Source: Tissierellia bacterium (GTDB lineage: Bacteria; Bacillota; Clostridia; Tissierellales; Tepidimicrobiaceae). Taken from it: 64,000 bases of DNA. The position numbers were made by a program, and so were the translations under genes. Positions 1-64,000 of this stretch are shown here, in pieces. Each line of letters opens with the position of its first letter. The first letter of the stretch is position 1. A model generated the notes under the pieces. The model did not search any database and was not told where the DNA came from. It saw only the letters and a program-made list of their open reading frames with translations. The stretch lies in assembly GCA_012839745.1 (NCBI GenBank), contig DUMS01000086.1:62001-126000 (forward strand), read 5' to 3'.

Positions 1-263
1 TATAGTCTGGGGACTATCTTTTCCATAGCCTTTGACATCACTTCAGTGGCTAATGCCCTATCCTTCTTTGCAGCAATCTTCTTAATATCTTCTCCTATTT
101 CTGCTGCAACTAACTCATTTGATACATCTGTTGGTGTTAAAGGCTCAAAAACACCGCAGTGAATTGTAAAAGTATTAAGCCCTAAGCTTTTAAGCACTTC
201 TTTAACATAGGAAAGCTCATTGCCTTTGGAATCAAAAGTACCTGCAATAGCTATGGTTTTCAA
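1..263 (-). CDS. Tm-1-like ATP-binding (UPF0261) protein, N-terminal part
   Basis: Only the first 87 codons are in the window; the gene runs off the left edge. It is too short for the ORF track. I read it from a TTG codon at 261-263, preceded by AAGGAAG about 8 bases upstream. The protein opens with KTIAIAGTFDSKGNELSYVK and continues with TFTIHCGVFEP, the typical start of UPF0261/Tm-1-like proteins, where a beta strand is followed by GTxDxKGxE. Family members bind ATP in this N-terminal domain; the bacterial role is poorly known and often linked to a TIM-barrel partner. Function is therefore only a family assignment. Confidence 0.7.
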   Translation of the reverse strand, partial: MKTIAIAGTFDSKGNELSYVKEVLKSLGLNTFTIHCGVFEPLTPTDVSNELVAAEIGEDIKKIAAKKDRALATEVMSKAMEKIVPRL

Positions 264-391
264 TAGGCATCTTCCTTTCATATTTGTCAGAATAGTTACA
301 TTTTATTGTTTCCAATACCTATATATTTATGAGAGTTTCTAATATATTGTTTCTTCCTTTATTGAACTCATTAACCCCAGAAAATATATAA

Positions 392-422
392 AGCCTATCC
401 TGATTCAGTTTCAGGATAGGCT
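392..422 (-). terminator. Rho-independent terminator after the alpha/beta hydrolase gene
   Basis: A 12-bp perfect stem (AGCCTATCCTGA with TCAGGATAGGCT) and a 7-base loop lie 11 bases past the stop of the minus-strand gene. Read on the minus strand the stem is followed by TTTATATATTTTC. Confidence 0.85.
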
Positions 423-432
423 CTAATAATAA

Positions 433-1212
433 CTAATAAGCATATGCATCAGATTGTTTTTCCTTCAATTCTGTCAAAAACTTAACGGTATTATCAAGCA
501 ATTCCCTTTCAAATTCATAGGAGGAATAGCAGTGGTCTGCTCCTTCAACAAAGTGGATAGTGCTGTTTGGAAACACCTTATTATAGCAGTATGCATTGAC
601 ATATAGAACGTCCATGTCTTCAGTGCCATGTATTATCAGTACCGGATTATGATAGTCCCTGGCATACTGCAATGGGTCTGAATCCAGTAACTCATCAAAG
701 AACTTCGGACCTACCACATCACCAAGATAATCCACATGTTCCCCTTCTATTCCTTTAATAAAACTTTCACGACCAAATATGTGGTAGAAGTTCCAGAATG
801 GATTTGAAACTGGTGACCACAATACTAAACCATCACATTGGCATTTGGAGGCCAGAATGGAGGCAACACATCCTCCCATGCTGAACCCCACAATATATAG
901 CCTTCTTACGTCATAGTTATTCTTCAGGTATTCAATTACATTTAATCCATCTTCAACCTCACCCATAATTGTCATGTCTTCAAAATCTCCATCGCTGTCT
1001 CCCGAGCCTACGAAATCAAATCTCATTACTGTAAATCCTTTCTTCGCCAGCCTTTCCGACAGCTTTCTGAACATCCTGTGAGGCTCTATTTTTGTGCCTA
1101 CAAATCCGTGAATTAATATGACAAAATCCTTTCCTATCTCCTCTTTGTCATCGTACTCCAATATGCCCAGCATCCTATAACCTCTACTTTCAATCCACAG
1201 GCTATTCTGCAT
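433..1212 (-). CDS. alpha/beta hydrolase family protein
   Basis: A 259-residue cytoplasmic hydrolase of unknown substrate. It has the alpha/beta-hydrolase landmarks in order: an oxyanion-hole motif LIHGFVG, the strand-turn [10 protein letters not shown], the nucleophile elbow GFSMGG with the catalytic Ser, an acid in [10 protein letters not shown], and the catalytic His in GADHCYS. The arrangement resembles BAAT/feruloyl-esterase-like serine hydrolases. The ORF track starts 31 codons earlier, but that stretch is antisense-like extension inside glyA; the ATG at 1212 has GAGGAGG 6 bases upstream, so I choose it. It overlaps the end of glyA by 11 bases, implying translational coupling in one operon. 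No signal peptide is seen. Confidence 0.82.
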
Positions 1213-2470
1213 AGTATTCCTCCTCACTGAACTGATACCCGTATATAGGGAACCTTCTGCACAATTGGCTGACTCTATCAGCCACATCCTCTTTAATCCT
1301 TTCATTTCCCATATTGCTCAATGTAATATCAATTAGCTCCGAAATCTCTTTTACCTCTTCCTCCTTCATTCCCCTTGTAGTAATTGCAGATGTGCCTATT
1401 CTAATTCCGCTTGTAATAACAGGGGTTTCCGGATCAAAGGGTATCATGTTCTTATTGACTGTAATGCCTACTTCATTTAAGGCTTCCTCTGCCATCTTGC
1501 CTGTCAGTCCCTTATTTCTCAAGTCCACTAAGAACAGGTGGGTATCAGTTCCTCCCGTTACAATCCTGTATCCCTTATCCTTGAGAATTTCAGCCATGAG
1601 CCTGGAATTATCCAATACTTGCTTAATATAGGCTTTAAACTCCTCCTTCATGGCTTCCTTAAAGCAGACTGCCTTTCCTGCTATTGTATTCATCTGGGGA
1701 CCTCCCTGTATTCCAGGAAAAATTGCTTTGTCGATTTTGGGTCCGTATTCCTTTTTGCATAATATGAATCCACCTCTGGCACCTCTTATGGTCTTGGTGG
1801 TCGTACTGGTAACAAAGTCTGCATATTCCACAGGATTTGGATGATATCCTGCAGCAACCAGTCCGGATATATGGGACATATCCACCATCAGATAGGCTCC
1901 AGTTTCATCTGCTATTTCCCTGAATATGCTATAATCTATAATCCTGGAATATGAACTTGTACCTGCAACTATCATCTTTGGCCTGTATTTTAATGCAAGG
2001 CTTCTAACTTCATCATAGTCTATTGTTTCAGTGTCCTTCCTGACCCCGTATCCTATGCAGTTGAAAAACATGCCTGAAATATTAACCCTGCTGCCATGGG
2101 ATAAATGGCCTCCATGGTCCAGCTTCATTCCCAGTATGGTATCCCCTGGCTTTAGCATTGCAATATATACAGCCATATTTGCATTTACTCCTGAATGGGG
2201 CTGAACATTTGCATATTCAGCATTAAAAAGCTTCTTCGCCCTATCTATGGCTATGGACTCCACCATATCCACATATTCGCATCCTGAATGGTAGCGATTT
2301 CCCGGATAGCCTTCGGCATATTTATTTGTAAGTATTGACCCTTGGGCTTCCATTACAAGTTCGCTTACAAAATTTTCGGAAGCGATAAGTTCAATTTTTC
2401 TATTCTGCCTTTCAAGTTCCAGCTCAATAGCCCTGTAAATTTCAGGGTCCTCAGTCATCAACCTATTCAT
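1202..2470 (-). CDS. glyA: serine hydroxymethyltransferase-like enzyme
   Basis: PLP enzyme that interconverts serine and glycine with tetrahydrofolate, 422 residues, the usual length. The N-terminal [10 protein letters not shown], the [19 protein letters not shown] segment and [15 protein letters not shown] are all family hallmarks, and the internal aldimine lysine sits in [12 protein letters not shown]. The normal motif is TTTHKTLRGPRGG, so the residue just before the lysine is Thr instead of His and the later Pro is Ala. The start ATG has AGGTGAT upstream. The paralogue may have altered activity, for example as an aldolase or an alpha-methylserine enzyme, but the simplest reading is a divergent GlyA supplying or draining glycine for glycine-reductase metabolism. 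Confidence 0.85.
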
Positions 2471-2556
2471 CCTATCACCTCATATGTTGACTGCATTCAG
2501 CTATTTTGACTTATTCTTTGATAAAGCATATTCAGGGTTGCTGAAATACTCGTTTG

Positions 2557-2589
2557 TCTTATTGATGACAACCTTCAGCATCAATAAGA
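2557..2589. repeat. 11-bp inverted repeat in the glyA leader region
   Basis: TCTTATTGATG at 2557-2567 and its exact complement CATCAATAAGA at 2579-2589 are separated by 11 bases. It lies about 90 bases upstream of glyA on the minus strand. No T-run follows on either strand, so it is more likely an mRNA leader hairpin or an operator than a terminator. Confidence 0.5.
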
Positions 2590-2658
2590 GACATAATATC
2601 TTTTTCTTGACTACAATCCAACTTTATGTTAGTTTATTAATGTACAGAGGATATGGCC

Positions 2659-2664
2659 TATAAT
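2659..2664 (+). promoter_or_regulatory. probable -10 box ahead of the purine riboswitch
   Basis: A perfect TATAAT lies 17 bases upstream of the riboswitch aptamer on the plus strand. No good -35 hexamer is visible at the usual spacing, so this is a weak call. Confidence 0.4.
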
Positions 2665-2680
2665 CAAATATAGATTATAT

Positions 2681-2751
2681 CACTCATATAAGCTCGCAAA
2701 TCTGGTGCGAGAGTTTCTACGTGGCAACCATAATTGCCTACGCTATGGGTG
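2681..2751 (+). promoter_or_regulatory. purine (guanine-type) riboswitch aptamer
   Basis: P1 is formed by CACTCATA (2681-2688) and TATGGGTG (2744-2751). P2 is CTCGCA/TGCGAG with loop AATCTGG, and J2/3 reads GTTTCTAC as in known purine aptamers. P3 is GTGGCAA/TTGCC(T)AC with a loop starting CC that can kiss the GG of L2. The base just before the P1 3' strand is C, the specificity base for guanine or hypoxanthine rather than adenine. Unusual points are a bulged U in P3 and G where J3/1 normally has A. It precedes a purine permease gene, as expected. Confidence 0.9.
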
Positions 2752-2808
2752 TTCAAAATACTGTTATATAGTCTAACCTGTTTAGATTAGGCTATATATG
2801 TGCTTTTC

Positions 2809-2842
2809 AGCGGTTGATTGAACACTATCAATCGCTTTTTTT
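2809..2842 (+). terminator. riboswitch expression platform (intrinsic terminator)
   Basis: AGCGGTTGAT pairs with ATCAATCGCT (one G-U wobble), followed by seven T residues. The loop side TGAACAC (2819-2825) is complementary to GTGTTCA at 2749-2755, which overlaps the P1 3' strand. Ligand-bound P1 would free the terminator, so the switch should turn the permease off when purine is plentiful. A further hairpin with TATATAG arms lies between at about 2765-2798. Confidence 0.85.
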
Positions 2843-2969
2843 AGTTCCTGAATCCCTTTTCTTTGCCCAAGGTGACTATAATGGTTGCGAATTAGCCATA
2901 ATTATTAGTAGAAACGGTTTAATCTAATGTTATTATGAAATATTAAAATCTAAAATAGGAGGGGCAAAT

Positions 2970-4382
2970 ATGGAAAATTTTTTCAAACTTAAGGCAAATG
3001 GCACAAATGTACGTACAGAAATACTTGCAGGACTTACTACATTCTTTGCAATGGCTTATATTATAATGGTAAACCCTGCAATGCTATCACTGACCGGTAT
3101 GCCTTATGGTGCAGTGTTTTTGGCAACCATTCTTGCATCTGTAATTGGAACTCTTTTCATGGGGCTGGTTGCTAATGTTCCTTATGCCTTGGCACCTGGA
3201 ATGGGGCTTAATGCATTCTTTGTATTTACAGTAGTCTTTGGACTTGGATTCACTTGGGAAGAAGCCCTTGCCATGGTATTTGTATGCGGTGTTATCAATG
3301 TACTGATAACTGTGACAAAAATAAGAAAGCTAATCATAAAGTCAATCCCTGAAAGCCTGCAAAATGCAATAGGCGGAGGAATAGGCATATTTATAGCCTA
3401 CATCGGCATTAAAAGCGCAGGACTTTTGAAATTCACCTCTGACCCTGGAACTTATGAACTCCTTGACAGCGGAACAGTTATTGCAAGCTCTGCTGCAGTT
3501 CCTGAAATCGTCCCTTTCAACACCCCTAGCGTATTGCTGGCAATATTCGGAATCATATTTACAACTATTCTTCTTGTTGGTAAAGTAAAAGGAGCTATAT
3601 TTATAGGCATTATTGTATCTACTCTTCTAGGCATTCCTTTGGGAGTAACACACCTTGGTGCTTCTGTAAGCTTTGCAGAAGCTTGGGCTCAGCTTCCAGA
3701 AACAATGTTTGCAGCCTTTGGAAATCCCGGACTTATATCATTATTCAGCGACCCAGCCAGAATACCATTGGTTTTAATGACCATATTTGCATTTAGCTTA
3801 TCAGACACGTTTGATACAATTGGTACCTTCATAGGAACAGGACGCAAAACAGGCATCTTTTCAGCAGAAGATATAAAAGCCCTGGAATCAAGCTCAGGAT
3901 TCAAGTCAAAAATGGATAAGGCTCTATTTGCAGATTCTGTAGGTACTTCCATTGGTGCAATCTTCGGTACTTCAAACACTACAACATATGTGGAAAGTGC
4001 AGCAGGAATTGGAGCAGGCGGACGTACAGGCTTAACAAGTGTAGTTGTAGCAATTCTGTTTGCCTTAAGCGCATTCTTCGTTCCTGTAATAAGTGCCATA
4101 CCTTCAGCAGCAACTGCTCCAGCATTAATAGTGGTAGGTATTATGATGCTTTCTGCATTTAAGGAAATAAACTGGACAGATCTGGATGAAGCAATTCCTG
4201 CTTTCTTTGCTGGAATATTCATGGCACTATGCTACAGCATTTCCTATGGTATAGCCACAGGATTTATATTCTACTGTATAGTTAAGCTGTTTAAAGGCGA
4301 AGCAAAAGATATTAACCCTGTACTATGGGTATCAACAGGCTTATTCATATTGAACTTCATACTTCTTGCAGTTAAATTCTAG
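2970..4382 (+). CDS. NCS2/AzgA-type guanine-hypoxanthine permease
   Basis: A 470-residue polytopic membrane protein of the AzgA/PbuG branch of the NCS2 purine:proton symporters. The N-terminus carries the branch signature NGTNVRTEILAGLTTFFAMAY and MVNPAML, followed by ALAPGMGLNAFF; the conserved FSLSDTFDTIGTFIG and GTSNTTTYVESAAGIGAGGRTG segments lie in the middle. It imports guanine or hypoxanthine for salvage. The start ATG has a strong AGGAGGG site. The upstream purine riboswitch and terminator give ligand-dependent repression, agreeing with the assignment. It stands alone, closed by a bidirectional terminator. Confidence 0.93.
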   Translation: MENFFKLKANGTNVRTEILAGLTTFFAMAYIIMVNPAMLSLTGMPYGAVFLATILASVIGTLFMGLVANVPYALAPGMGLNAFFVFTVVFGLGFTWEEALAMVFVCGVINVLITVTKIRKLIIKSIPESLQNAIGGGIGIFIAYIGIKSAGLLKFTSDPGTYELLDSGTVIASSAAVPEIVPFNTPSVLLAIFGIIFTTILLVGKVKGAIFIGIIVSTLLGIPLGVTHLGASVSFAEAWAQLPETMFAAFGNPGLISLFSDPARIPLVLMTIFAFSLSDTFDTIGTFIGTGRKTGIFSAEDIKALESSSGFKSKMDKALFADSVGTSIGAIFGTSNTTTYVESAAGIGAGGRTGLTSVVVAILFALSAFFVPVISAIPSAATAPALIVVGIMMLSAFKEINWTDLDEAIPAFFAGIFMALCYSISYGIATGFIFYCIVKLFKGEAKDINPVLWVSTGLFILNFILLAVKF

Positions 4383-4418
4383 CGGATTCACAAAAAAAGG
4401 ATAAACAAAAAATATATT

Positions 4419-4467
4419 AAACAGCCAAAGCTATAATCCCTCTTAGCTTTGGCTGTTTACCTTTTTT
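4419..4467. terminator. bidirectional terminator between the permease and MBL hydrolase genes
   Basis: A 15-bp perfect stem AAACAGCCAAAGCTA/TAGCTTTGGCTGTTT is followed on the plus strand by ACCTTTTTT and on the minus strand by TAATATATTTTTT, so it can end both convergent transcripts. Confidence 0.88.
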
Positions 4468-4569
4468 GAAGCTTTATATAGTTCTTCGACAACATATTTC
4501 CCGGAAAATAATATTATAATTGTATTTTGTCAGATTCATCATTATATGGCACTATATGATGAAAACTGT

Positions 4570-5367
4570 TTAAGGCATTTTGTCAACTTTACTCATAAGC
4601 ACATCCAATTGTTCCTTTATCTTTAAGTTTCTTAATGGCTTCCCGTGGCTTGGAAGCAATATGGCAGGTTCCAAGGATTTTAAGTACATTATGGACTCCT
4701 TTGCCTTTCCCCAGTCCTCAGACATATAATTGGGAGGGCCTGAAATTTCTTCTTTTTTCGTGATTACTGACCACATGGATTCCTGCTTTATTGTGGAAAT
4801 GGCATCTCCTGCTATTAAGACCCTATCCAATTCCTTGAACAGTGAAATATGCCCTCTAGTATGCCCCGGTGTATGTATCCACCTCCAGCCGGGCATTCCT
4901 GGTATTTTCCCATCCTGAGGAAGGATAACTACCCTATGGCTTATATCTATACCGGTATGAGGAAAGCTTGGGCTCATTTGAGCTATTTCTTCTCCTTGAT
5001 TAGGATTACCTAATGGATAGTCCATTTTCCCCGTAACATAAGGAAGCTCCAGTTCATGTACATAAACAGGAACATTCCAGTGTTCTGATAGCTTAATTAC
5101 CGAACCTACATGGTCAAAATGCCCATGGGTCAGCACAATACACTGAGGCTTTGTATCCCTGCCATAGTATTTCTTTACAGTTTCCAATATAAAATTATAG
5201 GAGTTCTCCAATCCGGTATCCACCAGCACAAATTCCTTTCCATCAGAAAGGGGATCCCCAACTAAAAAGGCGTTGACTGCAGCAAAGTCAAGAAGCGTTA
5301 CTTCTGGAGTTACCTGTTCTGCACTTGCAGTCATAAAAGATAATATTTCCAGCAATTTGTTTCCCAA
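4570..5367 (-). CDS. MBL-fold metallo-hydrolase
   Basis: A 265-residue metallo-beta-lactamase-fold enzyme. The zinc motif THGHFDHVG, the following conserved His in IHTPGHTRGHIS, the metal-bridging Asp in LIAGDAIST and the last His in LLPSHGKPL are all present. Such proteins are glyoxalase-II-like hydrolases, lactonases or related enzymes; the substrate cannot be told. The ORF track begins at 5388, but the GGAGG motif lies inside that extension (ATGAAAATGGAGG), so I choose the TTG at 5367, 8 bases after GGAGG. It is a monocistronic gene with the bidirectional terminator downstream. Confidence 0.78.
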   Translation of the reverse strand: MGNKLLEILSFMTASAEQVTPEVTLLDFAAVNAFLVGDPLSDGKEFVLVDTGLENSYNFILETVKKYYGRDTKPQCIVLTHGHFDHVGSVIKLSEHWNVPVYVHELELPYVTGKMDYPLGNPNQGEEIAQMSPSFPHTGIDISHRVVILPQDGKIPGMPGWRWIHTPGHTRGHISLFKELDRVLIAGDAISTIKQESMWSVITKKEEISGPPNYMSEDWGKAKESIMYLKSLEPAILLPSHGKPLRNLKIKEQLDVLMSKVDKMP

Positions 5368-5466
5368 TATTAAAACCTCCATTTTCAAATAACATCTTAC
5401 TATAGATAAATAACTATATAAATAATTATCATTTAATAAAAAATACAGTGAGATTACATTTGCAGG

Positions 5467-5588
5467 CTATGGTTAAACTTATCAGCGAATTGAGATAAAA
5501 AAAACGTTAAGATATTCAGAGTCTTAAGCAAAACGAGTTTGCGAATTTTAGGATTTTTTATCGAAATGAGCTGTATAAGTTTCCATAG
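5467..5588. repeat. long imperfect palindrome, MITE-like or structured RNA
   Basis: The gap between the MBL and LysE genes contains an approximately 120-base imperfect palindrome. CTATGGTTAAACTTATCAGC at 5467-5486 pairs, with small indels, with GCTGTATAAGTTTCCATAG at 5570-5588; inside, GATAAAAAA (5494-5502) pairs with TTTTTTATC (5554-5562), and TTAAGA/TCTTAA forms a small inner hairpin near 5507-5526. No ORF is present. A dispersed non-autonomous repeat is the best guess. Confidence 0.5.
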
Positions 5589-5678
5589 TCGAAACCGTAA
5601 TCGAACGTATTTTTTATTAAACTTTAAAATATTGTTATTTATAGTATTTGTAAAATGGAGGTTATTATTCTTTTTAGT

Positions 5679-6278
5679 TTAAATAAGAGAAATTGCTAGT
5701 TTTATTCCAAAAAATATTATTATTACACCACAGATTATATTTATCCACTTAATAAGCCTGTTATCTATTCTTGTCTTAAATAAAGATACAATGGTAGTCA
5801 ATGAGCTAAACCATAGAAATGAAGCTAAACAAAAACCAAGTATAAAATATATCTTATACTCTTCAGGAACATATGCATTATATCCACCCAATAACAAAGA
5901 TCCATCTATTATGGCCTGTGGATTCAGCCATGTTACAGTAAACGTATCCCTTACTATTTTAAAATAGTCCTTTTCCAGCTTTACCTCCTTTGTAATATCA
6001 GGAGAGGACTTAATTATTCCATATCCTATGTATATTACAACTATGCTCCCTATTATTATCATTGCGTTCTTAAGAAAAGGCACCTTATCCAGCAAAAGCC
6101 CTATTCCAAAAAAGCAGGCCAAAGCCAGGGATATGTCGAAGAATATGGTTGTAAATGCAACCCTATAGGCCTTCAGCCTTTCTTCCCTCAGTGCTGAGTT
6201 TATGACGTACAGGTTTTGCATGCCAATAGGCGCCACATATCCAAATCCTAATACCAGTCCTTGAAGTAAAAATTCCAA
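5679..6278 (-). CDS. LysE/ArgO-family amino-acid exporter
   Basis: A 199-residue membrane protein with about six hydrophobic segments and the LysE-family opening LVLGFGYVAPIGMQNLYV, in which the GxxxPxGxQN pattern is typical of LysE/ArgO exporters. A second conserved stretch, TWLNPQAIIDGSLLLGG, matches the family NPxA motif. It is expected to export basic or other amino acids by proton or sodium exchange. The start is a TTG with AAGGGGG 7 bases upstream. It follows the AGCS symporter gene on the same strand but is separated from it by a strong terminator, so it probably has its own promoter. Confidence 0.88.
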   Translation of the reverse strand: MEFLLQGLVLGFGYVAPIGMQNLYVINSALREERLKAYRVAFTTIFFDISLALACFFGIGLLLDKVPFLKNAMIIIGSIVVIYIGYGIIKSSPDITKEVKLEKDYFKIVRDTFTVTWLNPQAIIDGSLLLGGYNAYVPEEYKIYFILGFCLASFLWFSSLTTIVSLFKTRIDNRLIKWINIICGVIIIFFGIKLAISLI

Positions 6279-6315
6279 ATCAATTCCCCCTTCTATTATG
6301 TTGTCCTTATTAATA

Positions 6316-6357
6316 ATAACAAAATCTAGGCTATTATTCTAGCCTAGATTTTGTTAT
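6316..6357 (-). terminator. terminator after the AGCS symporter gene
   Basis: A perfect 17-bp stem (ATAACAAAATCTAGGCT and its complement) with an 8-base loop lies just after the stop codon at 6368. The T-rich 3' arm ends in TTTTGTTAT on either strand. Confidence 0.85.
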
Positions 6358-6367
6358 TCGTTAATTC

Positions 6368-7822
6368 CTATTTTGCAGCTTTTTTTATCTTATCCTCATA
6401 GAATAGGCTGAAGGATGGGTCTACCTTTCCTATTCCAAGATATCTTGCCTTGTAGTCCTTTAAGAGCTTAAAGTAAGTTGGGCTTAAGATTAATATTACT
6501 ATGACGTTTATAAATGTCGGTATTGCTGATGTAACATCTGCAAAATTCCATACAGTTGCTCCTGGAAGCCCTCTGGTTACTGCCAATACTACCATTAAAT
6601 ATCCAGGCAGTGGATAGGTATATTTGTATATCTTTAGAACCAATTCCTTTGCAGCAACATTTTCCTTAAATAAATGTCTCAACAGTATTTCGTAGTATGC
6701 ATACCATCCACCAGTTGTAGTCAAGCCAAACAGGAATACTCCTAATGCTATTATAATACGTCCTACAGATCCTATTTCTGACTCAAATGCAGTTAAAGTC
6801 AATGTTGCTCCATCAAGGCCTGAGGACCATTGTCCTGTTATTACAATAACCAGAGCTGTTATTGAACATACCAATATTGTATCAACAAATACCTCAAAGC
6901 TGCCCCATAAACCTTGCTTTATTGGGTGGTCTGTCCTAGCTGTTGAGTGAATCATTGGAGATGTACCCCAACCAGCTTCGTTACTATATACTGAACGGGC
7001 AACACCCATTCTGATTACCTGAGAAACAGCTGCACCGGCAAATCCACCAACTGCTGCAGTTCCTGTAAATGCACTCTTGAATATCAATGCAAATGCACTT
7101 GGTAATGCAGCTATATTCTTCACTACGATAAATAATCCTGCAGCTATATAGAATATACACATTACAGGTACAAGTCTACCAGCTATCCTTCCCAGTCCTG
7201 GAATTCCTCCAAGTATCATTGCATAAACCAGTATAACATATATTGCTCCTACTACTAACATGCTAATATTAAAGGTTCCGCCTACTGCTTCTGCTACTGT
7301 ATAGTTTTGTAATGTAATGAAGAAGGTTGAAAATATTCCAGCACCAAATATAAATGCCAGTATTCCCCAAAGTTTAAACCCTTTTTCTTCTCCTAAACCT
7401 TTTTCCATATAGTAGGTAGGTCCACCATATGGGTCGCCTTTTTCGTCCTTCAGACGATAGTAGACTGCCAGTGAAACCTCTACATTCTTAATAAGCATTC
7501 CCAGCAATGCAGCTACCCACATCCAAAAGGTTGCTCCAGGTCCTCCAACAGCTATGGCAGTTGCAACACCACCAATGTTACCAACTCCAACGCTGCCTCC
7601 TACTGCAGTACTTACAGCTTCTATTGGGGATAGTATACCTTCCTTGCCTTCTTCTTTAGTCTTCTTAAACAAAATTCCAAAGGTGTTCTTTAAAATGTGT
7701 CCCAGTTTTGCAAATTGGAAAAATCCTGAACCCAATGTAAAAAATATACCTACAAACATAATTGCGAAAATCAATGGTAGTCCCCATAACCAACCTGCTA
7801 TTTTGCCTAGAATTTCTTCCAT
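6368..7822 (-). CDS. AGCS-family sodium:alanine/glycine symporter
   Basis: A 484-residue integral membrane protein of the alanine-or-glycine:cation symporter family. It has the family pattern GSVGVGNIGGVATAIAVGGPG near residues 75-95 and the downstream MGVARSVYSNEAGWGTSPMIHSTA signature, which contains the conserved NEAGxGxxP motif of the substrate site. It should import alanine, glycine or D-alanine with sodium. The ATG has AGGAGGG 5 bases upstream. It follows the racemase and YtcJ genes on the same strand after a gap of about 130 bases without a clear terminator, so it could be the distal gene of that sigma-54-controlled unit. Confidence 0.93.
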   Translation of the reverse strand: MEEILGKIAGWLWGLPLIFAIMFVGIFFTLGSGFFQFAKLGHILKNTFGILFKKTKEEGKEGILSPIEAVSTAVGGSVGVGNIGGVATAIAVGGPGATFWMWVAALLGMLIKNVEVSLAVYYRLKDEKGDPYGGPTYYMEKGLGEEKGFKLWGILAFIFGAGIFSTFFITLQNYTVAEAVGGTFNISMLVVGAIYVILVYAMILGGIPGLGRIAGRLVPVMCIFYIAAGLFIVVKNIAALPSAFALIFKSAFTGTAAVGGFAGAAVSQVIRMGVARSVYSNEAGWGTSPMIHSTARTDHPIKQGLWGSFEVFVDTILVCSITALVIVITGQWSSGLDGATLTLTAFESEIGSVGRIIIALGVFLFGLTTTGGWYAYYEILLRHLFKENVAAKELVLKIYKYTYPLPGYLMVVLAVTRGLPGATVWNFADVTSAIPTFINVIVILILSPTYFKLLKDYKARYLGIGKVDPSFSLFYEDKIKKAAK

Positions 7823-7954
7823 ACTTTACCCTCCTATTTTATAGATTTTTAACTTGCAAGGTATTCATCTTTTGTATAGTGTTTATGTTTTGAATACTCT
7901 AAAAGCTCTTTTTCCATCACCCCCTTTAATTCTTATATAGGGATATATATAAAG

Positions 7955-9580
7955 CTATACCCTTTCGTAAACAATTTTTCCATCCATAATAGTCAGGTCT
8001 ACTTTTATATCCTTTATTTCTTCAGGCTTAACATCATATAAGTTCCTCTCCAGTACAGCAATATCTGCCAGCTTTCCTGCTTCCAGGGTTCCCTTAATAT
8101 CCTCTTCAAAGGATGCATAGGCCCCTTCCACTGTAAAAATTCTCAAGGCTTCATCTATGCTAAGCTTCTGGTCTGGAAGCCAGCCATCCTCAGGATATCC
8201 ATTTAAGTCCTTCCTGGTTATTGCAGAATACAGGTTTGGAAGAATATCGAACTTTTCAACTGGACAGTCAGAGCCTCCTGCTACATGAATGCCCATATCC
8301 AACATCCTCTTCCAGTTATAGGTGTATTTAGCCTTTTCCTTTCCAACTCTGTCTTCAACTATATGCATATCATAGTTTAAAAATATAGGCTGTACATAGG
8401 CTACTAAATTCAGCTCCTTAAACTTATTCATAAGGCTCATGTCGGTAATCTGGCAGTGTACTATACCATGTCTGTGGTCCTCTCTTGGGTTTTTCCTTAA
8501 TGCCTTTTCAATGCTTTCTACAGCCATATACATGGCACCATCGCCTATTCCATGGATTGCTACTTGCATTCCGGCATTATGGGCTGTTAACACCAGTTCA
8601 TCCAGCTCTTCCTGGGTAAATACAGGTATACCTCTTGTGGTATTGTCATCATTATATGGTTCTGTTAAATATGCAGTCCTTGCACCCAGTGAGCCGTCTG
8701 CCAGCAGCTTCAAAGGTCCAATCTTGAAGTATTCATTTCCCCAGCCTGTATTATATCCTTCCTCAATAAAGCTTTTTAGCTTCTTCACTTCTGGCAGAAG
8801 GCATTGTTCATATACCCTTACCTTTAATCTTCCTTCATCAATTAGCTCCAGATAGGCCTTTATTATCTTATCATAATCCTTCTTTGGAAGCTGTTCAAAA
8901 TCATCAGTCTGTATAGAGGTTATTCCATGTTTTACTGCATCTTCACTGCATTTTAAAATCATGCTCTTAATGCCTTCAATATCAGGGTCTGGTATTGCAC
9001 TGTATATTATGTTCATAGCGTTTTCCCTGAATATGCCTAAAGGCTCTCCATTTTCATCCAAATCAAACCTGCCTCCTGGAATCTGTGACGAGTTTTTATC
9101 TATTCCTACCAGTTCTAATGCCTTAGAGTTTACAACAAGGATATGGCCGCAGACGCGGGTATAGCATATTGGAAAATCCGTAGTAATCCTATCCAAATCG
9201 TACCTGGTAGGAAGCCTGTTAACTTCAAAATAATCGTTATTCCAGCCTCTTCCCAGTATCCAGTCTCCTTCCTTCAGGTTTCCGCTGTGCAATCGTTCTT
9301 TTCCAAGCAAAATCAAATCCTCTATGGACTTTGCATTGTTTAGTTCTATTTTAGTTGCAGTATATCCATAGCTTAAAAGGTGCATATGGCTGTCATTAAA
9401 ACCTGGCACTGCCATTCTGCCCTCTAAATCTATTAATTTGGTGTTATTATCCTTAAACCTCAAAGCTTCTTCATTTTTGCCAACAAATGCAATTCTGTTT
9501 CCCTTAATGCAAATAGCTTCAGCTACAGTACCCTTATTATCCAGGGTATAAATTTTCCCATTGTATAAAATAGTATCCAT
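7955..9580 (-). CDS. YtcJ-like metal-dependent amidohydrolase
   Basis: A 541-residue amidohydrolase-3 superfamily enzyme. The metal-binding HxH is in GFNDSHMHLLSYG, a further metal His is in AIHGIGDGA, and the GGSDCPVE segment holds the conserved Asp. The N-terminal DTILYNGKIYTLD and the C-terminal GKLADIAVLERN form the composite beta-sandwich usual in this family. YtcJ-like proteins hydrolyse N-acyl or amide bonds; the substrate is not evident. The track starts 18 codons earlier; I prefer the ATG at 9580, which has AGGAGG 5 bases upstream. It lies 16 bases after the racemase-like gene, so the two probably share a transcript, suggesting release or recycling of an amino-acid derivative. Confidence 0.85.
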   Translation of the reverse strand: MDTILYNGKIYTLDNKGTVAEAICIKGNRIAFVGKNEEALRFKDNNTKLIDLEGRMAVPGFNDSHMHLLSYGYTATKIELNNAKSIEDLILLGKERLHSGNLKEGDWILGRGWNNDYFEVNRLPTRYDLDRITTDFPICYTRVCGHILVVNSKALELVGIDKNSSQIPGGRFDLDENGEPLGIFRENAMNIIYSAIPDPDIEGIKSMILKCSEDAVKHGITSIQTDDFEQLPKKDYDKIIKAYLELIDEGRLKVRVYEQCLLPEVKKLKSFIEEGYNTGWGNEYFKIGPLKLLADGSLGARTAYLTEPYNDDNTTRGIPVFTQEELDELVLTAHNAGMQVAIHGIGDGAMYMAVESIEKALRKNPREDHRHGIVHCQITDMSLMNKFKELNLVAYVQPIFLNYDMHIVEDRVGKEKAKYTYNWKRMLDMGIHVAGGSDCPVEKFDILPNLYSAITRKDLNGYPEDGWLPDQKLSIDEALRIFTVEGAYASFEEDIKGTLEAGKLADIAVLERNLYDVKPEEIKDIKVDLTIMDGKIVYERV

Positions 9581-9596
9581 ACAATCCTCCTGCATC

Positions 9597-10280
9597 CTAA
9601 TATTTATTTGCCAGTTCCACACATTTTCTGGCAATTATTTCAGTTGGGTCTATGAAGTCCCTTTTTACTCCCAGATGGCCAGCCAGTATGGGCAATTCTG
9701 TACATCCGAGAATTACAGGCATATCCCTATCCTTTGTATATTTGTCTATTAGGCTTTCAAATTCCAGAGAAGTTACGTCGAATTTTGATGATTTCACCCT
9801 GTAAATCCAGTCCATAATAGCCATTTTATCTGAATAATCAGGTTCCAGTATACTAAGTCCATATTCATTAAATATATTTTCATATATTTTGGATTCATAC
9901 GTTCCCCTGGTGGCCATTAGGAAATATTCCTTATTTTTTCTGTTCTTAATTAAATATATGGCGGTTTCCCGGATCATATGAAGTATTTGAGACTTTGTAT
10001 ATTTTTTTATGTCATCATAGAAATAATGTGCTGTATTGCAGGGTATTGCTATATAATCTGCTCCCATCATTTCCAGCTTAACTGCTGACCTTATCATTTC
10101 AATTCTTGGGTCTTCTCCAGAGCCTAATATATACTCTGTCCTGTCAGGTATTTCAGTATTATTATCTATGACTATGTGCAGATGGTCATTGTCATTGGAA
10201 GCATTTGTAAGCTCTATAATCTTTCTGAATAACTCTGAAGTTGCTAAAGGTCCCATACCTCCCATTATTCCTAAAATCAA
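9597..10280 (-). CDS. aspartate/glutamate racemase family protein
   Basis: A 227-residue Asp/Glu racemase-superfamily protein. It opens with ILGIMGGMGPLAT and carries both catalytic cysteines, one in IPCNTAHYF and one in LGCTELPIL, so it can run the two-base PLP-independent racemisation. Length and motifs fit RacD/YgeA-type aspartate or broad amino-acid racemases; the exact substrate is unknown. The start is a TTG with GAGGTGA 6 bases upstream. A consensus sigma-54 promoter lies about 75 bases upstream and the activator gene is next door, so expression is probably induced by an amino acid or related compound. Confidence 0.86.
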   Translation of the reverse strand: MILGIMGGMGPLATSELFRKIIELTNASNDNDHLHIVIDNNTEIPDRTEYILGSGEDPRIEMIRSAVKLEMMGADYIAIPCNTAHYFYDDIKKYTKSQILHMIRETAIYLIKNRKNKEYFLMATRGTYESKIYENIFNEYGLSILEPDYSDKMAIMDWIYRVKSSKFDVTSLEFESLIDKYTKDRDMPVILGCTELPILAGHLGVKRDFIDPTEIIARKCVELANKY

Positions 10281-10319
10281 GTCAAGTCACCTCGAATGTT
10301 AAACCTTAATTGTATTTAA

Positions 10320-10339
10320 TAAGTTTTCCGGAAAACTTA
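10320..10339. promoter_or_regulatory. perfect 20-bp palindrome in the racemase leader
   Basis: TAAGTTTTCCGGAAAACTTA is a gap-free palindrome. It lies immediately downstream of the expected start point of the sigma-54 promoter, so it could be a repressor site or an mRNA hairpin between promoter and gene. Confidence 0.55.
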
Positions 10340-10351
10340 CCTACATATAGT

Positions 10352-10367
10352 TGCAAAAATCGTGCCA
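10352..10367 (-). promoter_or_regulatory. sigma-54 (-24/-12) promoter for the racemase-amidohydrolase operon
   Basis: The minus strand reads TGGCACGATTTTTGCA, a perfect match to TGGCAC-N5-TTGCA with GG and GC ten bases apart. It lies between a sigma-54 activator gene and the racemase gene that it should drive. Confidence 0.9.
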
Positions 10368-10437
10368 ATTATACAATGCCTAAATTTCAATTGCCTTTAG
10401 CTTGTCCAGGGAATAATGGGCTGATATTCTGCCCGTT

Positions 10438-12474
10438 TTATAACCCATTTATTTCTCTGTCCACCATTGCAATTACATTATATCCCTTTTCTGTAAGATG
10501 GCTGCCTCCTCTGCCAGGCTTGGACTCTATTAAGCCCATGGATTGGGCCAGGTTTAATATATTCCTTATCTGCCCTTCCGTTAAATCAATATTCTCCTCT
10601 TCTGCACATTTTGCCAGGTATCGCCTGCCAATTCCATCTGAATTCTTCATCTTGCCAAGAACCCATATCATATCCTTTCCAAGAACATCTATTATCACTG
10701 AGTTCTGAGGGCTATGAACATAATCAGCAATATAATCGGGAAGCTCATTTTTCTGTATTTTTTTACCTGGCTTTGCTAAGCTTATTATATATTCAATGGC
10801 ATTTTCCAGCTGTCTTACATTGCCTGGCCAGTCATATTCATACAATTCCCTTATTGCATCTTCTTCCAATATATCCTCCAAGCTTACGGACCTGCCATTG
10901 CTGTACTTTTCTATGAAATAATTTGCTAAAAGGGGTATATCAGACTTCCTTTCCCTAAGGCTTGGAACCTTAATGGGTAATACGTTTAGCCTGTAATATA
11001 AATCGGATCTGAATTTGCCTCTCTTCACTTCTTCTGCCAAATTTTTATTTGTTGCAGCTATTATCCTAACATCTACAGGTATCTCCATAAGGCCCCCAAT
11101 TCTCCTTATTTGCCTTTCCTGGATTACCCTTAGCAAAGTACACTGGAATTCCAAAGATGCATCTCCTATTTCATCAAGAAATATGGTACCGCCATGAGCC
11201 TGCTCAAATAAGCCTATTTTCCCGCCTTTTAATGCTCCGGTGAAAGAACCCTCTTCATACCCAAACAGTTCAGACTCTATCAGGTTCATGTTGAGGGAAG
11301 CAAAGTTAACAGGTACAAAAGGCCCTTTTGCCCTTTTGGATAAGGAATGAATGGTCTGTGCAATAAGCTCCTTGCCTGTCCCGCTTTCTCCCTGTATTAA
11401 TATTGTGGAATCGGTATTTGCAAAGGCTTTTACCTTTTCCATAAACTTTTTCATGTTTTCACTTTTATATATGATATCATCTACAGTATAATAGTTGCCC
11501 TTTATGGCCATATAAGAAGCCCTTCTGCGAATTTCATGCTCGTTTTTCTGGATGTCCTCGCTTTTTTCAAATATATATATCTTTCCTTCTTCAATGCCTT
11601 TGCCTTCTACTACGTTTTGAGTAACAAACAGCTCCTTTCCCTTAATCTTGATGATATCAGATTTGCTTGTTTTATCTATCTTTGCCAGTACAGGAAGTAC
11701 GTCCTTTATATCCCTGCCTATTATATCCTCTTCCTTGCAGCTTAAAAGGTCAGTCATCATGTTGTTTACAAGCAAAACGTTTCCTTCCTTGTTTACATAT
11801 ATTATTGCCTTAGATATGCAATTTGCAACTGTCTGCAGCCTATTGCTTAGTATCCTGGTCTCCTTTGCAACATCGCTAATTCTATTTAACAGCCCAACTA
11901 TTTCATGAATGTAGTGGGAAGACAGGCTGTCCCCTATAACATCCATTAGCCCCAACCTATGAGCTATATCTATTAATGTGGTAACATCAAACTGTCGTGT
12001 GCCTATATCTATTACCCTCTTCACCCTATAGGGCACTAGATGAGGCTCACCTACCGTTACAGCAATATCCAGCTTTGGATAGGAAATCATGCCCGGATAA
12101 TATGGGTAGTATTTAATGTTGTTGACTCCCAGGGCTTGTAATTGGGATATTGCAAGGAATGTAGTTTCCTTCCTGTCGTTAACCAGCAGCACTTCAGTAG
12201 CTTTAGGCAAGTTCAGCAGTTCACCAATATATCTATGATTAATCACCCTTCTGGCCAGTATATAATCCATGCCTTTATCCATGAGAAGCTTAATTCTATC
12301 ATCTATTGCTTCCCGGGAGGATATGACAACAAGAGAATTTGAAATGTCAAAATTAAATTCATCCTCCAGGCAGTAAGCGCTTATTTCCGAATATTCCCCA
12401 AAAAACTTCTCAAGCTGCATAGCCAGATTAATGGCTGTTGTTCTTCCAGGGCTAATTACTATTAGCTTTTTCAT
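10438..12474 (-). CDS. sigma-54-dependent transcriptional activator with PAS domain and winged-helix C-terminus
   Basis: A 678-residue enhancer-binding protein. Residues 1-190 form an unclassified sensory region; a PAS-like domain follows (about 210-310, with AIIYVNKEGNVLLVNN). The AAA+ core (about 335-570) has Walker A GESGTGKE, the sigma-54 contact loop GSFTGA (usually GAFTGA), Walker B GGTIFLDEIGD and WPGNVRQLENA. The C-terminus is not the usual Fis helix-turn-helix but looks like a winged helix (IGRRYLAKCAEE and LIESKPGRGGSHLTEKG). The start ATG has GAGGTG upstream. It lies directly upstream of a consensus sigma-54 promoter driving the racemase operon, its most likely target. Confidence 0.9.
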   Translation of the reverse strand: MKKLIVISPGRTTAINLAMQLEKFFGEYSEISAYCLEDEFNFDISNSLVVISSREAIDDRIKLLMDKGMDYILARRVINHRYIGELLNLPKATEVLLVNDRKETTFLAISQLQALGVNNIKYYPYYPGMISYPKLDIAVTVGEPHLVPYRVKRVIDIGTRQFDVTTLIDIAHRLGLMDVIGDSLSSHYIHEIVGLLNRISDVAKETRILSNRLQTVANCISKAIIYVNKEGNVLLVNNMMTDLLSCKEEDIIGRDIKDVLPVLAKIDKTSKSDIIKIKGKELFVTQNVVEGKGIEEGKIYIFEKSEDIQKNEHEIRRRASYMAIKGNYYTVDDIIYKSENMKKFMEKVKAFANTDSTILIQGESGTGKELIAQTIHSLSKRAKGPFVPVNFASLNMNLIESELFGYEEGSFTGALKGGKIGLFEQAHGGTIFLDEIGDASLEFQCTLLRVIQERQIRRIGGLMEIPVDVRIIAATNKNLAEEVKRGKFRSDLYYRLNVLPIKVPSLRERKSDIPLLANYFIEKYSNGRSVSLEDILEEDAIRELYEYDWPGNVRQLENAIEYIISLAKPGKKIQKNELPDYIADYVHSPQNSVIIDVLGKDMIWVLGKMKNSDGIGRRYLAKCAEEENIDLTEGQIRNILNLAQSMGLIESKPGRGGSHLTEKGYNVIAMVDREINGL

Positions 12475-12497
12475 ACAGGCACCTCATTTCAATTAAT

Positions 12498-12541
12498 GAA
12501 AAAGCCCTTTAATATATAATAATATATTTAAGGGCTTTTTC
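12498..12541 (-). terminator. terminator after the NSS transporter gene
   Basis: GAAAAAGCCCTT pairs with AAGGGCTTTTTC around an AT-rich loop, 6 bases past the transporter stop; the minus-strand 3' arm ends in CTTTTTC. Confidence 0.75.
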
Positions 12542-12546
12542 ATATA

Positions 12547-13908
12547 TTATATTATTCCTATGCCAGAAAGCAATACTAAAGTTACTATTACAGGAATTAC
12601 AAATTTGCATAGGAATATCCATATTTCAAATATTGCAAATCTAACGCTTCCGCCATTTGTTACTTCTTCCTTAACCTTATCCTTGCCCCAGAACCAGCCA
12701 ATATATAATGTGATGAATATTCCACCTACCGGAAGCAGTAGGTTATTAGCAAACCAGTCCAAGGCATCGAATATGTTTAGACCTGCTATAGTAAAGCCTG
12801 ACAATGGCCCCATGGATAAGGATGCCAATATACACATTATAAATAATACTATGCTGCTAATAATAACAGCCCTTTTGCGGTCCCATTTCCTATTGTCTAT
12901 TAAATAGGAAACTACTACTTCAAGCAATGAAAGGGATGAAGTCAATGCTGCCAGTGTAAGCAATAAGAAAAATATAATTCCAAATAATCTTCCAAGGACT
13001 GGCCCCATTGTCGCAAATATGGCAGGTACAGTAACAAATACAAGCCCTGGCCCTTGCCCTAAGTCAAATCCAAATGATACCGTAGCAGGTATAATAACGA
13101 TTCCAGATAAAAGCGCAACAGATGTATCCATCAAAGGGACGATAATCGCATTTTGAACCAGATTTTCATTTTTACTCAGATAGCTTGCATAGGTAATCAT
13201 ACAGCCCATGCCCAAACTTAAGGAGAAAAAGGCTTGTCCTAATGCAGATAGCATTACATCTCCTGTAATCTTGGAAAAATCAGGTACAAACAAATACTTT
13301 AATCCATCTATAGCATTAGGTAATGTTAAAGATCGAATAACCAATATTATCAGAAGTATAAAAAGCAATGGCATCATTACCTTTGAAGCCTTTTCAATTC
13401 CAGCACTTATACCCTTAATTACTATAACTATATTGGCCAATAGATAAACAGCAGTCCAGAAAATTGGTGAAAATGTACCTGCAGCTAAACTGCCAAATGC
13501 TTCTCCCATTATCTGTGAATCAGTTGAAAGCTGTCCCAGCAAGGATTTAAATATATAGGCTACAGACCAGCCTCCAACAACAGGATAATATCCCATAATT
13601 ACAAATGCAGCCAATACTCCCATTGCACCTACAAAAGTAAACCTTTTGTCAAGCTTTCTGAATGCATTAACTGAGGACAATTGAGTATGCCTTCCAATTG
13701 CAAACTCTGCCAGCATAAGTCCAAATCCAATTACAATTACACAGAGTAAATAAAACAGTACAAATGCACCGCCACCATTTTGCCCTGCCAGATATGGAAA
13801 CCTCCATACATTTCCCAATCCAACAGCAGAGCCTGCTGCAGCAAATATAAATCCGGCTTTTGATACAAATTGATCCCTTGCTGATTCCTTAGCAGTATGC
13901 TTTTCCAT
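12547..13908 (-). CDS. neurotransmitter:sodium symporter (NSS/LeuT family) transporter
   Basis: A 453-residue polytopic transporter of the bacterial NSS family (LeuT, TnaT, MhsT). The first membrane segment has FIFAAAGSAVGLGNVWRFPYLAGQNGGGAF, containing the unwound glycine-rich substrate and sodium site. Family-type segments GYYPVVGGWSVAYI and SLGMGCMITYASYL also occur. It is about 60 residues shorter than LeuT and ends after the eleventh predicted segment, as in MhsT-like members. It should import amino acids, possibly aromatic ones given the neighbouring indolepyruvate oxidoreductase operon. The start ATG has GGAGGTT upstream. Confidence 0.92.
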   Translation of the reverse strand: MEKHTAKESARDQFVSKAGFIFAAAGSAVGLGNVWRFPYLAGQNGGGAFVLFYLLCVIVIGFGLMLAEFAIGRHTQLSSVNAFRKLDKRFTFVGAMGVLAAFVIMGYYPVVGGWSVAYIFKSLLGQLSTDSQIMGEAFGSLAAGTFSPIFWTAVYLLANIVIVIKGISAGIEKASKVMMPLLFILLIILVIRSLTLPNAIDGLKYLFVPDFSKITGDVMLSALGQAFFSLSLGMGCMITYASYLSKNENLVQNAIIVPLMDTSVALLSGIVIIPATVSFGFDLGQGPGLVFVTVPAIFATMGPVLGRLFGIIFFLLLTLAALTSSLSLLEVVVSYLIDNRKWDRKRAVIISSIVLFIMCILASLSMGPLSGFTIAGLNIFDALDWFANNLLLPVGGIFITLYIGWFWGKDKVKEEVTNGGSVRFAIFEIWIFLCKFVIPVIVTLVLLSGIGII

Positions 13909-14062
13909 TAGTTAACCTCCTTATCCTTTGTAATAAAATCATCTTTGCTTTACCCGCTTCTCCTTAATTATAGATAATTTTTTCCAGAATTTTCTGTACA
14001 TTTTGGATAATCTTTACTTTATTATTTTAATGCAATAATGCATTAATGTAAAAACTTCTTTT

Positions 14063-14091
14063 AAGATACCATATTTATATTCATCTGTCAA
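14063..14091 (-). promoter_or_regulatory. vegetative promoter for the NSS transporter
   Basis: The minus strand has TTGACA and TATCTT separated by 17 bases. The -35 box is half of an inverted repeat TGTCAA-N6-TTGACA at 14086-14103, which could be an operator. The leader to the gene is about 150 bases with no clear structure. Confidence 0.6.
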
Positions 14092-14104
14092 CATGTTTTG
14101 ACAA

Positions 14105-14136
14105 AAAAACAAACCAGCCTAAGCTGGTTTGTTTTT
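14105..14136 (-). terminator. terminator after the aldehyde oxidoreductase gene
   Basis: AAAAACAAACCAGC and GCTGGTTTGTTTTT form a 14-bp stem with a CTAA loop, directly after the aor stop codon. Confidence 0.88.
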
Positions 14137-14137
14137 A

Positions 14138-16024
14138 TTAACTTATAAGCCATCCCAACGACAGTTTCTTTAAGGTTCCAAAGGTTGGGTTGCCATTTTT
14201 TTCATCCCAACCGGCAATTTCGTAATACAGCTTCTTGGCATTTTCATATTTCTCCCTGTCTAAAGCCCTGCCCTTTGAAGGCCCATCCTTAAAAGGCTCA
14301 AATAACCTTTCAGGCAGTACATCATCCTCTTTGGTGAACCCCTCCCTTGCATTGAAATACCTCATCATATTTATCTTTCTTTCTCCTATTTCCATAAGCT
14401 CATATATGGAAGTTTCCCAGCCTATTCCATATCTGGCCAGCAAGACCAGATCATTAGGGCCATATAAGGCCGAAGTTCCCCATACAAATTGGCACAATGA
14501 CAGGGAATCTATAGCGGATTCAAAGCATTGGGTATTAAATGCAAATCTCACCTTTTCATCATCCAGTTCAAAGCTGTCATCATAACCCTTTCTTATGCCC
14601 AAAAGAGCCAGGTTCTTCCTTGCATCGCTCTCAGGAGGCAGAGTTAATACTGTATCATGGTCTGAGGACATATGGTCTGCGCCAAAGGGATTTACTGCAT
14701 ATATAAGGCCTAAAGAAGGCTTGTACTGGGGCATATGGGCTGGAAGCTCCTGTTTTTTGGCTGTAATGGAATATTTTTCTGCTCCCTTTCCTATTTTCAT
14801 TGCTGCCCTATAGCTTCCCTCTGCTAGCAAACCTCCTATTCCTTCCCGCTTTGCAATCTTCTCAATTATTGCCAAAAGCCCTTCTCCATTTCCAAACTTT
14901 AGCTCTATTCCATGTGTGTCCTCTTTAGTCAGCAGGCCATTTTCATAGCACTCCATTGCAAAGGCAATGGTTCCGCCACAGGAAATGGTGTCCAGTCCAT
15001 ACATATTGCACAGCTGATTTGCCATTGCAACAGTTTCTAGGCTCGTAACTCCGCAGTAGGAGCCAAAAGCTGCACAGGTTTCATATTCAGGCCCTCCGTA
15101 TAATGGGTCTACCTTACCTTCTATTTCCACAACCCTTTTGCATCTTATGGGGCACCCATAGCAGGTATCCCTTTTCTTAAGTATTGTTCTGGTCATTGTG
15201 GTTCCGGTTATATTCTCTGCCCCTTCTGGAAAATATCCTGATTTCCAGTTTCTTGTTGCCAGGAATCCATTTTTGTGATGGTTTATTAATCCCCTATCTG
15301 TGCCATGCTCTCCAAAGAGCTGCAATCCCCTGCTGTTCTTAAACTTTTCCAGCCCTTCCCTCGCAAGTACCATAAAGTTGTGCCTATCTACTGGCTCTAA
15401 CCCTAATCTTTTTTTAACCACTATGGCCTTCAGATTTTTGGAGCCCATGACTGCACCTGTTCCATTTCTCCCATTGGCCCTGTTATTCATATTGATTATA
15501 TTGGCAAACCTTACCAGATTCTCTCCAGCAGGCCCTATCTGGGCCATATCTATGCTATCTTCATTTAAGTCATCCTTTATGAGCCTTTCAGATTCTCCCG
15601 TTACCTTGCCCCACATGTTCGTTGCATCCCTCAGTTCTACCTTATCCCCATCTATGTAGATATATACCGGATGGTCTGACTTCCCTTTAATTACAATTGA
15701 ATTCCATCCATTTCCCTTCAGGTAGGCAGGGAAAAACCCTCCTGCCTGGCTATCGGCTATTCCTCCTGTCAGGGGGCTTTTAGTGTTTACAGTAATCCTG
15801 TTTGCCCCTGCAATGGGAAGGCCAGTGAAAGGTGATACTGAAAATACCAGTATGTTTTCCTGAGAAAAAGGATCGACGTTAGGGTCCATTTCCTTCAACA
15901 GAATATATGTTCCCAACGAAGAGCCACCAGGATACAGCCTATGGGTATCCCCGTCCAGCACCTTCTTTCTTATGGCTTTTTGGCTAAGGTCCACTTCCAG
16001 TATATTTGCTTCAGGAAAGCTCAT
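14138..16024 (-). CDS. aor: tungsten-containing aldehyde ferredoxin oxidoreductase
   Basis: A 628-residue member of the AOR family, which oxidises aldehydes to acids (or the reverse) with ferredoxin, using a tungstopterin and one [4Fe-4S] cluster. The N-terminal domain with LSVSPFTG-like and GRNGTGAVMGSKNLKAIVV segments is the pterin-binding part; the cluster cysteines are in DTCYGCPIRCKR plus a distal Cys in SLCQF. The track start at 16045 is replaced by the ATG at 16024, with AGGAGGAG upstream. It is the last gene of an operon after iorA and iorB: 2-oxoacids can give aldehydes as side products, and AOR would remove these or balance ferredoxin. Confidence 0.92.
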   Translation of the reverse strand: MSFPEANILEVDLSQKAIRKKVLDGDTHRLYPGGSSLGTYILLKEMDPNVDPFSQENILVFSVSPFTGLPIAGANRITVNTKSPLTGGIADSQAGGFFPAYLKGNGWNSIVIKGKSDHPVYIYIDGDKVELRDATNMWGKVTGESERLIKDDLNEDSIDMAQIGPAGENLVRFANIINMNNRANGRNGTGAVMGSKNLKAIVVKKRLGLEPVDRHNFMVLAREGLEKFKNSRGLQLFGEHGTDRGLINHHKNGFLATRNWKSGYFPEGAENITGTTMTRTILKKRDTCYGCPIRCKRVVEIEGKVDPLYGGPEYETCAAFGSYCGVTSLETVAMANQLCNMYGLDTISCGGTIAFAMECYENGLLTKEDTHGIELKFGNGEGLLAIIEKIAKREGIGGLLAEGSYRAAMKIGKGAEKYSITAKKQELPAHMPQYKPSLGLIYAVNPFGADHMSSDHDTVLTLPPESDARKNLALLGIRKGYDDSFELDDEKVRFAFNTQCFESAIDSLSLCQFVWGTSALYGPNDLVLLARYGIGWETSIYELMEIGERKINMMRYFNAREGFTKEDDVLPERLFEPFKDGPSKGRALDREKYENAKKLYYEIAGWDEKNGNPTFGTLKKLSLGWLIS

Positions 16025-16041
16025 ATTACCACTCCTCCTTA

Positions 16042-16608
16042 TCATTTGTTATAACCTCTGTAAAATGCAGTTATATTGGCTTCTACATCCTTTGAAGGCA
16101 CATTTTCACGCAAAACCTCTTCCCATATATCCGTATCTATTTCCAGATACCTTGCCATTAATCCAAGCATAACAGCATTGGCAGCTTTAATATTTCCTGC
16201 CATTTTAGCCTCATCCCTGGCATTTATTCTGATTACATTGAATTTGTCCCTTAAACTGTCTATCTCCTCATATGGGTATTCTTCTTCCTCCAATAATACC
16301 GGAGTAGGATAAACTACTTTTTCATTTATAATTACATATGCTCCTTCCTTCATAAGATGGGTCCATCTATAGGCTTCCAGAGGCTCAAGCCCTAAGAGCA
16401 TATCTCCCTGTCCTGGAGGTATATTTGGTGAATATATATTGTTTCCATATCGAACAGAGCCCCAGACTCTCCCCCCTCTTTGGGATAAGCCTATGACATC
16501 GTTGGTCTTTACATCGTAGCCTGCCCTGAAGGCAGCTTCTGATATTATCCTGGTGGCAAGCACCAGCCCCTGGCCTCCTACACCTGCTAAAACAATATTC
16601 CTGACCAT
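16042..16608 (-). CDS. iorB: indolepyruvate:ferredoxin oxidoreductase, beta subunit
   Basis: A 188-residue small subunit of the 2-oxoacid:ferredoxin oxidoreductase family (gamma-type domain). The GVGGQGLVLATRII opening and VIGLSQRGGRVWGSVRYG are diagnostic. Together with IorA it oxidatively decarboxylates aryl pyruvates from Phe, Tyr and Trp to aryl-acetyl-CoA, reducing ferredoxin. The ATG has AAGGGGG upstream. It lies 14 bases after iorA and its stop precedes the aor start by 17 bases, so the three genes form an operon. Confidence 0.94.
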   Translation of the reverse strand: MVRNIVLAGVGGQGLVLATRIISEAAFRAGYDVKTNDVIGLSQRGGRVWGSVRYGNNIYSPNIPPGQGDMLLGLEPLEAYRWTHLMKEGAYVIINEKVVYPTPVLLEEEEYPYEEIDSLRDKFNVIRINARDEAKMAGNIKAANAVMLGLMARYLEIDTDIWEEVLRENVPSKDVEANITAFYRGYNK

Positions 16609-16622
16609 ATTTATCCCCCTTT

Positions 16623-18395
16623 CTATTCTGACCTTTTAATAGCCCCTACCGGACAGGTTTGGGAGCATACACTGCAGCCAACACAATCATCCGGATCTAT
16701 ATAGGATTTCAGCTCATCTATACCTTCGTATTTTTTCATCCTGATAGGCGGGCAGTTTAATTTAACACAGGTTCTACAGGATATGCATAAGTCTGTGTCC
16801 ACATAGAAATGAGGCTCTCTAATCCTGTACTTCAATGCACATGGCCTTGTGGTTATGATAACTGAAATTCCCTTCTCCCTGGTTGCCTGCCTTATGGCCT
16901 CCCTTGTTTCCTTGTAATTAAACTGGTCTACTTCCTTTACATTGTCAATTCCAATGGAATTTAAAAGTGCTTTTATGTGAACCCTCATATCATCATTTTC
17001 ATTATACCTTCCAGAGGAGGCATTTTGCTGCCCTCCTGTCATGGCAGTAGTCCTATTATCAAGTATTATGAAGGTCATATTGTCCTCTTCATCTATCTGA
17101 TGCAATAGATTTACAAATCCCGGCAGTCCTGAATGGAAGAAGGTGCCATCCCCAATTACGGATACTACTGGCTTCTTATCCCCATTTAACCTCATGGCCT
17201 TATTCATTCCTTTTGTAACGCCAAGGGTAGCTCCCATGCTAAGGCTTACATGGGCTGCCTTAAATGCAGGCAGAACCGCCATGGAATAGCATCCGATATC
17301 CCCTATGACAGTAACATTGAGCTTTTTAAGAATATCAAATACTGGCCTGTGAGGGCATCCTGCACAGAACATGGGAGGTCTGCTCACAACTTCTACAGCT
17401 TTTGCCTTCTCATATTTCCTGTTATTTACAACTCCCATTCTACATAATGCCTCTTCTATATCTTCAGTATGTATCTCGCCGGTAAAGGAAAAGTATTCCT
17501 TGCCCTTACAGTCAACTCCCATAAGCTTTAGCTCGTTTTCTATAAAGGGCATCATCTCTTCAATGACTATAATCCTCCTATACCTTTCGCTAAGCTCCCT
17601 CATCCTTCTTATGGATATTGGGTATACCATCCCCAGCTTATAAATGCTTACAGGTAAATTTAACTCCTTCAGGTTGTAATACATAAGGCCTGAGGTTACA
17701 ATAAGGGTGTCTGAGCCTTCTACTTCCTCCAATATGTTAAATGGCGCATTATAAGCATATTCCCTAAGCTTTTCAATTCTCTCCCTCATGAAATGCTGGG
17801 CTTTGAATGTATAAGGCGGAAGCATGCAATACTTTTCCTGATCCCTTTTAAATCCCTGAGGTTTATGTTCTTCTCTATCTTCCAATTTTACAACTCCCCT
17901 GCTGTGGCATACCCGGGAAGTAATATCTATCATCATTGGAGTCTGAAACCTTTCACTTAAATCCAGGGCATATTTCACATAATCCTTGGCTTCCTGACTG
18001 CTTCCCGGATAGAATATGCCCATATTGGCAAACTTGCCTATTATCCTGTTGTCCTGCTCATTCTGTGAGCTGGCCATTCCCGGGTCATCACCTGATACCA
18101 GTACAAATCCTCCGTTTATAGCCGTCTGAGTAAAGGTCATAAGCGGGTCTGAAGCTATATTCACCCCTACATGCTTCATGGATGCCATGGCCCTGGCACC
18201 ATACAGTGAAGCTCCTATAGCTACCTCCAGGGCTACCTTCTCATTTGTTGAAAACTCAGCATAAATACCGTCATATTTCTTCAGCGTTTCCAGAATTTCC
18301 ACAGTTGGCGATCCAGGATAGGATGCAGCAACTAATCCGCCTGCTTCGTAAAATCCTCTGGCAATAGCTTGATTACCCGTCAACACCTTTTTCAA
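16623..18395 (-). CDS. iorA: indolepyruvate:ferredoxin oxidoreductase, alpha subunit
   Basis: A 590-residue catalytic subunit. The N-terminal half (AIARGFYEAGGLVAASYPGSPT) is the pyrimidine-binding domain; the middle has the thiamine-diphosphate motif VIGDGTFFHSGLPG ending in the conserved NxT near ILDNRTTAMTGG, and the C-terminus holds two [4Fe-4S] motifs, CISCRTCVKLNCPP and CVGCSVCSQTCPVGAI. The length is normal for IorA. The start is TTG with AGGGGG 7 bases upstream. It is the first gene of the iorA-iorB-aor unit, the oxidative Stickland branch for aromatic amino acids. Confidence 0.95.
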   Translation of the reverse strand: MKKVLTGNQAIARGFYEAGGLVAASYPGSPTVEILETLKKYDGIYAEFSTNEKVALEVAIGASLYGARAMASMKHVGVNIASDPLMTFTQTAINGGFVLVSGDDPGMASSQNEQDNRIIGKFANMGIFYPGSSQEAKDYVKYALDLSERFQTPMMIDITSRVCHSRGVVKLEDREEHKPQGFKRDQEKYCMLPPYTFKAQHFMRERIEKLREYAYNAPFNILEEVEGSDTLIVTSGLMYYNLKELNLPVSIYKLGMVYPISIRRMRELSERYRRIIVIEEMMPFIENELKLMGVDCKGKEYFSFTGEIHTEDIEEALCRMGVVNNRKYEKAKAVEVVSRPPMFCAGCPHRPVFDILKKLNVTVIGDIGCYSMAVLPAFKAAHVSLSMGATLGVTKGMNKAMRLNGDKKPVVSVIGDGTFFHSGLPGFVNLLHQIDEEDNMTFIILDNRTTAMTGGQQNASSGRYNENDDMRVHIKALLNSIGIDNVKEVDQFNYKETREAIRQATREKGISVIITTRPCALKYRIREPHFYVDTDLCISCRTCVKLNCPPIRMKKYEGIDELKSYIDPDDCVGCSVCSQTCPVGAIKRSE

Positions 18396-18486
18396 AGCAA
18401 TACCCCCTTTGTTTATGTTTAAGCCTAGAGATTACAACTCAACAATAAAACTCTATGTACTATACAGTGAAGTTATGAAAAAATAA

Positions 18487-18520
18487 TAAAAGCAAGCTGG
18501 AATTTTCCAACTTGCTTTTT
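18487..18520 (-). terminator. terminator after the chemoreceptor-SBP fusion gene
   Basis: AAAGCAAGcTGGAA pairs with TTCCAaCTTGCTTT (one mismatch), followed on the minus strand by TATTATTTTTTC. It lies about 35 bases past the stop codon. Confidence 0.75.
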
Positions 18521-18553
18521 ATATACCCTCATTGGGGAACTTTTATTTATATT

Positions 18554-21031
18554 CTATTTGCTTTTTAGTTCATTTATCACATTGTCGTACTTAACAAGTC
18601 CAAGAGGTGATACATTTACATTCATAATTCCGTCCTGCGTACATATTCCAATTCTTGGATGGAGTATTGGAATAACAACCAGATCCTCGTGGATTATCCT
18701 CTGTATTTCCTCATACAGTTCCATTCTCTTCATTGGATTGGTAGTCTGGCTGGCTATTCTCAAAAGCCTCACCACTTCTTCATTGTTGTAGTTGCATAAA
18801 TTGGATTCGCTGTCCGGCAAGAATAGCGGCTTTATAAAGGAGGATGGCTCCTTGACATCTGCAAACCAGCCATAGTCAAATATATCATATGTATTGCCAG
18901 ATATATTATTAATATTGCTCTCATATACATAGTTAATCTCTATGCCAATAGCCTTAAAATCCTCTTCAATTATATCAAACATTGGTGCAGGCTTTTTCCT
19001 TCTTACAAGCACATTGATAGGCTTTGTAAGGTCTACTCTCTCCTTAATCAGTATGCTTCGTGCCTTATCCAGGGAATATTCAAATTCCATTAGGTGGTCT
19101 GAGGCTATTAATTCAGGCGGAACAATGCACTTGGCTGTAACAGCAAGTTCCCCGTAAAACTCTTCCACTATTCTCTTCTTGTTAATTGCGTGAGCTATGG
19201 CTTGTCTGACCCTCTTTTTCATGTACTGGGACTTAGAGTTCATATTAAACCCTATATAATTTGTGCCTATTACATTGTAAACCTTAAAGCGCTTATAATA
19301 GTCAGTACCTCTGATTGCGTCCAGTTCCTTCTTCCTCTGAATAATGTGAAAATCATACTTTTTATTTATAAAATTATCGGATACATTCTCATCGCCATTT
19401 ACAACTTCTACGACATCACAGTAAGGCCTTCCTCCTATATAATCCTTATTTGCTATTAGCCTGTATGTGTTGTCTTCAAAGCTCTCAATCATATATGGCC
19501 CACAGCCAACAATATTTCCCTTTTCAAACTCTTCAGGGTCCAGAACAGCACAGCATGGATTGGCCAGGTGAAGCAAAAATCCATTAAATGGGACAGAAAG
19601 CTTTATGGACAGCCTATAATCGTTTAATACCCTTATGCCTGAAACTTCCCTTGCCCTTCCTTCCATGAACTCCTTGGCTCCTTCTATATAATCTATAAAC
19701 CAGGTGTTGGGGGATTTAAGCTTTGGCGATAATATCCTTTCAAGGGATTGTTTTACATGGTACGCCGTAATTTTCTTGCCATTGTGGAATTTAGCATCAT
19801 TTCTCAAATTGAATACCCATGTAAGGTTGTCATCTTCCACATGCCAGCTTTTAGCTATGGATGGCAAAACCTCCCCTGTATCGGAATAGGACAACAAGCC
19901 TGTATGCAAATTGCTCAGGAATCTTACATCTTCAGCAGAGTTATTGATAGCCGGGTCCAAGGTAGTCAATGGGTATAACAGGCCAATCCTTATGGATAAC
20001 AATTCCCTCTCCGATTCGTCATGAACTCCTGTTTGACCTAGCAGTTCCCTTGTTATATCATTTAATAAAACGATAAACTCATTCAGCTCATTTAATGCTA
20101 CCTTTGTAAACTGTGCATTCATCAGTGCACTCTCAACCATGGACATAGCTTTATCTGATGAGTGGCTCATTTCATCAGTAAGGCTTACTATTGATTCCAG
20201 GCTTGAGGTCTGCTGGAATATGGCATTTGTTATCTCCTTTGTGGTTATTATCATGTTTTCCATTGCATTTTGCACTTTGGCAAAGGAGGATCTTGATTGT
20301 TCTGCAATATTTGAACCTGCTACTATCTTTTCATTGCTTCTTTCTATAGCTTCTATTGTCCTGCTTACGCTTCTGTTAATATTCTCTATTATATTGGAAA
20401 TGTCATTTACAGATTCTGCACTTCTTTCAGCCAGCTTTCTTACTTCTTCAGCAACTACTGCAAATCCCCTGCCTGCATCCCCTGCTCTGGCAGCTTCAAT
20501 TGTAGCATTAAGTGCCAAAAGGTTTGTCTGCTTGGCTATATTTCTGATTATGCCAAGTATTGCAGATATTTGGCTTGTACTATTCTTCAGTTCATTAATT
20601 TCTTCTACTACAGAAGTGATGGATTCCTTAATCTCTCCCATATGCCCAATGGTATTGTATACTGTTTTGCTCCCTTCCCCTACTACCTCCAGGGTTTCTT
20701 CTGCAGTTCTGTAGCAGGAATCAGAGCTGGCATTTAGCTCTTGAGCCATTGCCGAATAATTGCTTATCTCCTCCACTACATTATATATGTACTTCATCTG
20801 CTCATCAACCCTGTTGGATATAACTCCTATTATGTTAATGAGGCTTTCAGTCTGGTCATTCAGGTAACCTATTCTCACATTTAGCTTGTTTAAAAGGTTT
20901 TCTTCATTTTGCCTTACTACAGCAAGCCTTTTTTTATCTTCCAGATTAAATAATTCAGCTTCTGAGCTTTTTATCCCGTTTTCAGCTTCAACACAGCTTT
21001 CAATATCCTTTTTCCGCCATTTAAAAAACAT
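18554..21031 (-). CDS. soluble chemoreceptor fused to a family-5 solute-binding domain
   Basis: An 825-residue protein with an unusual layout. After a short basic start, residues about 30-330 form long coiled coils with the chemotaxis signalling hairpin tip [21 protein letters not shown] and [16 protein letters not shown]. Residues about 350-825 match an SBP_bac_5 (OppA/DppA-like) peptide- or nickel-binding fold: [64 protein letters not shown]. No signal peptide or membrane segment is visible, so the binding domain should face the cytoplasm. The closest conceptual precedent is SgrR, a cytosolic regulator with a C-terminal SBP_bac_5 domain. The start ATG at 21031 has GGGAGG upstream; the track's TTG at 21058 does not. 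The ligand is unknown, perhaps intracellular peptides. Confidence 0.85.
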
Positions 21032-21085
21032 AAACAGTCGCCTCCCAAAAATTTTCAATAGAGCTTTCCGGATTTATTTAAGTAT

Positions 21086-21114
21086 AGTATATAGAAAATG
21101 TTGGTAATATTCAA
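21086..21114 (-). promoter_or_regulatory. vegetative promoter for the chemoreceptor-SBP fusion gene
   Basis: The minus strand shows TTGAAT, a 17-base spacer and TATACT, about 55 bases ahead of the start codon. Confidence 0.6.
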
Positions 21115-21157
21115 TATTTTCCTATGCATAAGCCTAATATGGGCTTATTAAATCCTA

Positions 21158-22144
21158 TTATTTAGTTAGATTCAATTCCTTATATGATTTTATTCCATAA
21201 GCTGAATCTGCCGATTTTACAGCATTTACAACTGCTCTCTCCATAACCTTGGCTGCCAGCAATCCTATTACATTTATATCTGCTTCCACTTTCCCTGTAG
21301 CCATGGCAAATATAGTATCCCCGTCAAATATGGAGTGGGCAGGTCTTATAGCTCTTGCATATCCATTATGAGCCATGGATGCCAGCTTGTTTGCCTCGGC
21401 TTTTGTAAGAATTCCATTAGTGGCAACTACACCTATGGTAGTATTTCCACTGAACAGATTCTTCTTTTTATTATATGCCTTAACCATTTCCCTTTCTGTT
21501 CCAATTAGCTTTTCACCTCTTTCATCCAGTAAGCCTGCCAATATCTCTCCTGTTTCAGGGTCAACTATATCTCCCAGGGCATTGACTGCTACAATGGCAC
21601 CAACCTTTAAATCGCCAATTTCCACTGCATAGGAGCCTAATCCTCCCTTCATGGCCCTTTCTAATCCTAGGAATTTACCTACAGTTGCACCTGTTCCTGC
21701 TCCTACATTTCCATTTGGGCATTCCTTGTCTGTGGCATTGATACATGCATTATAGCCCATGTTAAAGTCCGGCCTTACTCGATAATCTCCAACCACAAGG
21801 TCAAACAATACGGCACTTAATACAATGGGAACCTTTGTAACCTGCACATCAAATCCAATATTTCTTTCCTCCAGGTACTTCATAACTCCACTTGCTGCAT
21901 CAAGCCCAAATGCGCTGCCGCCTGCCAAAACCACTGCATGAGCCTTATCCACAAGATTTTGGGGATTAAGCAAGTCAGTTTCCCTTGTGCCAGGAGATCC
22001 TCCTCTCACATCCACACCTGCTGTAGCACCTTCCTCACATATGACGACTGTACACCCTGTACCAGCTTTAATATTGCTGGCATTGCCTACCTTTATCCCG
22101 TCAATATCAGTAAAGGCTATTTCCTTTATATCTTCTTCCATCAT
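21158..22144 (-). CDS. P1 family (DmpA/S58) aminopeptidase
   Basis: A 328-residue member of the P1/S58 N-terminal-nucleophile family, which includes D-aminopeptidase DmpA and beta-peptidyl aminopeptidases. The pattern GVDVRGGSPGTRETDLL, the LAGGSAFGLDAASGV segment and GNVGAGTGATVGK are typical. Self-cleavage is expected between Asn and Thr in SGNTTIGVVATNG, with the freed Thr (Ser in DmpA) acting as nucleophile. The likely role is intracellular release of N-terminal residues from peptides. The ATG has GGGAGG 6 bases upstream. It appears monocistronic; a weak hairpin with ATAAGCC arms lies at 21128-21148. Confidence 0.88.
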   Translation of the reverse strand: MMEEDIKEIAFTDIDGIKVGNASNIKAGTGCTVVICEEGATAGVDVRGGSPGTRETDLLNPQNLVDKAHAVVLAGGSAFGLDAASGVMKYLEERNIGFDVQVTKVPIVLSAVLFDLVVGDYRVRPDFNMGYNACINATDKECPNGNVGAGTGATVGKFLGLERAMKGGLGSYAVEIGDLKVGAIVAVNALGDIVDPETGEILAGLLDERGEKLIGTEREMVKAYNKKKNLFSGNTTIGVVATNGILTKAEANKLASMAHNGYARAIRPAHSIFDGDTIFAMATGKVEADINVIGLLAAKVMERAVVNAVKSADSAYGIKSYKELNLTK

Positions 22145-22477
22145 AGCAAGCCTCCCGTTCTTTTGATATATTCATGTTTACCTACCCAATAATACACCAA
22201 AAATGCAAAATGCCTTATGATTTATTAAATATGCAATGCCTTTTTTGTGCATATATTATTCATAAACATCCAATACCCTACATGATTATAATATAACATA
22301 ACATTACATAAATATTAAATATCTAATTTATAGAATTGGAACAGCTCTTTTATAAGGAACTAAAATCATATTTTTAGGACAAGCTTTTGTAATTTCTGGT
22401 ATTTACTCTCTTCTTGTTTACATAATATATAAATTCCTATATAATATCCTGTAAATCGTGTTGTAAATCTATGCAAT

Positions 22478-22569
22478 GGCTGAATCCTAAATTATTAGGT
22501 ACGAGGGAACCAGCCTAAGGGGTTAGCCCCTGGGTATAAGCTAACTTCGGAAGGAATTTAGGAGGGAGT
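22478..22569 (+). promoter_or_regulatory. compact ydaO-type (c-di-AMP) riboswitch ahead of sleB
   Basis: The leader contains the ydaO-family blocks in order: GGCTGAATCC, then GGTACGAGGGAACC, then GGGGTTA, then AGCTAACTTCGGAAGG just before the ribosome site. The part between GGGGTTA and AGCTAAC is only about 13 bases, much shorter than in ydaO aptamers I remember. CCTAA-ATTA-TTAGG forms a local hairpin, while TCCTAAATT is also fully complementary to AATTTAGGA, which abuts the GGAGGG ribosome site. These exclusive pairings suggest translational control. c-di-AMP switches commonly precede cell-wall hydrolase genes. Confidence 0.75.
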
Positions 22570-22571
22570 GC

Positions 22572-23237
22572 ATGCAGATGAAAAAAACAGTAAATTTATT
22601 AGTTTTAGTACTATTGATATTAGCTTTATCTACACCATCTTTGGCTGGAGGCTCTTTAAGAACCCTACACTTTGGGCATCGGGGAGAGGATGTTGTAAGG
22701 CTTCAACAAGCCTTAAAGAATAAAGGCTACTACAATTACAATATTGATGGAATATTTGGTTTGAAAACAGAATGGGCTGTTATCAGATTCCAAATAGATA
22801 ACAGGTTAAGAATTGACGGATTCGCAGGCCCTGAGACGCAGAATGCCCTATTTGGTACTGCCAACTATACCTCAGATGATGTATTCTGGCTTGCCAGAAT
22901 TATTGAAGCTGAAGCAGGCGGAGAACCCTATGTAGGTAAGGTGGCAGTGGGCAATGTAGTCTTAAACAGGGTTAAATCCAAGGATTTCCCAAACACCATA
23001 TATGGCGTAATATTTGAATACTATGGAAACATACCTCAATTCAGTCCTGTTGCTGATGGTACGATTTACAACACTCCATCTCAGGAAAGCATTAACGCTG
23101 CCAAAGATGCCCTGAATGGTTTTAGACCTGTTGGCAATGCAACATATTTCTTCAACCCAAATAAAGCAGCAGGTTCATGGATTGTGAAAAACAAGTCCTA
23201 TGTGGCTAAAATAGGAAACCATGTATTCTATCAATAA
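22572..23237 (+). CDS. sleB: SleB/CwlJ-type cell-wall hydrolase with peptidoglycan-binding domain
   Basis: A 221-residue secreted protein. A signal peptide (KKTVNLLVLVLLILALSTPSLA) is followed by a PG_binding_1 domain (about 30-95: HRGEDVVRLQQALKNKGYYN and DGIFG) and a Hydrolase_2 domain (about 103-221: LARIIEAEAGGEPYVGKVAVGNVVLNRV and PQFSPV). This is the architecture of SleB, the germination-specific lytic transglycosylase of the spore cortex, though vegetative paralogues exist. GGAGGG lies 5 bases before the chosen ATG; a second ATG two codons on is possible. The upstream c-di-AMP-type riboswitch links it to cell-wall and turgor signalling. Confidence 0.92.
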   Translation: MQMKKTVNLLVLVLLILALSTPSLAGGSLRTLHFGHRGEDVVRLQQALKNKGYYNYNIDGIFGLKTEWAVIRFQIDNRLRIDGFAGPETQNALFGTANYTSDDVFWLARIIEAEAGGEPYVGKVAVGNVVLNRVKSKDFPNTIYGVIFEYYGNIPQFSPVADGTIYNTPSQESINAAKDALNGFRPVGNATYFFNPNKAAGSWIVKNKSYVAKIGNHVFYQ

Positions 23238-23311
23238 ATTGCATATTTTCTATCATACTTTAATAATTCTTTGGCAATAATAATTGTATAAAATGACGAA
23301 AGGAAGATAGC

Positions 23312-23491
23312 ATGGCTGAAAGATATGTTGTTGTAACAGATAACAGCTTTTCCGAGCCCATGTCCAAGGAAGATGCCATAAGGACATTAAAAAGCTATGA
23401 TAGCCAAAACATAACAGCATATATAATATCAGAGGAAGAAGCAAAAAGGATTAAAACTCCACAAAACTTCAACACCCCCAAATGGGAATAA
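23312..23491 (+). CDS. small protein of unknown function (59 aa)
   Basis: A small ORF below the track cutoff, starting MAERYVVVTDNSFSEPMSKE and ending in NTPKWE. AGGAAG lies 5 bases before the ATG, and the gene closes at a strong terminator whose stem includes the stop codon. It is acidic and soluble-looking with no signal peptide or metal motif. It follows sleB by 74 bases on the same strand and may be cotranscribed. I do not recognise the family; codon use resembles neighbouring genes and the translation looks protein-like, so I judge it real. Confidence 0.65.
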   Translation: MAERYVVVTDNSFSEPMSKEDAIRTLKSYDSQNITAYIISEEEAKRIKTPQNFNTPKWE

Positions 23492-23517
23492 GGCTTAAGA
23501 TTTACTTAAGCCTTATT
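23487..23517. terminator. bidirectional terminator between the small ORF and murJ
   Basis: AATAAGGCTTAAG and CTTAAGCCTTATT form a 13-bp perfect stem with a 5-base loop, followed by TTT on the plus strand and TCCCATTTGG on the minus strand; the T residues of the arms serve both sides. It covers both stop codons. Confidence 0.82.
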
Positions 23518-25053
23518 TTTTATAAAAGCACTTATTAATCCTTTTACTTCACCTATGCCAAGTACAATACACAATATAGAATATACCATCATTCCTGCCA
23601 GTACAGAAGCCAATAAGGATATTAGCTCTCCTATTCTAGCATACCCAATCTTTAGCATTAATCCGTTATACACATAGTATACTGCAATTCCCATTACACA
23701 TGCAGAAATAAATATCCTCATAAAGCTCTTAATATATCCCTTAAATCCAATAGCACCTATCTTCTTTCGCAAGTTGAAAATAAGAAGGCCAGTAGTAAAT
23801 GTAGCAGAAATGCTTGTTGCCAGGGCCAGTCCTGCATGGTCCATAAATCTTACAAATATGAGGTTTAAAACAATATTCAATCCTACTGAAATGACACCAT
23901 TTATCATGGGAGTTCTGGTATCCTGAAGGGAATAGAATACCTTATTCAGCATTAATTTCATTGAAATTCCCATAAGCCCCAGTGAATAAAAGAATAATGC
24001 GCTGGAGGTCATAACGGTATCAGTTGAATCAAAGGCTCCCCTTTCAAAAAATATCCTAACTATAGGCTCAGATAGAATCAATATGCCAACAGTGGCAGGA
24101 ACAGTGATTATGAGTATGGTATTTATCCCCTGCTCCATTATATTCCTTATGGACTTTCTATCCCCTTCTGCAAAAGCCTTGGACAGCATTGGAAATACCA
24201 CGGTAGTTATGGCTGCTATAAATACGGATACAACCACATCATTCATTTTAGCTGCATAGTTCAGCGCAGATATGCTTCCATCCGCCAGGTTGGATGCCAG
24301 GGTCTTGTCCACTACGACATTTATCTGCTGAACTGCAGAGCCTAATAGCACTGGTATTATCAAGGTCAGAATCTTTTTAAGATACCTGTCCCTGAAATTA
24401 ACATAAGGCTCGTATTTAAACCCCTGATGCCTTATGGCAGGCACCTGAATCAAAAATTGTGTAGTTGCAGCAACTACACTTGCCAGCATCAATCCATATA
24501 TATTTACTTTATCTGCCATAACCAAAAGGAAAAATATAAACACAAAATTATATGGGATGCCCATTATGGCAGAAGGCCCAAATACTTGGCTGCTATGCAG
24601 AAATCCGGAAAACACATAGGTAAACCCTAAAAATATTATGATAGGAAGCCCTATCCTGTTTAATCTTACAGCCAGTTGAAATTGCTCCCCTTCAAATCCT
24701 CTAGCCAGTATTTTTATTATGACTGGAGATAAAACAAAGCTTAAAAGTGCCAAAACTACCGTCAAGAAAAATATTACGTTTAATATATTGTTAAAAAACC
24801 TCAGCTTTCCCCTTTTTCCCCTTAAGCTTTCAATTTCGCTGAATACCGGAATCAGGCTGGTGTTTAACGCTGCACCGACAGTTGTCATTATTATTGTTGT
24901 TGCTGTCATGGCAACAAAATATGTATCAGTTTCATATCCTGAACCGTATTTTGAAGCAATCAGCATCTCCCTGGTAAATCCTAAAAACTTGCTTATTAGG
25001 GTAAATGCCGATATCATAGCTGCTGATTTAACTACTCTGTTATTCTTTGCCAT
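23506..25053 (-). CDS. murJ: MurJ/MviN lipid II flippase
   Basis: A 515-residue MOP-superfamily membrane protein with about 14 hydrophobic segments. The start SAAMISAFTLISKFLGFTREMLIASKYG and the interior motif VQQINVVVDKTLASNLADGSISALNYA are characteristic of MurJ, which moves lipid II across the membrane for peptidoglycan synthesis. The track start is moved 6 codons in to the ATG at 25053, where AAAAGGGG lies 7 bases upstream. It is convergent with sleB and shares its terminator. Amino-acid fermenters often have several MurJ-like proteins, so an exopolysaccharide role is possible. Confidence 0.9.
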   Translation of the reverse strand: MAKNNRVVKSAAMISAFTLISKFLGFTREMLIASKYGSGYETDTYFVAMTATTIIMTTVGAALNTSLIPVFSEIESLRGKRGKLRFFNNILNVIFFLTVVLALLSFVLSPVIIKILARGFEGEQFQLAVRLNRIGLPIIIFLGFTYVFSGFLHSSQVFGPSAIMGIPYNFVFIFFLLVMADKVNIYGLMLASVVAATTQFLIQVPAIRHQGFKYEPYVNFRDRYLKKILTLIIPVLLGSAVQQINVVVDKTLASNLADGSISALNYAAKMNDVVVSVFIAAITTVVFPMLSKAFAEGDRKSIRNIMEQGINTILIITVPATVGILILSEPIVRIFFERGAFDSTDTVMTSSALFFYSLGLMGISMKLMLNKVFYSLQDTRTPMINGVISVGLNIVLNLIFVRFMDHAGLALATSISATFTTGLLIFNLRKKIGAIGFKGYIKSFMRIFISACVMGIAVYYVYNGLMLKIGYARIGELISLLASVLAGMMVYSILCIVLGIGEVKGLISAFIKNKA

Positions 25054-25132
25054 CTGTTTTCCCCTTTTCATATATATCTATCCTGCAACTGATAACTATT
25101 ATATCATATTGAAAAAGGGAAATTAATAAAAT

Positions 25133-25984
25133 TTAACCCCATACAAAGCTGTATGGGGGCTCTCCTAATTCACTCTTATCTATTTCTATTGTTATTATCT
25201 TATATACTATTACCTGTGGAACTATGCTGTCAGGGTCTGGAGGGGTTACGCTTAGGTATACCCTGTATTCTTCATTTTCCTTCACTATTTTCTCAACCTT
25301 CACTATATATCCGGGGGTTGGAAGCATTTTGGTTATGGTTACAACTACCTTACTATCCTCCACTTTGGTCTTAATTCCTTCCTCACCTGTATAAGACTGA
25401 ATTGTTCCCAACAATGTAAAGGGTATTTCCCTTGATGCTGTTTTGTCTTTATCCAAACTGCTAAGGTAGTCCCTTATCCTCTGCAGCACCACAACAGCTT
25501 CTGCCTGAGTGGTATAAGCGTAAGGATTAAACCTGCTATTTGACTGTCCTTTTATAATGCCAGCACTATACAGCTTTTTCAATGCCATCAGCTCTTCATC
25601 CGCAATATCGCTTATATCTGTAAATGGCAGCTCTACATCATCAGCCTGGATATCAGCTATATTGAATAAGTTATCTCCTATTGCCCTTACCATTTCAATT
25701 CTCTTTATGCCATTTCTGAATTTCAGCTCTGCAGTTGAATACCCCATGTTCTTAAGCAATGATGAAAAGGACAGCAAAAACTCATCTTCCCTTATGGCTT
25801 CGTTTGGATTAAACCTCTTGAAATCTTCTCTTGCAAGGTACGAAAAATAATATAGGAAGAAATCCTTATCCATTTCAGCCTTCAGCCAGTGATTTCCAAG
25901 TATATCTTCCAAATCTGCAAAAGCAGGAGCTGATACGGATAAAATAACAGTAAGTACCAGTACAAAGGTAATAATCCTTTTCAT
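25133..25984 (-). CDS. secreted S-layer-homology protein with PrcB-like C-terminal domain
   Basis: A 283-residue exported protein. The signal peptide ends near SVSAPAFA; residues about 30-175 hold SLH-like repeats, the clearest being LPFTDISDIADEELMALKKLYSAGIIKGQSNSRFNPYAYTTQAEAVVVLQR read as a whole. Residues about 195-283 resemble the PrcB C-terminal fold, a small beta domain with PTPGYIVKVEKI and a YRVYLSVTPPDPDS strand. It is probably anchored to the cell wall. The ATG has AAGGGGG upstream. Its promoter region carries a WalR-type direct repeat and a TATAAT box, pointing to control by the essential WalRK cell-wall system. Confidence 0.83.
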   Translation of the reverse strand: MKRIITFVLVLTVILSVSAPAFADLEDILGNHWLKAEMDKDFFLYYFSYLAREDFKRFNPNEAIREDEFLLSFSSLLKNMGYSTAELKFRNGIKRIEMVRAIGDNLFNIADIQADDVELPFTDISDIADEELMALKKLYSAGIIKGQSNSRFNPYAYTTQAEAVVVLQRIRDYLSSLDKDKTASREIPFTLLGTIQSYTGEEGIKTKVEDSKVVVTITKMLPTPGYIVKVEKIVKENEEYRVYLSVTPPDPDSIVPQVIVYKIITIEIDKSELGEPPYSFVWG

Positions 25985-26022
25985 TTTATATCCCCCTTTC
26001 TACCTACTTGGCTTATTTATTC

Positions 26023-26068
26023 TGATTATATCCATTAAATATTTCCAAATGGTTACAGAATGGTTACA
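26023..26068 (-). promoter_or_regulatory. promoter with WalR-like box for the SLH protein gene
   Basis: On the minus strand TGTAAC-N5-TGTAAC, matching the WalR/YycF consensus TGTWAH-N5-TGTWAH, is followed 21 bases later by TATAAT. The same geometry is found upstream of the secreted protein gene at 59122-60117. Confidence 0.7.
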
Positions 26069-26096
26069 AAGTTGTGAATATTTTCTAAAAATAAAA

Positions 26097-26135
26097 AGGC
26101 ATATTGCAAAAAATCAATTCCTTTGCAACATGCCT
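26097..26135 (-). terminator. terminator after livF
   Basis: AGGCATaTTGCAAA pairs with TTTGCAAcATGCCT (one mismatch); the minus strand continues with TTTTTATTTTT. It lies about 40 bases past the livF stop. Confidence 0.8.
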
Positions 26136-26175
26136 AAAAAATTGGTAATACAGTCCTATATCCGCTGCAGATAAC

Positions 26176-26898
26176 CTACTGAGCCTTGTTCCTGGATTCT
26201 CCCAGGTAGGCCTCCTGTACCCTGCTGTCGTTAAGGAGCTCTTTTCCGGTTCCTTTCAGCTTAAGCTCCCCGGTTTCCAGTACATAGCCATAGTCGGCAA
26301 TTTCTAGTGCCTTCTTGGCGTTCTGCTCTACCAGCAATATTGTATTCCCCTGTTCATTTATTCTCTTGATTATGTCGAATATTTCCTTTACTAGTATTGG
26401 AGCAAGGCCTAAGGATGGCTCATCCATCATAAGCACCTTGGGCTTAACCATCAAAGCCCTTCCAACAGCAAGCATCTGCTGCTCGCCTCCGGACAGGGTT
26501 CCTGCCTTTTGCCAATGCCTCTCCTTCAACCTGGGGAATATATTATATACTTCCTTCATATTCTTCTCAACTTCTTCCCTGTTGTCAATTGTATATGCTC
26601 CTAGTATTAGGTTTTCTTCAACTGTAAGGTTTGGGAATACATGCCTTCCTTCCGGTACCAGTACTATTCCCTTCTTCACAATTTCAACGGTGGACAGGTT
26701 TGTTATGTCCTCATTGTTGTACTTTATGCTTCCCTGAGCCTTCTTTACAAGGCCCATTATAGCTCTTAAGGTTGAAGACTTGCCAGCACCATTGGCTCCA
26801 ATCAGGGTTACAATCTTATTATCTTCAATTGTCAGGTTTATCCCTCTAACTGCATTTATACCTCCATAGTTAATGTGCAGATTTTCAATTTTAAGCAT
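26176..26898 (-). CDS. livF: branched-chain amino-acid ABC transporter ATPase LivF
   Basis: A 240-residue ATP-binding subunit with Walker A IGANGAGKSST, Q-loop region, ABC signature LSGGEQQMLAVGRAL and Walker B VLMMDEPSLGLAP. The short form without the C-terminal extension and the phrase VPEGRHVFPNLTVEENL identify LivF rather than LivG. It powers import of Leu/Ile/Val or related amino acids together with LivG, LivH, LivM and the lipoprotein LivK. Its ATG overlaps the livG stop region (GTAGATG), with GGTGGAG upstream. Confidence 0.95.
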   Translation of the reverse strand: MLKIENLHINYGGINAVRGINLTIEDNKIVTLIGANGAGKSSTLRAIMGLVKKAQGSIKYNNEDITNLSTVEIVKKGIVLVPEGRHVFPNLTVEENLILGAYTIDNREEVEKNMKEVYNIFPRLKERHWQKAGTLSGGEQQMLAVGRALMVKPKVLMMDEPSLGLAPILVKEIFDIIKRINEQGNTILLVEQNAKKALEIADYGYVLETGELKLKGTGKELLNDSRVQEAYLGESRNKAQ

Positions 26899-27666
26899 CT
26901 ACTCCACCCCCAAATAAGCTTCTATAACCCTTTGGTTGTTTTGAATAGCTTCAGGGTCTCCCTGTGCAATCAGCTCGCCATGGTCCAGCACAAATATCTC
27001 TTCGCATATTCCCATTACTACATCCATATGGTGTTCAATTAAAAATACCGTCAAATCAAATTCATCCTTTATGTTCAATATAAACTCCATCAGTTCACTG
27101 CTTTCCTGGGGGTTCATACCTGCTGCAGGCTCATCCAAAAGCAACAGTTTAGGATCTGTAGCCAAGGCTCTGGCAATTTCCAGCCTTCTCTGTTTTCCAT
27201 AGGGAAGGGAGTTGGCTTTTTCATTCCTTTCTTTCAAAAGTCCAACCCTGTCCAGCAGGTAAAGGGATTTTTCCAGCATTTCCTTTTCTTCTTTCCTGTA
27301 TCCTGGAGTTCTCAGTATTGAGGAGAACACATTGGACTTGATTCTCAAGTGGTTTGCTACGAAAACATTGTCCAGCACCGACATATCCTTAAAAAGCCTT
27401 ATGTTCTGGAAGGTTCTGCATATTCCAAGCTTTGCTATTTCATCAGGTCTTTTCCCGGATATAATATGCTCCTTGTCTCCTGCATTGAATATCACCCGGC
27501 CTTCCGTTGGCTTATACACTCCTGTAACTACATTGAATATAGTAGTCTTTCCTGCTCCATTGGGGCCAATGAGGCCAACTATCTGACCCTTTTTAATATT
27601 GGCATTGAACTTGTTTGCAGCTATTACCCCGCCAAATTTCATAGTCACATTATCTATCTTAAGCAT
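26899..27666 (-). CDS. livG: branched-chain amino-acid ABC transporter ATPase LivG
   Basis: A 255-residue ATP-binding subunit. Walker A is GPNGAGKTT, the signature is LPYGKQRRLEIARAL and Walker B is LLLLDEPAAGMNPQES; the GICRTFQNIRLFKDMSVLDNVFVA segment and the C-terminal GDPEAIQNNQRVIEAYLG are LivG hallmarks. It forms the ATPase heterodimer with LivF. It follows livM by 18 bases in the livKHMGF operon and has AAAGGGATG as a moderate ribosome site. Confidence 0.95.
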   Translation of the reverse strand: MLKIDNVTMKFGGVIAANKFNANIKKGQIVGLIGPNGAGKTTIFNVVTGVYKPTEGRVIFNAGDKEHIISGKRPDEIAKLGICRTFQNIRLFKDMSVLDNVFVANHLRIKSNVFSSILRTPGYRKEEKEMLEKSLYLLDRVGLLKERNEKANSLPYGKQRRLEIARALATDPKLLLLDEPAAGMNPQESSELMEFILNIKDEFDLTVFLIEHHMDVVMGICEEIFVLDHGELIAQGDPEAIQNNQRVIEAYLGVE

Positions 27667-27684
27667 ATGCTATTCACATCCCTT

Positions 27685-28695
27685 TCAGTTTTCCTTCAAT
27701 AATCTATCCTTCCTGATTATTACCACCAGCATGAGGATTATTGAAAAGATAACCATTCTCATTCCAGGAATTCCTGGTATTTTAATGAATCCAAGGTTAA
27801 TGGAGCTATCCAGGAATCTCAGTATTTCCATGGCAGCGGTTACTACTACTGCAGAAATTACAGTGCCGTTTATATTTCCTATTCCTCCCAGTACCATTAT
27901 GAGGATTATGTTAAATGTGAGAGTTATTCTGAACATATTAGGGTCTATGGTTCCCAAATGGATTGCCATAAGCCCTCCTGCAATTCCTGCAAGAAATGAG
28001 CTGAAAGTAAAGCTCATAACCTTATGCTTGAATAGATTTATTCCCATGGACCTGGCTGCTATTTCATCCTCTTTTATGGATTTGAACGCTTTTCCATAGC
28101 TTCCTTCCATCAGGAATATCATGAATAGAATGGTTATAAAGGCTACTATCCAGCTCCACAGTATGCTGCTATACTTTGGTATTGCCTTAAGCCCCAGGGC
28201 TCCGTTAGTCAAAGACTGTGTATTGGTAAATATAACCCTTATTATTTCAGCAAACCCTAGAGTAGCTATAGCCAGATAGTCATCAGTAAGCCTCAATACT
28301 GGTGCTCCTATGAGAAATCCGAAAATAGCTGCGATTATACCTCCCATTAACAGAGCAGGCAATAAGCTCCACTGAACATTTTCCAGAAATGGCACTATAG
28401 GTTCCAGAAAGAAATTCATAGCCTTGTTTTCAGGAGTTATTGTAAGAAGTGCAACTGTATATGCACCTATTGCCATGAAGCCTGCATGTCCTAATGAAAA
28501 CAAACCTGTAAATCCATTTATAAGCTGCATACTAAGGCCTAATGTTACATATATGCCACAAAGATTTGCAATGGTCTTTACATAGTCATTGGCCAGAAAG
28601 TTAATTATCAATACTACAGCTAATAGAACACCAAGTAAAATCAGTGTATTCGTGTCCAATATCCTTTTCCTTTCAACCTTTAACCTGTCAGTCAT
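27685..28695 (-). CDS. livM: branched-chain amino-acid ABC transporter permease LivM
   Basis: A 336-residue inner-membrane permease with about nine hydrophobic segments. It has the LivM pattern MQLINGFTGLFSLGHAGFMAIGAY and the ATPase-contact segment GKAFKSIKEDEIAARSMGINLFKHK. With LivH it forms the translocation channel. The ATG has GAAGGTG upstream and lies 3 bases after the livH stop. Confidence 0.94.
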   Translation of the reverse strand: MTDRLKVERKRILDTNTLILLGVLLAVVLIINFLANDYVKTIANLCGIYVTLGLSMQLINGFTGLFSLGHAGFMAIGAYTVALLTITPENKAMNFFLEPIVPFLENVQWSLLPALLMGGIIAAIFGFLIGAPVLRLTDDYLAIATLGFAEIIRVIFTNTQSLTNGALGLKAIPKYSSILWSWIVAFITILFMIFLMEGSYGKAFKSIKEDEIAARSMGINLFKHKVMSFTFSSFLAGIAGGLMAIHLGTIDPNMFRITLTFNIILIMVLGGIGNINGTVISAVVVTAAMEILRFLDSSINLGFIKIPGIPGMRMVIFSIILMLVVIIRKDRLLKEN

Positions 28696-28698
28696 AGT

Positions 28699-29598
28699 CT
28701 ACACCTTCTCCGTAACTTTTTCTCCAAGCAATCCTGTAGGCTTGGCAAGAAGTATTATTATCAAAAGAATAAATGCAAAAGCATCCCTATACCCGGTTAG
28801 GCCGGGAAGCAATGCAACTAAAAGTATTTCCCCTAATCCAAGTATAAATCCTCCTAATACAGCTCCTCCTATATTTCCTATTCCTCCGATTACTGCAGCT
28901 ATAAAACACTTAACTCCAGGCATAGACCCCATTAATGGCATTAATTGAGGGTATTTTATACCCCACATGATCCCTCCTACTGCAGCTAAAAATGAGCCAA
29001 TAAAAAAAGTAATGGATATTATTCTGTTAACATCGATTCCCATTAACCTTGCAGTATCATAGTCCTTTGATAATGCCCTCATTGCCATACCGGTCTTGGT
29101 CTTGTTTATGATGTAGTTCAGGCCAATTAACAGGCCTATGGTAATAGCAGGAATTATAAATGTTACTATATTTATTGAAACTCCTCCCAGATTCACTATT
29201 TTATTGAGCAATTGAGGGATTGGGAAGGCCTTTGGCCTTCCCCCGAAAACTACTGTTGCAAAGTTCTGCAGGAAAAACGACGCTCCTATGGCAGATATCA
29301 AAACAGTAATTCTCTGTGCATCCCTTAATGGTCTGTAAGCAATTCTTTCAAGGAGGAACCCAATTATACCTGTTATAACTGCAGCCAGTATAAATGCAAT
29401 ATACCATGGAATGGATGTAAACACTATGGCATAGTATGTCAAATATGCTCCCAGCATGAATATGTCGCCATGGGCAAAGTTAATGAGCCTCAGTATTCCA
29501 TATACCATTGTATACCCTATGGCAATCAGAGCATATAAGCTGCCAAGTGAAATTCCATTGGCCAGGTGCTGCATGAATTCTGTGAAACTCATAGTCAT
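28699..29598 (-). CDS. livH: branched-chain amino-acid ABC transporter permease LivH
   Basis: A 299-residue permease with about eight hydrophobic segments. The motif GISLGSLYALIAIGYTMVYGILRLINFAHGDIFMLGAY spans the first segments and is diagnostic for LivH; MAMRALSKDYDTARLMGIDVNR is the coupling helix. It is the second gene of the operon, 27 bases after livK, with GAGGGGG before its ATG. Confidence 0.94.
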   Translation of the reverse strand: MTMSFTEFMQHLANGISLGSLYALIAIGYTMVYGILRLINFAHGDIFMLGAYLTYYAIVFTSIPWYIAFILAAVITGIIGFLLERIAYRPLRDAQRITVLISAIGASFFLQNFATVVFGGRPKAFPIPQLLNKIVNLGGVSINIVTFIIPAITIGLLIGLNYIINKTKTGMAMRALSKDYDTARLMGIDVNRIISITFFIGSFLAAVGGIMWGIKYPQLMPLMGSMPGVKCFIAAVIGGIGNIGGAVLGGFILGLGEILLVALLPGLTGYRDAFAFILLIIILLAKPTGLLGEKVTEKV

Positions 29599-29625
29599 TT
29601 TAAGTCCCCCTCTAGTCTAAGTTTA

Positions 29626-30783
29626 CTATGGTTCAACTACAGTTAAGAATACAAACTCTCCATTTTCCACTTTCTTTATTACTGCACTCTTAACAGCATC
29701 CCCGTTTTCATCCAGGGTTATATATCCCGTTGCTCCTACGAAATCCTTGGTTTCACTCAATGCATCCCTTATTGCTACAGAGTCTGCTGAACCAGCCCTC
29801 TCAATTGCATCCAGTATAACCATATATGCATCATATCCTAAAGCTGCAAATGCATTTGCCTCCTTTCCATATTTCTCTTTATACTTAGCCAGGAATTCCT
29901 CTGATACTTCTGTTACAGGTGCTTCAGCAGTAAAGTGGGTGCTGAATACAGCTCCTTCAACTGCATCTCCGCCAATTGACAGGAACTCAGGTGATTCCCA
30001 TGTGTCTCCACCAAGTATTGGAATATTTATTCCCTGGTCTCTTGCTTGCTTGATTAGAAGCGCACTTTCACCGTAGTTACCTGGTGCAAATATTACATCA
30101 GGATTTGCACTGGATACATTTGTAAGCTGTGCAGTAAAGTCCTGGTCTCCAGTATTGTAGGAAGCTGTAGCAACAATGGCATTTTCATTGCCTGTCAGCT
30201 CTTTAAATGCATCCATGAAGTATTTGCTCAATCCCACTGAATAGTCCTGAGTTACGTCCTGTATAATTGCAGCAGTCTTTGCACCCAGTTCTTTTACTGC
30301 ATAGTTTGCCATTACAGTTCCCTGGAATGGATCTATGAAACATACTCTAAAGTAATAATCGTTATTCAATGTTACCAATGGGTTGGTTGGTGAACATCCT
30401 ACAGCTGGAACCTTCTTTTCCTTGACTATGTCCCCTGCTGCCATGGATAGTGAGCTGCCGTAGCTGCCTATAATTGCAACTACATTATCCTTGTCTATCA
30501 AGCTTGATACTGCATTTGCTGCCTCTACCTTGTCAGACTTGTTGTCTACAATTACAAGTTCTACCTTCTTGCCAAGTACCTCTGGTTTTATTTCATTTGC
30601 AAGTTCAATGCCTTCAACTGTCATCTGACCGCCTGCAGCGCTTGAACCAGTCATTGGCTCAAATACCCCTATTTTAATTACGTCTGAATCTCCTCCGCCT
30701 GTTTCCTTTGAGCCTCCACATCCTGTAAGCATTGTTGAAACAAGCACTAGAACTAACATCAAAACCCCAAGTTTCCTATACAT
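29626..30783 (-). CDS. livK: branched-chain amino-acid-binding lipoprotein LivK
   Basis: A 385-residue periplasmic-type type-I binding protein anchored as a lipoprotein: signal helix VLMLVLVLVSTMLTGC with the lipobox Cys, followed by a Gly/Ser-rich linker. The mature part starts IKIGVFEPMTGSSAAGG and continues with VAIIGSYGSSLSMAAG and PAVGCSPTNPLVT, as in Leu/Ile/Val-binding proteins. The track start is moved 14 codons in to the ATG at 30783 with AAGGGGAGG upstream. It leads the livKHMGF operon, driven by a consensus promoter 120 bases upstream. Confidence 0.95.
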   Translation of the reverse strand: MYRKLGVLMLVLVLVSTMLTGCGGSKETGGGDSDVIKIGVFEPMTGSSAAGGQMTVEGIELANEIKPEVLGKKVELVIVDNKSDKVEAANAVSSLIDKDNVVAIIGSYGSSLSMAAGDIVKEKKVPAVGCSPTNPLVTLNNDYYFRVCFIDPFQGTVMANYAVKELGAKTAAIIQDVTQDYSVGLSKYFMDAFKELTGNENAIVATASYNTGDQDFTAQLTNVSSANPDVIFAPGNYGESALLIKQARDQGINIPILGGDTWESPEFLSIGGDAVEGAVFSTHFTAEAPVTEVSEEFLAKYKEKYGKEANAFAALGYDAYMVILDAIERAGSADSVAIRDALSETKDFVGATGYITLDENGDAVKSAVIKKVENGEFVFLTVVEP

Positions 30784-30903
30784 TTTGATACCTCCCCTTA
30801 AAAATAGTCTCTGATGCATAATCAATTAAAAAGTATCTATGTATATTGAAACAACTGTGGCAAGAATTTTATTAGTTTTAATATTCCGTCTACTTTTGCT
30901 TAA

Positions 30904-30932
30904 AGTATATAATTTATTGGATAATTTGTCAA
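30904..30932 (-). promoter_or_regulatory. consensus vegetative promoter of the liv operon
   Basis: The minus strand reads TTGACA, 17 bases, TATACT. The leader to livK is about 115 bases and shows no recognised riboswitch or T-box. Confidence 0.85.
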
Positions 30933-31081
30933 TATTTCATCAATTGTTGCAGCAATCAGCTTCTCCTGTTAATATAAATATTAGGATAATGACCATTTTA
31001 GGCCTTTAAAGTGCAGTTTTCAGGACAAATAACCTTTCTTAAATTTTTTTGCCAAACACAAAAGTAAAGGAGTGAAAATTT

Positions 31082-33154
31082 ATGGATGCTGAAATACATA
31101 CAGGCTATATGCCCCAATACGATAAGGTTAATAAAAGGAGCATAAGCAGGAACATATTGCTGTCTACTGCGTTGGTATGCCTCATATTAATCGTTGTAAT
31201 AGGCAGTACATTTTACCATGTAACTAAACAAGAACTCATTAATTCCTATGATAAGCTCCTGTATAACAAAGCCATAGACTCATCAAAACTGGCAGATGAG
31301 CAGATAAAGAACTATGTTGTTTCCATTGAAACCCTGGGAGGGTTAAGCATAATTACCGACAACCAGATACCCATAGAGGAAAAACTGGAATTTTTAACAA
31401 AAGAAAAAACACGCCTTAATCTTACTCATATTGGAATATCAGATTTACAGGGAAACCTCATATTGGATACCGGAGAAACCATGGATATATATGAAGAGGA
31501 ATACTTCTATGAAACCATGTCAGGCAATAGCTATTTTTCCCAGCCTATGATAAACCCTTTGACAGGAAAGGTTTCAATTGTAATATCAACACCTATTATG
31601 AGCAGTGAAAATCTTTCAGGTGTTCTGGTAGCATACACGTCAGCTGATAAGTTCTACAATATCACACAGGATATTCAATTTGGTGAAAGCGGATATTCTT
31701 TCATTATTAACCACAGGGCAGATGTCATAGCCCATCCTACAATAAGAACCGGTGCCACAGCAATTGATGATACCAAGAATTTTGAAACATTAATAAATCT
31801 TGTAGACCCTGAGTATGTGGAAGATATGATAAAAGTACAGGAAATGATAAGCTCTAATGAGTCCGGTACGGGAAAATATTCAAGGGACGGAAAAATTGTG
31901 CGCATTGGATTTGCACCCATAAAGTCAAAAAACTGGACATTGGTAGTAAGCATTTCTGAAGAAGAAATCCTTTCAGGATTAAATTGGCTATTAAGAACAC
32001 TTCTTATTGTAGTAGCAGCTGCATCTATTCTAGGATATCTGGCCTCTTCATTCTTTATCAAAAGAATTACAAATAGAATCAGCATTCTTACTGAACACAG
32101 CCATAGGATTTCAAATATGGACTTTACCGAAAACATAGACGATGATATTCTTTCCAGAGAAGATGAGATAGGCATAATTGGCAATTCCCTTCAGACCATA
32201 ATTGAACACATAAGAAACATGTTTCATAACTTAAGCCTAACAGCAGCACAGGTTGCAGCCTCCTCCCAGCAGCTGGCAGCCATATCTGAAGAAACTGCAG
32301 CCAGTGCAAACAATATCCATGAAGCATCAACTAAAATATCCGAATCCACCAGAAATCAGCATAATGAAATATTAAATGCAATAAATTCCATCAGGGAAAT
32401 TTCCGTTCAAATGGGCAATGTCTCTGAAAAGGCTAAGGATGCCAACAGCCTAAGCGTTGAAATATCCGGTAAGGCAAAATCAGGCAGAGAAAGAATAAAT
32501 GAAGCCATAATCCAGATGGATAACATAAAAAACAGCACTTTAACCGTTAAAAAATCGCTGGAGGAAGTAATGCAAAGCTTTAGTAAGATGAATCAGATGT
32601 TGAACATAATTGAAAACATATCAGAGCAAACCAACCTTCTGGCATTAAATGCAGCCATTGAGGCTGCAAGGGCTGGAGAACACGGCCTTGGATTCGGAGT
32701 AGTTGCCAATGAAATAAAGAAGCTGTCTGAAGAAACCCAAAAATCAGCAAAGGAAGTCAAATCAATAATAGCAGGCAATAACATTCTTATTAATGAAACC
32801 AATAATAAGATGGATTCAAACACATATGAGGTAGAACAAGGAGTAATTGCCGTAAAGGAGGCTAAAACATCCTTTGATGAAATTGCCAGCCTCATTGAAG
32901 ATATTGCCATGAGAATTGAACACATAGCAAATTCCACAGTGACTGTTGAGAATAATGTGAACAATCTGGTTAAGTCCTCTGATATTATAGAAGAAATGTC
33001 CCAAAATATTTCTATGGAGATAATGAACTCTTCAACTGCAACAGAAGAACAGCTGGCTTCTACGGAGGAAATTGCATCTTCAGCAGAAAACCTTGCAAAC
33101 CTGGCAGAAGAAGTAAGAAGCCTGTTGGATAGCATTAAAGTAGAAAAAAATTAG
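31082..33154 (+). CDS. methyl-accepting chemotaxis protein with dCache sensor
   Basis: A 690-residue membrane chemoreceptor. A first transmembrane helix (about 25-48) is followed by an extracellular double-Cache domain (about 50-300, with [17 protein letters not shown] and [12 protein letters not shown]), a second helix (about 305-327), HAMP (to about 385) and the signalling domain with the tip [21 protein letters not shown]. The sensor lacks the RxWY...YxD amino-acid motif seen in the receptor at 61862, so its ligand differs. The gene is on the plus strand with AAAGGAG upstream, divergent from liv. Confidence 0.93.
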
Positions 33155-33174
33155 CCTTGCTGGCTAATTTTTTT
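33144..33174. terminator. bidirectional terminator between the chemoreceptor and phosphorylase genes
   Basis: AAAAAAATTAGCC and GGCTAATTTTTTT form a 13-bp stem with a TTGCT loop; it overlaps the stop codons of both convergent genes. Confidence 0.88.
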
Positions 33175-33897
33175 CAAACTTGCTATTGTTTCCAAGGCAA
33201 GCATTATCTCACGTTTTTCTCCCTCCATGGAATTTGATTTTTCGTTTACATAGCCGCCAATTCCATGCTTTACATTGGTTTTATATTCCACTACAGTATT
33301 CAATATGCTTGCAGCCTTGACACCTTTCAACTGAGCAAGTGTAAAAATCACACCGCTTTCCATATCTGAACACAATACGTTTTTCCTGCTCCAGTAGCTC
33401 ATTAGCTCATCTTCATTGTCAATATAGAAGGAATCATGGCTTCTTATAATTCCGGTATAATAAGTAAATCCCAGGTCCCTGCATGTATTTATAATAGAAT
33501 TTACCAGCTCAAAATCTGCTACAGCAGGATATTTTTCCTCCACGTACATTCTTGAAGTGCCATCTTCCCTGACTGCTGCTGTGGCAATTACCAGATCCCC
33601 TACCTTTATATGAGGCTGTACAGCCCCTCCGCTGCCTATTCTTATGAAGTATTCCCCTCCACAGGCTATCAGCTCCTCCATGCAAATGGCAGCAGAAGGA
33701 GCACCTATACCTGTAGATGTGGCAGTTATGTCCACTCCCTTGTAGGTTCCTCTGATGGTTCTAAACTCCCTGTTATAAGCTATTTCCTCATAGCTGTCCA
33801 TATATCTGGCAAGCCTTAGAATCCTTCCAGGGTCACCGGCTAATATAATATACTTGGATACATCTCCTGGCCCTAACAATATATGAGGCTGTTTCAT
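33151..33897 (-). CDS. uridine phosphorylase-like nucleoside phosphorylase
   Basis: A 248-residue PNP/UDP-family enzyme, which splits nucleosides with phosphate into base and pentose-1-phosphate. [19 protein letters not shown], the phosphate-site [28 protein letters not shown] and the ribose-binding [23 protein letters not shown] fit uridine phosphorylase. The start at 33897 (AAGGTGAT upstream) is preferred over the track start 5 codons earlier. It is the last gene of the nucleoside-uptake operon, 4 bases after a flavoprotein gene, and would act on the imported nucleoside. Confidence 0.9.
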
Positions 33898-33901
33898 ATT
33901 A

Positions 33902-35203
33902 TCACCTTCCATTATTAATATTAAGCACTGCTTCCAAAATGCTCTCCGTTAAGGTAGGATGGATTATTAAATTGGATTTAATATGGTCTAATGTAAGGTT
34001 GTTATTGAACAAAGGGCTAATCATCCCTATATACTCAGATACCATATTCCCTACCATCCATATCCCCAGCACATTTTGGCCTTCATCTACAATTACTTTT
34101 ACAAATCCTTCATCTAAATCCCTTGACCACCCTCTCCAGGTGTCCTTGAAATTGCAATATCCTACTTTATAGCTAACTCCCCTTAAATCCTCCTCCTGCC
34201 TTCCTATGCCGGCTATTTCAGGCAATGTGAAAACTGCTCTGGGGAGACTTTCATAATTCATGCTTATATTTCTTCCATTTAGTATATATTCAGCCACCTG
34301 CAATCCCTGATTTATGGCTACATTGCCAAGGCCCATAATTCCATTTATATCGCCAATGGCAAATATGTTGTCCACGCTAGTCTTTAAATTGCTGTCTACA
34401 AGTATTTTGCTTTCACTATATCTTATATTAAGCCTTTCAATTCCCTTTGGAAAATTGGGCTTTCTTAAAAGGGTAACCAGTACCTTTTCCCCTTCCATAA
34501 TGCTTTCATCGTCTAAAATTACTTTCACATTGCTGTTTTCCACATATGCCTTTATTGCAGATTTTCCCTTAACAATTTTGACGCCCTTATCCATAAGTTT
34601 TTTCTCTATGGGATATGCCAAATCCCCATCATATCCAGGCAAAATACTGTTTTCTTTTTCTATGACAGTTACATTGACCCCTAATTGGCTATAAAGGGAT
34701 GCAAACTCAATTCCTTCAACATTTCCTCCAAGTATTACTAAGCTCTTGGGAATATCCTTCAACTCTACGGCTTCCCTGTGGGTAATTATCCATTCTCTGT
34801 CAACAGGTATGCCATCAATGCTTATGGCTTCCGTTCCGGTGGCAATTATTATATATCCGGATGTAAGTATACTTCCTCCTACCTTTACAGCATGCGAATC
34901 AACAAGCTCTCCCTCTCCATAATAGACATCAACTCCTATGGATGACAGACTGCTTTTAGTTCTTCTGCCCAGTTCAGCTAAATCATCCTGCCATCTGTTA
35001 AGCAACTCCTCTATGTTTCCCTTGTTTTCCTTGAAAAAGTCAAGGGCTCTTTTAACAGGCACAGCTCCCCATCTAATGGCTGTACCTCCCAAGGAGTCCC
35101 TTTCGATTATGGCTACAGATTTGCCTTCTTTTCTTAAGGCCTTTGCACAATAATATCCAGCCACTCCTCCGCCTAATATTACCACATCATATTCCCTTGC
35201 CAT
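33902..35203 (-). CDS. FAD-dependent pyridine-nucleotide oxidoreductase lacking the redox disulfide
   Basis: A 433-residue two-dinucleotide-binding flavoprotein related to dihydrolipoamide dehydrogenase. The FAD motif YDVVILGGGVAGYYCAKAL, the NAD motif LVILGGNVEGIEFASLYSQLG, the ATG motif IIATGTEA and FAIGDINGIMGL are intact, and the C-terminal IIHPTLTES resembles the dimer-interface HPT. Where active disulfide enzymes have GGTCLNxGCxPSK, this protein has GGTAIRWGAVPVK, so both cysteines are missing. It cannot work as a lipoamide dehydrogenase. It sits between nucleoside permease and phosphorylase genes with overlapping signals, so a role in nucleoside metabolism is inferred; the reaction is unknown. 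Confidence 0.82.
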   Translation of the reverse strand: MAREYDVVILGGGVAGYYCAKALRKEGKSVAIIERDSLGGTAIRWGAVPVKRALDFFKENKGNIEELLNRWQDDLAELGRRTKSSLSSIGVDVYYGEGELVDSHAVKVGGSILTSGYIIIATGTEAISIDGIPVDREWIITHREAVELKDIPKSLVILGGNVEGIEFASLYSQLGVNVTVIEKENSILPGYDGDLAYPIEKKLMDKGVKIVKGKSAIKAYVENSNVKVILDDESIMEGEKVLVTLLRKPNFPKGIERLNIRYSESKILVDSNLKTSVDNIFAIGDINGIMGLGNVAINQGLQVAEYILNGRNISMNYESLPRAVFTLPEIAGIGRQEEDLRGVSYKVGYCNFKDTWRGWSRDLDEGFVKVIVDEGQNVLGIWMVGNMVSEYIGMISPLFNNNLTLDHIKSNLIIHPTLTESILEAVLNINNGR

Positions 35204-35204
35204 A

Positions 35205-36128
35205 CTAGGATTCCCCTTCTACATTTTTCTTTATTTTTCTTATATAGCTCTTGGCTACAACAAACAGCACTACAATAGTTCCCAGATAAGGTATCATCTG
35301 GGTAAACTGGGATGGTATGCCTACAACCTGAAGCCTTATGCCTAATGCATCAAAGAATCCAAACATGAATGCTGCAATTAAAGTCCTTATGGGATGTGCA
35401 CCTCCGAAAATTATGGCTGCCATGGCTATAAAACCTCTTTGTGCGCTCATGTTTTCTGTAAACAATGTCAGATATCCCAAGGATAGATGAGCTCCTGCAA
35501 ATCCGCAGAATACTCCGCAGGCAATGGAACTTATGTATTTCATCTTTCTTGGGCTTACTCCTGCAGTTTCCAGAGCTTCCGGAAACTCTCCCGATGCCCT
35601 GAGCCATATTCCATAAGGTGTTTTATATAAATACACATACACTAGTGCAACCAGTATCCAGCTTACATATACAAAAACAGTATGGTTGTTGAATATGGTA
35701 TCCAATAATGGAATGCCCTCCAAAAATCCTAATCTAAATCTAGGTAGCGGAACTATATCCGGTGAAGAAAAAGCACCTTTTACCCCAAATATGCTTCTTA
35801 GCAGGAATACAGTCAAACCTCCTGCAAGTATGTTTATTGCAATACCTATAATGAATTCGTCAGATTTCAGGTCTATTACAAAGTAAGCAAACAAAAGCCC
35901 TACTAGTATTCCAACTCCCACTGCCATAAGAACTCCAGCCAGAGAAGAGCTGAAAAAATAGCTGCCTACAATTGCAAAGAAGGCTCCCATTAATATCATG
36001 CCCTCCATGCCTATATTGAGTATGCCGGCATGCTGGGTTAATAATCCTCCTAAAGCTGCCAGTATCAATGGAGTAGCCGTCCTTATTGTGTGCTGGAGCA
36101 AAGTAAGATTTATTATTTCCTTAAGCAT
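35205..36128 (-). CDS. nucleoside ABC transporter permease (second)
   Basis: A 307-residue BPD_transp_2 permease. LQHTIRTATPLILAALGGLLTQHAGILNIGMEGMILMGAF is the characteristic first block of nucleoside (NupQ/YufQ-type) permeases; AAIIFGGAHPIRTLIAAFMFGF is the second. I choose the ATG at 36128 (AGGTGAG upstream); it overlaps the preceding permease gene by 8 bases. With its partner and the ATPase it imports nucleosides delivered by the BMP lipoprotein. Confidence 0.92.
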   Translation of the reverse strand: MLKEIINLTLLQHTIRTATPLILAALGGLLTQHAGILNIGMEGMILMGAFFAIVGSYFFSSSLAGVLMAVGVGILVGLLFAYFVIDLKSDEFIIGIAINILAGGLTVFLLRSIFGVKGAFSSPDIVPLPRFRLGFLEGIPLLDTIFNNHTVFVYVSWILVALVYVYLYKTPYGIWLRASGEFPEALETAGVSPRKMKYISSIACGVFCGFAGAHLSLGYLTLFTENMSAQRGFIAMAAIIFGGAHPIRTLIAAFMFGFFDALGIRLQVVGIPSQFTQMIPYLGTIVVLFVVAKSYIRKIKKNVEGES

Positions 36129-37194
36129 TCTTCTCACCTGCCTTTTTTATTGCCCTTCTATTTGCAAGGAAGCTTTTAATCTTGGTCTTGAACCCTGATT
36201 CTCCTGCTATAAACAATATTATAATGGACTGTATAACAGATATGAGCTCTGAAGGAATGCCTGTGGCATTTTCCATAGAAATGGATCCGGTCTTCAGTGC
36301 TCCAAAGAATATGGACATCAAAACTACCCCAATGGGGTTGTTCTTAACTATAAGTGCAATAAGCATTCCATCCCAGGCATATCCTGGTGATATGTGCTGC
36401 AAAAATCTATAATGGACTCCCAGCACTTCAAAGGCCCCGGCTATTCCACATAGTGCACCGGATACCACCATTGCAAATATCATTCTCCTCTTTACATTTA
36501 TTCCGCCATATCTTGAAAAATTGCTGTTTTGTCCAACCATCTTGATTTCATATCCAATGGATGTCCTTTCCAATAGATAGTACATTATAATGGAAATTAC
36601 AGCCACATAGAATATGCTGGTATTTAGTGTTGAAAGCCTTACAAGCCTTGATAGCTGATAGCCTTCTGCTATTATTTCCGTACCTCCCATTTTGCCTATC
36701 TCTGAAGCAAAGGGATAGTTTACAAGATAACTTGTTAAAAGCACCGCCACTGTATTGAGCATTATAGTTACAATTACTTCATCTATGTTGTACCTGACCT
36801 TTAATATGGCAGGGAATAATGCATACAGTCCTCCTGCTATTAAGCTTGCAGCAAGTGCAAGGGGTATACCTACAATGCCCGGCAAATTGACAAACGTAAT
36901 ACCTATAAGTGCTGCTCCAAAAGCTCCCAGATAGAGCTGACCTTCCCCTCCAATGTTGGAAATACCGCTTCTAAAGGATATGCTTGTTGCAAGGCCTGTC
37001 AATACCAAGGGCACTGTTTTTGCAAAAGTTGTGGCAATATTGTATTTGGAGCCAAAGGCACCATTTATAAGTGCAACATATCCCGTAACCGGGTTTCTTC
37101 CGTTAGCTAGCATGATAAATGCCCCAATTATTAGAGAAGCAAGTATTGATAGAAATAATGAAATCAGGTATTCAGCATTTTTAAATTTCTTCAT
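36121..37194 (-). CDS. nucleoside ABC transporter permease (first)
   Basis: A 357-residue BPD_transp_2 permease of the NupP/YufP type. ATTFAKTVPLVLTGLATSISFRSGISNIGGEGQLYLGAFGAA is the family signature and NIDEVIVTIMLNTVAVLLTSYLV follows. The ATG at 37194 has a full AAGGAGGTG site and overlaps the ATPase gene end by 14 bases, showing tight coupling in the transporter operon. Confidence 0.93.
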   Translation of the reverse strand: MKKFKNAEYLISLFLSILASLIIGAFIMLANGRNPVTGYVALINGAFGSKYNIATTFAKTVPLVLTGLATSISFRSGISNIGGEGQLYLGAFGAALIGITFVNLPGIVGIPLALAASLIAGGLYALFPAILKVRYNIDEVIVTIMLNTVAVLLTSYLVNYPFASEIGKMGGTEIIAEGYQLSRLVRLSTLNTSIFYVAVISIIMYYLLERTSIGYEIKMVGQNSNFSRYGGINVKRRMIFAMVVSGALCGIAGAFEVLGVHYRFLQHISPGYAWDGMLIALIVKNNPIGVVLMSIFFGALKTGSISMENATGIPSELISVIQSIIILFIAGESGFKTKIKSFLANRRAIKKAGEKNA

Positions 37195-38737
37195 CCTGTA
37201 CACCTCCTTGTCTCATGCCCTTGCGCTTTCCAGTCATATATAGTCCTATTTCCTTTTTGCTTATTTCCCTGCGCTTAAACTCTCCTGTAATTTCCCCTTC
37301 ATATATAGTAATAATCCTGTCAGACAGCCTAAAAATCTCATCTAAATCTGCAGAAACCAGCAGTATGGCAGCTCCTTCATTCCTCTTTTTAATAATCTCC
37401 TTATGTATGAACTCTATGGCTCCTATATCTACTCCTCTGGTAGGCTGAGCCACTATAAGTATACTGGAATCAAAGGAGAATTCCCTTGCAATGACCATCT
37501 TCTGCATGTTCCCGCCAGAAAGCTTGTCTGCAGTTACATCCTGAGAAGGAGTCCTTACATCAAACTCCTTAATAAGCCTGCTGACCCTCTCTCTAATGGG
37601 CTTTTTGTTCATGTGGATTCCTTTTGTTGCGTAGGGTTCCCTGTTGTGATAGCCCAGAATCATGTTTTCCGTTATAGTTGCCTTTTTTGAAAGCCCCGTT
37701 GCCAATCTGTCTTCAGGTATATGAGATACTCCTAAATTTCTTATTTCCATGGGCTCCTTATTGGTAGCTTCAACTCCCTTTATCATAACTGAACCTTCTT
37801 CTGCCTGCCTTAATCCAGTCAGCACTTCTACAAGTTCAGACTGTCCATTTCCCTCTACTCCTGCTATTCCCAATATCTCTCCGGAGTAAAGGCTGAAGCT
37901 TACACCCTTTAGAGCCATAAGGCCTCTGTTGTCCCTGGCCTTTATGCCTTTAACAGTCAGCACCTCTTCCCTGGGCACCTCTATCCTGTTAAGCTCCTCA
38001 AACAATACTTCCCTTCCTACCATCATTTCAGCAAGTATCTGCTCTGTAGCATCCTTGGTTTTTAAGGTTCCTACCAGCCTTCCCTGCCTCATGACACTCA
38101 CTCTGTCAGATAATGCCAAAACCTCCTGAAGCTTATGGGTTATTATGATTACAGTCTTTCCTAGTTCCTCCACCAGCTTTCTAATGACCTTAAACAGCTC
38201 CTCTGTCTCCTGAGGAGTTAAAACTGCTGTTGGCTCGTCCAATATGATTATATCCGCGCCTTTGTTAAGTACCTTTAAAATCTCAATGCGCTGCTGGATT
38301 CCTACTGAAAGGGACTCAACCTTTGCATTGGGGTCCACCTTCAACCCGTAGGTTTTTGAGAGCTCTTCTGTTATTGAAACTGCCTTCCTGTAGTCCATCA
38401 TAAATCTGTTTTTCCTGGGCTCCACTCCCAGCACTATGTTTTCTGCCACTGTAAAGGAGGGAACAAGCATGAAATGCTGATGGACCATACCTATCCCCAG
38501 TTTTATGGCATCCAGTGGAGTTTTTATGCTTACAGGTTTCCCTTTAAAGTATATCTCCCCACTTGTTGGCTGATACAGCCCATATAGTATTTTCATCAGC
38601 GTTGACTTTCCAGCTCCATTTTCCCCAATAATTGCATGAATTTCACCTTTTTCTATATCCAGGCTGACTCTGTCATTTGCCAATACCCCTGGAAACTGTT
38701 TGGTTATTTCCTTTAGTTCTATTAACTTTTCAGCCAC
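37181..38737 (-). CDS. nucleoside ABC transporter ATP-binding protein (dual cassette)
   Basis: A 518-residue protein with two ABC cassettes, as in NupO/YufO and sugar-type importers. The first has Walker A IGENGAGKST, signature LSVGIQQRIEILK and Walker B IIILDEPTAVLTP. The second has a degenerate Walker A (GVEGNGQSEL), signature LSGGNMQKMVIAREF and Walker B LIVAQPTRGVDIGA, the usual asymmetry. I place the start at the GTG at 38737, with GAGAGGTGAT upstream. It follows the BMP lipoprotein gene after an internal terminator, which would give more binding protein than ATPase. Confidence 0.93.
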   Translation of the reverse strand: MAEKLIELKEITKQFPGVLANDRVSLDIEKGEIHAIIGENGAGKSTLMKILYGLYQPTSGEIYFKGKPVSIKTPLDAIKLGIGMVHQHFMLVPSFTVAENIVLGVEPRKNRFMMDYRKAVSITEELSKTYGLKVDPNAKVESLSVGIQQRIEILKVLNKGADIIILDEPTAVLTPQETEELFKVIRKLVEELGKTVIIITHKLQEVLALSDRVSVMRQGRLVGTLKTKDATEQILAEMMVGREVLFEELNRIEVPREEVLTVKGIKARDNRGLMALKGVSFSLYSGEILGIAGVEGNGQSELVEVLTGLRQAEEGSVMIKGVEATNKEPMEIRNLGVSHIPEDRLATGLSKKATITENMILGYHNREPYATKGIHMNKKPIRERVSRLIKEFDVRTPSQDVTADKLSGGNMQKMVIAREFSFDSSILIVAQPTRGVDIGAIEFIHKEIIKKRNEGAAILLVSADLDEIFRLSDRIITIYEGEITGEFKRREISKKEIGLYMTGKRKGMRQGGVQDEEI

Positions 38738-38768
38738 ATCTATCACCTCTCAAACTGAGAATTATGGA

Positions 38769-38802
38769 AAAATAGAGAAGTAGATTTCTACTTCTCTATT
38801 TT
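38769..38802 (-). terminator. intra-operon terminator between the BMP lipoprotein and ATPase genes
   Basis: AAAATAGAGAAGTAGA and its complement form a 16-bp stem with a 2-base gap, overlapping the end of the lipoprotein gene. The minus strand continues TTTTTCCATAATTC. Partial read-through would explain the usual excess of binding protein. Confidence 0.82.
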
Positions 38803-39824
38803 GCTGTTGGAACTTCTATTTCTCCGCTTATAATCTTTTCCTTTATCTCATCTATTTTTGCTTTCATTTCCTCTGTTGCAAACTGAGGCATGTCATCAGT
38901 ACCGTATCCCAGTCCTACACCATCCTGCTCCAGTCCATAGTATATGACTTTACCCTTTTCAATCTCATTATTCTGGATTTTGATTATTGTCTCATATATT
39001 GACTGGCCTACTCTCTTAATCATGCTTGCAACAATGTGGTCTGGATTTATATAGCGCTGATCGCTGTCTACTCCTATGGCATATTTTCCTAGTTCCTCAG
39101 CAGCTTCAAATACTCCTTCACCTGTCTTGCCTGCTGCATGGAATATAATATCTGCTCCTCCTGAATAAAGGGCTGTTGCAGCTTCCTTACCCTTTGCAGG
39201 GTCTTCAAAGTCTCCAGCATATATTACCCTTACATCCACTTCAGGGTCTATATATTTAGCTCCTGCTTCATAGCCTACATAGAAGTTTCTTATAACTGGC
39301 AGGTCAACTCCGCCAACCATACCAATAATCTTCTCCTCATTGATGCCTTCTATGGATGTTTCAGTTGTAAGCATTGCTGCCAATGCACCTGCCAGGAATG
39401 AACCTTCATTTTCTATATAGCTGATGGTAATCAGGTTATCAATTCCCTCTATGGCATTGTCTACATAGATATAGTATACATCTGGGAACTCTGGTGCAAT
39501 TTCCTGTACTATATCGAAGAATTCAAATCCTACTACTGCTACAATATCAGCGTACTCTGAAGCCTGTACCAGCTGGTCGCTATAAAGTGATGGGTCGTTT
39601 CTGCATTCATATACCTTGAATTCTATTCCTAATTCTTCCTTGGCCTTTTCTACCCCTTCATTGGCTGAATCATAGAAGGAGCGGTCTCCCAATCCGCCAG
39701 CCAATACCAACCCTACCTTTGTACCTTTTCCGTCTTCTGAAGGTGTCTTTTCATTGGAACATCCAGTCAGAAGCACTGCAAAAATAAGAGTCAAAGATAA
39801 AATCAATGCAACTAATCTTTTCAT
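38796..39824 (-). CDS. BMP-family nucleoside-binding lipoprotein
   Basis: A 342-residue secreted lipoprotein: signal KRLVALILSLTLIFAVLLTGC with the lipobox Cys, then a short acidic linker. The mature domain starts KVGLVLAGGLGDRSFYDSANEGVEKA, the standard opening of Bmp/Med-type purine nucleoside receptors, and has GAKYIDPEVDVRVIYAGDFEDP and GVDSDQRYINPDHIVASMIKRV. The start is moved to the ATG at 39824, which follows GGGGGAGG. It leads the transporter operon and probably sets its specificity for nucleosides. Confidence 0.93.
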   Translation of the reverse strand: MKRLVALILSLTLIFAVLLTGCSNEKTPSEDGKGTKVGLVLAGGLGDRSFYDSANEGVEKAKEELGIEFKVYECRNDPSLYSDQLVQASEYADIVAVVGFEFFDIVQEIAPEFPDVYYIYVDNAIEGIDNLITISYIENEGSFLAGALAAMLTTETSIEGINEEKIIGMVGGVDLPVIRNFYVGYEAGAKYIDPEVDVRVIYAGDFEDPAKGKEAATALYSGGADIIFHAAGKTGEGVFEAAEELGKYAIGVDSDQRYINPDHIVASMIKRVGQSIYETIIKIQNNEIEKGKVIYYGLEQDGVGLGYGTDDMPQFATEEMKAKIDEIKEKIISGEIEVPTAK

Positions 39825-39844
39825 ACTTATATCCTCCCCCTTTT

Positions 39845-39957
39845 TTATATTATAGATAAGCAACTTTAATATCAAAGAGACCACAGGTCAGCTCCCTGTA
39901 GAAGCAGGTGACCTTTTTTATTGAGTTAAATTCAAAAGCTGCTTATCTATTATTAAT
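39845..39957 (-). promoter_or_regulatory. structured leader of the nucleoside operon
   Basis: ATAGATAAGCAGCTTT and AAAGTTGCTTATCTAT (minus strand) form a 16-bp stem with one G-U pair, closing about 110 bases that contain a GC-rich hairpin, GGTCA...TGACC with inner CCTG/CAGG. A competing hairpin GACC-TGT-GGTC overlaps it. On the plus strand the inner hairpin is followed by TTTTTT. It matches no riboswitch class I recognise. Confidence 0.55.
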
Positions 39958-39992
39958 ATAATTATTAAAATAAGTGCTTAAAATGAAATCTT

Positions 39993-40679
39993 CTACTCTT
40001 CCCTGCTTATCTTTTCCTCTGCCCTCAAACCTTCAATATCGGTGATGAATATGGAATTATTTGATACATCTATAAGCCCCTTTTCCTTTAAGTACTGCAG
40101 GACTCTGTTTATGCTTCTTGAAGTCACAGCAAACTGTTCACTTAGCTGCTCTTTGTTGATTCTCACTTCCAGGGGCCAATCCTTCTTGCCACTGGAATCT
40201 GCCTCATACAGTAGATAATTGCAGATTCTATACTTAAGGGAATAGAGGGTGTTTTCACCTGCCAGCTTTGACAGCTTATAAAAACTGTCACATAAGGTTC
40301 TAGTTATGTACAGGGAAAAATACAGGTCAGAGCTTATCCACTGCAAAAAATACTTCCTCTTTATTCTTATGGTCTTGGTATCAGTTAAGGCCTCCACAGA
40401 GCATATATATGGCTTGAGATCGAATATTTCCAGCTCTCCGAAATAATCTCCCTTTTTATATATGGATTGGGAATACTTCCTGCCATTTTCAGCTGTCCTT
40501 GATATATTCACATATCCGTCAATTATTATGTAAAAATAATCATGTACCATATCCTGCTGGCAGATAACCTCTCCCCTTTTATAATCCTTTCTCTCCCACC
40601 GCTTCAGTATATCATAGGGGCAATGCTTCAGCATATCCTTTATTAAAGCATTGGACTCAATAATATCTACTATTTCCAT
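39993..40679 (-). CDS. Crp/Fnr-family transcriptional regulator
   Basis: A 228-residue regulator. Residues about 10-130 form a cyclic-nucleotide-binding-type beta barrel (YKRGEVICQQDMVHDYFYIIIDGYVNI, KKGDYFGELEIF), and the C-terminal helix-turn-helix is NKEQLSEQFAVTSRSINRVLQYLKEKGLID. There is no Fnr cysteine cluster. I choose the ATG at 40679 with AAGGAGG upstream. The promoter overlaps two adjacent palindromes, which suggests autoregulation. It may regulate the opine/alanine genes upstream or the nucleoside operon downstream; the effector is unknown. Confidence 0.88.
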   Translation of the reverse strand: MEIVDIIESNALIKDMLKHCPYDILKRWERKDYKRGEVICQQDMVHDYFYIIIDGYVNISRTAENGRKYSQSIYKKGDYFGELEIFDLKPYICSVEALTDTKTIRIKRKYFLQWISSDLYFSLYITRTLCDSFYKLSKLAGENTLYSLKYRICNYLLYEADSSGKKDWPLEVRINKEQLSEQFAVTSRSINRVLQYLKEKGLIDVSNNSIFITDIEGLRAEEKISREE

Positions 40680-40685
40680 GCCTGT

Positions 40686-40737
40686 CCTCCTTTTGATTAT
40701 ATCTGAAAACAACGTTTTCATTAAGGACATCTGTCCT
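40686..40737 (-). promoter_or_regulatory. promoter with two palindromes for the Crp-family gene
   Basis: TATAAT lies at about 40698-40703 on the minus strand. TGAAAAC-AAC-GTTTTCA (40704-40720) fills the spacer side and AGGACA-TC-TGTCCT (40724-40737) lies upstream near -45. AGGACA/TGTCCT half-sites recur at about 40795 and 40858. Confidence 0.6.
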
Positions 40738-40839
40738 GATAAGAGAGTATTTTTAAAATATAATATATATTTTTACTGGAAACAAAAGAAATATGTCCTA
40801 CTGTTACATTATCGTATATAATATTTTATGCTGCCTGAT

Positions 40840-40855
40840 TGGTATAATTATACCA
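40840..40855. promoter_or_regulatory. 16-bp palindrome TGGTATAATTATACCA
   Basis: A perfect palindrome in the 220-base gap between the Crp-family gene and the alanine dehydrogenase terminator. It contains TATAAT on both strands, so it may be a -10 region with overlapping operator. No gene lies in this gap. Confidence 0.4.
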
Positions 40856-40901
40856 TAAGGACAGCATACTTTCACTATGTAGTTGGTGAGGATTGAAAAT
40901 T

Positions 40902-40931
40902 AAAAGAGTCAAGGCTTCCCTTGACTCTTTT
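40902..40931 (-). terminator. terminator after the first alanine dehydrogenase-like gene (GAGTCAAGG type)
   Basis: AAAAGAGTCAAGG-CTTC-CCTTGACTCTTTT, a 13-bp stem, 26 bases past the stop. The same stem core recurs at 42277 and 43420. Confidence 0.88.
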
Positions 40932-40956
40932 TCCCCATTAATACCTCGTGGTTCTA

Positions 40957-42078
40957 TTATTCAAATCTGGATATTGCCTCATATACATCTGTATACTCAA
41001 GACCAAAGGCATCTGCAGTTGGCTTGAAGGTCAGAAGACCTTTTACAAAGTCCAGGCCATGAATCAGGTTCTTGTTTTCCTTTGCAGCTCTTAACCATCC
41101 TTTATTAGCAACTTCTAATATATATGGAATAGTTGCATTAGACAGAGCAATAGATGAGGTATTGGCAACTGCACTGGGCAAATTTGGTATGCACATATGC
41201 CTTATGCCATCAACTACATATATAGGATTATCGTGGGTAGTGTATTGAGACGTTTCAATAGCCCCTCCTGGTTCTGCATCTATATCCACTATTAGCGAAT
41301 TGGGTTTCATGTATTTTAACATGTCCCTTGAGATAATTCTCAATCCCGGGAACCATTTTACTGCATTAATTACTAAATCTGCATCAGATATTGCTTTGAT
41401 GACATTTGCCTTATTGGAATATAGCGTTTTGGCTTCAGGCAGAATATAAGTCTCCACTTCTCTCATTTTCTTAATATTGGTATCCATCAGTGTAACCTTT
41501 GCGCCAAGCCTTACAGCCAGTTTAGCTGCACTTAAACCAACATTTCCTGCCCCAAATATTACTACATTTACGTTTTCAACTCCTGGTGCACCACAGATTA
41601 GTTTCCCATTTCCTCCATTGGTGTTAAATAGATAATATACACCCATTAGTACTCCCATATTACCTGCTATTTCGCTCATTGGAATTAATAGAGGATATTC
41701 TCCATTTTCATCCCTTACATCTTCATAGGCAAAGGCTACTACTTTGCTGTCAAGCAATGCCTTGGTTTGTGGCAGGCGATTGGCTGAGTGGATGTAGGTC
41801 ATGATAATATGATTTTCCTTCAGTAATCCAAACTCCTCTGGCAATATTTCCTTTACTTTAGCTATCAATTCAGCCCTTTCGTATACTTCCTCCATGCTGG
41901 AAACTATTTCTGCACCAGCTTCCTTGTATTCTTCATCTGTAAACCCACCTTTTGCACCTGCATTCGTTTCAACTAGAACTGTATGATTGCATTCCACTAA
42001 TCTTCTTACATTTGTTGGGGTTATAGCTACTCTGTATTCTCCTTCTTTAATCTCTTTAGGTACTCCAACTATCATCAT
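40957..42078 (-). CDS. alanine dehydrogenase family protein (distal paralogue)
   Basis: A 373-residue AlaDH/PNT-family enzyme. The start MIVGVPKEIKEGEYRVAITP, the substrate lysine in KVKEILPEE and the catalytic-region histidine in TYIHSAN are present, as are the NAD motif VVIFGAGNVGLSAAKLAVRLGA, the THDNP loop and LSNATIPYILEVANKGW. It should convert alanine and NAD to pyruvate, ammonia and NADH. I choose the ATG at 42078 (AAAGG upstream). It lies near a second paralogue and an opine-dehydrogenase gene; it may use a modified amino acid, as the related carboxyethylornithine synthase does. Confidence 0.87.
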   Translation of the reverse strand: MMIVGVPKEIKEGEYRVAITPTNVRRLVECNHTVLVETNAGAKGGFTDEEYKEAGAEIVSSMEEVYERAELIAKVKEILPEEFGLLKENHIIMTYIHSANRLPQTKALLDSKVVAFAYEDVRDENGEYPLLIPMSEIAGNMGVLMGVYYLFNTNGGNGKLICGAPGVENVNVVIFGAGNVGLSAAKLAVRLGAKVTLMDTNIKKMREVETYILPEAKTLYSNKANVIKAISDADLVINAVKWFPGLRIISRDMLKYMKPNSLIVDIDAEPGGAIETSQYTTHDNPIYVVDGIRHMCIPNLPSAVANTSSIALSNATIPYILEVANKGWLRAAKENKNLIHGLDFVKGLLTFKPTADAFGLEYTDVYEAISRFE

Positions 42079-42276
42079 TACCATCCTTTCAATTTAATTT
42101 GAACCCCATTTAGGGCAGTTTAGCCTTGTCTATTGCAATTAATCTCCCTATTTTGGAAATGATAGTATACTTGCTAGCTTATAAATCAAATACAATTTGC
42201 TGAATACCATTATGTAGATAAAGAGTTTTAGTGCTTTTAATGGCTAATCATTAGAATCCCTGCAATCCTGTTTTGA

Positions 42277-42309
42277 AAAAAGAGTCAAGATTACCCTTGA
42301 CTCCTTTTT
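42277..42309 (-). terminator. terminator after the opine dehydrogenase-like gene (GAGTCAAG type)
   Basis: GAGTCAAG and CTTGACTC form the core stem around ATTACC, flanked by A- and T-runs. It is 4 bases past the stop codon. Confidence 0.82.
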
Positions 42310-42312
42310 GTA

Positions 42313-43392
42313 TTACAATATTTCTCTAAGCTTTTCTAAATCGTACTTATCCAATCCAAGAGCTTTCAGCGTCCTGTTGCTTGTGCTTCTGTAATCCTTT
42401 TCCATTATTGCAGATACAATGTTAATTATGGAATTCATAACAGGAGTCTCTACTCCAATGTGTTTTGCCAGGTCAGTCATAAATACCAGTCCATATCCAA
42501 CATCTTCATTGAAGTATCTGTAATCCAAACTGGACTGAGCCTTTATCCCTTTAAATCCATTGGCCTCTGAAAATCCTTTGTCGTAAGTGGCTTCCTGCAT
42601 ATAACCCTGTTTAACACCTATTTCAGGATCTCTCATTATTTCTATTCCTAATTTCTTACCTATCTCCAATCTCTCTTCGTCAACAGCTTTCATAAGCCTT
42701 CCTACTGCCTTGGTTACTCCTTCCTCATAGAAGTAGAAATCTCCATTTGTTCTTTCAATTAACGCTGCATTTAACAGGGATACTGAAGGATGAATAACTG
42801 GATTGCCATTTTGTAATGTGGTCTGCAATATGTTTTTAGCAGGAACTAATGATGGATATACATCCTTTGCCAGATTGTATACTTTTTCTGTATATTTGCT
42901 TGGTACAGCTGCAATAAACAATCCGCCTTTTAACTTCAGGAAAACATTAATGCTTCCTGGTTCGGTAACCCTTACTGCATAAGGCAATGTGCTGGTTTCA
43001 GCAATAATATAATCGTCGTCTAATAAGTCTACACCAATGGCATTCTTGAAAATAATGCTTCCACCACATGAGCTTGGACATACTATAACAATTTGTCCTT
43101 TTTCAAGATAAGGTTTAATTGCCTTTCCAAAAGGCTCTGTACTATAGGCTGGCCCTACTACAAATATCAGGTCTGCTCCCTCAACAACAGTTTTCATGTC
43201 ATGTCCTGCATATTTTATACCTGCAAACCCATCCAGCATCCCGGTACTTGTTATCCCGCCTTTTTTACTTATAACCTCTATATTTGTATGAAACTCCTCA
43301 AAGTCAAACATGTACACATCATGACCATGTTGGGCCCAATCAAATGCAACAGCACATCCTCCGCTTCCTGAACCTAATACCGCAATTTTCAT
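42313..43392 (-). CDS. octopine/opine dehydrogenase family protein
   Basis: A 359-residue NAD(P)-linked enzyme. The N-terminal Rossmann motif is KIAVLGSGSGGCAVAFDWAQHGHDV; the C-terminal domain has the family signature NPVIHPSVSLLNAALIE with the catalytic His, then FYFYEEGVTKAVGRLMKAVDEERLEIG. Opine dehydrogenases join or split an amino acid and a 2-oxoacid through a secondary amine. The track start is moved to the ATG at 43392, 7 bases after AGGAGG (another ATG precedes it). It is flanked by alanine dehydrogenase genes and shares orientation with the grdEB genes, so it probably acts on an N-(carboxyalkyl) amino acid. The direction of reaction is unknown. Confidence 0.88.
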   Translation of the reverse strand: MKIAVLGSGSGGCAVAFDWAQHGHDVYMFDFEEFHTNIEVISKKGGITSTGMLDGFAGIKYAGHDMKTVVEGADLIFVVGPAYSTEPFGKAIKPYLEKGQIVIVCPSSCGGSIIFKNAIGVDLLDDDYIIAETSTLPYAVRVTEPGSINVFLKLKGGLFIAAVPSKYTEKVYNLAKDVYPSLVPAKNILQTTLQNGNPVIHPSVSLLNAALIERTNGDFYFYEEGVTKAVGRLMKAVDEERLEIGKKLGIEIMRDPEIGVKQGYMQEATYDKGFSEANGFKGIKAQSSLDYRYFNEDVGYGLVFMTDLAKHIGVETPVMNSIINIVSAIMEKDYRSTSNRTLKALGLDKYDLEKLREIL

Positions 43393-43419
43393 CATAAAAC
43401 CTCCTATAGATTTATTTAT

Positions 43420-43451
43420 AAATGAGTCAAGGAGTAACCCTTGACTCATTT
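43420..43451 (-). terminator. terminator after the proximal alanine dehydrogenase-like gene (GAGTCAAGG type)
   Basis: AAATGAGTCAAGG and CCTTGACTCATTT form a 13-bp stem starting at the stop codon at 43452; its loop AGTAAC resembles that of the terminator at 42277. Confidence 0.85.
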
Positions 43452-44570
43452 TTATATGCCTAATGCTTCTTCTGGAGTTACATATGGCCTGTTTTGCTTT
43501 CTTCCCGTTTCCTCCAGTGTCAGTTTTCCTTCATATGTTGTTAACCCTCGCCTTAAATACTTGTTATCTATCAGTGCCTGCTTTACTCCTTTATCAGCTA
43601 TTTCCAGCAGGTATGGCAAAGTAGCATTGCATAATGTGGTAGTAGCAGTCTGTGAGAAGGCTGATGGTATGTTGTCTACGCAATAATGGGTTACTCCATC
43701 TACTACATATATCGGGTCATCATGGGATGTAGACCTGGTGGTTTCTATTGCTCCGGCATCATCACAGGCTACATCTACAATCAACGCTCCTTTCTTCATA
43801 AGTTTTAACATATCTCTGGTAACTAAATGGTCTTTTCTCCATTTAGGCCATAGTATGCAGTTTATAAGCACATCGGTTCTCTTCAGGCACATTTCTAGAT
43901 TAGCCTTGTTGGAATATAATAGTTCAACATTGGAAGGCAATGATTTTCTAGCCTTTTCAAGCTTTTCAGAACTAATATCCAGTATGGTTACCTTGTTTCC
44001 AAATGCTGCTGCCAATTCTGCTGCAGCTACTCCTGAATTTCCTGCTCCTATTATGGTTATTTCTGGAGTTCTAACTCCGTCAATTCTTGACAATAGTATT
44101 CCATTGCCTCCATGTATCCTCTGGGTAAAATTAAGTGCTGCTATAAATCCTCCTTTTCCTGCTATAACGCTCATAGGTTTCAATAGAGGAAATTCTCCAT
44201 TTTCATCTGTTACATCCTCATAGGCTATTCCAATGGCTTTGCTTTCCAACAGTGCATCTGTCTGCTCCCTATGAGCATTTGAATGAATATAGGTAAATAT
44301 TATCAGGTTTTCCCTCAGGTATTTGAATTCTTCCGGAAATAGCTCCTTTACCTTATATATAAGGTCTGACCTTTTATATAGCTCCTCTGGAGAATCTACT
44401 ATTTCCGCTCCTTGTTCCTCATACTCCCTGTCAGAAAAACCGCTTCCAACACCTGCACCCTTTTCAACCAGTACTTTGTGCCCGTGGGATACAATTTCCT
44501 TTACTCCGCTGGGAGTGCAGGCTACCCTATATTCCAATTTCTTTATTTCCTTGGGTATTCCTATTATCAT
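43452..44570 (-). CDS. alanine dehydrogenase family protein (proximal paralogue)
   Basis: A 372-residue AlaDH/PNT-family enzyme, clearly related to but divergent from the copy at 40957. It has MIIGIPKEIKKLEYRVACTP, the substrate lysine in YKVKELFPEE, the catalytic-region His in FTYIHSNAH, the Rossmann motif ITIIGAGNSGVAAAELAAAFG and VACDDAGAIETTRSTSHDDP. Key residues are kept, but the segment after HGGNG is less like textbook alanine dehydrogenase, so the substrate may be a different or N-substituted amino acid. The ATG has GGAGG upstream and follows nhaC by 19 bases, placing it in the grdE-grdB-nhaC operon. Confidence 0.86.
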   Translation of the reverse strand: MIIGIPKEIKKLEYRVACTPSGVKEIVSHGHKVLVEKGAGVGSGFSDREYEEQGAEIVDSPEELYKRSDLIYKVKELFPEEFKYLRENLIIFTYIHSNAHREQTDALLESKAIGIAYEDVTDENGEFPLLKPMSVIAGKGGFIAALNFTQRIHGGNGILLSRIDGVRTPEITIIGAGNSGVAAAELAAAFGNKVTILDISSEKLEKARKSLPSNVELLYSNKANLEMCLKRTDVLINCILWPKWRKDHLVTRDMLKLMKKGALIVDVACDDAGAIETTRSTSHDDPIYVVDGVTHYCVDNIPSAFSQTATTTLCNATLPYLLEIADKGVKQALIDNKYLRRGLTTYEGKLTLEETGRKQNRPYVTPEEALGI

Positions 44571-44589
44571 TTTAACGCCTCCAAGTTAA

Positions 44590-46002
44590 TTAGAATAATA
44601 TCATTCCTACAATGATGTATAATATTGATGAAATTCCAGCTACAGTAAGTGTATAAGGTATTTGGGTTTTAACGTGGTCTATATGGTCTGAACCTGCTGC
44701 CAGTGATGATAGTATTGTTGTATCTGATAATGGTGAACAGTGGTCTCCAAAGCATCCTCCACCTAGTATGGCAGCTATTGCAGCATATTGCAGGCTGGTT
44801 ATTTCTCCACCTGTTAATTCAAAAGCTAAAGGTATTACTATTGGAGTAATTATTGCATAAGTACCCCAGCTTGAACCAGTAAAGAAGGATATAAATGCAC
44901 CTACTAAGAAAGTAAATAATATCAGCAATGTTGGAGTAATCCAGGATTGTGTAACTGAAATTACATAATCTGCAGTACCTAAAGTTTTGCTTATGCTATT
45001 TATACAGTAAGCTAATGCAAGAATTAATATTGCAGACATAACACTCTTAATACCTTCTACAGCTGTTTCAATTAATTCCTGAAGAGTTGCCATTCTTTGA
45101 ACTAGCATAGCTACAAATTGGAAAGCTACTGCTGCAACAAATCCTTCAAGAGTTTTAGCACTTCCCATGACAATATAGGTTCCCAATGTAATACTTATTA
45201 TTATCAAGGCTGGAGCCAGGAAGTTTATGAACAGATTTGATTTTATTCCTTCCTTTGGCTTTATCTGTGAAAGCTCTTTTCCTAACATTGGCTTAGCACC
45301 ATCGGCAATTACCTTTCCAGTTTCAGCTGCTCTCTTTTCTGCCTTTTTCATAGGACCAAAGTCTGGAACTATTCCTAATGCTATTAATCCAACCATAGCA
45401 ACTGCCAGTATTCCATAGAAGTTAAATGGAACTGATCTTACTACTGCTTTAGTAGCGACATCCTTATCTACAAATGCGCCTATTCCAACCAGCAATCCTG
45501 CCATATATACTCCCCAGGATGAAAATGGGATTATAGTACATACAGGAGCTGAAGTAGAGTCGCAGATATATGCCAATTTTTCCCTTGATACTCTGGCTTT
45601 ATCTGTAATATTTCTCATAACTGTTCCTACATATAATGGGCTGAAGTAATCGCTGAAGAATATGAATATACCTAATAGCCAGCCTAAAATCTGTGCCCCT
45701 CTTTGCTTCAAGGTTTTCTTCCCCACAAATTCTGTAAAGGCATTGATGGCTCCTGATTTTTGGAAATACGCTACCATTATTCCTACAAATACCTCAATCA
45801 TAAGCACCCAGATAAAGTCTGCATTCCCTAAGGCATCCTGCGCTAATCCTGTAAAGCCAAACAAAATGTTCTGACCAGAAATAACTATTCCTACAAGTGT
45901 TCCTAATAATATTGAAAATATTGCATCTCTAGTAATGAATGCCAATACCAATGCAATAAGTGCTGGTAATAATGATAAAATGCCATAGTTCGCTGGATCC
46001 AT
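44590..46002 (-). CDS. NhaC-family sodium:proton antiporter-like transporter
   Basis: A 470-residue membrane protein with about 11 hydrophobic segments of the NhaC/ArcD-like ion transporter group. FFSDYFSPLYVGTVMRNITDKARVSREKLAYICDSTSAPVC and SFFTGSSWGTYAIITPIVIPL followed by GGGCFGDHCSPLSDTTILSS are typical. Members exchange sodium and protons, or organic anions and amino acids. Its position between grdB and an alanine dehydrogenase gene, 20 bases after grdB, suggests it carries the reductase substrate or product. Substrate assignment is an inference. Confidence 0.9.
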   Translation of the reverse strand: MDPANYGILSLLPALIALVLAFITRDAIFSILLGTLVGIVISGQNILFGFTGLAQDALGNADFIWVLMIEVFVGIMVAYFQKSGAINAFTEFVGKKTLKQRGAQILGWLLGIFIFFSDYFSPLYVGTVMRNITDKARVSREKLAYICDSTSAPVCTIIPFSSWGVYMAGLLVGIGAFVDKDVATKAVVRSVPFNFYGILAVAMVGLIALGIVPDFGPMKKAEKRAAETGKVIADGAKPMLGKELSQIKPKEGIKSNLFINFLAPALIIISITLGTYIVMGSAKTLEGFVAAVAFQFVAMLVQRMATLQELIETAVEGIKSVMSAILILALAYCINSISKTLGTADYVISVTQSWITPTLLILFTFLVGAFISFFTGSSWGTYAIITPIVIPLAFELTGGEITSLQYAAIAAILGGGCFGDHCSPLSDTTILSSLAAGSDHIDHVKTQIPYTLTVAGISSILYIIVGMILF

Positions 46003-46022
46003 TATAAAACCTCCTTATATAT

Positions 46023-47297
46023 TTAATATTCTTTTACTAAAGACATTAAAGCTTCTCTTACTATTCTTTCCCTGATTTCTCTTTCCTTTTCTTCTGATTC
46101 ATTAGGATTTCCTACAGGATAAGGAATGGCAACAGCTGGTACTATCCTTATGGCTCCTACAGTCTTTGAAATAGGAGTTACTGTACATATGTGAGCAGCA
46201 GGAATCCCTATTCTTTCAATTTGCTTTACTATCGTTGCACCGCAACGTGTACAAGTACCTCAGGTGCTGGTCATAATAGCTCCATCCACTCCGGCTTCTT
46301 TTAATTCTTCTGCTATTTCCATTCCCATTCTTGTTGCATCTGCAACAGAAGTGGAATTCCCTGTTGTTACAAAGTAGAACTCATAAAGGCTTCCTATTTC
46401 TCCCTTTTTCTCCAGCTCCTTAAATAAATCCAGTGGCAGGATCCTGTTGGGATTTTCATTGGCATAAACCGGGTCATAACCTGCATGTACTGATTCATAG
46501 CTTCCTTCAGCAAATCTGTCTATATCCTTTATTGGATATTTTTTATAGAACTTTGCTGTAGCTGCAGGCAAATGGTCTGGATTTCCATAGGGTACCAATC
46601 CGCCGGAGGTAAGCAAGGCAATTTTGGCTTTTCTTAAATCCTTAATAGGCTTAGCTGCTTCTACCTTGTCATATACTGGTATGGGTATTTCTGTCCTGTA
46701 TTCCTCACCTTTTAGCTTCTTAACCAGCATGTCCAATGCTCTCTCTGCGCCTGTTTTTTCATGAAATACGTTTACCCTTATCCCTTTTGGAATATATCCT
46801 TCCTCCTCTGGTAAGCCTATCTCCTCCTTTCTTAGTATTTTATTTGCTAATGCTGCCATCCTGGGAACCGCTTTCCTCATGGATGCAGCAGAATTGCCTG
46901 TTTCCACAATATAAGTATTGCTTTTGTATATTTCTACAGCAGGGTTTTCAATGTACATTCCTGTAATTGTATCAATTCCATATTTATCATTAACAAAACT
47001 GCATACATCTCCACAGGCTATTCCAAACCTTCCAGCATTAAATGCCGGTCCGGCTATGACTAAATCAGGTCTTAATCTTTCCACTTCCCTGGATATAAAC
47101 TCTCTGCACTCCTCTATATTTTCTGCATAGTAGTTGTCTCCACATATTATGGTAGCTACAATTTCCCCCTCAACCTTATCCTTAAACAGATTGGCTGTAC
47201 CTACTGCTCCATCTTCTATTCTGGGGGGTATATAGGCTTTATCCTCTCCACCAATTTGTCCGAAAAACTGATTTGTATAGAATATAATCCTCTTCAT
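46023..47297 (-). CDS. grdB: glycine-reductase-type component B, selenoprotein subunit (UGA = Sec)
   Basis: The ORF track stops at 46260, but that TGA is in-frame selenocysteine: the protein reads ...IMTST-Sec-GTCTRCGATIVKQIERIG... and continues to a TAA at 46023, giving 424 residues with Sec346, near the usual GrdB size. The STUGTCTRCG motif is diagnostic of GrdB/GrdF/GrdH. Component B binds the substrate through a pyruvoyl group on GrdE and passes the carboxymethyl group to the selenoprotein GrdA, which is not in this window. The start ATG has AGGAGG 6 bases upstream (the track GTG is 2 codons earlier). It follows grdE by 10 bases. The substrate may be glycine, sarcosine, betaine or another N-substituted glycine. 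Confidence 0.94.
46230..46262 (-). promoter_or_regulatory. bacterial SECIS-like hairpin with recoded UGA in grdB
   Basis: Directly after the UGA (46260-46262) the mRNA can fold CGTTGC-GGT-GCAACG (plus positions 46233-46247), a 6-bp perfect stem with a 3-base loop beginning 13 bases downstream, the usual place for a selenocysteine insertion element. Confidence 0.8.
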
Positions 47298-47307
47298 ATC
47301 CACCCTC

Positions 47308-48588
47308 CTATTTAGTAACGGCCCCTAATTTGCTAAATCCCTGCAAATTATGGCTTCCCATTATTCCGTGAATTTCTACAATTAAGCTGCCATCTTCCTG
47401 CCTTGATCCTTCAAATCCTCCGGTTATATGCTCTAGGGCATCCAAATCTCCTAACACCTTATCCATTTTTGGTATATGAAGATTTGCATTGCTATTTCCA
47501 GTTGAAACAATTGCATCTGCCTCTACAGTTCCATCTGGCAGAGGTTCTGATTTTCCATCTACACCAGCATCCTCGTTGCTGATTAATACAGTTTTTATTC
47601 CTTTATTTTCCAATCTCTTACAGATCATCATTAAATCAGTCGTTGGGTTTCCAAATCCTTCCTGAGACTGGATTACTCCATCAGCACCAAGCATTTCTAC
47701 TATTCTGGATGTAATAATTGAATTTCTATATTTGTCGTTTAAAACTGTAGTCATTGGGCTTAATACTACACCTATGAAATTAATCTCCTTTCCATGCCTT
47801 TTAAAGCATTCACGTATGACTGCATTGTTCTGGTGATGATATGTTGTAGTTTTAGAACCTGCAGATACGCAGTTTCCGCTTACTAAAGCTCCATCCATTA
47901 TTTCCAAAGGATTTACAAGCGTTGGAATCATTTCCTTTGCATCTCTTCCATAGAAATAGGTATCATGCAACAGCCCTTGTGCTATACATTGATATACATA
48001 GGCTACCTTGGGCAAATCCGGATACTCGGCCAATTTTACTGAAAGGTCATTCCACACAAAAGTTTCAGATTCATCAAATTCCGATTCAAGGCACTGCTTG
48101 GCAATGTAATGGGCTGCTTTTATGCCTGCAACTCTCACAGCCTCTTCATGTTCATGGGGTGATACGTTTTCCTTCTTCTTAATGCTCAATACCAGGTTAT
48201 TTAACTTAGAAAAAGGAGTATATTCAGCCAATGGGCCGCTCATGTCTATTATTCCTTCCTGGAACCCTACAATAGGTCCTGTAGTAACTACTGCACAGCC
48301 TTTTAGAGCATAGGTTATGCCTCTTCCTACCTCATCAAGCACTCCATCAATGCCTGGAAAGGCTTCCCCTTTTAATTTAGCTCTTGGCTCTATAACATCC
48401 TTTACAGGTATTATCCTTATGGAATCTCCTGGCTTCGCTATATCTATTGATACTTCCGACAGCCTTTCGTCTTCCAATATCAGCTTGGATATCTCTTCTC
48501 TGTTTATATACAAAACACCGCTATCAACATGAGTTTTTTCATCAAATACAATGTCTTTGATGTATATTTTCCTCAACTCCAGCTCCAT
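47308..48588 (-). CDS. grdE: glycine-reductase-type component B proprotein (pyruvoyl subunit)
   Basis: A 426-residue proprotein of the GrdE/GrdG/GrdI family. MELELRKIYIKDIVFDEKT, DIAKPGDSIRIIPVKDVIEPRAK and LKGCAVVTTGPIVGFQEGIIDMSG are conserved blocks. It is expected to cleave before Cys240 in VSGNCVSAGSKTTTYHHQN, making the pyruvoyl group that forms a Schiff base with the substrate amine. The track start is moved 9 codons to the ATG at 48588, 6 bases after AAAGGAGG. It is the first gene of an operon behind a sigma-54 promoter, followed by grdB. No grdA, grdC or grdD gene is nearby, so it must share them. Confidence 0.94.
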   Translation of the reverse strand: MELELRKIYIKDIVFDEKTHVDSGVLYINREEISKLILEDERLSEVSIDIAKPGDSIRIIPVKDVIEPRAKLKGEAFPGIDGVLDEVGRGITYALKGCAVVTTGPIVGFQEGIIDMSGPLAEYTPFSKLNNLVLSIKKKENVSPHEHEEAVRVAGIKAAHYIAKQCLESEFDESETFVWNDLSVKLAEYPDLPKVAYVYQCIAQGLLHDTYFYGRDAKEMIPTLVNPLEIMDGALVSGNCVSAGSKTTTYHHQNNAVIRECFKRHGKEINFIGVVLSPMTTVLNDKYRNSIITSRIVEMLGADGVIQSQEGFGNPTTDLMMICKRLENKGIKTVLISNEDAGVDGKSEPLPDGTVEADAIVSTGNSNANLHIPKMDKVLGDLDALEHITGGFEGSRQEDGSLIVEIHGIMGSHNLQGFSKLGAVTK

Positions 48589-48639
48589 ATCCATCCTCCT
48601 TTGATTTGCTTTCATATTATTTGTTTAATTCTATATATC

Positions 48640-48655
48640 TGCAAAATATATGCCA
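48640..48655 (-). promoter_or_regulatory. sigma-54 (-24/-12) promoter of the grdE operon
   Basis: The minus strand reads TGGCATATATTTTGCA, matching TGGCAC-N5-TTGCA with one change. It lies about 50 bases ahead of the grdE start and directly downstream of a sigma-54 activator gene. Confidence 0.85.
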
Positions 48656-48700
48656 GCTTTTTAACAAGAAAATTACACGTTTTATTAAGATAAAAAAAAT

Positions 48701-48724
48701 AAAGTGACAGATATTTGTCACTTT
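48701..48724 (-). terminator. terminator of the sigma-54 activator gene and possible activator-binding palindrome
   Basis: AAAGTGACA-GATATT-TGTCACTTT has 9-bp arms and is followed on the minus strand by ATTTTTTTT, so it terminates the regulator transcript. It also sits about 45 bases upstream of the grdE sigma-54 promoter, a fitting position for an enhancer site. Confidence 0.75.
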
Positions 48725-48735
48725 GTCAAAAATTT

Positions 48736-50148
48736 TTACACAGTCTGTCCAGTTTTTATGTTGTATTTGCTTATTTTATAATGCAGCCTTTGCCTGGTAA
48801 TCTTTAGCATATCTGCAGCCCTGGATATGTTACCCCCTGACTTTTCCAGTGCCCTCACTATCATTTCCCTTTCAGTTTTTTCTACTACCTCATCTAAAGA
48901 TAGTTCCACATTTGAAACATTTACTATTTCATCAAGGCTTTCAACTCTTTCCTCCTGATTTATCTTCTCACTTAAATATACAGGCAAATGAATAAGCTTA
49001 ATCTCACCGCTTTCAACAAAGTTCATGGAAGACTCTATTACATGGCGCAATTCTCTCACATTACCAGGCCAGTTATATTTAAAGAACAGTTCTTCAACTT
49101 CCTTTGATACTCCTTTTATGTTTTTGTTCAATTTTTGATTGAATTCATCAATAAAGTACTCAACATATACCGGTATGTCTTCTTTTCTCTTCCTTAAGGG
49201 TAAAAGCTTAATGTTTACAACGCTTAATCTATAGAAAAGGTCCTCTCTTATCTGCCCCTGTTCAATAGCTTTGGATGGTTCAATATTCATGGCAGTTATA
49301 ATCCTCACATCAACTTTCCTGTCTCTATTGTCTCCCACTCTCCTTACTAGGCCATCCTGCAATACCCTTAACAGCTTTGCCTGAAGGCTTAAAGGCATGG
49401 AATTTATCTCATCTAATAAAAGTGTCCCTCCGTTAGCTTCTTCAAATAGCCCTGGTTTGTCTACAGCTCCTGTAAATGCTCCCTTCACTGAACCAAACAG
49501 CATGGATTCAAATAGATTTTCCGGTAAAGCTGCACAGTTTTGAGCAACAAATGGTTTGCCCCTTCTACTGCTATAATTATGAATGGATTGAGCAAACAAC
49601 TCCTTTCCTGTACCGGTTTCACCATAAATTAGCACAGAAGAAGGATTATCTGCTATTATTTTTGCTCTTCTTATATTATGTAGCATCTCCTGGTTAACTG
49701 TTACTATATCATCAAAGGTATATATGGCTTTATGAGAAGTTTCCCTATTATTGATTATGGGCTTTAAATTAATCTTATACTTTGCCTTCTCTTCGATTTT
49801 GGTAATATCCTTGGATAATTCAATGGCTCCTAAAACTTTTCCACTTCGTATTATAGGTATGGTTAAATTCTGTGTATTTATCAGCCTTCCCTTATAATCC
49901 ACAATGGCCTGTTCATTTAAATATATAGGTTTCTTATACTTTATGCTATTAATTATGGTACTCTCGTCAGGATTAATGTTAGGATATACTTCGAGGAAGT
50001 TTTTATTTATTATGCTTTCATATTCCCCTTCATGGCTATCCTTGTCAAATCTGGGATTAAACCTTACAGAATAAAGTATTTTGCCATGACTGTCAACTAT
50101 CAGAATTGCATCCACGTAATCCATAATATGTAAATAATTATCGTCCAT
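48736..50148 (-). CDS. sigma-54-dependent activator (PAS-AAA-Fis) for the grdE operon
   Basis: A 470-residue enhancer-binding protein. A PAS-like sensor (about 1-120, DAILIVDSHGKILYSVRF) precedes the AAA+ domain with Walker A GETGTGKE, intact GAFTGA, Walker B GGTLLLDEINS and WPGNVRELRHV. The C-terminal Fis-type helix-turn-helix is GGNISRAADMLKITRQRLHYKI. The layout resembles RocR, an activator of arginine catabolism. The ATG has GGGGGAAG upstream. It lies immediately upstream of a sigma-54 promoter for grdE, so it probably senses the reductase substrate or a related amino acid. Confidence 0.93.
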   Translation of the reverse strand: MDDNYLHIMDYVDAILIVDSHGKILYSVRFNPRFDKDSHEGEYESIINKNFLEVYPNINPDESTIINSIKYKKPIYLNEQAIVDYKGRLINTQNLTIPIIRSGKVLGAIELSKDITKIEEKAKYKINLKPIINNRETSHKAIYTFDDIVTVNQEMLHNIRRAKIIADNPSSVLIYGETGTGKELFAQSIHNYSSRRGKPFVAQNCAALPENLFESMLFGSVKGAFTGAVDKPGLFEEANGGTLLLDEINSMPLSLQAKLLRVLQDGLVRRVGDNRDRKVDVRIITAMNIEPSKAIEQGQIREDLFYRLSVVNIKLLPLRKRKEDIPVYVEYFIDEFNQKLNKNIKGVSKEVEELFFKYNWPGNVRELRHVIESSMNFVESGEIKLIHLPVYLSEKINQEERVESLDEIVNVSNVELSLDEVVEKTEREMIVRALEKSGGNISRAADMLKITRQRLHYKISKYNIKTGQTV

Positions 50149-50222
50149 TTATCTTCCCCCTCTGTATGAAAACACACCTTCTTATATATATTCTAGCATA
50201 ATAAAAGTTAATAAACAAAAAT

Positions 50223-50254
50223 AAAAAGCCCTCATCTAAAGATGAGGACTTTTT
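50223..50254 (-). terminator. terminator after the first nucleotidase gene
   Basis: AAAAAGcCCTCATC and GATGAGGaCTTTTT form a 13-pair stem with one mismatch and a TAAA loop, 12 bases past the stop; the minus strand continues with ATTTTTGTTT. Confidence 0.85.
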
Positions 50255-50265
50255 GCTATAAAGTA

Positions 50266-51996
50266 TTATTCAGCAGGAATTAATATCTTCTGGTTAGGGA
50301 ATATAAGATGTGGATTCTTCAGCTTATTGTATTCAGCCAGTCTTTGCCATGTAGTTCCAAATTTTCTTGCTATCTTCCACAATACATCTCCTGGTTTTAC
50401 TATATATACTATATCCTTTGGTTCCTCTACAGGTTCTTCCACAGGTTCTTCCTTTGCTCTTTCTTCAGCAACTATTCTTCCTTCCACTCCTATATTGATT
50501 TCTCCTAACTGGCTTATATAATCAGCCAATATTTCATCAAAGGCTGGATATTCGCCAAGAACCTTCTTACCTGCAAACATAGTATATCCATCTCCGCCTG
50601 CAGCCATGAAGTCATTTGTAACCAATGTGTAGGTCTTTTCTAAATCTAATGGTTGGCCCTGAACATAAACATCATATACCCTGTTTCCTGGTTCTTGAGA
50701 TGGGTCTATCTTATATTTCATTCCTGCTACATGTGGGAATCCTCCTGCAGGTGCTGGATAATCCTTAACTCCATGCTCCAGAGCAGCCAGTATGTCTGCA
50801 CCTGTTAATTCAATCTTGACTCCAGTGTTGCCAAATGGGAATACTGTTAATACATCGCCCTTAGTAATATCTCCTACTTCAATGGAAGCTCTTATACCTC
50901 CTCCATTTGTTAAAGCTACATCTGCGCCTGATATGTTTAGAAGTGCATCTGTCATAAGGTTTCCTAAGTTGGATTCTGAAGTCCTGACTATTTCCCTTTC
51001 GCCAACTAATCTTACATTTGTCTTTCCTATGACTTCTGAAAGTATTACATTGTTGGACTCATTCAACTGAGCAATCATATCCATAATCTCTTCGTCTTCT
51101 GCTACTTCTTCTACTTCTTCTCTTGATACAAGTTTAGGTTCAATAGCTGTTATTTCGCCATCAGTAAATGTAATATTTACTACACCTATGTTCTTTAGGT
51201 ATTCTCCAGTCTGTACTATTAAAGTGTCGCCTACTATTAATCCTTCTGGCAATAATGAATGGCTGTGTCCATCAACTATAAGGTCAATTCCTTCCACCTG
51301 TTCTGCCAGATCTGATGATTTTGGATTGCTTCCATCATCTAATCCCAGATGTGACAATGCGATAATCATATCAACATCTTCAGCCTGCAATCTTTCAACT
51401 ATCTCCTTAGCCTTGGCAATTGGGTCTACTATATCTACTCCTTCAGTGTTCTTTGGATGGGATTTATATACAGTTTCCTGAGTAGCCAATCCAAATATAC
51501 CAATTCTCAATCCGCCTATTTCCTTTATTACATATTCTCCTAATTCCATTTCCCCTTCCTTAGGTATTACATTAGCTGCCAGTATTGGGAAGTTAGCAAT
51601 TTTGCTTAGCTCTACCAGTCTTTCATATCCGTTGTTGAAGTCATGGTTTCCTGGTGCCATGGCATCGTATCCAACTGCATTCATTAGGTTTATCATGGCC
51701 TCTCCACGAGAAATATTTATTATAGTAGTTCCATGGGTTATATCTCCTGCATCAAGCACCAATACGTTTGGATTTTCTGCTTTCAGTTGCTTAATATAGG
51801 TTGCAAACCTTGGGAATCCAATTAGTTCTTCGTCACCTTCAACTCTTCCGTGTACATCATTGGTGTGAACAATTGTAAGATTTACTGTATTTGCCTCTTC
51901 TGCAAAGCTCATGCTTCTTACTGGTGCTAAAACAATTCCCAGCACAAGTACTAATGAAAGGAACAGATTGATAATTCTTTTGTTTCTAAAAAACAT
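50266..51996 (-). CDS. secreted 5'-nucleotidase family protein with LysM domain
   Basis: A 576-residue exported enzyme. A signal peptide (to about residue 30) is followed by the metallophosphatase domain (LTIVHTNDVHGRVEGD, VLDAGDITHGT, APGNHDFNNG, DLIVDGHSHS) and the 5_nucleotid_C domain (ALTNGGGIRA, FPFGNTGVKIELTG, TNDFMAAGGDGYTMF). The last about 45 residues are a LysM wall-binding repeat (YIVKPGDVLWKIARKFGTTWQRLAEYNKL) after an EPVEEPVEEP linker. It should free nucleosides from nucleotides at the cell surface. The start ATG at 51996 has AAGGGGG upstream; the track start 10 codons earlier does not. It is a tandem paralogue of the next gene. Confidence 0.92.
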   Translation of the reverse strand: MFFRNKRIINLFLSLVLVLGIVLAPVRSMSFAEEANTVNLTIVHTNDVHGRVEGDEELIGFPRFATYIKQLKAENPNVLVLDAGDITHGTTIINISRGEAMINLMNAVGYDAMAPGNHDFNNGYERLVELSKIANFPILAANVIPKEGEMELGEYVIKEIGGLRIGIFGLATQETVYKSHPKNTEGVDIVDPIAKAKEIVERLQAEDVDMIIALSHLGLDDGSNPKSSDLAEQVEGIDLIVDGHSHSLLPEGLIVGDTLIVQTGEYLKNIGVVNITFTDGEITAIEPKLVSREEVEEVAEDEEIMDMIAQLNESNNVILSEVIGKTNVRLVGEREIVRTSESNLGNLMTDALLNISGADVALTNGGGIRASIEVGDITKGDVLTVFPFGNTGVKIELTGADILAALEHGVKDYPAPAGGFPHVAGMKYKIDPSQEPGNRVYDVYVQGQPLDLEKTYTLVTNDFMAAGGDGYTMFAGKKVLGEYPAFDEILADYISQLGEINIGVEGRIVAEERAKEEPVEEPVEEPKDIVYIVKPGDVLWKIARKFGTTWQRLAEYNKLKNPHLIFPNQKILIPAE

Positions 51997-52050
51997 TTTT
52001 TTACCCCCTTTTATATATTTTGTCACCTACCTTGGTAGGTTGAAAGCATA

Positions 52051-54039
52051 TTATTGGGCGGGAATCAATATCTTCTGGTTAGGGAATATCAGATGTGGGT
52101 TCTTTAGCTTATTGTATTCAGCTAATTTCTGCCATGTGGTTCCAAACTTTTCAGCTATTCTCCATAATACGTCCCCGGGTTTTACTATATATACAATTTC
52201 TTTTGGCTCTTCTGCTTCATCAGAAGAATCTTTAATTCCATATTCCCTTAATACCTCTTCCGGAATGACTCCTTCTTCAATTAATTCATATACATTCATT
52301 GCCTTTATGTTTATACTTCTTCCATCCTCTGAAGCTGGAAGCATTATATTTCCTTCATTTATCTGCTGTACTATATAGTCCCTCAATGGATGGTTCAAAT
52401 CTGCTCCTATTATCTCCCAGTTATTGTCCACCTCTGGCACAATGGTGCCTTGTTCCTTAATATGGGCTGCTATTAATGACCTTAAGGATACAGGGTCTGA
52501 ATTGTAATAAGGGTCATTTTTTATTATTCCAAGGCTCTTTAGAACGCTGTGCCTGTAATTGTTTATTGCAAGGGTAAATGTATCATCATCTTCAACAGGC
52601 TTTCCCTTAAATGTCAAATCCACTATTCTCTCTCCTGCAGGTTTGGAAATATCTATCTTGTACTCTACACCCTGGAACATATCATAGTTATATGGTCTGA
52701 TATTTGGATTGAATCCAATGGTTACATCCCCTGGTTTATAGGTGTTGTAGTATGATGCTGACCATTCCATATAGTTCTTTAGCTCCTGCCCTGTAATCTC
52801 TACAGCCACCAGGGTATTGGGATATTTGTATATATTGAATATATCACTGTAGGATATATCTCCCTTTTTAATATTGGATGTTGGTGTAAAGAGGGCTGCT
52901 GCTGATATATCCGCTCCGGTATTCTTAAGCTGCACATTGTTTATTAGATCCATTACAGCTGTATCCCTTATTAATCCTTCTGCTATTCCTTTTACTTCAG
53001 GAGCTGGATGGAAATCCTCACTTGCCTGGCCTATTACCTCCTCTAAAAACTCCAGGGTTCTCTCGTGGTATGCCTTTGTATATTCCTTTAGTTCATCTGA
53101 TGCCTCATACTCAGTTACATCTATTAACTGTACTGTTTTGTCTACTACTTCCCATTTTCCTCCGTTGTTCTTAAGATACAGGTCGAATCTAACAACCTGT
53201 GCTCCAGTATCCCTTGCTCCACCAACTACAGCATTTCCTATGGTTTCAGCAACAGATGCATGGTCATGGCCTACAAGGAATGCTACAATTTCAGGATTGG
53301 TTTCTATTACCTTTCTTGCAGAATCTCCTCCTCCTTGATCATATTCCCCCTCTACTCCTGCATGGGCAGTTGCAATTATAATATCCACATTTTCCTTTTC
53401 CTTCAATTCCTTAATATATTTCTGGCAAGCCACATACATAGGTTCAAAATCCAGATGGGTTACCTTTGGCCCATCCCATCTTGGTATGTTTGGAGTTGTA
53501 AGGCCTATTATGCCTACCTTGATGCCTGCCACTTCCTTTACAGTATAGGGCTCAACAAAGTTGCTGCCATCTTCCTTATAATAGGTATTGGCTGACAGAA
53601 TTGGGAATTGGGCTTCCTTAGCTATCTTCTCTATTAAGTCCGTTCCAAAGTTAAACTCGTGGTTTCCCAGAGTCATTGAATCATATCCCATGAAGTTCAT
53701 GGCATCAATGACTGGGTGAGGCTCATCTACCAGTTCAGTATTATACAGGTCGTCAGTAAGTATTGTACCTTGTATAGTATCACCATTGTCTATGAGTATT
53801 GTATTTGGATTTTCTGTTCTGACTGCCTTAACTACTGAATATACCTTGGCAAGGCCTAATCCGTCTACTTCTAAGCCATCTTCATAGGACCAGTTATATA
53901 TATTCCCATGGACGTCTGTAGTACCTAATATTGTCAAATGTACAATCTCTTCATCTGCAATTGCAGGTACGCTTATTATGCCTAATATCAGCACAATGGA
54001 CAGAATGAGGCTTATAAGCCTTTTCTTTGTAAACATCAT
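52051..54039 (-). CDS. secreted 2',3'-cyclic-nucleotide phosphodiesterase/nucleotidase with LysM domain
   Basis: A 662-residue exported enzyme resembling CpdB and YfkN domains. After a signal peptide come LTILGTTDVHGNIYNWSYEDG, LIDNGDTIQGT, TLGNHEFNFGTD and VGHDHASV (metal residues), then a 5_nucleotid_C domain with YPNTLVAVEITGQELKNYMEWSA. The C-terminus carries a LysM repeat almost identical to that of the downstream gene. The GxxDxHGN and long middle insert point to cyclic-nucleotide phosphodiesterase with 3'-nucleotidase activity, the step before nucleoside uptake. AAAGGGGG precedes the start. Confidence 0.9.
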   Translation of the reverse strand: MMFTKKRLISLILSIVLILGIISVPAIADEEIVHLTILGTTDVHGNIYNWSYEDGLEVDGLGLAKVYSVVKAVRTENPNTILIDNGDTIQGTILTDDLYNTELVDEPHPVIDAMNFMGYDSMTLGNHEFNFGTDLIEKIAKEAQFPILSANTYYKEDGSNFVEPYTVKEVAGIKVGIIGLTTPNIPRWDGPKVTHLDFEPMYVACQKYIKELKEKENVDIIIATAHAGVEGEYDQGGGDSARKVIETNPEIVAFLVGHDHASVAETIGNAVVGGARDTGAQVVRFDLYLKNNGGKWEVVDKTVQLIDVTEYEASDELKEYTKAYHERTLEFLEEVIGQASEDFHPAPEVKGIAEGLIRDTAVMDLINNVQLKNTGADISAAALFTPTSNIKKGDISYSDIFNIYKYPNTLVAVEITGQELKNYMEWSASYYNTYKPGDVTIGFNPNIRPYNYDMFQGVEYKIDISKPAGERIVDLTFKGKPVEDDDTFTLAINNYRHSVLKSLGIIKNDPYYNSDPVSLRSLIAAHIKEQGTIVPEVDNNWEIIGADLNHPLRDYIVQQINEGNIMLPASEDGRSINIKAMNVYELIEEGVIPEEVLREYGIKDSSDEAEEPKEIVYIVKPGDVLWRIAEKFGTTWQKLAEYNKLKNPHLIFPNQKILIPAQ

Positions 54040-54264
54040 TATTATCCCCCTTTCACTTGTCTCTATAATATTTTATCAAAAATTTAGAAAAATTTATAGA
54101 ATTTTGTGGAATTTGAAGAGAGTTTTGCTTAAATTGCCAGCATATATTTTCTACCCAAAATGTTGTCCCTCTATACATATATTCACAACAAAACCATATC
54201 TATTCCTAAAATAATCTTTTAAGTTTATTTTATTTAAAGCTCCAACTAATGTCGTTAACCTCAA

Positions 54265-55698
54265 CTATTCCCTTAATTTTTTATCGCTTGACACCACTTC
54301 GGCTATGAAGTAGGAAAACAGTCTTGTTGAAAGAATCATATTATCAAATTTTGCTTTTTCATTGATTTCATGGCAAGTATCTTCCTCATCCGGAAATACT
54401 GGTCCCCAGCATACACAGTTTGGCAATGCCTTTGCATATGAGGTTCCATACTCCAAATTATAATAGCTTGTCCAGGGGGTATTTTCATTGTATATTCTTT
54501 CCATCAGCTTAACAAAGGGCTTATTGCTGTCTACGTATATGGCATCCATATATTCTACAATTTCAACTGTATACCCATAAATATGCCTGTACTTTGCAAA
54601 TCCTTTTTCAACATCTTCCCTATGAACTCCATAGGTCTGCCTGATATTATAATACAGCCTGTATCCGTCCTTTTCCGTTCTCATCATTGTAACAGACATT
54701 ACAGTTTTGTGCATATCTTCTCCATTTACATATACATTTCCCTTTGCCAGCCCAAAAGGTGCACCTTCAAAATCACCTGCTGCAATTTCATTTATGAATT
54801 TCACAACATAATATGCGCCATTATCCATCAAGTCCAGTTCCTTTAGAAAATCTGCCAGTATCCATATGGCATTGACTCCTTTTTCCGGATAGCATGAATG
54901 GGCTGCAGCCCCTTTTGCCTTTATGACTGTAAGATCATCTTCTACTTCAATTGATAATTCCTTATCCGGATTTCTATTTAAATAATCAGATAGTCTCTTT
55001 GCTATTTCCTCCTTGTTTCCTCTCAGTATGGCTGATGCCACATCTGGTATGCTGTTTACTGCAGTGCCTCCATTAAGGTCTGTAATTTCTATGGTTCCTC
55101 TTTCCCCTTCTTTTCTACCAAATTTAAGCACAATATCTGCATATCCCTTTTCCCTGTTTCCTATTGGAAATTCTCCATCCGGGGTAAAGGAAAAATCAGG
55201 AAGCCTGCAATTTGCCACATATGCCTCTATATCCTTCCATTTAACTTCCTCCTGTGTCCCAATTATAAGCTGTACCTTTTTGTGCATGTTAATTCCAAGT
55301 TCCTTTACTGCCATCATGGCATATAAAGTGCATAGAAGAGGCCCTTTGTCATCCTGGCTTCCCCTGCCCCATATATATCCATCTGCCAGTGTAGCCCTGT
55401 ATGGAGGATACTTCCATTCCGATTTGTCCCCCGGGTCTACCACATCTACATGAGCCAGAATCCCTAAAGTTTCGTCTCCTTCTCCCATTTCCACTATTCC
55501 TATCTGGTCATTTAATATTGTTTCTGCCTTTAGGCCATATCCTTTTGCCTTCTCTATACACAAGCGCAAAGCTCTTTTAACTTCATCAATATCCTCTGAC
55601 ACACTGGGTACTGACATTAAATCATCCAGATCCCTTAAAAACAAATCCTTGCGCTCGTAAATAAACCTGTCAATTGCTTCTTTATAATCCCTATACAT
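54265..55698 (-). CDS. M20 family dipeptidase (PepV/Sapep-like)
   Basis: A 477-residue di-zinc peptidase. Metal ligands are in ILAHVDVVDPGD (His) and GRGSQDDKGPLL (bridging Asp), the catalytic Glu pair in IGTQEEVKWKDI and a further Asp in FTPDGEFPIGNREKG; AYNIRQTYG-like and AKALPNCVCWGPVFP segments complete the site. Length and motifs match PepV-type Xaa-dipeptidases. It hydrolyses dipeptides in the cytoplasm for fermentation. I choose the ATG at 55698, 9 bases after AGGAGG, over the TTG used in the track. The next genes upstream are also M20 peptidases and a YfcC transporter. Confidence 0.9.
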   Translation of the reverse strand: MYRDYKEAIDRFIYERKDLFLRDLDDLMSVPSVSEDIDEVKRALRLCIEKAKGYGLKAETILNDQIGIVEMGEGDETLGILAHVDVVDPGDKSEWKYPPYRATLADGYIWGRGSQDDKGPLLCTLYAMMAVKELGINMHKKVQLIIGTQEEVKWKDIEAYVANCRLPDFSFTPDGEFPIGNREKGYADIVLKFGRKEGERGTIEITDLNGGTAVNSIPDVASAILRGNKEEIAKRLSDYLNRNPDKELSIEVEDDLTVIKAKGAAAHSCYPEKGVNAIWILADFLKELDLMDNGAYYVVKFINEIAAGDFEGAPFGLAKGNVYVNGEDMHKTVMSVTMMRTEKDGYRLYYNIRQTYGVHREDVEKGFAKYRHIYGYTVEIVEYMDAIYVDSNKPFVKLMERIYNENTPWTSYYNLEYGTSYAKALPNCVCWGPVFPDEEDTCHEINEKAKFDNMILSTRLFSYFIAEVVSSDKKLRE

Positions 55699-55854
55699 CT
55701 TCAAATACCTCCTTTTACAAAGAAACAGCTAAAATATGCCTACCTTATCAAACACTCATTTCAATCTTACCTTTCTATCATCCCCTAATTTTTATGTTTT
55801 GAGGCTATTAACCTGTGTAATTTTTCACACTTATGTTAGCACAATAATAGCAAT

Positions 55855-55936
55855 AAATCCAGTTTTTTACTGGATTTAAACTGTACAATAAAAAACTTCC
55901 CTATCCAGTAAACTTACCAGATAAGGAAGCTTTTTC
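55855..55936 (-). terminator. terminator hairpins after the yfcC remnant
   Basis: Two hairpins lie in the gap. The first, with AAAAACTTCC paired to GGAAGcTTTTT and inner TATC/GATA and GTAA/TTAC pairs, spans 55890-55936 and is a good terminator. The second, AAATCCAGT-TTTTT-ACTGGATTT, spans 55855-55877. Nothing else is visible between the remnant and the dipeptidase gene. Confidence 0.72.
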
Positions 55937-55942
55937 ACTATA

Positions 55943-56463
55943 TTAAAATGGTCCAAGCTTCATCAAGTGAGCTATAAGCACAAACACTGCACCTACTAGA
56001 TACTGAATCAAAGCTAATTTTACAAACCATTTGGCCCATTTTTCCCATGGAATCTTTGCTAAAGCCAAACCTGCCATAAAATATCCTGAAGTTGGTGTAA
56101 GTACATTTGAAATTCCATCACCTAATTGGAAGGCAAGAACTGCAGTCTGTCTGGTTATACCTGTCAAGTCAGCCATTCCCTTAACTAACTGCTCTCCAAA
56201 ACCATTAAGACCTAATCCAGCTATTAAAGATACAACAATTGCCATTCCCAAAAATAATGCAGATATCTCCATTATATACCATCCAAATTTTATTACTCCA
56301 ACAACAAGCATTACAATTGTTAGTGCTACAGCTATCAAAACAAGTTTATCGTTTAATGTAAGCTCTCTGATTTTATTCAAATCTAAAGTATCATCTCTAG
56401 TTTTGTCAAACTCATACATATTGCTTATTTCTGGATTTGCTTTCACCTTATTTGCATATCTAT
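55943..56463 (-). pseudogene. C-terminal remnant of a YfcC-family transporter
   Basis: About 170 residues match only the last third of YfcC/DcuC-like carriers (about 470-500 residues): an RYANKVKANPEISNMYE linker, then four or five hydrophobic segments with DLTGITRQTAVLAFQLGDGISNVLTPTSGYFMAGLALAKIPW, the conserved C-terminal signature. The frame is open further upstream but enters a TA-dinucleotide tract and then peptidase sequence, so the first two-thirds are missing. No ribosome site fits an internal start. Intact relatives import peptides or C4 acids next to M20 peptidases, as here. It is either a deletion remnant or an assembly join. Confidence 0.8.
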
Positions 56464-57506
56464 ATGTATATATATATATATATAATCTCAGGGCTTTTAC
56501 CCCATACTCCTTCTGTCATGTCTCTGGTAATACTAACTATTGGATGTTTTACATCAGTTTCCATAGCCTCATGTACATAGCCTTCCTTCATAACGCTTTC
56601 ATCCATTACCTTTATATAACATGTAAAATCCTTATCCTCATTAGATAATTCATCTATAATACTTTGATATTGCTTTATTACATCTGAATATTTTACTCCA
56701 GGAACCCATCTTCTATCAATTTTTAAAGTGCACTCTCCTGCAACAGTACTAGGCTGAGTACCCCCCATTATAGTTCCGTAATTCATAGATGATTTCCCAA
56801 TAAGAGGATGGGTTTCCATATTTATTTTAGGCATCAGTTTTTCCTCTACCCTCTGAATAAAATTAGAAGCCTTGAGAATAGCATTTATGCCTTTATCCTG
56901 ATTTCCACCATGTACAGCTTTCCCTATAAATTGAAGTTCAAACCACTCCAACCCTCTGTGAGCAACACATATATCCAAATTTGAAGGCTCTCCTACTATA
57001 GCTGCATCTGCCTTGATTCCTCTTTCTATTAGATCTATGGTTCCCAGACTTTTTTCTTCCTCATCAATTACTCCGGCAAATAACAAGTCTCCATTCAATT
57101 TTATATTTGCCCTTTTTATTGCAACAAGGCTATAGGCCATACATGCCAAAGGCCCTTTCATATCCACTACACCACGGCCATAAAGTTTACCTTCTTTTAT
57201 CTTAAGGCAATATGGGTCGTCCATATCGTAAGGTGGCACAGTATCAGTATGCCCTGTTAATAAAAGGGATTTACCTTCTCCACTTCCCTTTAACCTGGCA
57301 ATTACATTGAACCTGCCATCAGCTACATGAACCAATTCCGAATCAATTCCCTCTTTTTGAAAAAAATTATGAATATATTTGGCTACACCAGTTTCCTGAT
57401 TTTCTATACCCCTATGGCTGGATATAATGACAAGATTCCCTATTATGGATATTACTTCCTCTTCAGCAACTACAGATTTCAACCTGTTTAATATATCTGA
57501 ATTCAT
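56460..57506 (-). CDS. M20 peptidase (ArgE/DapE type), C-terminally truncated
   Basis: A 348-residue peptidase/deacetylase-like protein. It has LLTGHTDTVPPYD and GRGVVDMKGPLACM (metal site), VIDEEEKSLGT (catalytic Glu) and the dimerisation domain with GKAVHGGNQDKGINAI. The last natural residues are GVWGKSPEI, after which the frame runs into IYIYIYI encoded by a TA repeat and stops. Relatives continue about 60-70 residues with the final metal His (often PGxxxxAHxxDE), so the zinc site is incomplete and the enzyme is probably inactive as shown. I use the ATG at 57506, 7 bases after AGGAAG. Confidence 0.8.
   Translation of the reverse strand: MNSDILNRLKSVVAEEEVISIIGNLVIISSHRGIENQETGVAKYIHNFFQKEGIDSELVHVADGRFNVIARLKGSGEGKSLLLTGHTDTVPPYDMDDPYCLKIKEGKLYGRGVVDMKGPLACMAYSLVAIKRANIKLNGDLLFAGVIDEEEKSLGTIDLIERGIKADAAIVGEPSNLDICVAHRGLEWFELQFIGKAVHGGNQDKGINAILKASNFIQRVEEKLMPKINMETHPLIGKSSMNYGTIMGGTQPSTVAGECTLKIDRRWVPGVKYSDVIKQYQSIIDELSNEDKDFTCYIKVMDESVMKEGYVHEAMETDVKHPIVSITRDMTEGVWGKSPEIIYIYIYI
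56461..56484. repeat. TA-dinucleotide tract at a gene-fusion junction
   Basis: An almost pure TA tract (one G interrupts it) of about 24 bases joins the end of the truncated M20 gene to the truncated yfcC. It is the likely breakpoint of a deletion or of an assembly misjoin. Confidence 0.85.
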
Positions 57507-57591
57507 AAGATTACTTCCTTTCATGAGACAAGCAGAACTGCTTTGTCTGTATTGTTAATTATGATGTTTTATTTGGATTTAAGGCAAAAAA

Positions 57592-58761
57592 TTATTTGTC
57601 TTTACAGGTTTCAAACTCCTCTTTGATTTTTTTCAACAGTTCTTCATCCATTATTACATCTGCTGCTGTCAATACCAGTGCTGCAATAGTCTTTTTCATG
57701 CTATCATGGGCTTCTTCAGTTAATGTTGCCTCAGCCAATTCCTTTGTATGGGCAGCTATGCCTGAGCCTCTACATATGCCAAAATAAGGATGGATGGCAG
57801 GACATACATGGCTTACATTTCCCATATCTATGGAGCCAAAGGTTTCTCTGATATTTTCACAATCTTCAACGCCCAAGCCCTTTAAATGCTCATTATACCT
57901 CTTTGATAATGTTTCATTGGTAACCATGTTGTCATAGGATGCTTCAAAATTAGAAATTTCCAATTCAGTTCCAGTAGCAATGCTTGCTCCTCTTGCACAG
58001 TTCTTCACTTTTTCACTTAATTCCATCAGATATTTCTTGGTAGTTGCCCTAATGTAGAATCGTGCTACAGCTAAATCAGGAACCACATTGGGAGCTTTTC
58101 CTCCTTCAACAATTATTCCATGAACTCTGGCAGATGGCAATATATGCTGTCTTAATGCGTTTATGGCATTAAATGTCAAAATAACCCCATCTAGTGCATT
58201 TATACCTTTTTCCGGAGATGAAGCTGCATGGGCGGTTTTTCCCCTGAATGTAAACTCAACTGCCTCTAAGGCCAAAGAAGCACCGCTTTGATAGAATTCT
58301 GCATCCGGATGGGCCAGCATGGCTATATCTACATCGTCAAAGGCTCTTTTTGCTACCATCTCCACCTTTGCGCCACTGGTTTCTTCAGCAGGTGTACCAA
58401 AGACTACTACCCTACCTCCTATTTCATCTACAAGCTTGCTCAATACAATGCCTGCACCTGTACTAACAGTTCCTAGAAGATTATGTCCACAGCCATGGCC
58501 TATACCTGGCAATGCATCATATTCTGCCAGATATGCAATTGTAGGTCCATCCTTTTCACCCTTGTATTCTGCCCTAAATGCAGTTTCCATACCTAAGTAG
58601 CACTCTTCTACTTTGAAATTATGCTTCTTTAAAAGGTTGATATGGGCTTTGGATGATTTGTACTCTTCATAGCCCAATTCAGGGTTTTCATAGATATACT
58701 TGCTGAGCTGTATCAATTCATCCTTTACTTCTTCTATTAAATGCAAAACCTTTTCCTTCAC
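57592..58761 (-). CDS. M20D amidohydrolase (aminobenzoyl-glutamate hydrolase/ACY1L2-like)
   Basis: A 389-residue M20D-type peptidase. YIYENPELGYEEYKSS is the family opening, IAYLAEYDALPGIGHGCGHNLLGT has the metal ligands, GTPAEETSGAKVEM the catalytic Glu, FRGKTAHAASSPEKGINALDG the dimerisation-domain His, and the closing Gly-His region is GSGIAAHTKELAEAT. Relatives cleave N-acyl amino acids or small peptides, such as p-aminobenzoyl-glutamate by AbgB. I choose the GTG at 58761 (GGAGGTG upstream). It heads a short operon with the truncated M20 gene and yfcC, driven by a promoter at 58945. Confidence 0.88.
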   Translation of the reverse strand: MKEKVLHLIEEVKDELIQLSKYIYENPELGYEEYKSSKAHINLLKKHNFKVEECYLGMETAFRAEYKGEKDGPTIAYLAEYDALPGIGHGCGHNLLGTVSTGAGIVLSKLVDEIGGRVVVFGTPAEETSGAKVEMVAKRAFDDVDIAMLAHPDAEFYQSGASLALEAVEFTFRGKTAHAASSPEKGINALDGVILTFNAINALRQHILPSARVHGIIVEGGKAPNVVPDLAVARFYIRATTKKYLMELSEKVKNCARGASIATGTELEISNFEASYDNMVTNETLSKRYNEHLKGLGVEDCENIRETFGSIDMGNVSHVCPAIHPYFGICRGSGIAAHTKELAEATLTEEAHDSMKKTIAALVLTAADVIMDEELLKKIKEEFETCKDK

Positions 58762-58944
58762 ATTAACACCTCCATCTGGTTTTTTCTTTCTAAAAATAAA
58801 AAAGCTTTTCTTCATTTTTCTTCAAGTTTAACTACAAGCACATAATCTGTACCCTTTCCTCTGTTGTGCATCACCTCGATACATTTAGCTATAGTTATGT
58901 TTATATACTTATTACTTTAACATAGAATTTATGTCTTAATATAT

Positions 58945-58972
58945 ATAATAGCACTAATTTACTGTATGTCAA
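58945..58972 (-). promoter_or_regulatory. vegetative promoter of the M20D/M20/yfcC operon
   Basis: TTGACA and TATTAT are 16 bases apart on the minus strand. The leader of about 180 bases shows no clear riboswitch. Confidence 0.6.
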
Positions 58973-59044
58973 TTATTGCCTTAATTTATTGAATTTTGAA
59001 CTATTAGACTCCTTCTCCCAAATTGCTGAATAAGACAAATAAAT

Positions 59045-59071
59045 AAGACAAAAGAACCGTCCCCTTGTCTT
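59045..59071. repeat. REP-like palindrome AAGACAA...GAACCGTCCCC...TTGTCTT
   Basis: 7-bp inverted arms AAGACAA/TTGTCTT enclose AAGAACCGTCCCC, and a partial copy AAGACAAAT lies 14 bases upstream. From memory, the GGGGACGGTTCT core recurs in intergenic repeats of many Firmicutes, sometimes near REP-associated transposases. The 58762-59121 gap otherwise holds only a promoter and a terminator. Confidence 0.55.
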
Positions 59072-59073
59072 AA

Positions 59074-59106
59074 AAATCCCTTCCAGCATTATGCTGGAAG
59101 GGATTT
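59074..59106 (-). terminator. terminator after the copper-amine-oxidase-N-like gene
   Basis: AAATCCCTTCCAGCAT pairs with ATGCTGGAAGGGATTT (16 bp); the minus strand continues TTTAAGAC. It lies 15 bases past the stop. Confidence 0.88.
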
Positions 59107-59121
59107 ACAGAAACCTGCTAT

Positions 59122-60117
59122 TTAATTGTTATTTATGTTTAATACTCCATCATATGCTATGTCAACATTTAATCCCATAAGCTCAAGAAACTCCACTGGA
59201 ACATAGGTAGTTGAATCCACCAGCTCTGGTGCTATGCCTAATTGAGTTTTCATCTTTGCAAAGTTGTAGTCATCTTCTCCAATCTTTACTAGGAACCAGT
59301 GCGCTCCTTTCATTATTTCCACAGAGTAGTTTTCTCCATTCCATTTTACTTCATATCCCAGGGCTTCTGCTATCTGTCTGAGAGGAACCATAATTGTATT
59401 ATCCTTCATATACATTGGCTTGTTCAGGACAGTTTCAACACCCTCTATTACTGCTCTACCGGTATCCTTTAGCTGCTCTTTCAGAACTATTACCTTTTGA
59501 GGGACGGCTTTTGCTGGAAGGCTTAATTCAGCAATGCCATAGAATACAACTGCCTTGCTGTTTCTTATATCTTCTTTTTTAAGCAGATTTCCTTCCCTAT
59601 CCACTATTACGGTTTCTTCATCTGGAAATATCTGCAATATTCCATCTGTGCTTAACAGGTTTTCATCGAATCTGTATACCTCTACGTTGGTGTATTCCTC
59701 ATTTTCCATTACAGCTACAACATCTGCAGGAATCCTTGGTGGATATATCATTGGAAGTATTATATCGCTGGGGTAGTATGCCATTACTTTCATTCCTTCT
59801 TCTAAATAGCTTCTGTCAACAATATCCATTGTCTTATTGCTAACTAGGAAAGTTTCTTCCAGTACATAGAATATTGCTATGTTTCCTGGTTCCTCCTGGT
59901 CATTCTCCACTACAATTGATAATCTCCCCTCTTCCTCCTGTATCTCCTTTATTGTTCCATAGAATCCTATGAACTCCTGCTTCAATTGCTCTGGCTCCTC
60001 AAATTCTATAACCTCTTTGACATTTCCTTCAATATCTCCTTCTGCATTTGACATAAGGGGAACTACCATCAAAGACGCTGCTAAAGCTGTTACAACAACT
60101 TTTTTCAGTACTTTCAT
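59122..60117 (-). CDS. secreted protein with copper-amine-oxidase N-terminal-like domain
   Basis: A 331-residue exported protein. A signal peptide ends near VVPLMSNAEG. The middle (about 45-225) is a beta-rich region with no family I recognise; the last about 100 residues form a copper-amine-oxidase-N-like (stalk) domain: VLNKPMYMKDNTIMVPLRQIAEALGYEVKWNG and TTYVPVEFLELMG. In Firmicutes this domain is a wall- or surface-associated module with no copper role. The ATG has AAAGGAG upstream. Its promoter carries three 11-bp-spaced WalR-like half sites. Confidence 0.83.
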   Translation of the reverse strand: MKVLKKVVVTALAASLMVVPLMSNAEGDIEGNVKEVIEFEEPEQLKQEFIGFYGTIKEIQEEEGRLSIVVENDQEEPGNIAIFYVLEETFLVSNKTMDIVDRSYLEEGMKVMAYYPSDIILPMIYPPRIPADVVAVMENEEYTNVEVYRFDENLLSTDGILQIFPDEETVIVDREGNLLKKEDIRNSKAVVFYGIAELSLPAKAVPQKVIVLKEQLKDTGRAVIEGVETVLNKPMYMKDNTIMVPLRQIAEALGYEVKWNGENYSVEIMKGAHWFLVKIGEDDYNFAKMKTQLGIAPELVDSTTYVPVEFLELMGLNVDIAYDGVLNINNN

Positions 60118-60153
60118 ATATAACCACTCCTTTCCATGTATAGTATTAGTATA

Positions 60154-60205
60154 AGCTATAACAGGCTTTTAGTGGTTACAATACGGTTAAATAAAAGTTA
60201 CATTA
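60154..60205 (-). promoter_or_regulatory. promoter with triple WalR-like repeats for the secreted protein gene
   Basis: On the minus strand TGTAAC-N5-TTTAAC-N5-TGTAAC is followed after 21 bases by TATACT. The last box-to--10 spacing is identical to that at 26023-26068. Confidence 0.68.
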
Positions 60206-60211
60206 TGAAAA

Positions 60212-60232
60212 ACCTGGGGCTTATCCCCAGGT
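60212..60232 (-). terminator. terminator after the RelA/SpoT-domain gene
   Basis: ACCTGGGG-CTTAT-CCCCAGGT, an 8-bp GC-rich stem, is followed on the minus strand by TTTTTC. Confidence 0.85.
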
Positions 60233-60265
60233 CCAAGGTTAAATCCATTTGTAAAATGCCATACT

Positions 60266-61624
60266 CTACTTGTAATCATTTAGCTTATATCTTATTTCAT
60301 CAGTAAAGTACTTAATGTTTTCCTTCCACATTTCATAGTTCATAACCTTTCTAAGTATTACATTTATCTTATTGTTCATACAGTCTATATTGTCATCGTT
60401 TATAAACTCTATTTCCCTATTCTTTATGAAGCTGTCTGCGATTAAGTCCATTATATATAGCGTAATTTCCTTCTTCTCCTCATCACTGAAACGGGAATTC
60501 AGTCCTTCGCTCAGTTTAAGGTTATCTAAAAACCTGTCCCTTAAAAACATCAGGAATTTTTCAAATTCCTCTGCCTTGCTTCCTGATTCCAATTGGAATA
60601 TTATTTTGAAAAACAGATTCCATTTAAAATCCTTGTTTATTACTTCCAGTATGGCCTCCCCTATTTTCCTGCAGAATTCATCATCGTAGCGAATTTCCCT
60701 TTCAAACTCTATATATTCCTCCAGATACAGATCATTCTCCTTCAATTTGTAAAGCTTTGATAGCATCTTAAGGTAAACGTTATCATAAGCCATAGGATCA
60801 GTATAGCCATTTTGCTTCAATACATAGGATACAATGATATCGCATGACTTTCTGTAATCTAAAACAAATCCAAACTCCTTCTTTGTCTTATCTGAATATA
60901 TATCGTATATTATCTTGGACAGTATTGTCTCCAATTGCTCCTTTCTCTTGTCTATATTGGCTTCATCAAGTTCCTTCAGGTGATTATACAGAATCATCAG
61001 CTGTTTATCCACCATGCTCAGATTTTCCTTCAGGGTATACATTATGTCTCTAAAAAGGCCCTCTGTAAGCAGATATTTATAGTTCTTATATAATACCTTG
61101 TGTTCAGCTTCACTCCAGAATACATTTACAAGGGATTTTATCTGAAGTTCAAACCGTATTGTCATATCTCCTCTTATATACTTTCCATCTATTTTGTATA
61201 TTCCAAATCCGTTTTTTTGAAGCTGAGGCTGGTTTTCGTCCAGATTAAGCATTATATCGGGATTTTCCCTGCTGAAATAATATCCCTCTTCGGCAGGTAT
61301 GTTGAATTCCTCAACTACCTTGGAGTAAACGTCCATTTCATCCTCTATGAATCTGCATTCAATTCTTATACCCAATAAATCTGACAGGTTTTCAATAAGG
61401 TCCTCAGGGGTTTTATACTTCAAGTAGAAATTATTTCTGAATATCTTTTCCTTAAGGCTGGTAGCAGTCTTTACTCGTGAGGTAATATTTAATATATTAT
61501 CATATTTTAAAAACAAGCCCCTAAAAAAGTATTCCAGTTCCCTGTTGCTTTCTTCCAGTATATCCTTCATATCCTCTACCATAGCAACTGTTTTATCGAT
61601 AAACTCGAATATTTCCAATCTCAT
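60266..61624 (-). CDS. RelA/SpoT-domain protein (possible alarmone synthetase)
   Basis: A 452-residue protein. The first about 230 residues match a RelA/SpoT nucleotidyl-transferase fold: ITSRVKTATSLKEKIFRNNFY, then DLLGIRIECRFIEDE and the FELQIKSLVNVFWSEAEHKVLYKNYK segment, which parallels the ExQxRT...W...EH...YK motif of (p)ppGpp synthetases. There is no hydrolase, TGS or ACT domain. The C-terminal half (about 235-452) is helical and unrecognised, so it is longer than small alarmone synthetases. The nucleotide product is uncertain. The start has AAGGGGG about 12 bases upstream. Confidence 0.78.
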   Translation of the reverse strand: MRLEIFEFIDKTVAMVEDMKDILEESNRELEYFFRGLFLKYDNILNITSRVKTATSLKEKIFRNNFYLKYKTPEDLIENLSDLLGIRIECRFIEDEMDVYSKVVEEFNIPAEEGYYFSRENPDIMLNLDENQPQLQKNGFGIYKIDGKYIRGDMTIRFELQIKSLVNVFWSEAEHKVLYKNYKYLLTEGLFRDIMYTLKENLSMVDKQLMILYNHLKELDEANIDKRKEQLETILSKIIYDIYSDKTKKEFGFVLDYRKSCDIIVSYVLKQNGYTDPMAYDNVYLKMLSKLYKLKENDLYLEEYIEFEREIRYDDEFCRKIGEAILEVINKDFKWNLFFKIIFQLESGSKAEEFEKFLMFLRDRFLDNLKLSEGLNSRFSDEEKKEITLYIMDLIADSFIKNREIEFINDDNIDCMNNKINVILRKVMNYEMWKENIKYFTDEIRYKLNDYK

Positions 61625-61676
61625 ATTAATTTGGGCCCCCTTACTTTTCCTATTTAAGCTATTACACTATATTTAT

Positions 61677-61705
61677 ATTATACCACAAATAGCTTTATAT
61701 GAAAC
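61677..61705 (-). promoter_or_regulatory. extended -10 promoter for the RelA/SpoT-domain gene
   Basis: The minus strand reads TGGTATAAT, an extended -10, about 55 bases ahead of the start; the -35 is weak. Confidence 0.5.
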
Positions 61706-61785
61706 TAAATATGGAATTTGTAGGATTCCACTGAGTCTTATGGAAAAATTTTATTGAATACTTATATAAACTAGTTCTTATTTCC

Positions 61786-61814
61786 TTTAATGTTTTATTA
61801 AAATCTATCGATAT
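61786..61814 (+). promoter_or_regulatory. possible flagellar sigma-28-type promoter of the chemoreceptor gene
   Basis: TTTAA, 15 bases and TATCGATAT approximate the motility-sigma consensus TAAA-N15-CCGATAT. A weak match, placed 48 bases ahead of a chemoreceptor gene. Confidence 0.35.
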
Positions 61815-61861
61815 ATAGTAAGTAAAGTATTCTCAAAAATATTGTGGAAAGGTTGGTCAGC

Positions 61862-63868
61862 ATGCAGATTAAAAACAAGATTACCTTTTTTATGGTATTA
61901 ATTTGTATTTTAAGTTCAGTATCAATATTTTTAGGCAATTACAACATAGCCATTCATACTATTGAAGAAAGGGTTGATGAAGGCATTCAAGGCACAGCAG
62001 CCAATACTGCAAAGGATATAGATAAGTGGCTAGCCTTGCAAAAGAATTCCCTTACCGGAATCGCAAACAGCCTGGCACATTACAACAACTTTGAATATGA
62101 CCATGTATTTCAGTTCCTAAGTGATCAGAATAATACCAACGCAGATATCGTAGGATATTACATAGCATTAGAGGATAATACCTTCGTTTCCGGAACCGGA
62201 TGGATACCTCCTGATGACTATATTGCAACAGAAAGGGCCTGGTATAAGGGTGCTATAGATAATGATGGCACATGTATTTCTGCCCCATATATTGATATGT
62301 ACACCAATAAGATGGTAATTACAATTTCCATGCCTTTGAAAGTCAACGGCATTACCATTGGAGTAGCTGCATCAGATGTTTATATAGACAAGCTGTTAGA
62401 AATAATCAGCCAGGTTGATGTAGGAGAGGACTCATACGCATTTCTAATAGATGCCGATGGAAATATACTTGCTCACTTAAATGAAGAATATAAGCCAACG
62501 GCTGAAGGAAGCTTTGTGAATATAAACAATATATTAGATGGAAAGCTGTCAGCCATTATGACGGGAGTAAACTTATCCTTAAAAGACAAAATAGCAACAG
62601 ATTATGATGGCGTTGATAGAATATTTATGTTTAATAACATAGAGGAATCAGGGTGGAAGGTTGGACTGGCAGTATCATCAGAACATACCCTGAGTGCATT
62701 AAATCAGGTGGTCAAATCCTCTGTTTTACTAACTGTTGCCGTAGTAGTAATAGCTGTTGTAATATCTTTAATACTGTCAAATTCCATTTCAAAGCCAATT
62801 CTGAAGTCTGTGGATTTTGCAAAGAATATTGGAAATCTTGACCTATCCCAGGATATCGACCAGAATGAGCTGAAAAGAAAAGATGAAATAGGAACAATGC
62901 TCAACGCTTACCAGTCCATAATAGATAAATTGAGAACCTTTACAAAGGAATTAATCACTTCCATTGAGATGAACAACGAAGTATACAAAAATACCCTGGA
63001 CAGGCTCAGCTATTTGATGGAACAGGCTGACAACAACTCTGCAACTACAGAAGAGCTTTCTGCCGGAATGGAAGAAATAACAGCAACAGTATCAACAATT
63101 TCTGATTCTTCCAAAGAAATAGATAAAGCTGTAGCAGATTTCTCTGCCAAAGTAGAAGAAGGGGCCCATACGTCATATGAAATCAGCAAAAGAGCTGAAG
63201 AGCTAAACGATCAGATTGAACAGTCGAAGAAGAGGACTTTGAGCATATACGAGAAATCCAAGGAGGAAATAGCAAAAGCCATAGAATCTTCAAAAAACGT
63301 AGAAAAAATAAATATACTGTCAAATGCTATTCTTGAGATAACAGACCAGACAAACCTGCTTGCCTTGAATGCTGCAATTGAAGCTGCAAGAGCAGGAGAA
63401 TCAGGCAGAGGATTTGCAGTGGTGGCTGATGAAATAAGAAAGCTTGCAGAAACTTCACAGAAGGCCGTGGAAGAAATAAAATCTGTAACTGATACCATAA
63501 TAGCTTCCGTTAACCTGTTAGTAGAAAATACCATAAACCTGTCAGAGTTTTTGGATAAGGAAGTAATAAAAGACTATGAAATGATGGTAGAAGCAGTTAA
63601 CAACTACAAAAAAGATGGAGCTTTACTCAATGATGTGCTTTCAGATTTAAGTGCCAACTCTGAGGAATTAACTGCATCAGTAAATAATATGGCATCTTCA
63701 ATTAATGAAATATCCATTACCATTAACGATTCATCTGCGGCTACCATGGACATAGCTGAAAAGAACCTGGAGGTAGTAAAGGCCATATCCGAAATAAACG
63801 AGATAATGGAGAAAAACAAGAAAATAGCAGAAAAACTGGGAATAATAATATCAAACGTTAAAATGTAA
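61862..63868 (+). CDS. methyl-accepting chemotaxis protein with amino-acid-type dCache sensor
   Basis: A 668-residue membrane chemoreceptor. After transmembrane helix 1 (about 8-28) comes an extracellular double-Cache domain (about 30-275) that contains [15 protein letters not shown] and [16 protein letters not shown]; the R-x-W-Y ... Y-x-D pattern matches the amino-acid-binding dCache_1AA motif. Helix 2 (about 280-300), HAMP, and the signalling domain with [23 protein letters not shown] follow. It probably senses free amino acids, which suits this organism. I choose the ATG at 61862 with GGAAAGG upstream rather than the GTG of the track. Confidence 0.93.
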
Positions 63869-63870
63869 AA

Positions 63871-63922
63871 TAAAGAGGTACTGCCAGTGGATTAACGCCA
63901 CAAAGCAGTACCTCTTTACTAA
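63871..63922. terminator. terminator after the chemoreceptor gene
   Basis: TAAAGAGGTACTGC and GCAGTACCTCTTTA form a 14-bp stem with a small inner GTGG/CCAC hairpin. It also covers the stop of the convergent partial gene at the right edge. Confidence 0.85.
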
Positions 63923-64000
63923 TTATCCCCCTGGTTTGCCACACCCAATAGGCTGCCTACAATTCCCAGTATACCGCTGGTAACAATTATAAACATTACG
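63919..64000 (-). CDS. C-terminal end of a membrane protein, unidentified
   Basis: The last 26 codons of a minus-strand gene entering from the right edge, reading VMFIIVTSGILGIVGSLLGV and ending ANQGDN before TAG. It is one glycine-rich hydrophobic segment near the C-terminus. The sequence is too short to name. Confidence 0.5.
   Translation of the reverse strand, partial: VMFIIVTSGILGIVGSLLGVANQGDN

Follow-up and report, generated by a model that had tools for sequence, protein, structure and literature searches.

Bacterial pseudogenes that arise by short-homology (slippage-type) deletion are recognised by homologies of a few bases at their junctions, the absence of essential segments, remnants that can still be identified and paralogs elsewhere in the genome. 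The same features occur together at a locus in a Tissierellia bacterium, where a gene for an M20 peptidase and a gene for a YfcC/DcuC-family transporter, both incomplete, meet in a TA tract. We analysed this locus within a stretch of 64,000 nucleotides (the window). What sets it apart from pseudogenes of this type is a junction containing the assembly's longest TA microsatellite. We consider it probable, at roughly 80%, that the segment is a recently formed pseudogene pair that arose through two deletions, with a TA tract that grew at one of the junctions. Searches of the literature on short-repeat deletions in pseudogenes and on YfcC/M20 operons turned up nothing specific. The process is ordinary gene decay and pseudogene formation, which is already known, and not a new kind of system.

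The gene pair and its intact orthologs

The peptidase open reading frame (ORF; 56460-57524, minus strand, 354 aa) and the transporter ORF (55943-56446, minus strand, 167 aa) meet in the TA tract. Both truncations are real in the assembled sequence, as the initial annotation had described. The locus comprises the following features.

55885..55940, minus strand: strong hairpin with a T run behind it, which is probably the operon's intrinsic terminator and is undamaged (-25.9 kcal/mol, z -7.9)
55943..56461, minus strand: 3' remnant of the YfcC/DcuC-family transporter gene, with the native C-terminus and stop codon kept
56160..56180, minus strand: approximate junction left by deletion B, which takes out 77 codons (231 bp) in frame; GGAATGGCTGACTTGACAGG joins GMA codons to DLTG codons with GCT in common
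56456..56489, minus strand: breakpoint region of deletion A; GAGATTA is the peptidase side and TATAGATATGCA the transporter side, from DNA comparison with L066, L059, L105 and L073
56467..56484, no strand assigned: (TA)9 repeat lying at the junction of deletion A; no other run in the assembly reaches seven TA units
56485..57524, minus strand: 5' remnant of the M20 deacylase/peptidase gene (ArgE/DapE type), which runs from codon 1 as far as codon ~347 and lacks the C-terminal ~53-56 codons
57592..58815, minus strand: upstream M20 amidohydrolase gene (TIGR01891), intact; the same neighbour is present in G057 at 68% identity

The terminator-like hairpin lies directly 3' of the transporter stop codon. 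Within 54265-58815 of the window, the transporter remnant lies amid three close M20-family genes, which are the amidohydrolase, the truncated ArgE/DapE deacylase and a PepV/Sapep dipeptidase. Upstream of the amidohydrolase gene is a second hairpin, TAAGACAAGGGGACGGTTCTTTTGTCTTA (59044-59072, minus strand). This hairpin looks like a dispersed REP-like element because its core, AAGGGGACGGTTCT, has nine copies in the assembly, including four on the window's contig, and none when read backwards.

At least 12 genomes of the same order carry an intact peptidase gene followed by the transporter gene, adjacent on the same strand and 22-172 bases apart (collinear pairs in L066, L105/L060, L073, L106, L107, L108, L068, L109, L110, L071, L138 and L142). 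These orthologs contain the segments missing from the window, in the same order and on the same strand. Comparison with intact pairs from related genomes had been suggested at the outset, and it was this set of about a dozen that revealed two deletions. The initial annotation had also named the occurrence of the same short genes in relatives as evidence against truncation; none turned up when 249 genomes of the order were searched at the DNA level.

The relatives' pairs are free of stop codons except for one in L066, and that of L059 contains an N gap. An apparent frameshift in the L059 transporter was rejected as a mutation and attributed to the N gap in that record. The stop in L066, the closest relative (same contig as L140), is an in-frame TAA at 1840-1842, near codon 255 of the orthologous transporter ORF (LDLD*IREVTN). 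Either the transporter was lost independently in L066, or this metagenome-derived genome contains a sequencing error at that position.

Two deletions and the TA tract

The peptidase remnant matches the ArgE/DapE deacylase model TIGR01910 (E 1.5e-66) and, at 225.1 bits, passes the curated cut-off of 217.6 bits. Like deacylases of this type, it keeps the dimerisation domain and the N-terminal part of the metal-binding domain. Unlike them, it has lost its last ~53-56 residues, among them the AHS motif, and it does not contain a complete catalytic domain, the profile match covering model positions 2-326 of 373. The loss had initially been put at 60-70 residues, a figure that the full-length orthologs (~401-432 aa, 58-74% identical to the remnant) revise downwards. 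These orthologs continue with ITYF[PT]AWSDGG...ETAHS where the remnant ends in IIYIYIYI, a tail that is a translation of the TA tract and had been called artefactual. The ETAHS in the lost part aligns with the conserved His that solved ArgE/DapE enzymes carry close to their C-terminus; we take this His to be the last metal ligand of the M20 family. Because the lost tail holds this His, the truncated peptidase should be dead as an enzyme, judging from its sequence.

The transporter remnant is interrupted as well as shortened. A profile search of the whole genome matched PF03606 (DcuC) to it in two separated stretches (211-317 and 387-460 of 461), and the YfcC model PRK11588 matches at 128.8 bits, below its curated cut-off of 500 and not over the full length. 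The remnant's residues 1-96 correspond to 252-347 in the L105 ORF and its residues 91-167 to 419-495; therefore, 77 codons are missing in frame. Compared with intact members of the YfcC/DcuC family, the remnant keeps segments matching the L105 ORF at ~247-345 and from ~422 to the native C-terminus with 70-80% identity, but lacks the N-terminal ~220 residues and the internal 77-residue block. Identity to the orthologs as a whole varies from 43 to 90% by segment. The total loss, ~300 of ~470 residues, agrees with the initial estimate, which had wrongly placed it in a single block at the N-terminus. In the intact gene, the GTG that serves as the 'start' of this ORF encodes an internal valine (KVKANPE). 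With more than half of its length lost, the transporter should be nonfunctional. Together, the ETAHS region and the ~300 transporter residues are segments that the two products would be predicted to need.

Alignment and DNA comparison place the junction of deletion B at GGAATGGCTGACTTGACAGG. In the L105 gene the corresponding sequence is GGAATGGCTAATATGGCAGG, and CCCTTAGCTGATTTGACAGG lies 231 bp beyond it; homology at the cut amounts to ~3 bases (GCT). Deletion A removes ~857-923 bp between peptidase codon 347 and the IIYVYRYA segment of the transporter, the distance between matching breakpoint words being 857 bp in L066, 875 bp in L059 and 923 bp in L105. The peptidase-side breakpoint reads GAGATTACATATTTTCCAGCATGG in L073 and the transporter-side breakpoint reads ACAATTATATATGTATACAGATATGCC in L059 and ACAATTATTTATGTATATAGATATGCA in L066; the window has GAGATTATATATATATATATATACATATAGATATGCA at the junction. 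The two breakpoint regions in the relatives' intact pairs have short ATTA/ATAT words in common, which bears out the earlier proposal of a deletion between TA-rich sites for this junction. That proposal invoked one deletion of ~1.2 kb for both truncations, and here the orthologs disagree, showing two separated losses of ~0.86-0.92 kb and 231 bp. Its sum was nearly right because deletions A and B total ~1.1 kb.

The tract itself had been described as about 24 bases of TA repeat. It is present, and its pure run is (TA)9, 18 bases, within a longer A/T stretch. When the 2.17-Mb assembly was scanned for TA repeats, this run was the only one with at least seven units, and two others had six; the window's dinucleotide frequencies predict ~0.002 runs of nine units. 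A TA-rich segment is already present on the transporter side of the breakpoint in relatives, and the tract probably grew out of it. By frame arithmetic, the peptidase and transporter frames would be continuous without the extra TA units, and they are discontinuous with the present 22-base spacer.

We take both deletions to be present in the DNA itself as well as in its assembly, and propose that the ancestor carried a co-directional operon of an M20 deacylase/peptidase gene followed by a YfcC-type transporter gene, as relatives still do. A short-homology deletion of ~0.9 kb, of the replication-slippage type, would have brought together two similar TA-rich words, ATTA.ATAT near peptidase codon 347 and its counterpart in the transporter's IIYVYRYA codons. 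The short TA run left by this join, no longer under selection, would have gained about five units to become (TA)9. Between two GCT words, another deletion would have taken 231 bp, or 77 codons, from the transporter gene.

Alternatives to a pseudogene pair

A local assembly error is the alternative that survives best, though we regard it as unlikely. The organism would then have an intact pair, and the assembler would have left out ~0.9 kb lying between TA-rich words and, in a separate error, 231 bp. The assembly is indeed fragmented (89 contigs, 86% complete) and a low-complexity TA tract lies right at the junction, but the assembly has no other TA run of at least seven units with which to mis-pair, and the breakpoint sites in relatives have only a few bases in common, fewer than usual assembly words. 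Deletion B, with its ~3 bases of homology, would require one gene to have been affected twice, and assemblers do not usually fail in this way. The remnants are free of decay beyond the deletions, and an intact operon with an artefact would show the same codon constraint; the excluded sequence, however, is on no other contig. Searches of the assembly for the missing halves, using ortholog transporter and peptidase C-terminus queries, gave only paralogs of 34-48% identity, against the ~70-80% expected. The misjoin at a repeat that the initial annotation had offered as a second explanation fares poorly on these same points and on the collinear gene order.

We find it very improbable that the short genes are native and working, perhaps as one fused ORF whose frame depends on TA copy number in the manner of a phase-variable switch. 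At certain other copy numbers, among them that of the proposed unexpanded join, the two frames would run on into each other, but they do not join at the copy number assembled. Codon constraint is kept in the remnants, but a fused product would lack most of the transporter and, from the deacylase, the C-terminal catalytic segment. Nor does the transporter remnant have a credible start site, and the 249 genomes searched contained no relative with a short form. We give scarcely any credence to the expanded tract acting as a slippage switch that joins and separates a peptidase-transporter fusion ORF to make a phase-variable hybrid product.

A misjoin of two distant loci is barely conceivable: a simple repeat is located at the join, but the complementary halves are missing from the assembly and the order, adjacency and co-direction of the genes recur in a dozen relatives, with which the window is collinear, which speaks against a join of distant loci.

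Age of the damage and remaining paralogs

Returning to the pseudogene pair, we asked how old the damage might be. Changes at positions invariant in other orthologs number 2 of 109 in the peptidase and 0 of 49 in the transporter, no more than in intact orthologs, and divergence of the remnants is concentrated at third codon positions. The remnants show no relaxation of codon constraint, which in young pseudogenes is a supporting but not a required feature. Because this constraint is still normal, the damage appears recent relative to the split from the compared relatives; under an assembly error, it would be absent from the DNA.

The genome retains five full-length YfcC/DcuC paralogs, one of which, on contig 56, has an intact related peptidase next to it. 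Since these relatives remain, redundancy is plausible and loss of the window copy may be tolerated. On contig 33 of this genome (G000, 10948-11586), a weak DcuC-like match with two in-frame TAA codons is perhaps another decayed transporter gene.

For annotation, neither ORF should be named a functional short peptidase or transporter. The locus also cautions that a summed loss can conceal two separate events, and it offers a neat example of a genome's longest TA microsatellite lying at a deletion junction.
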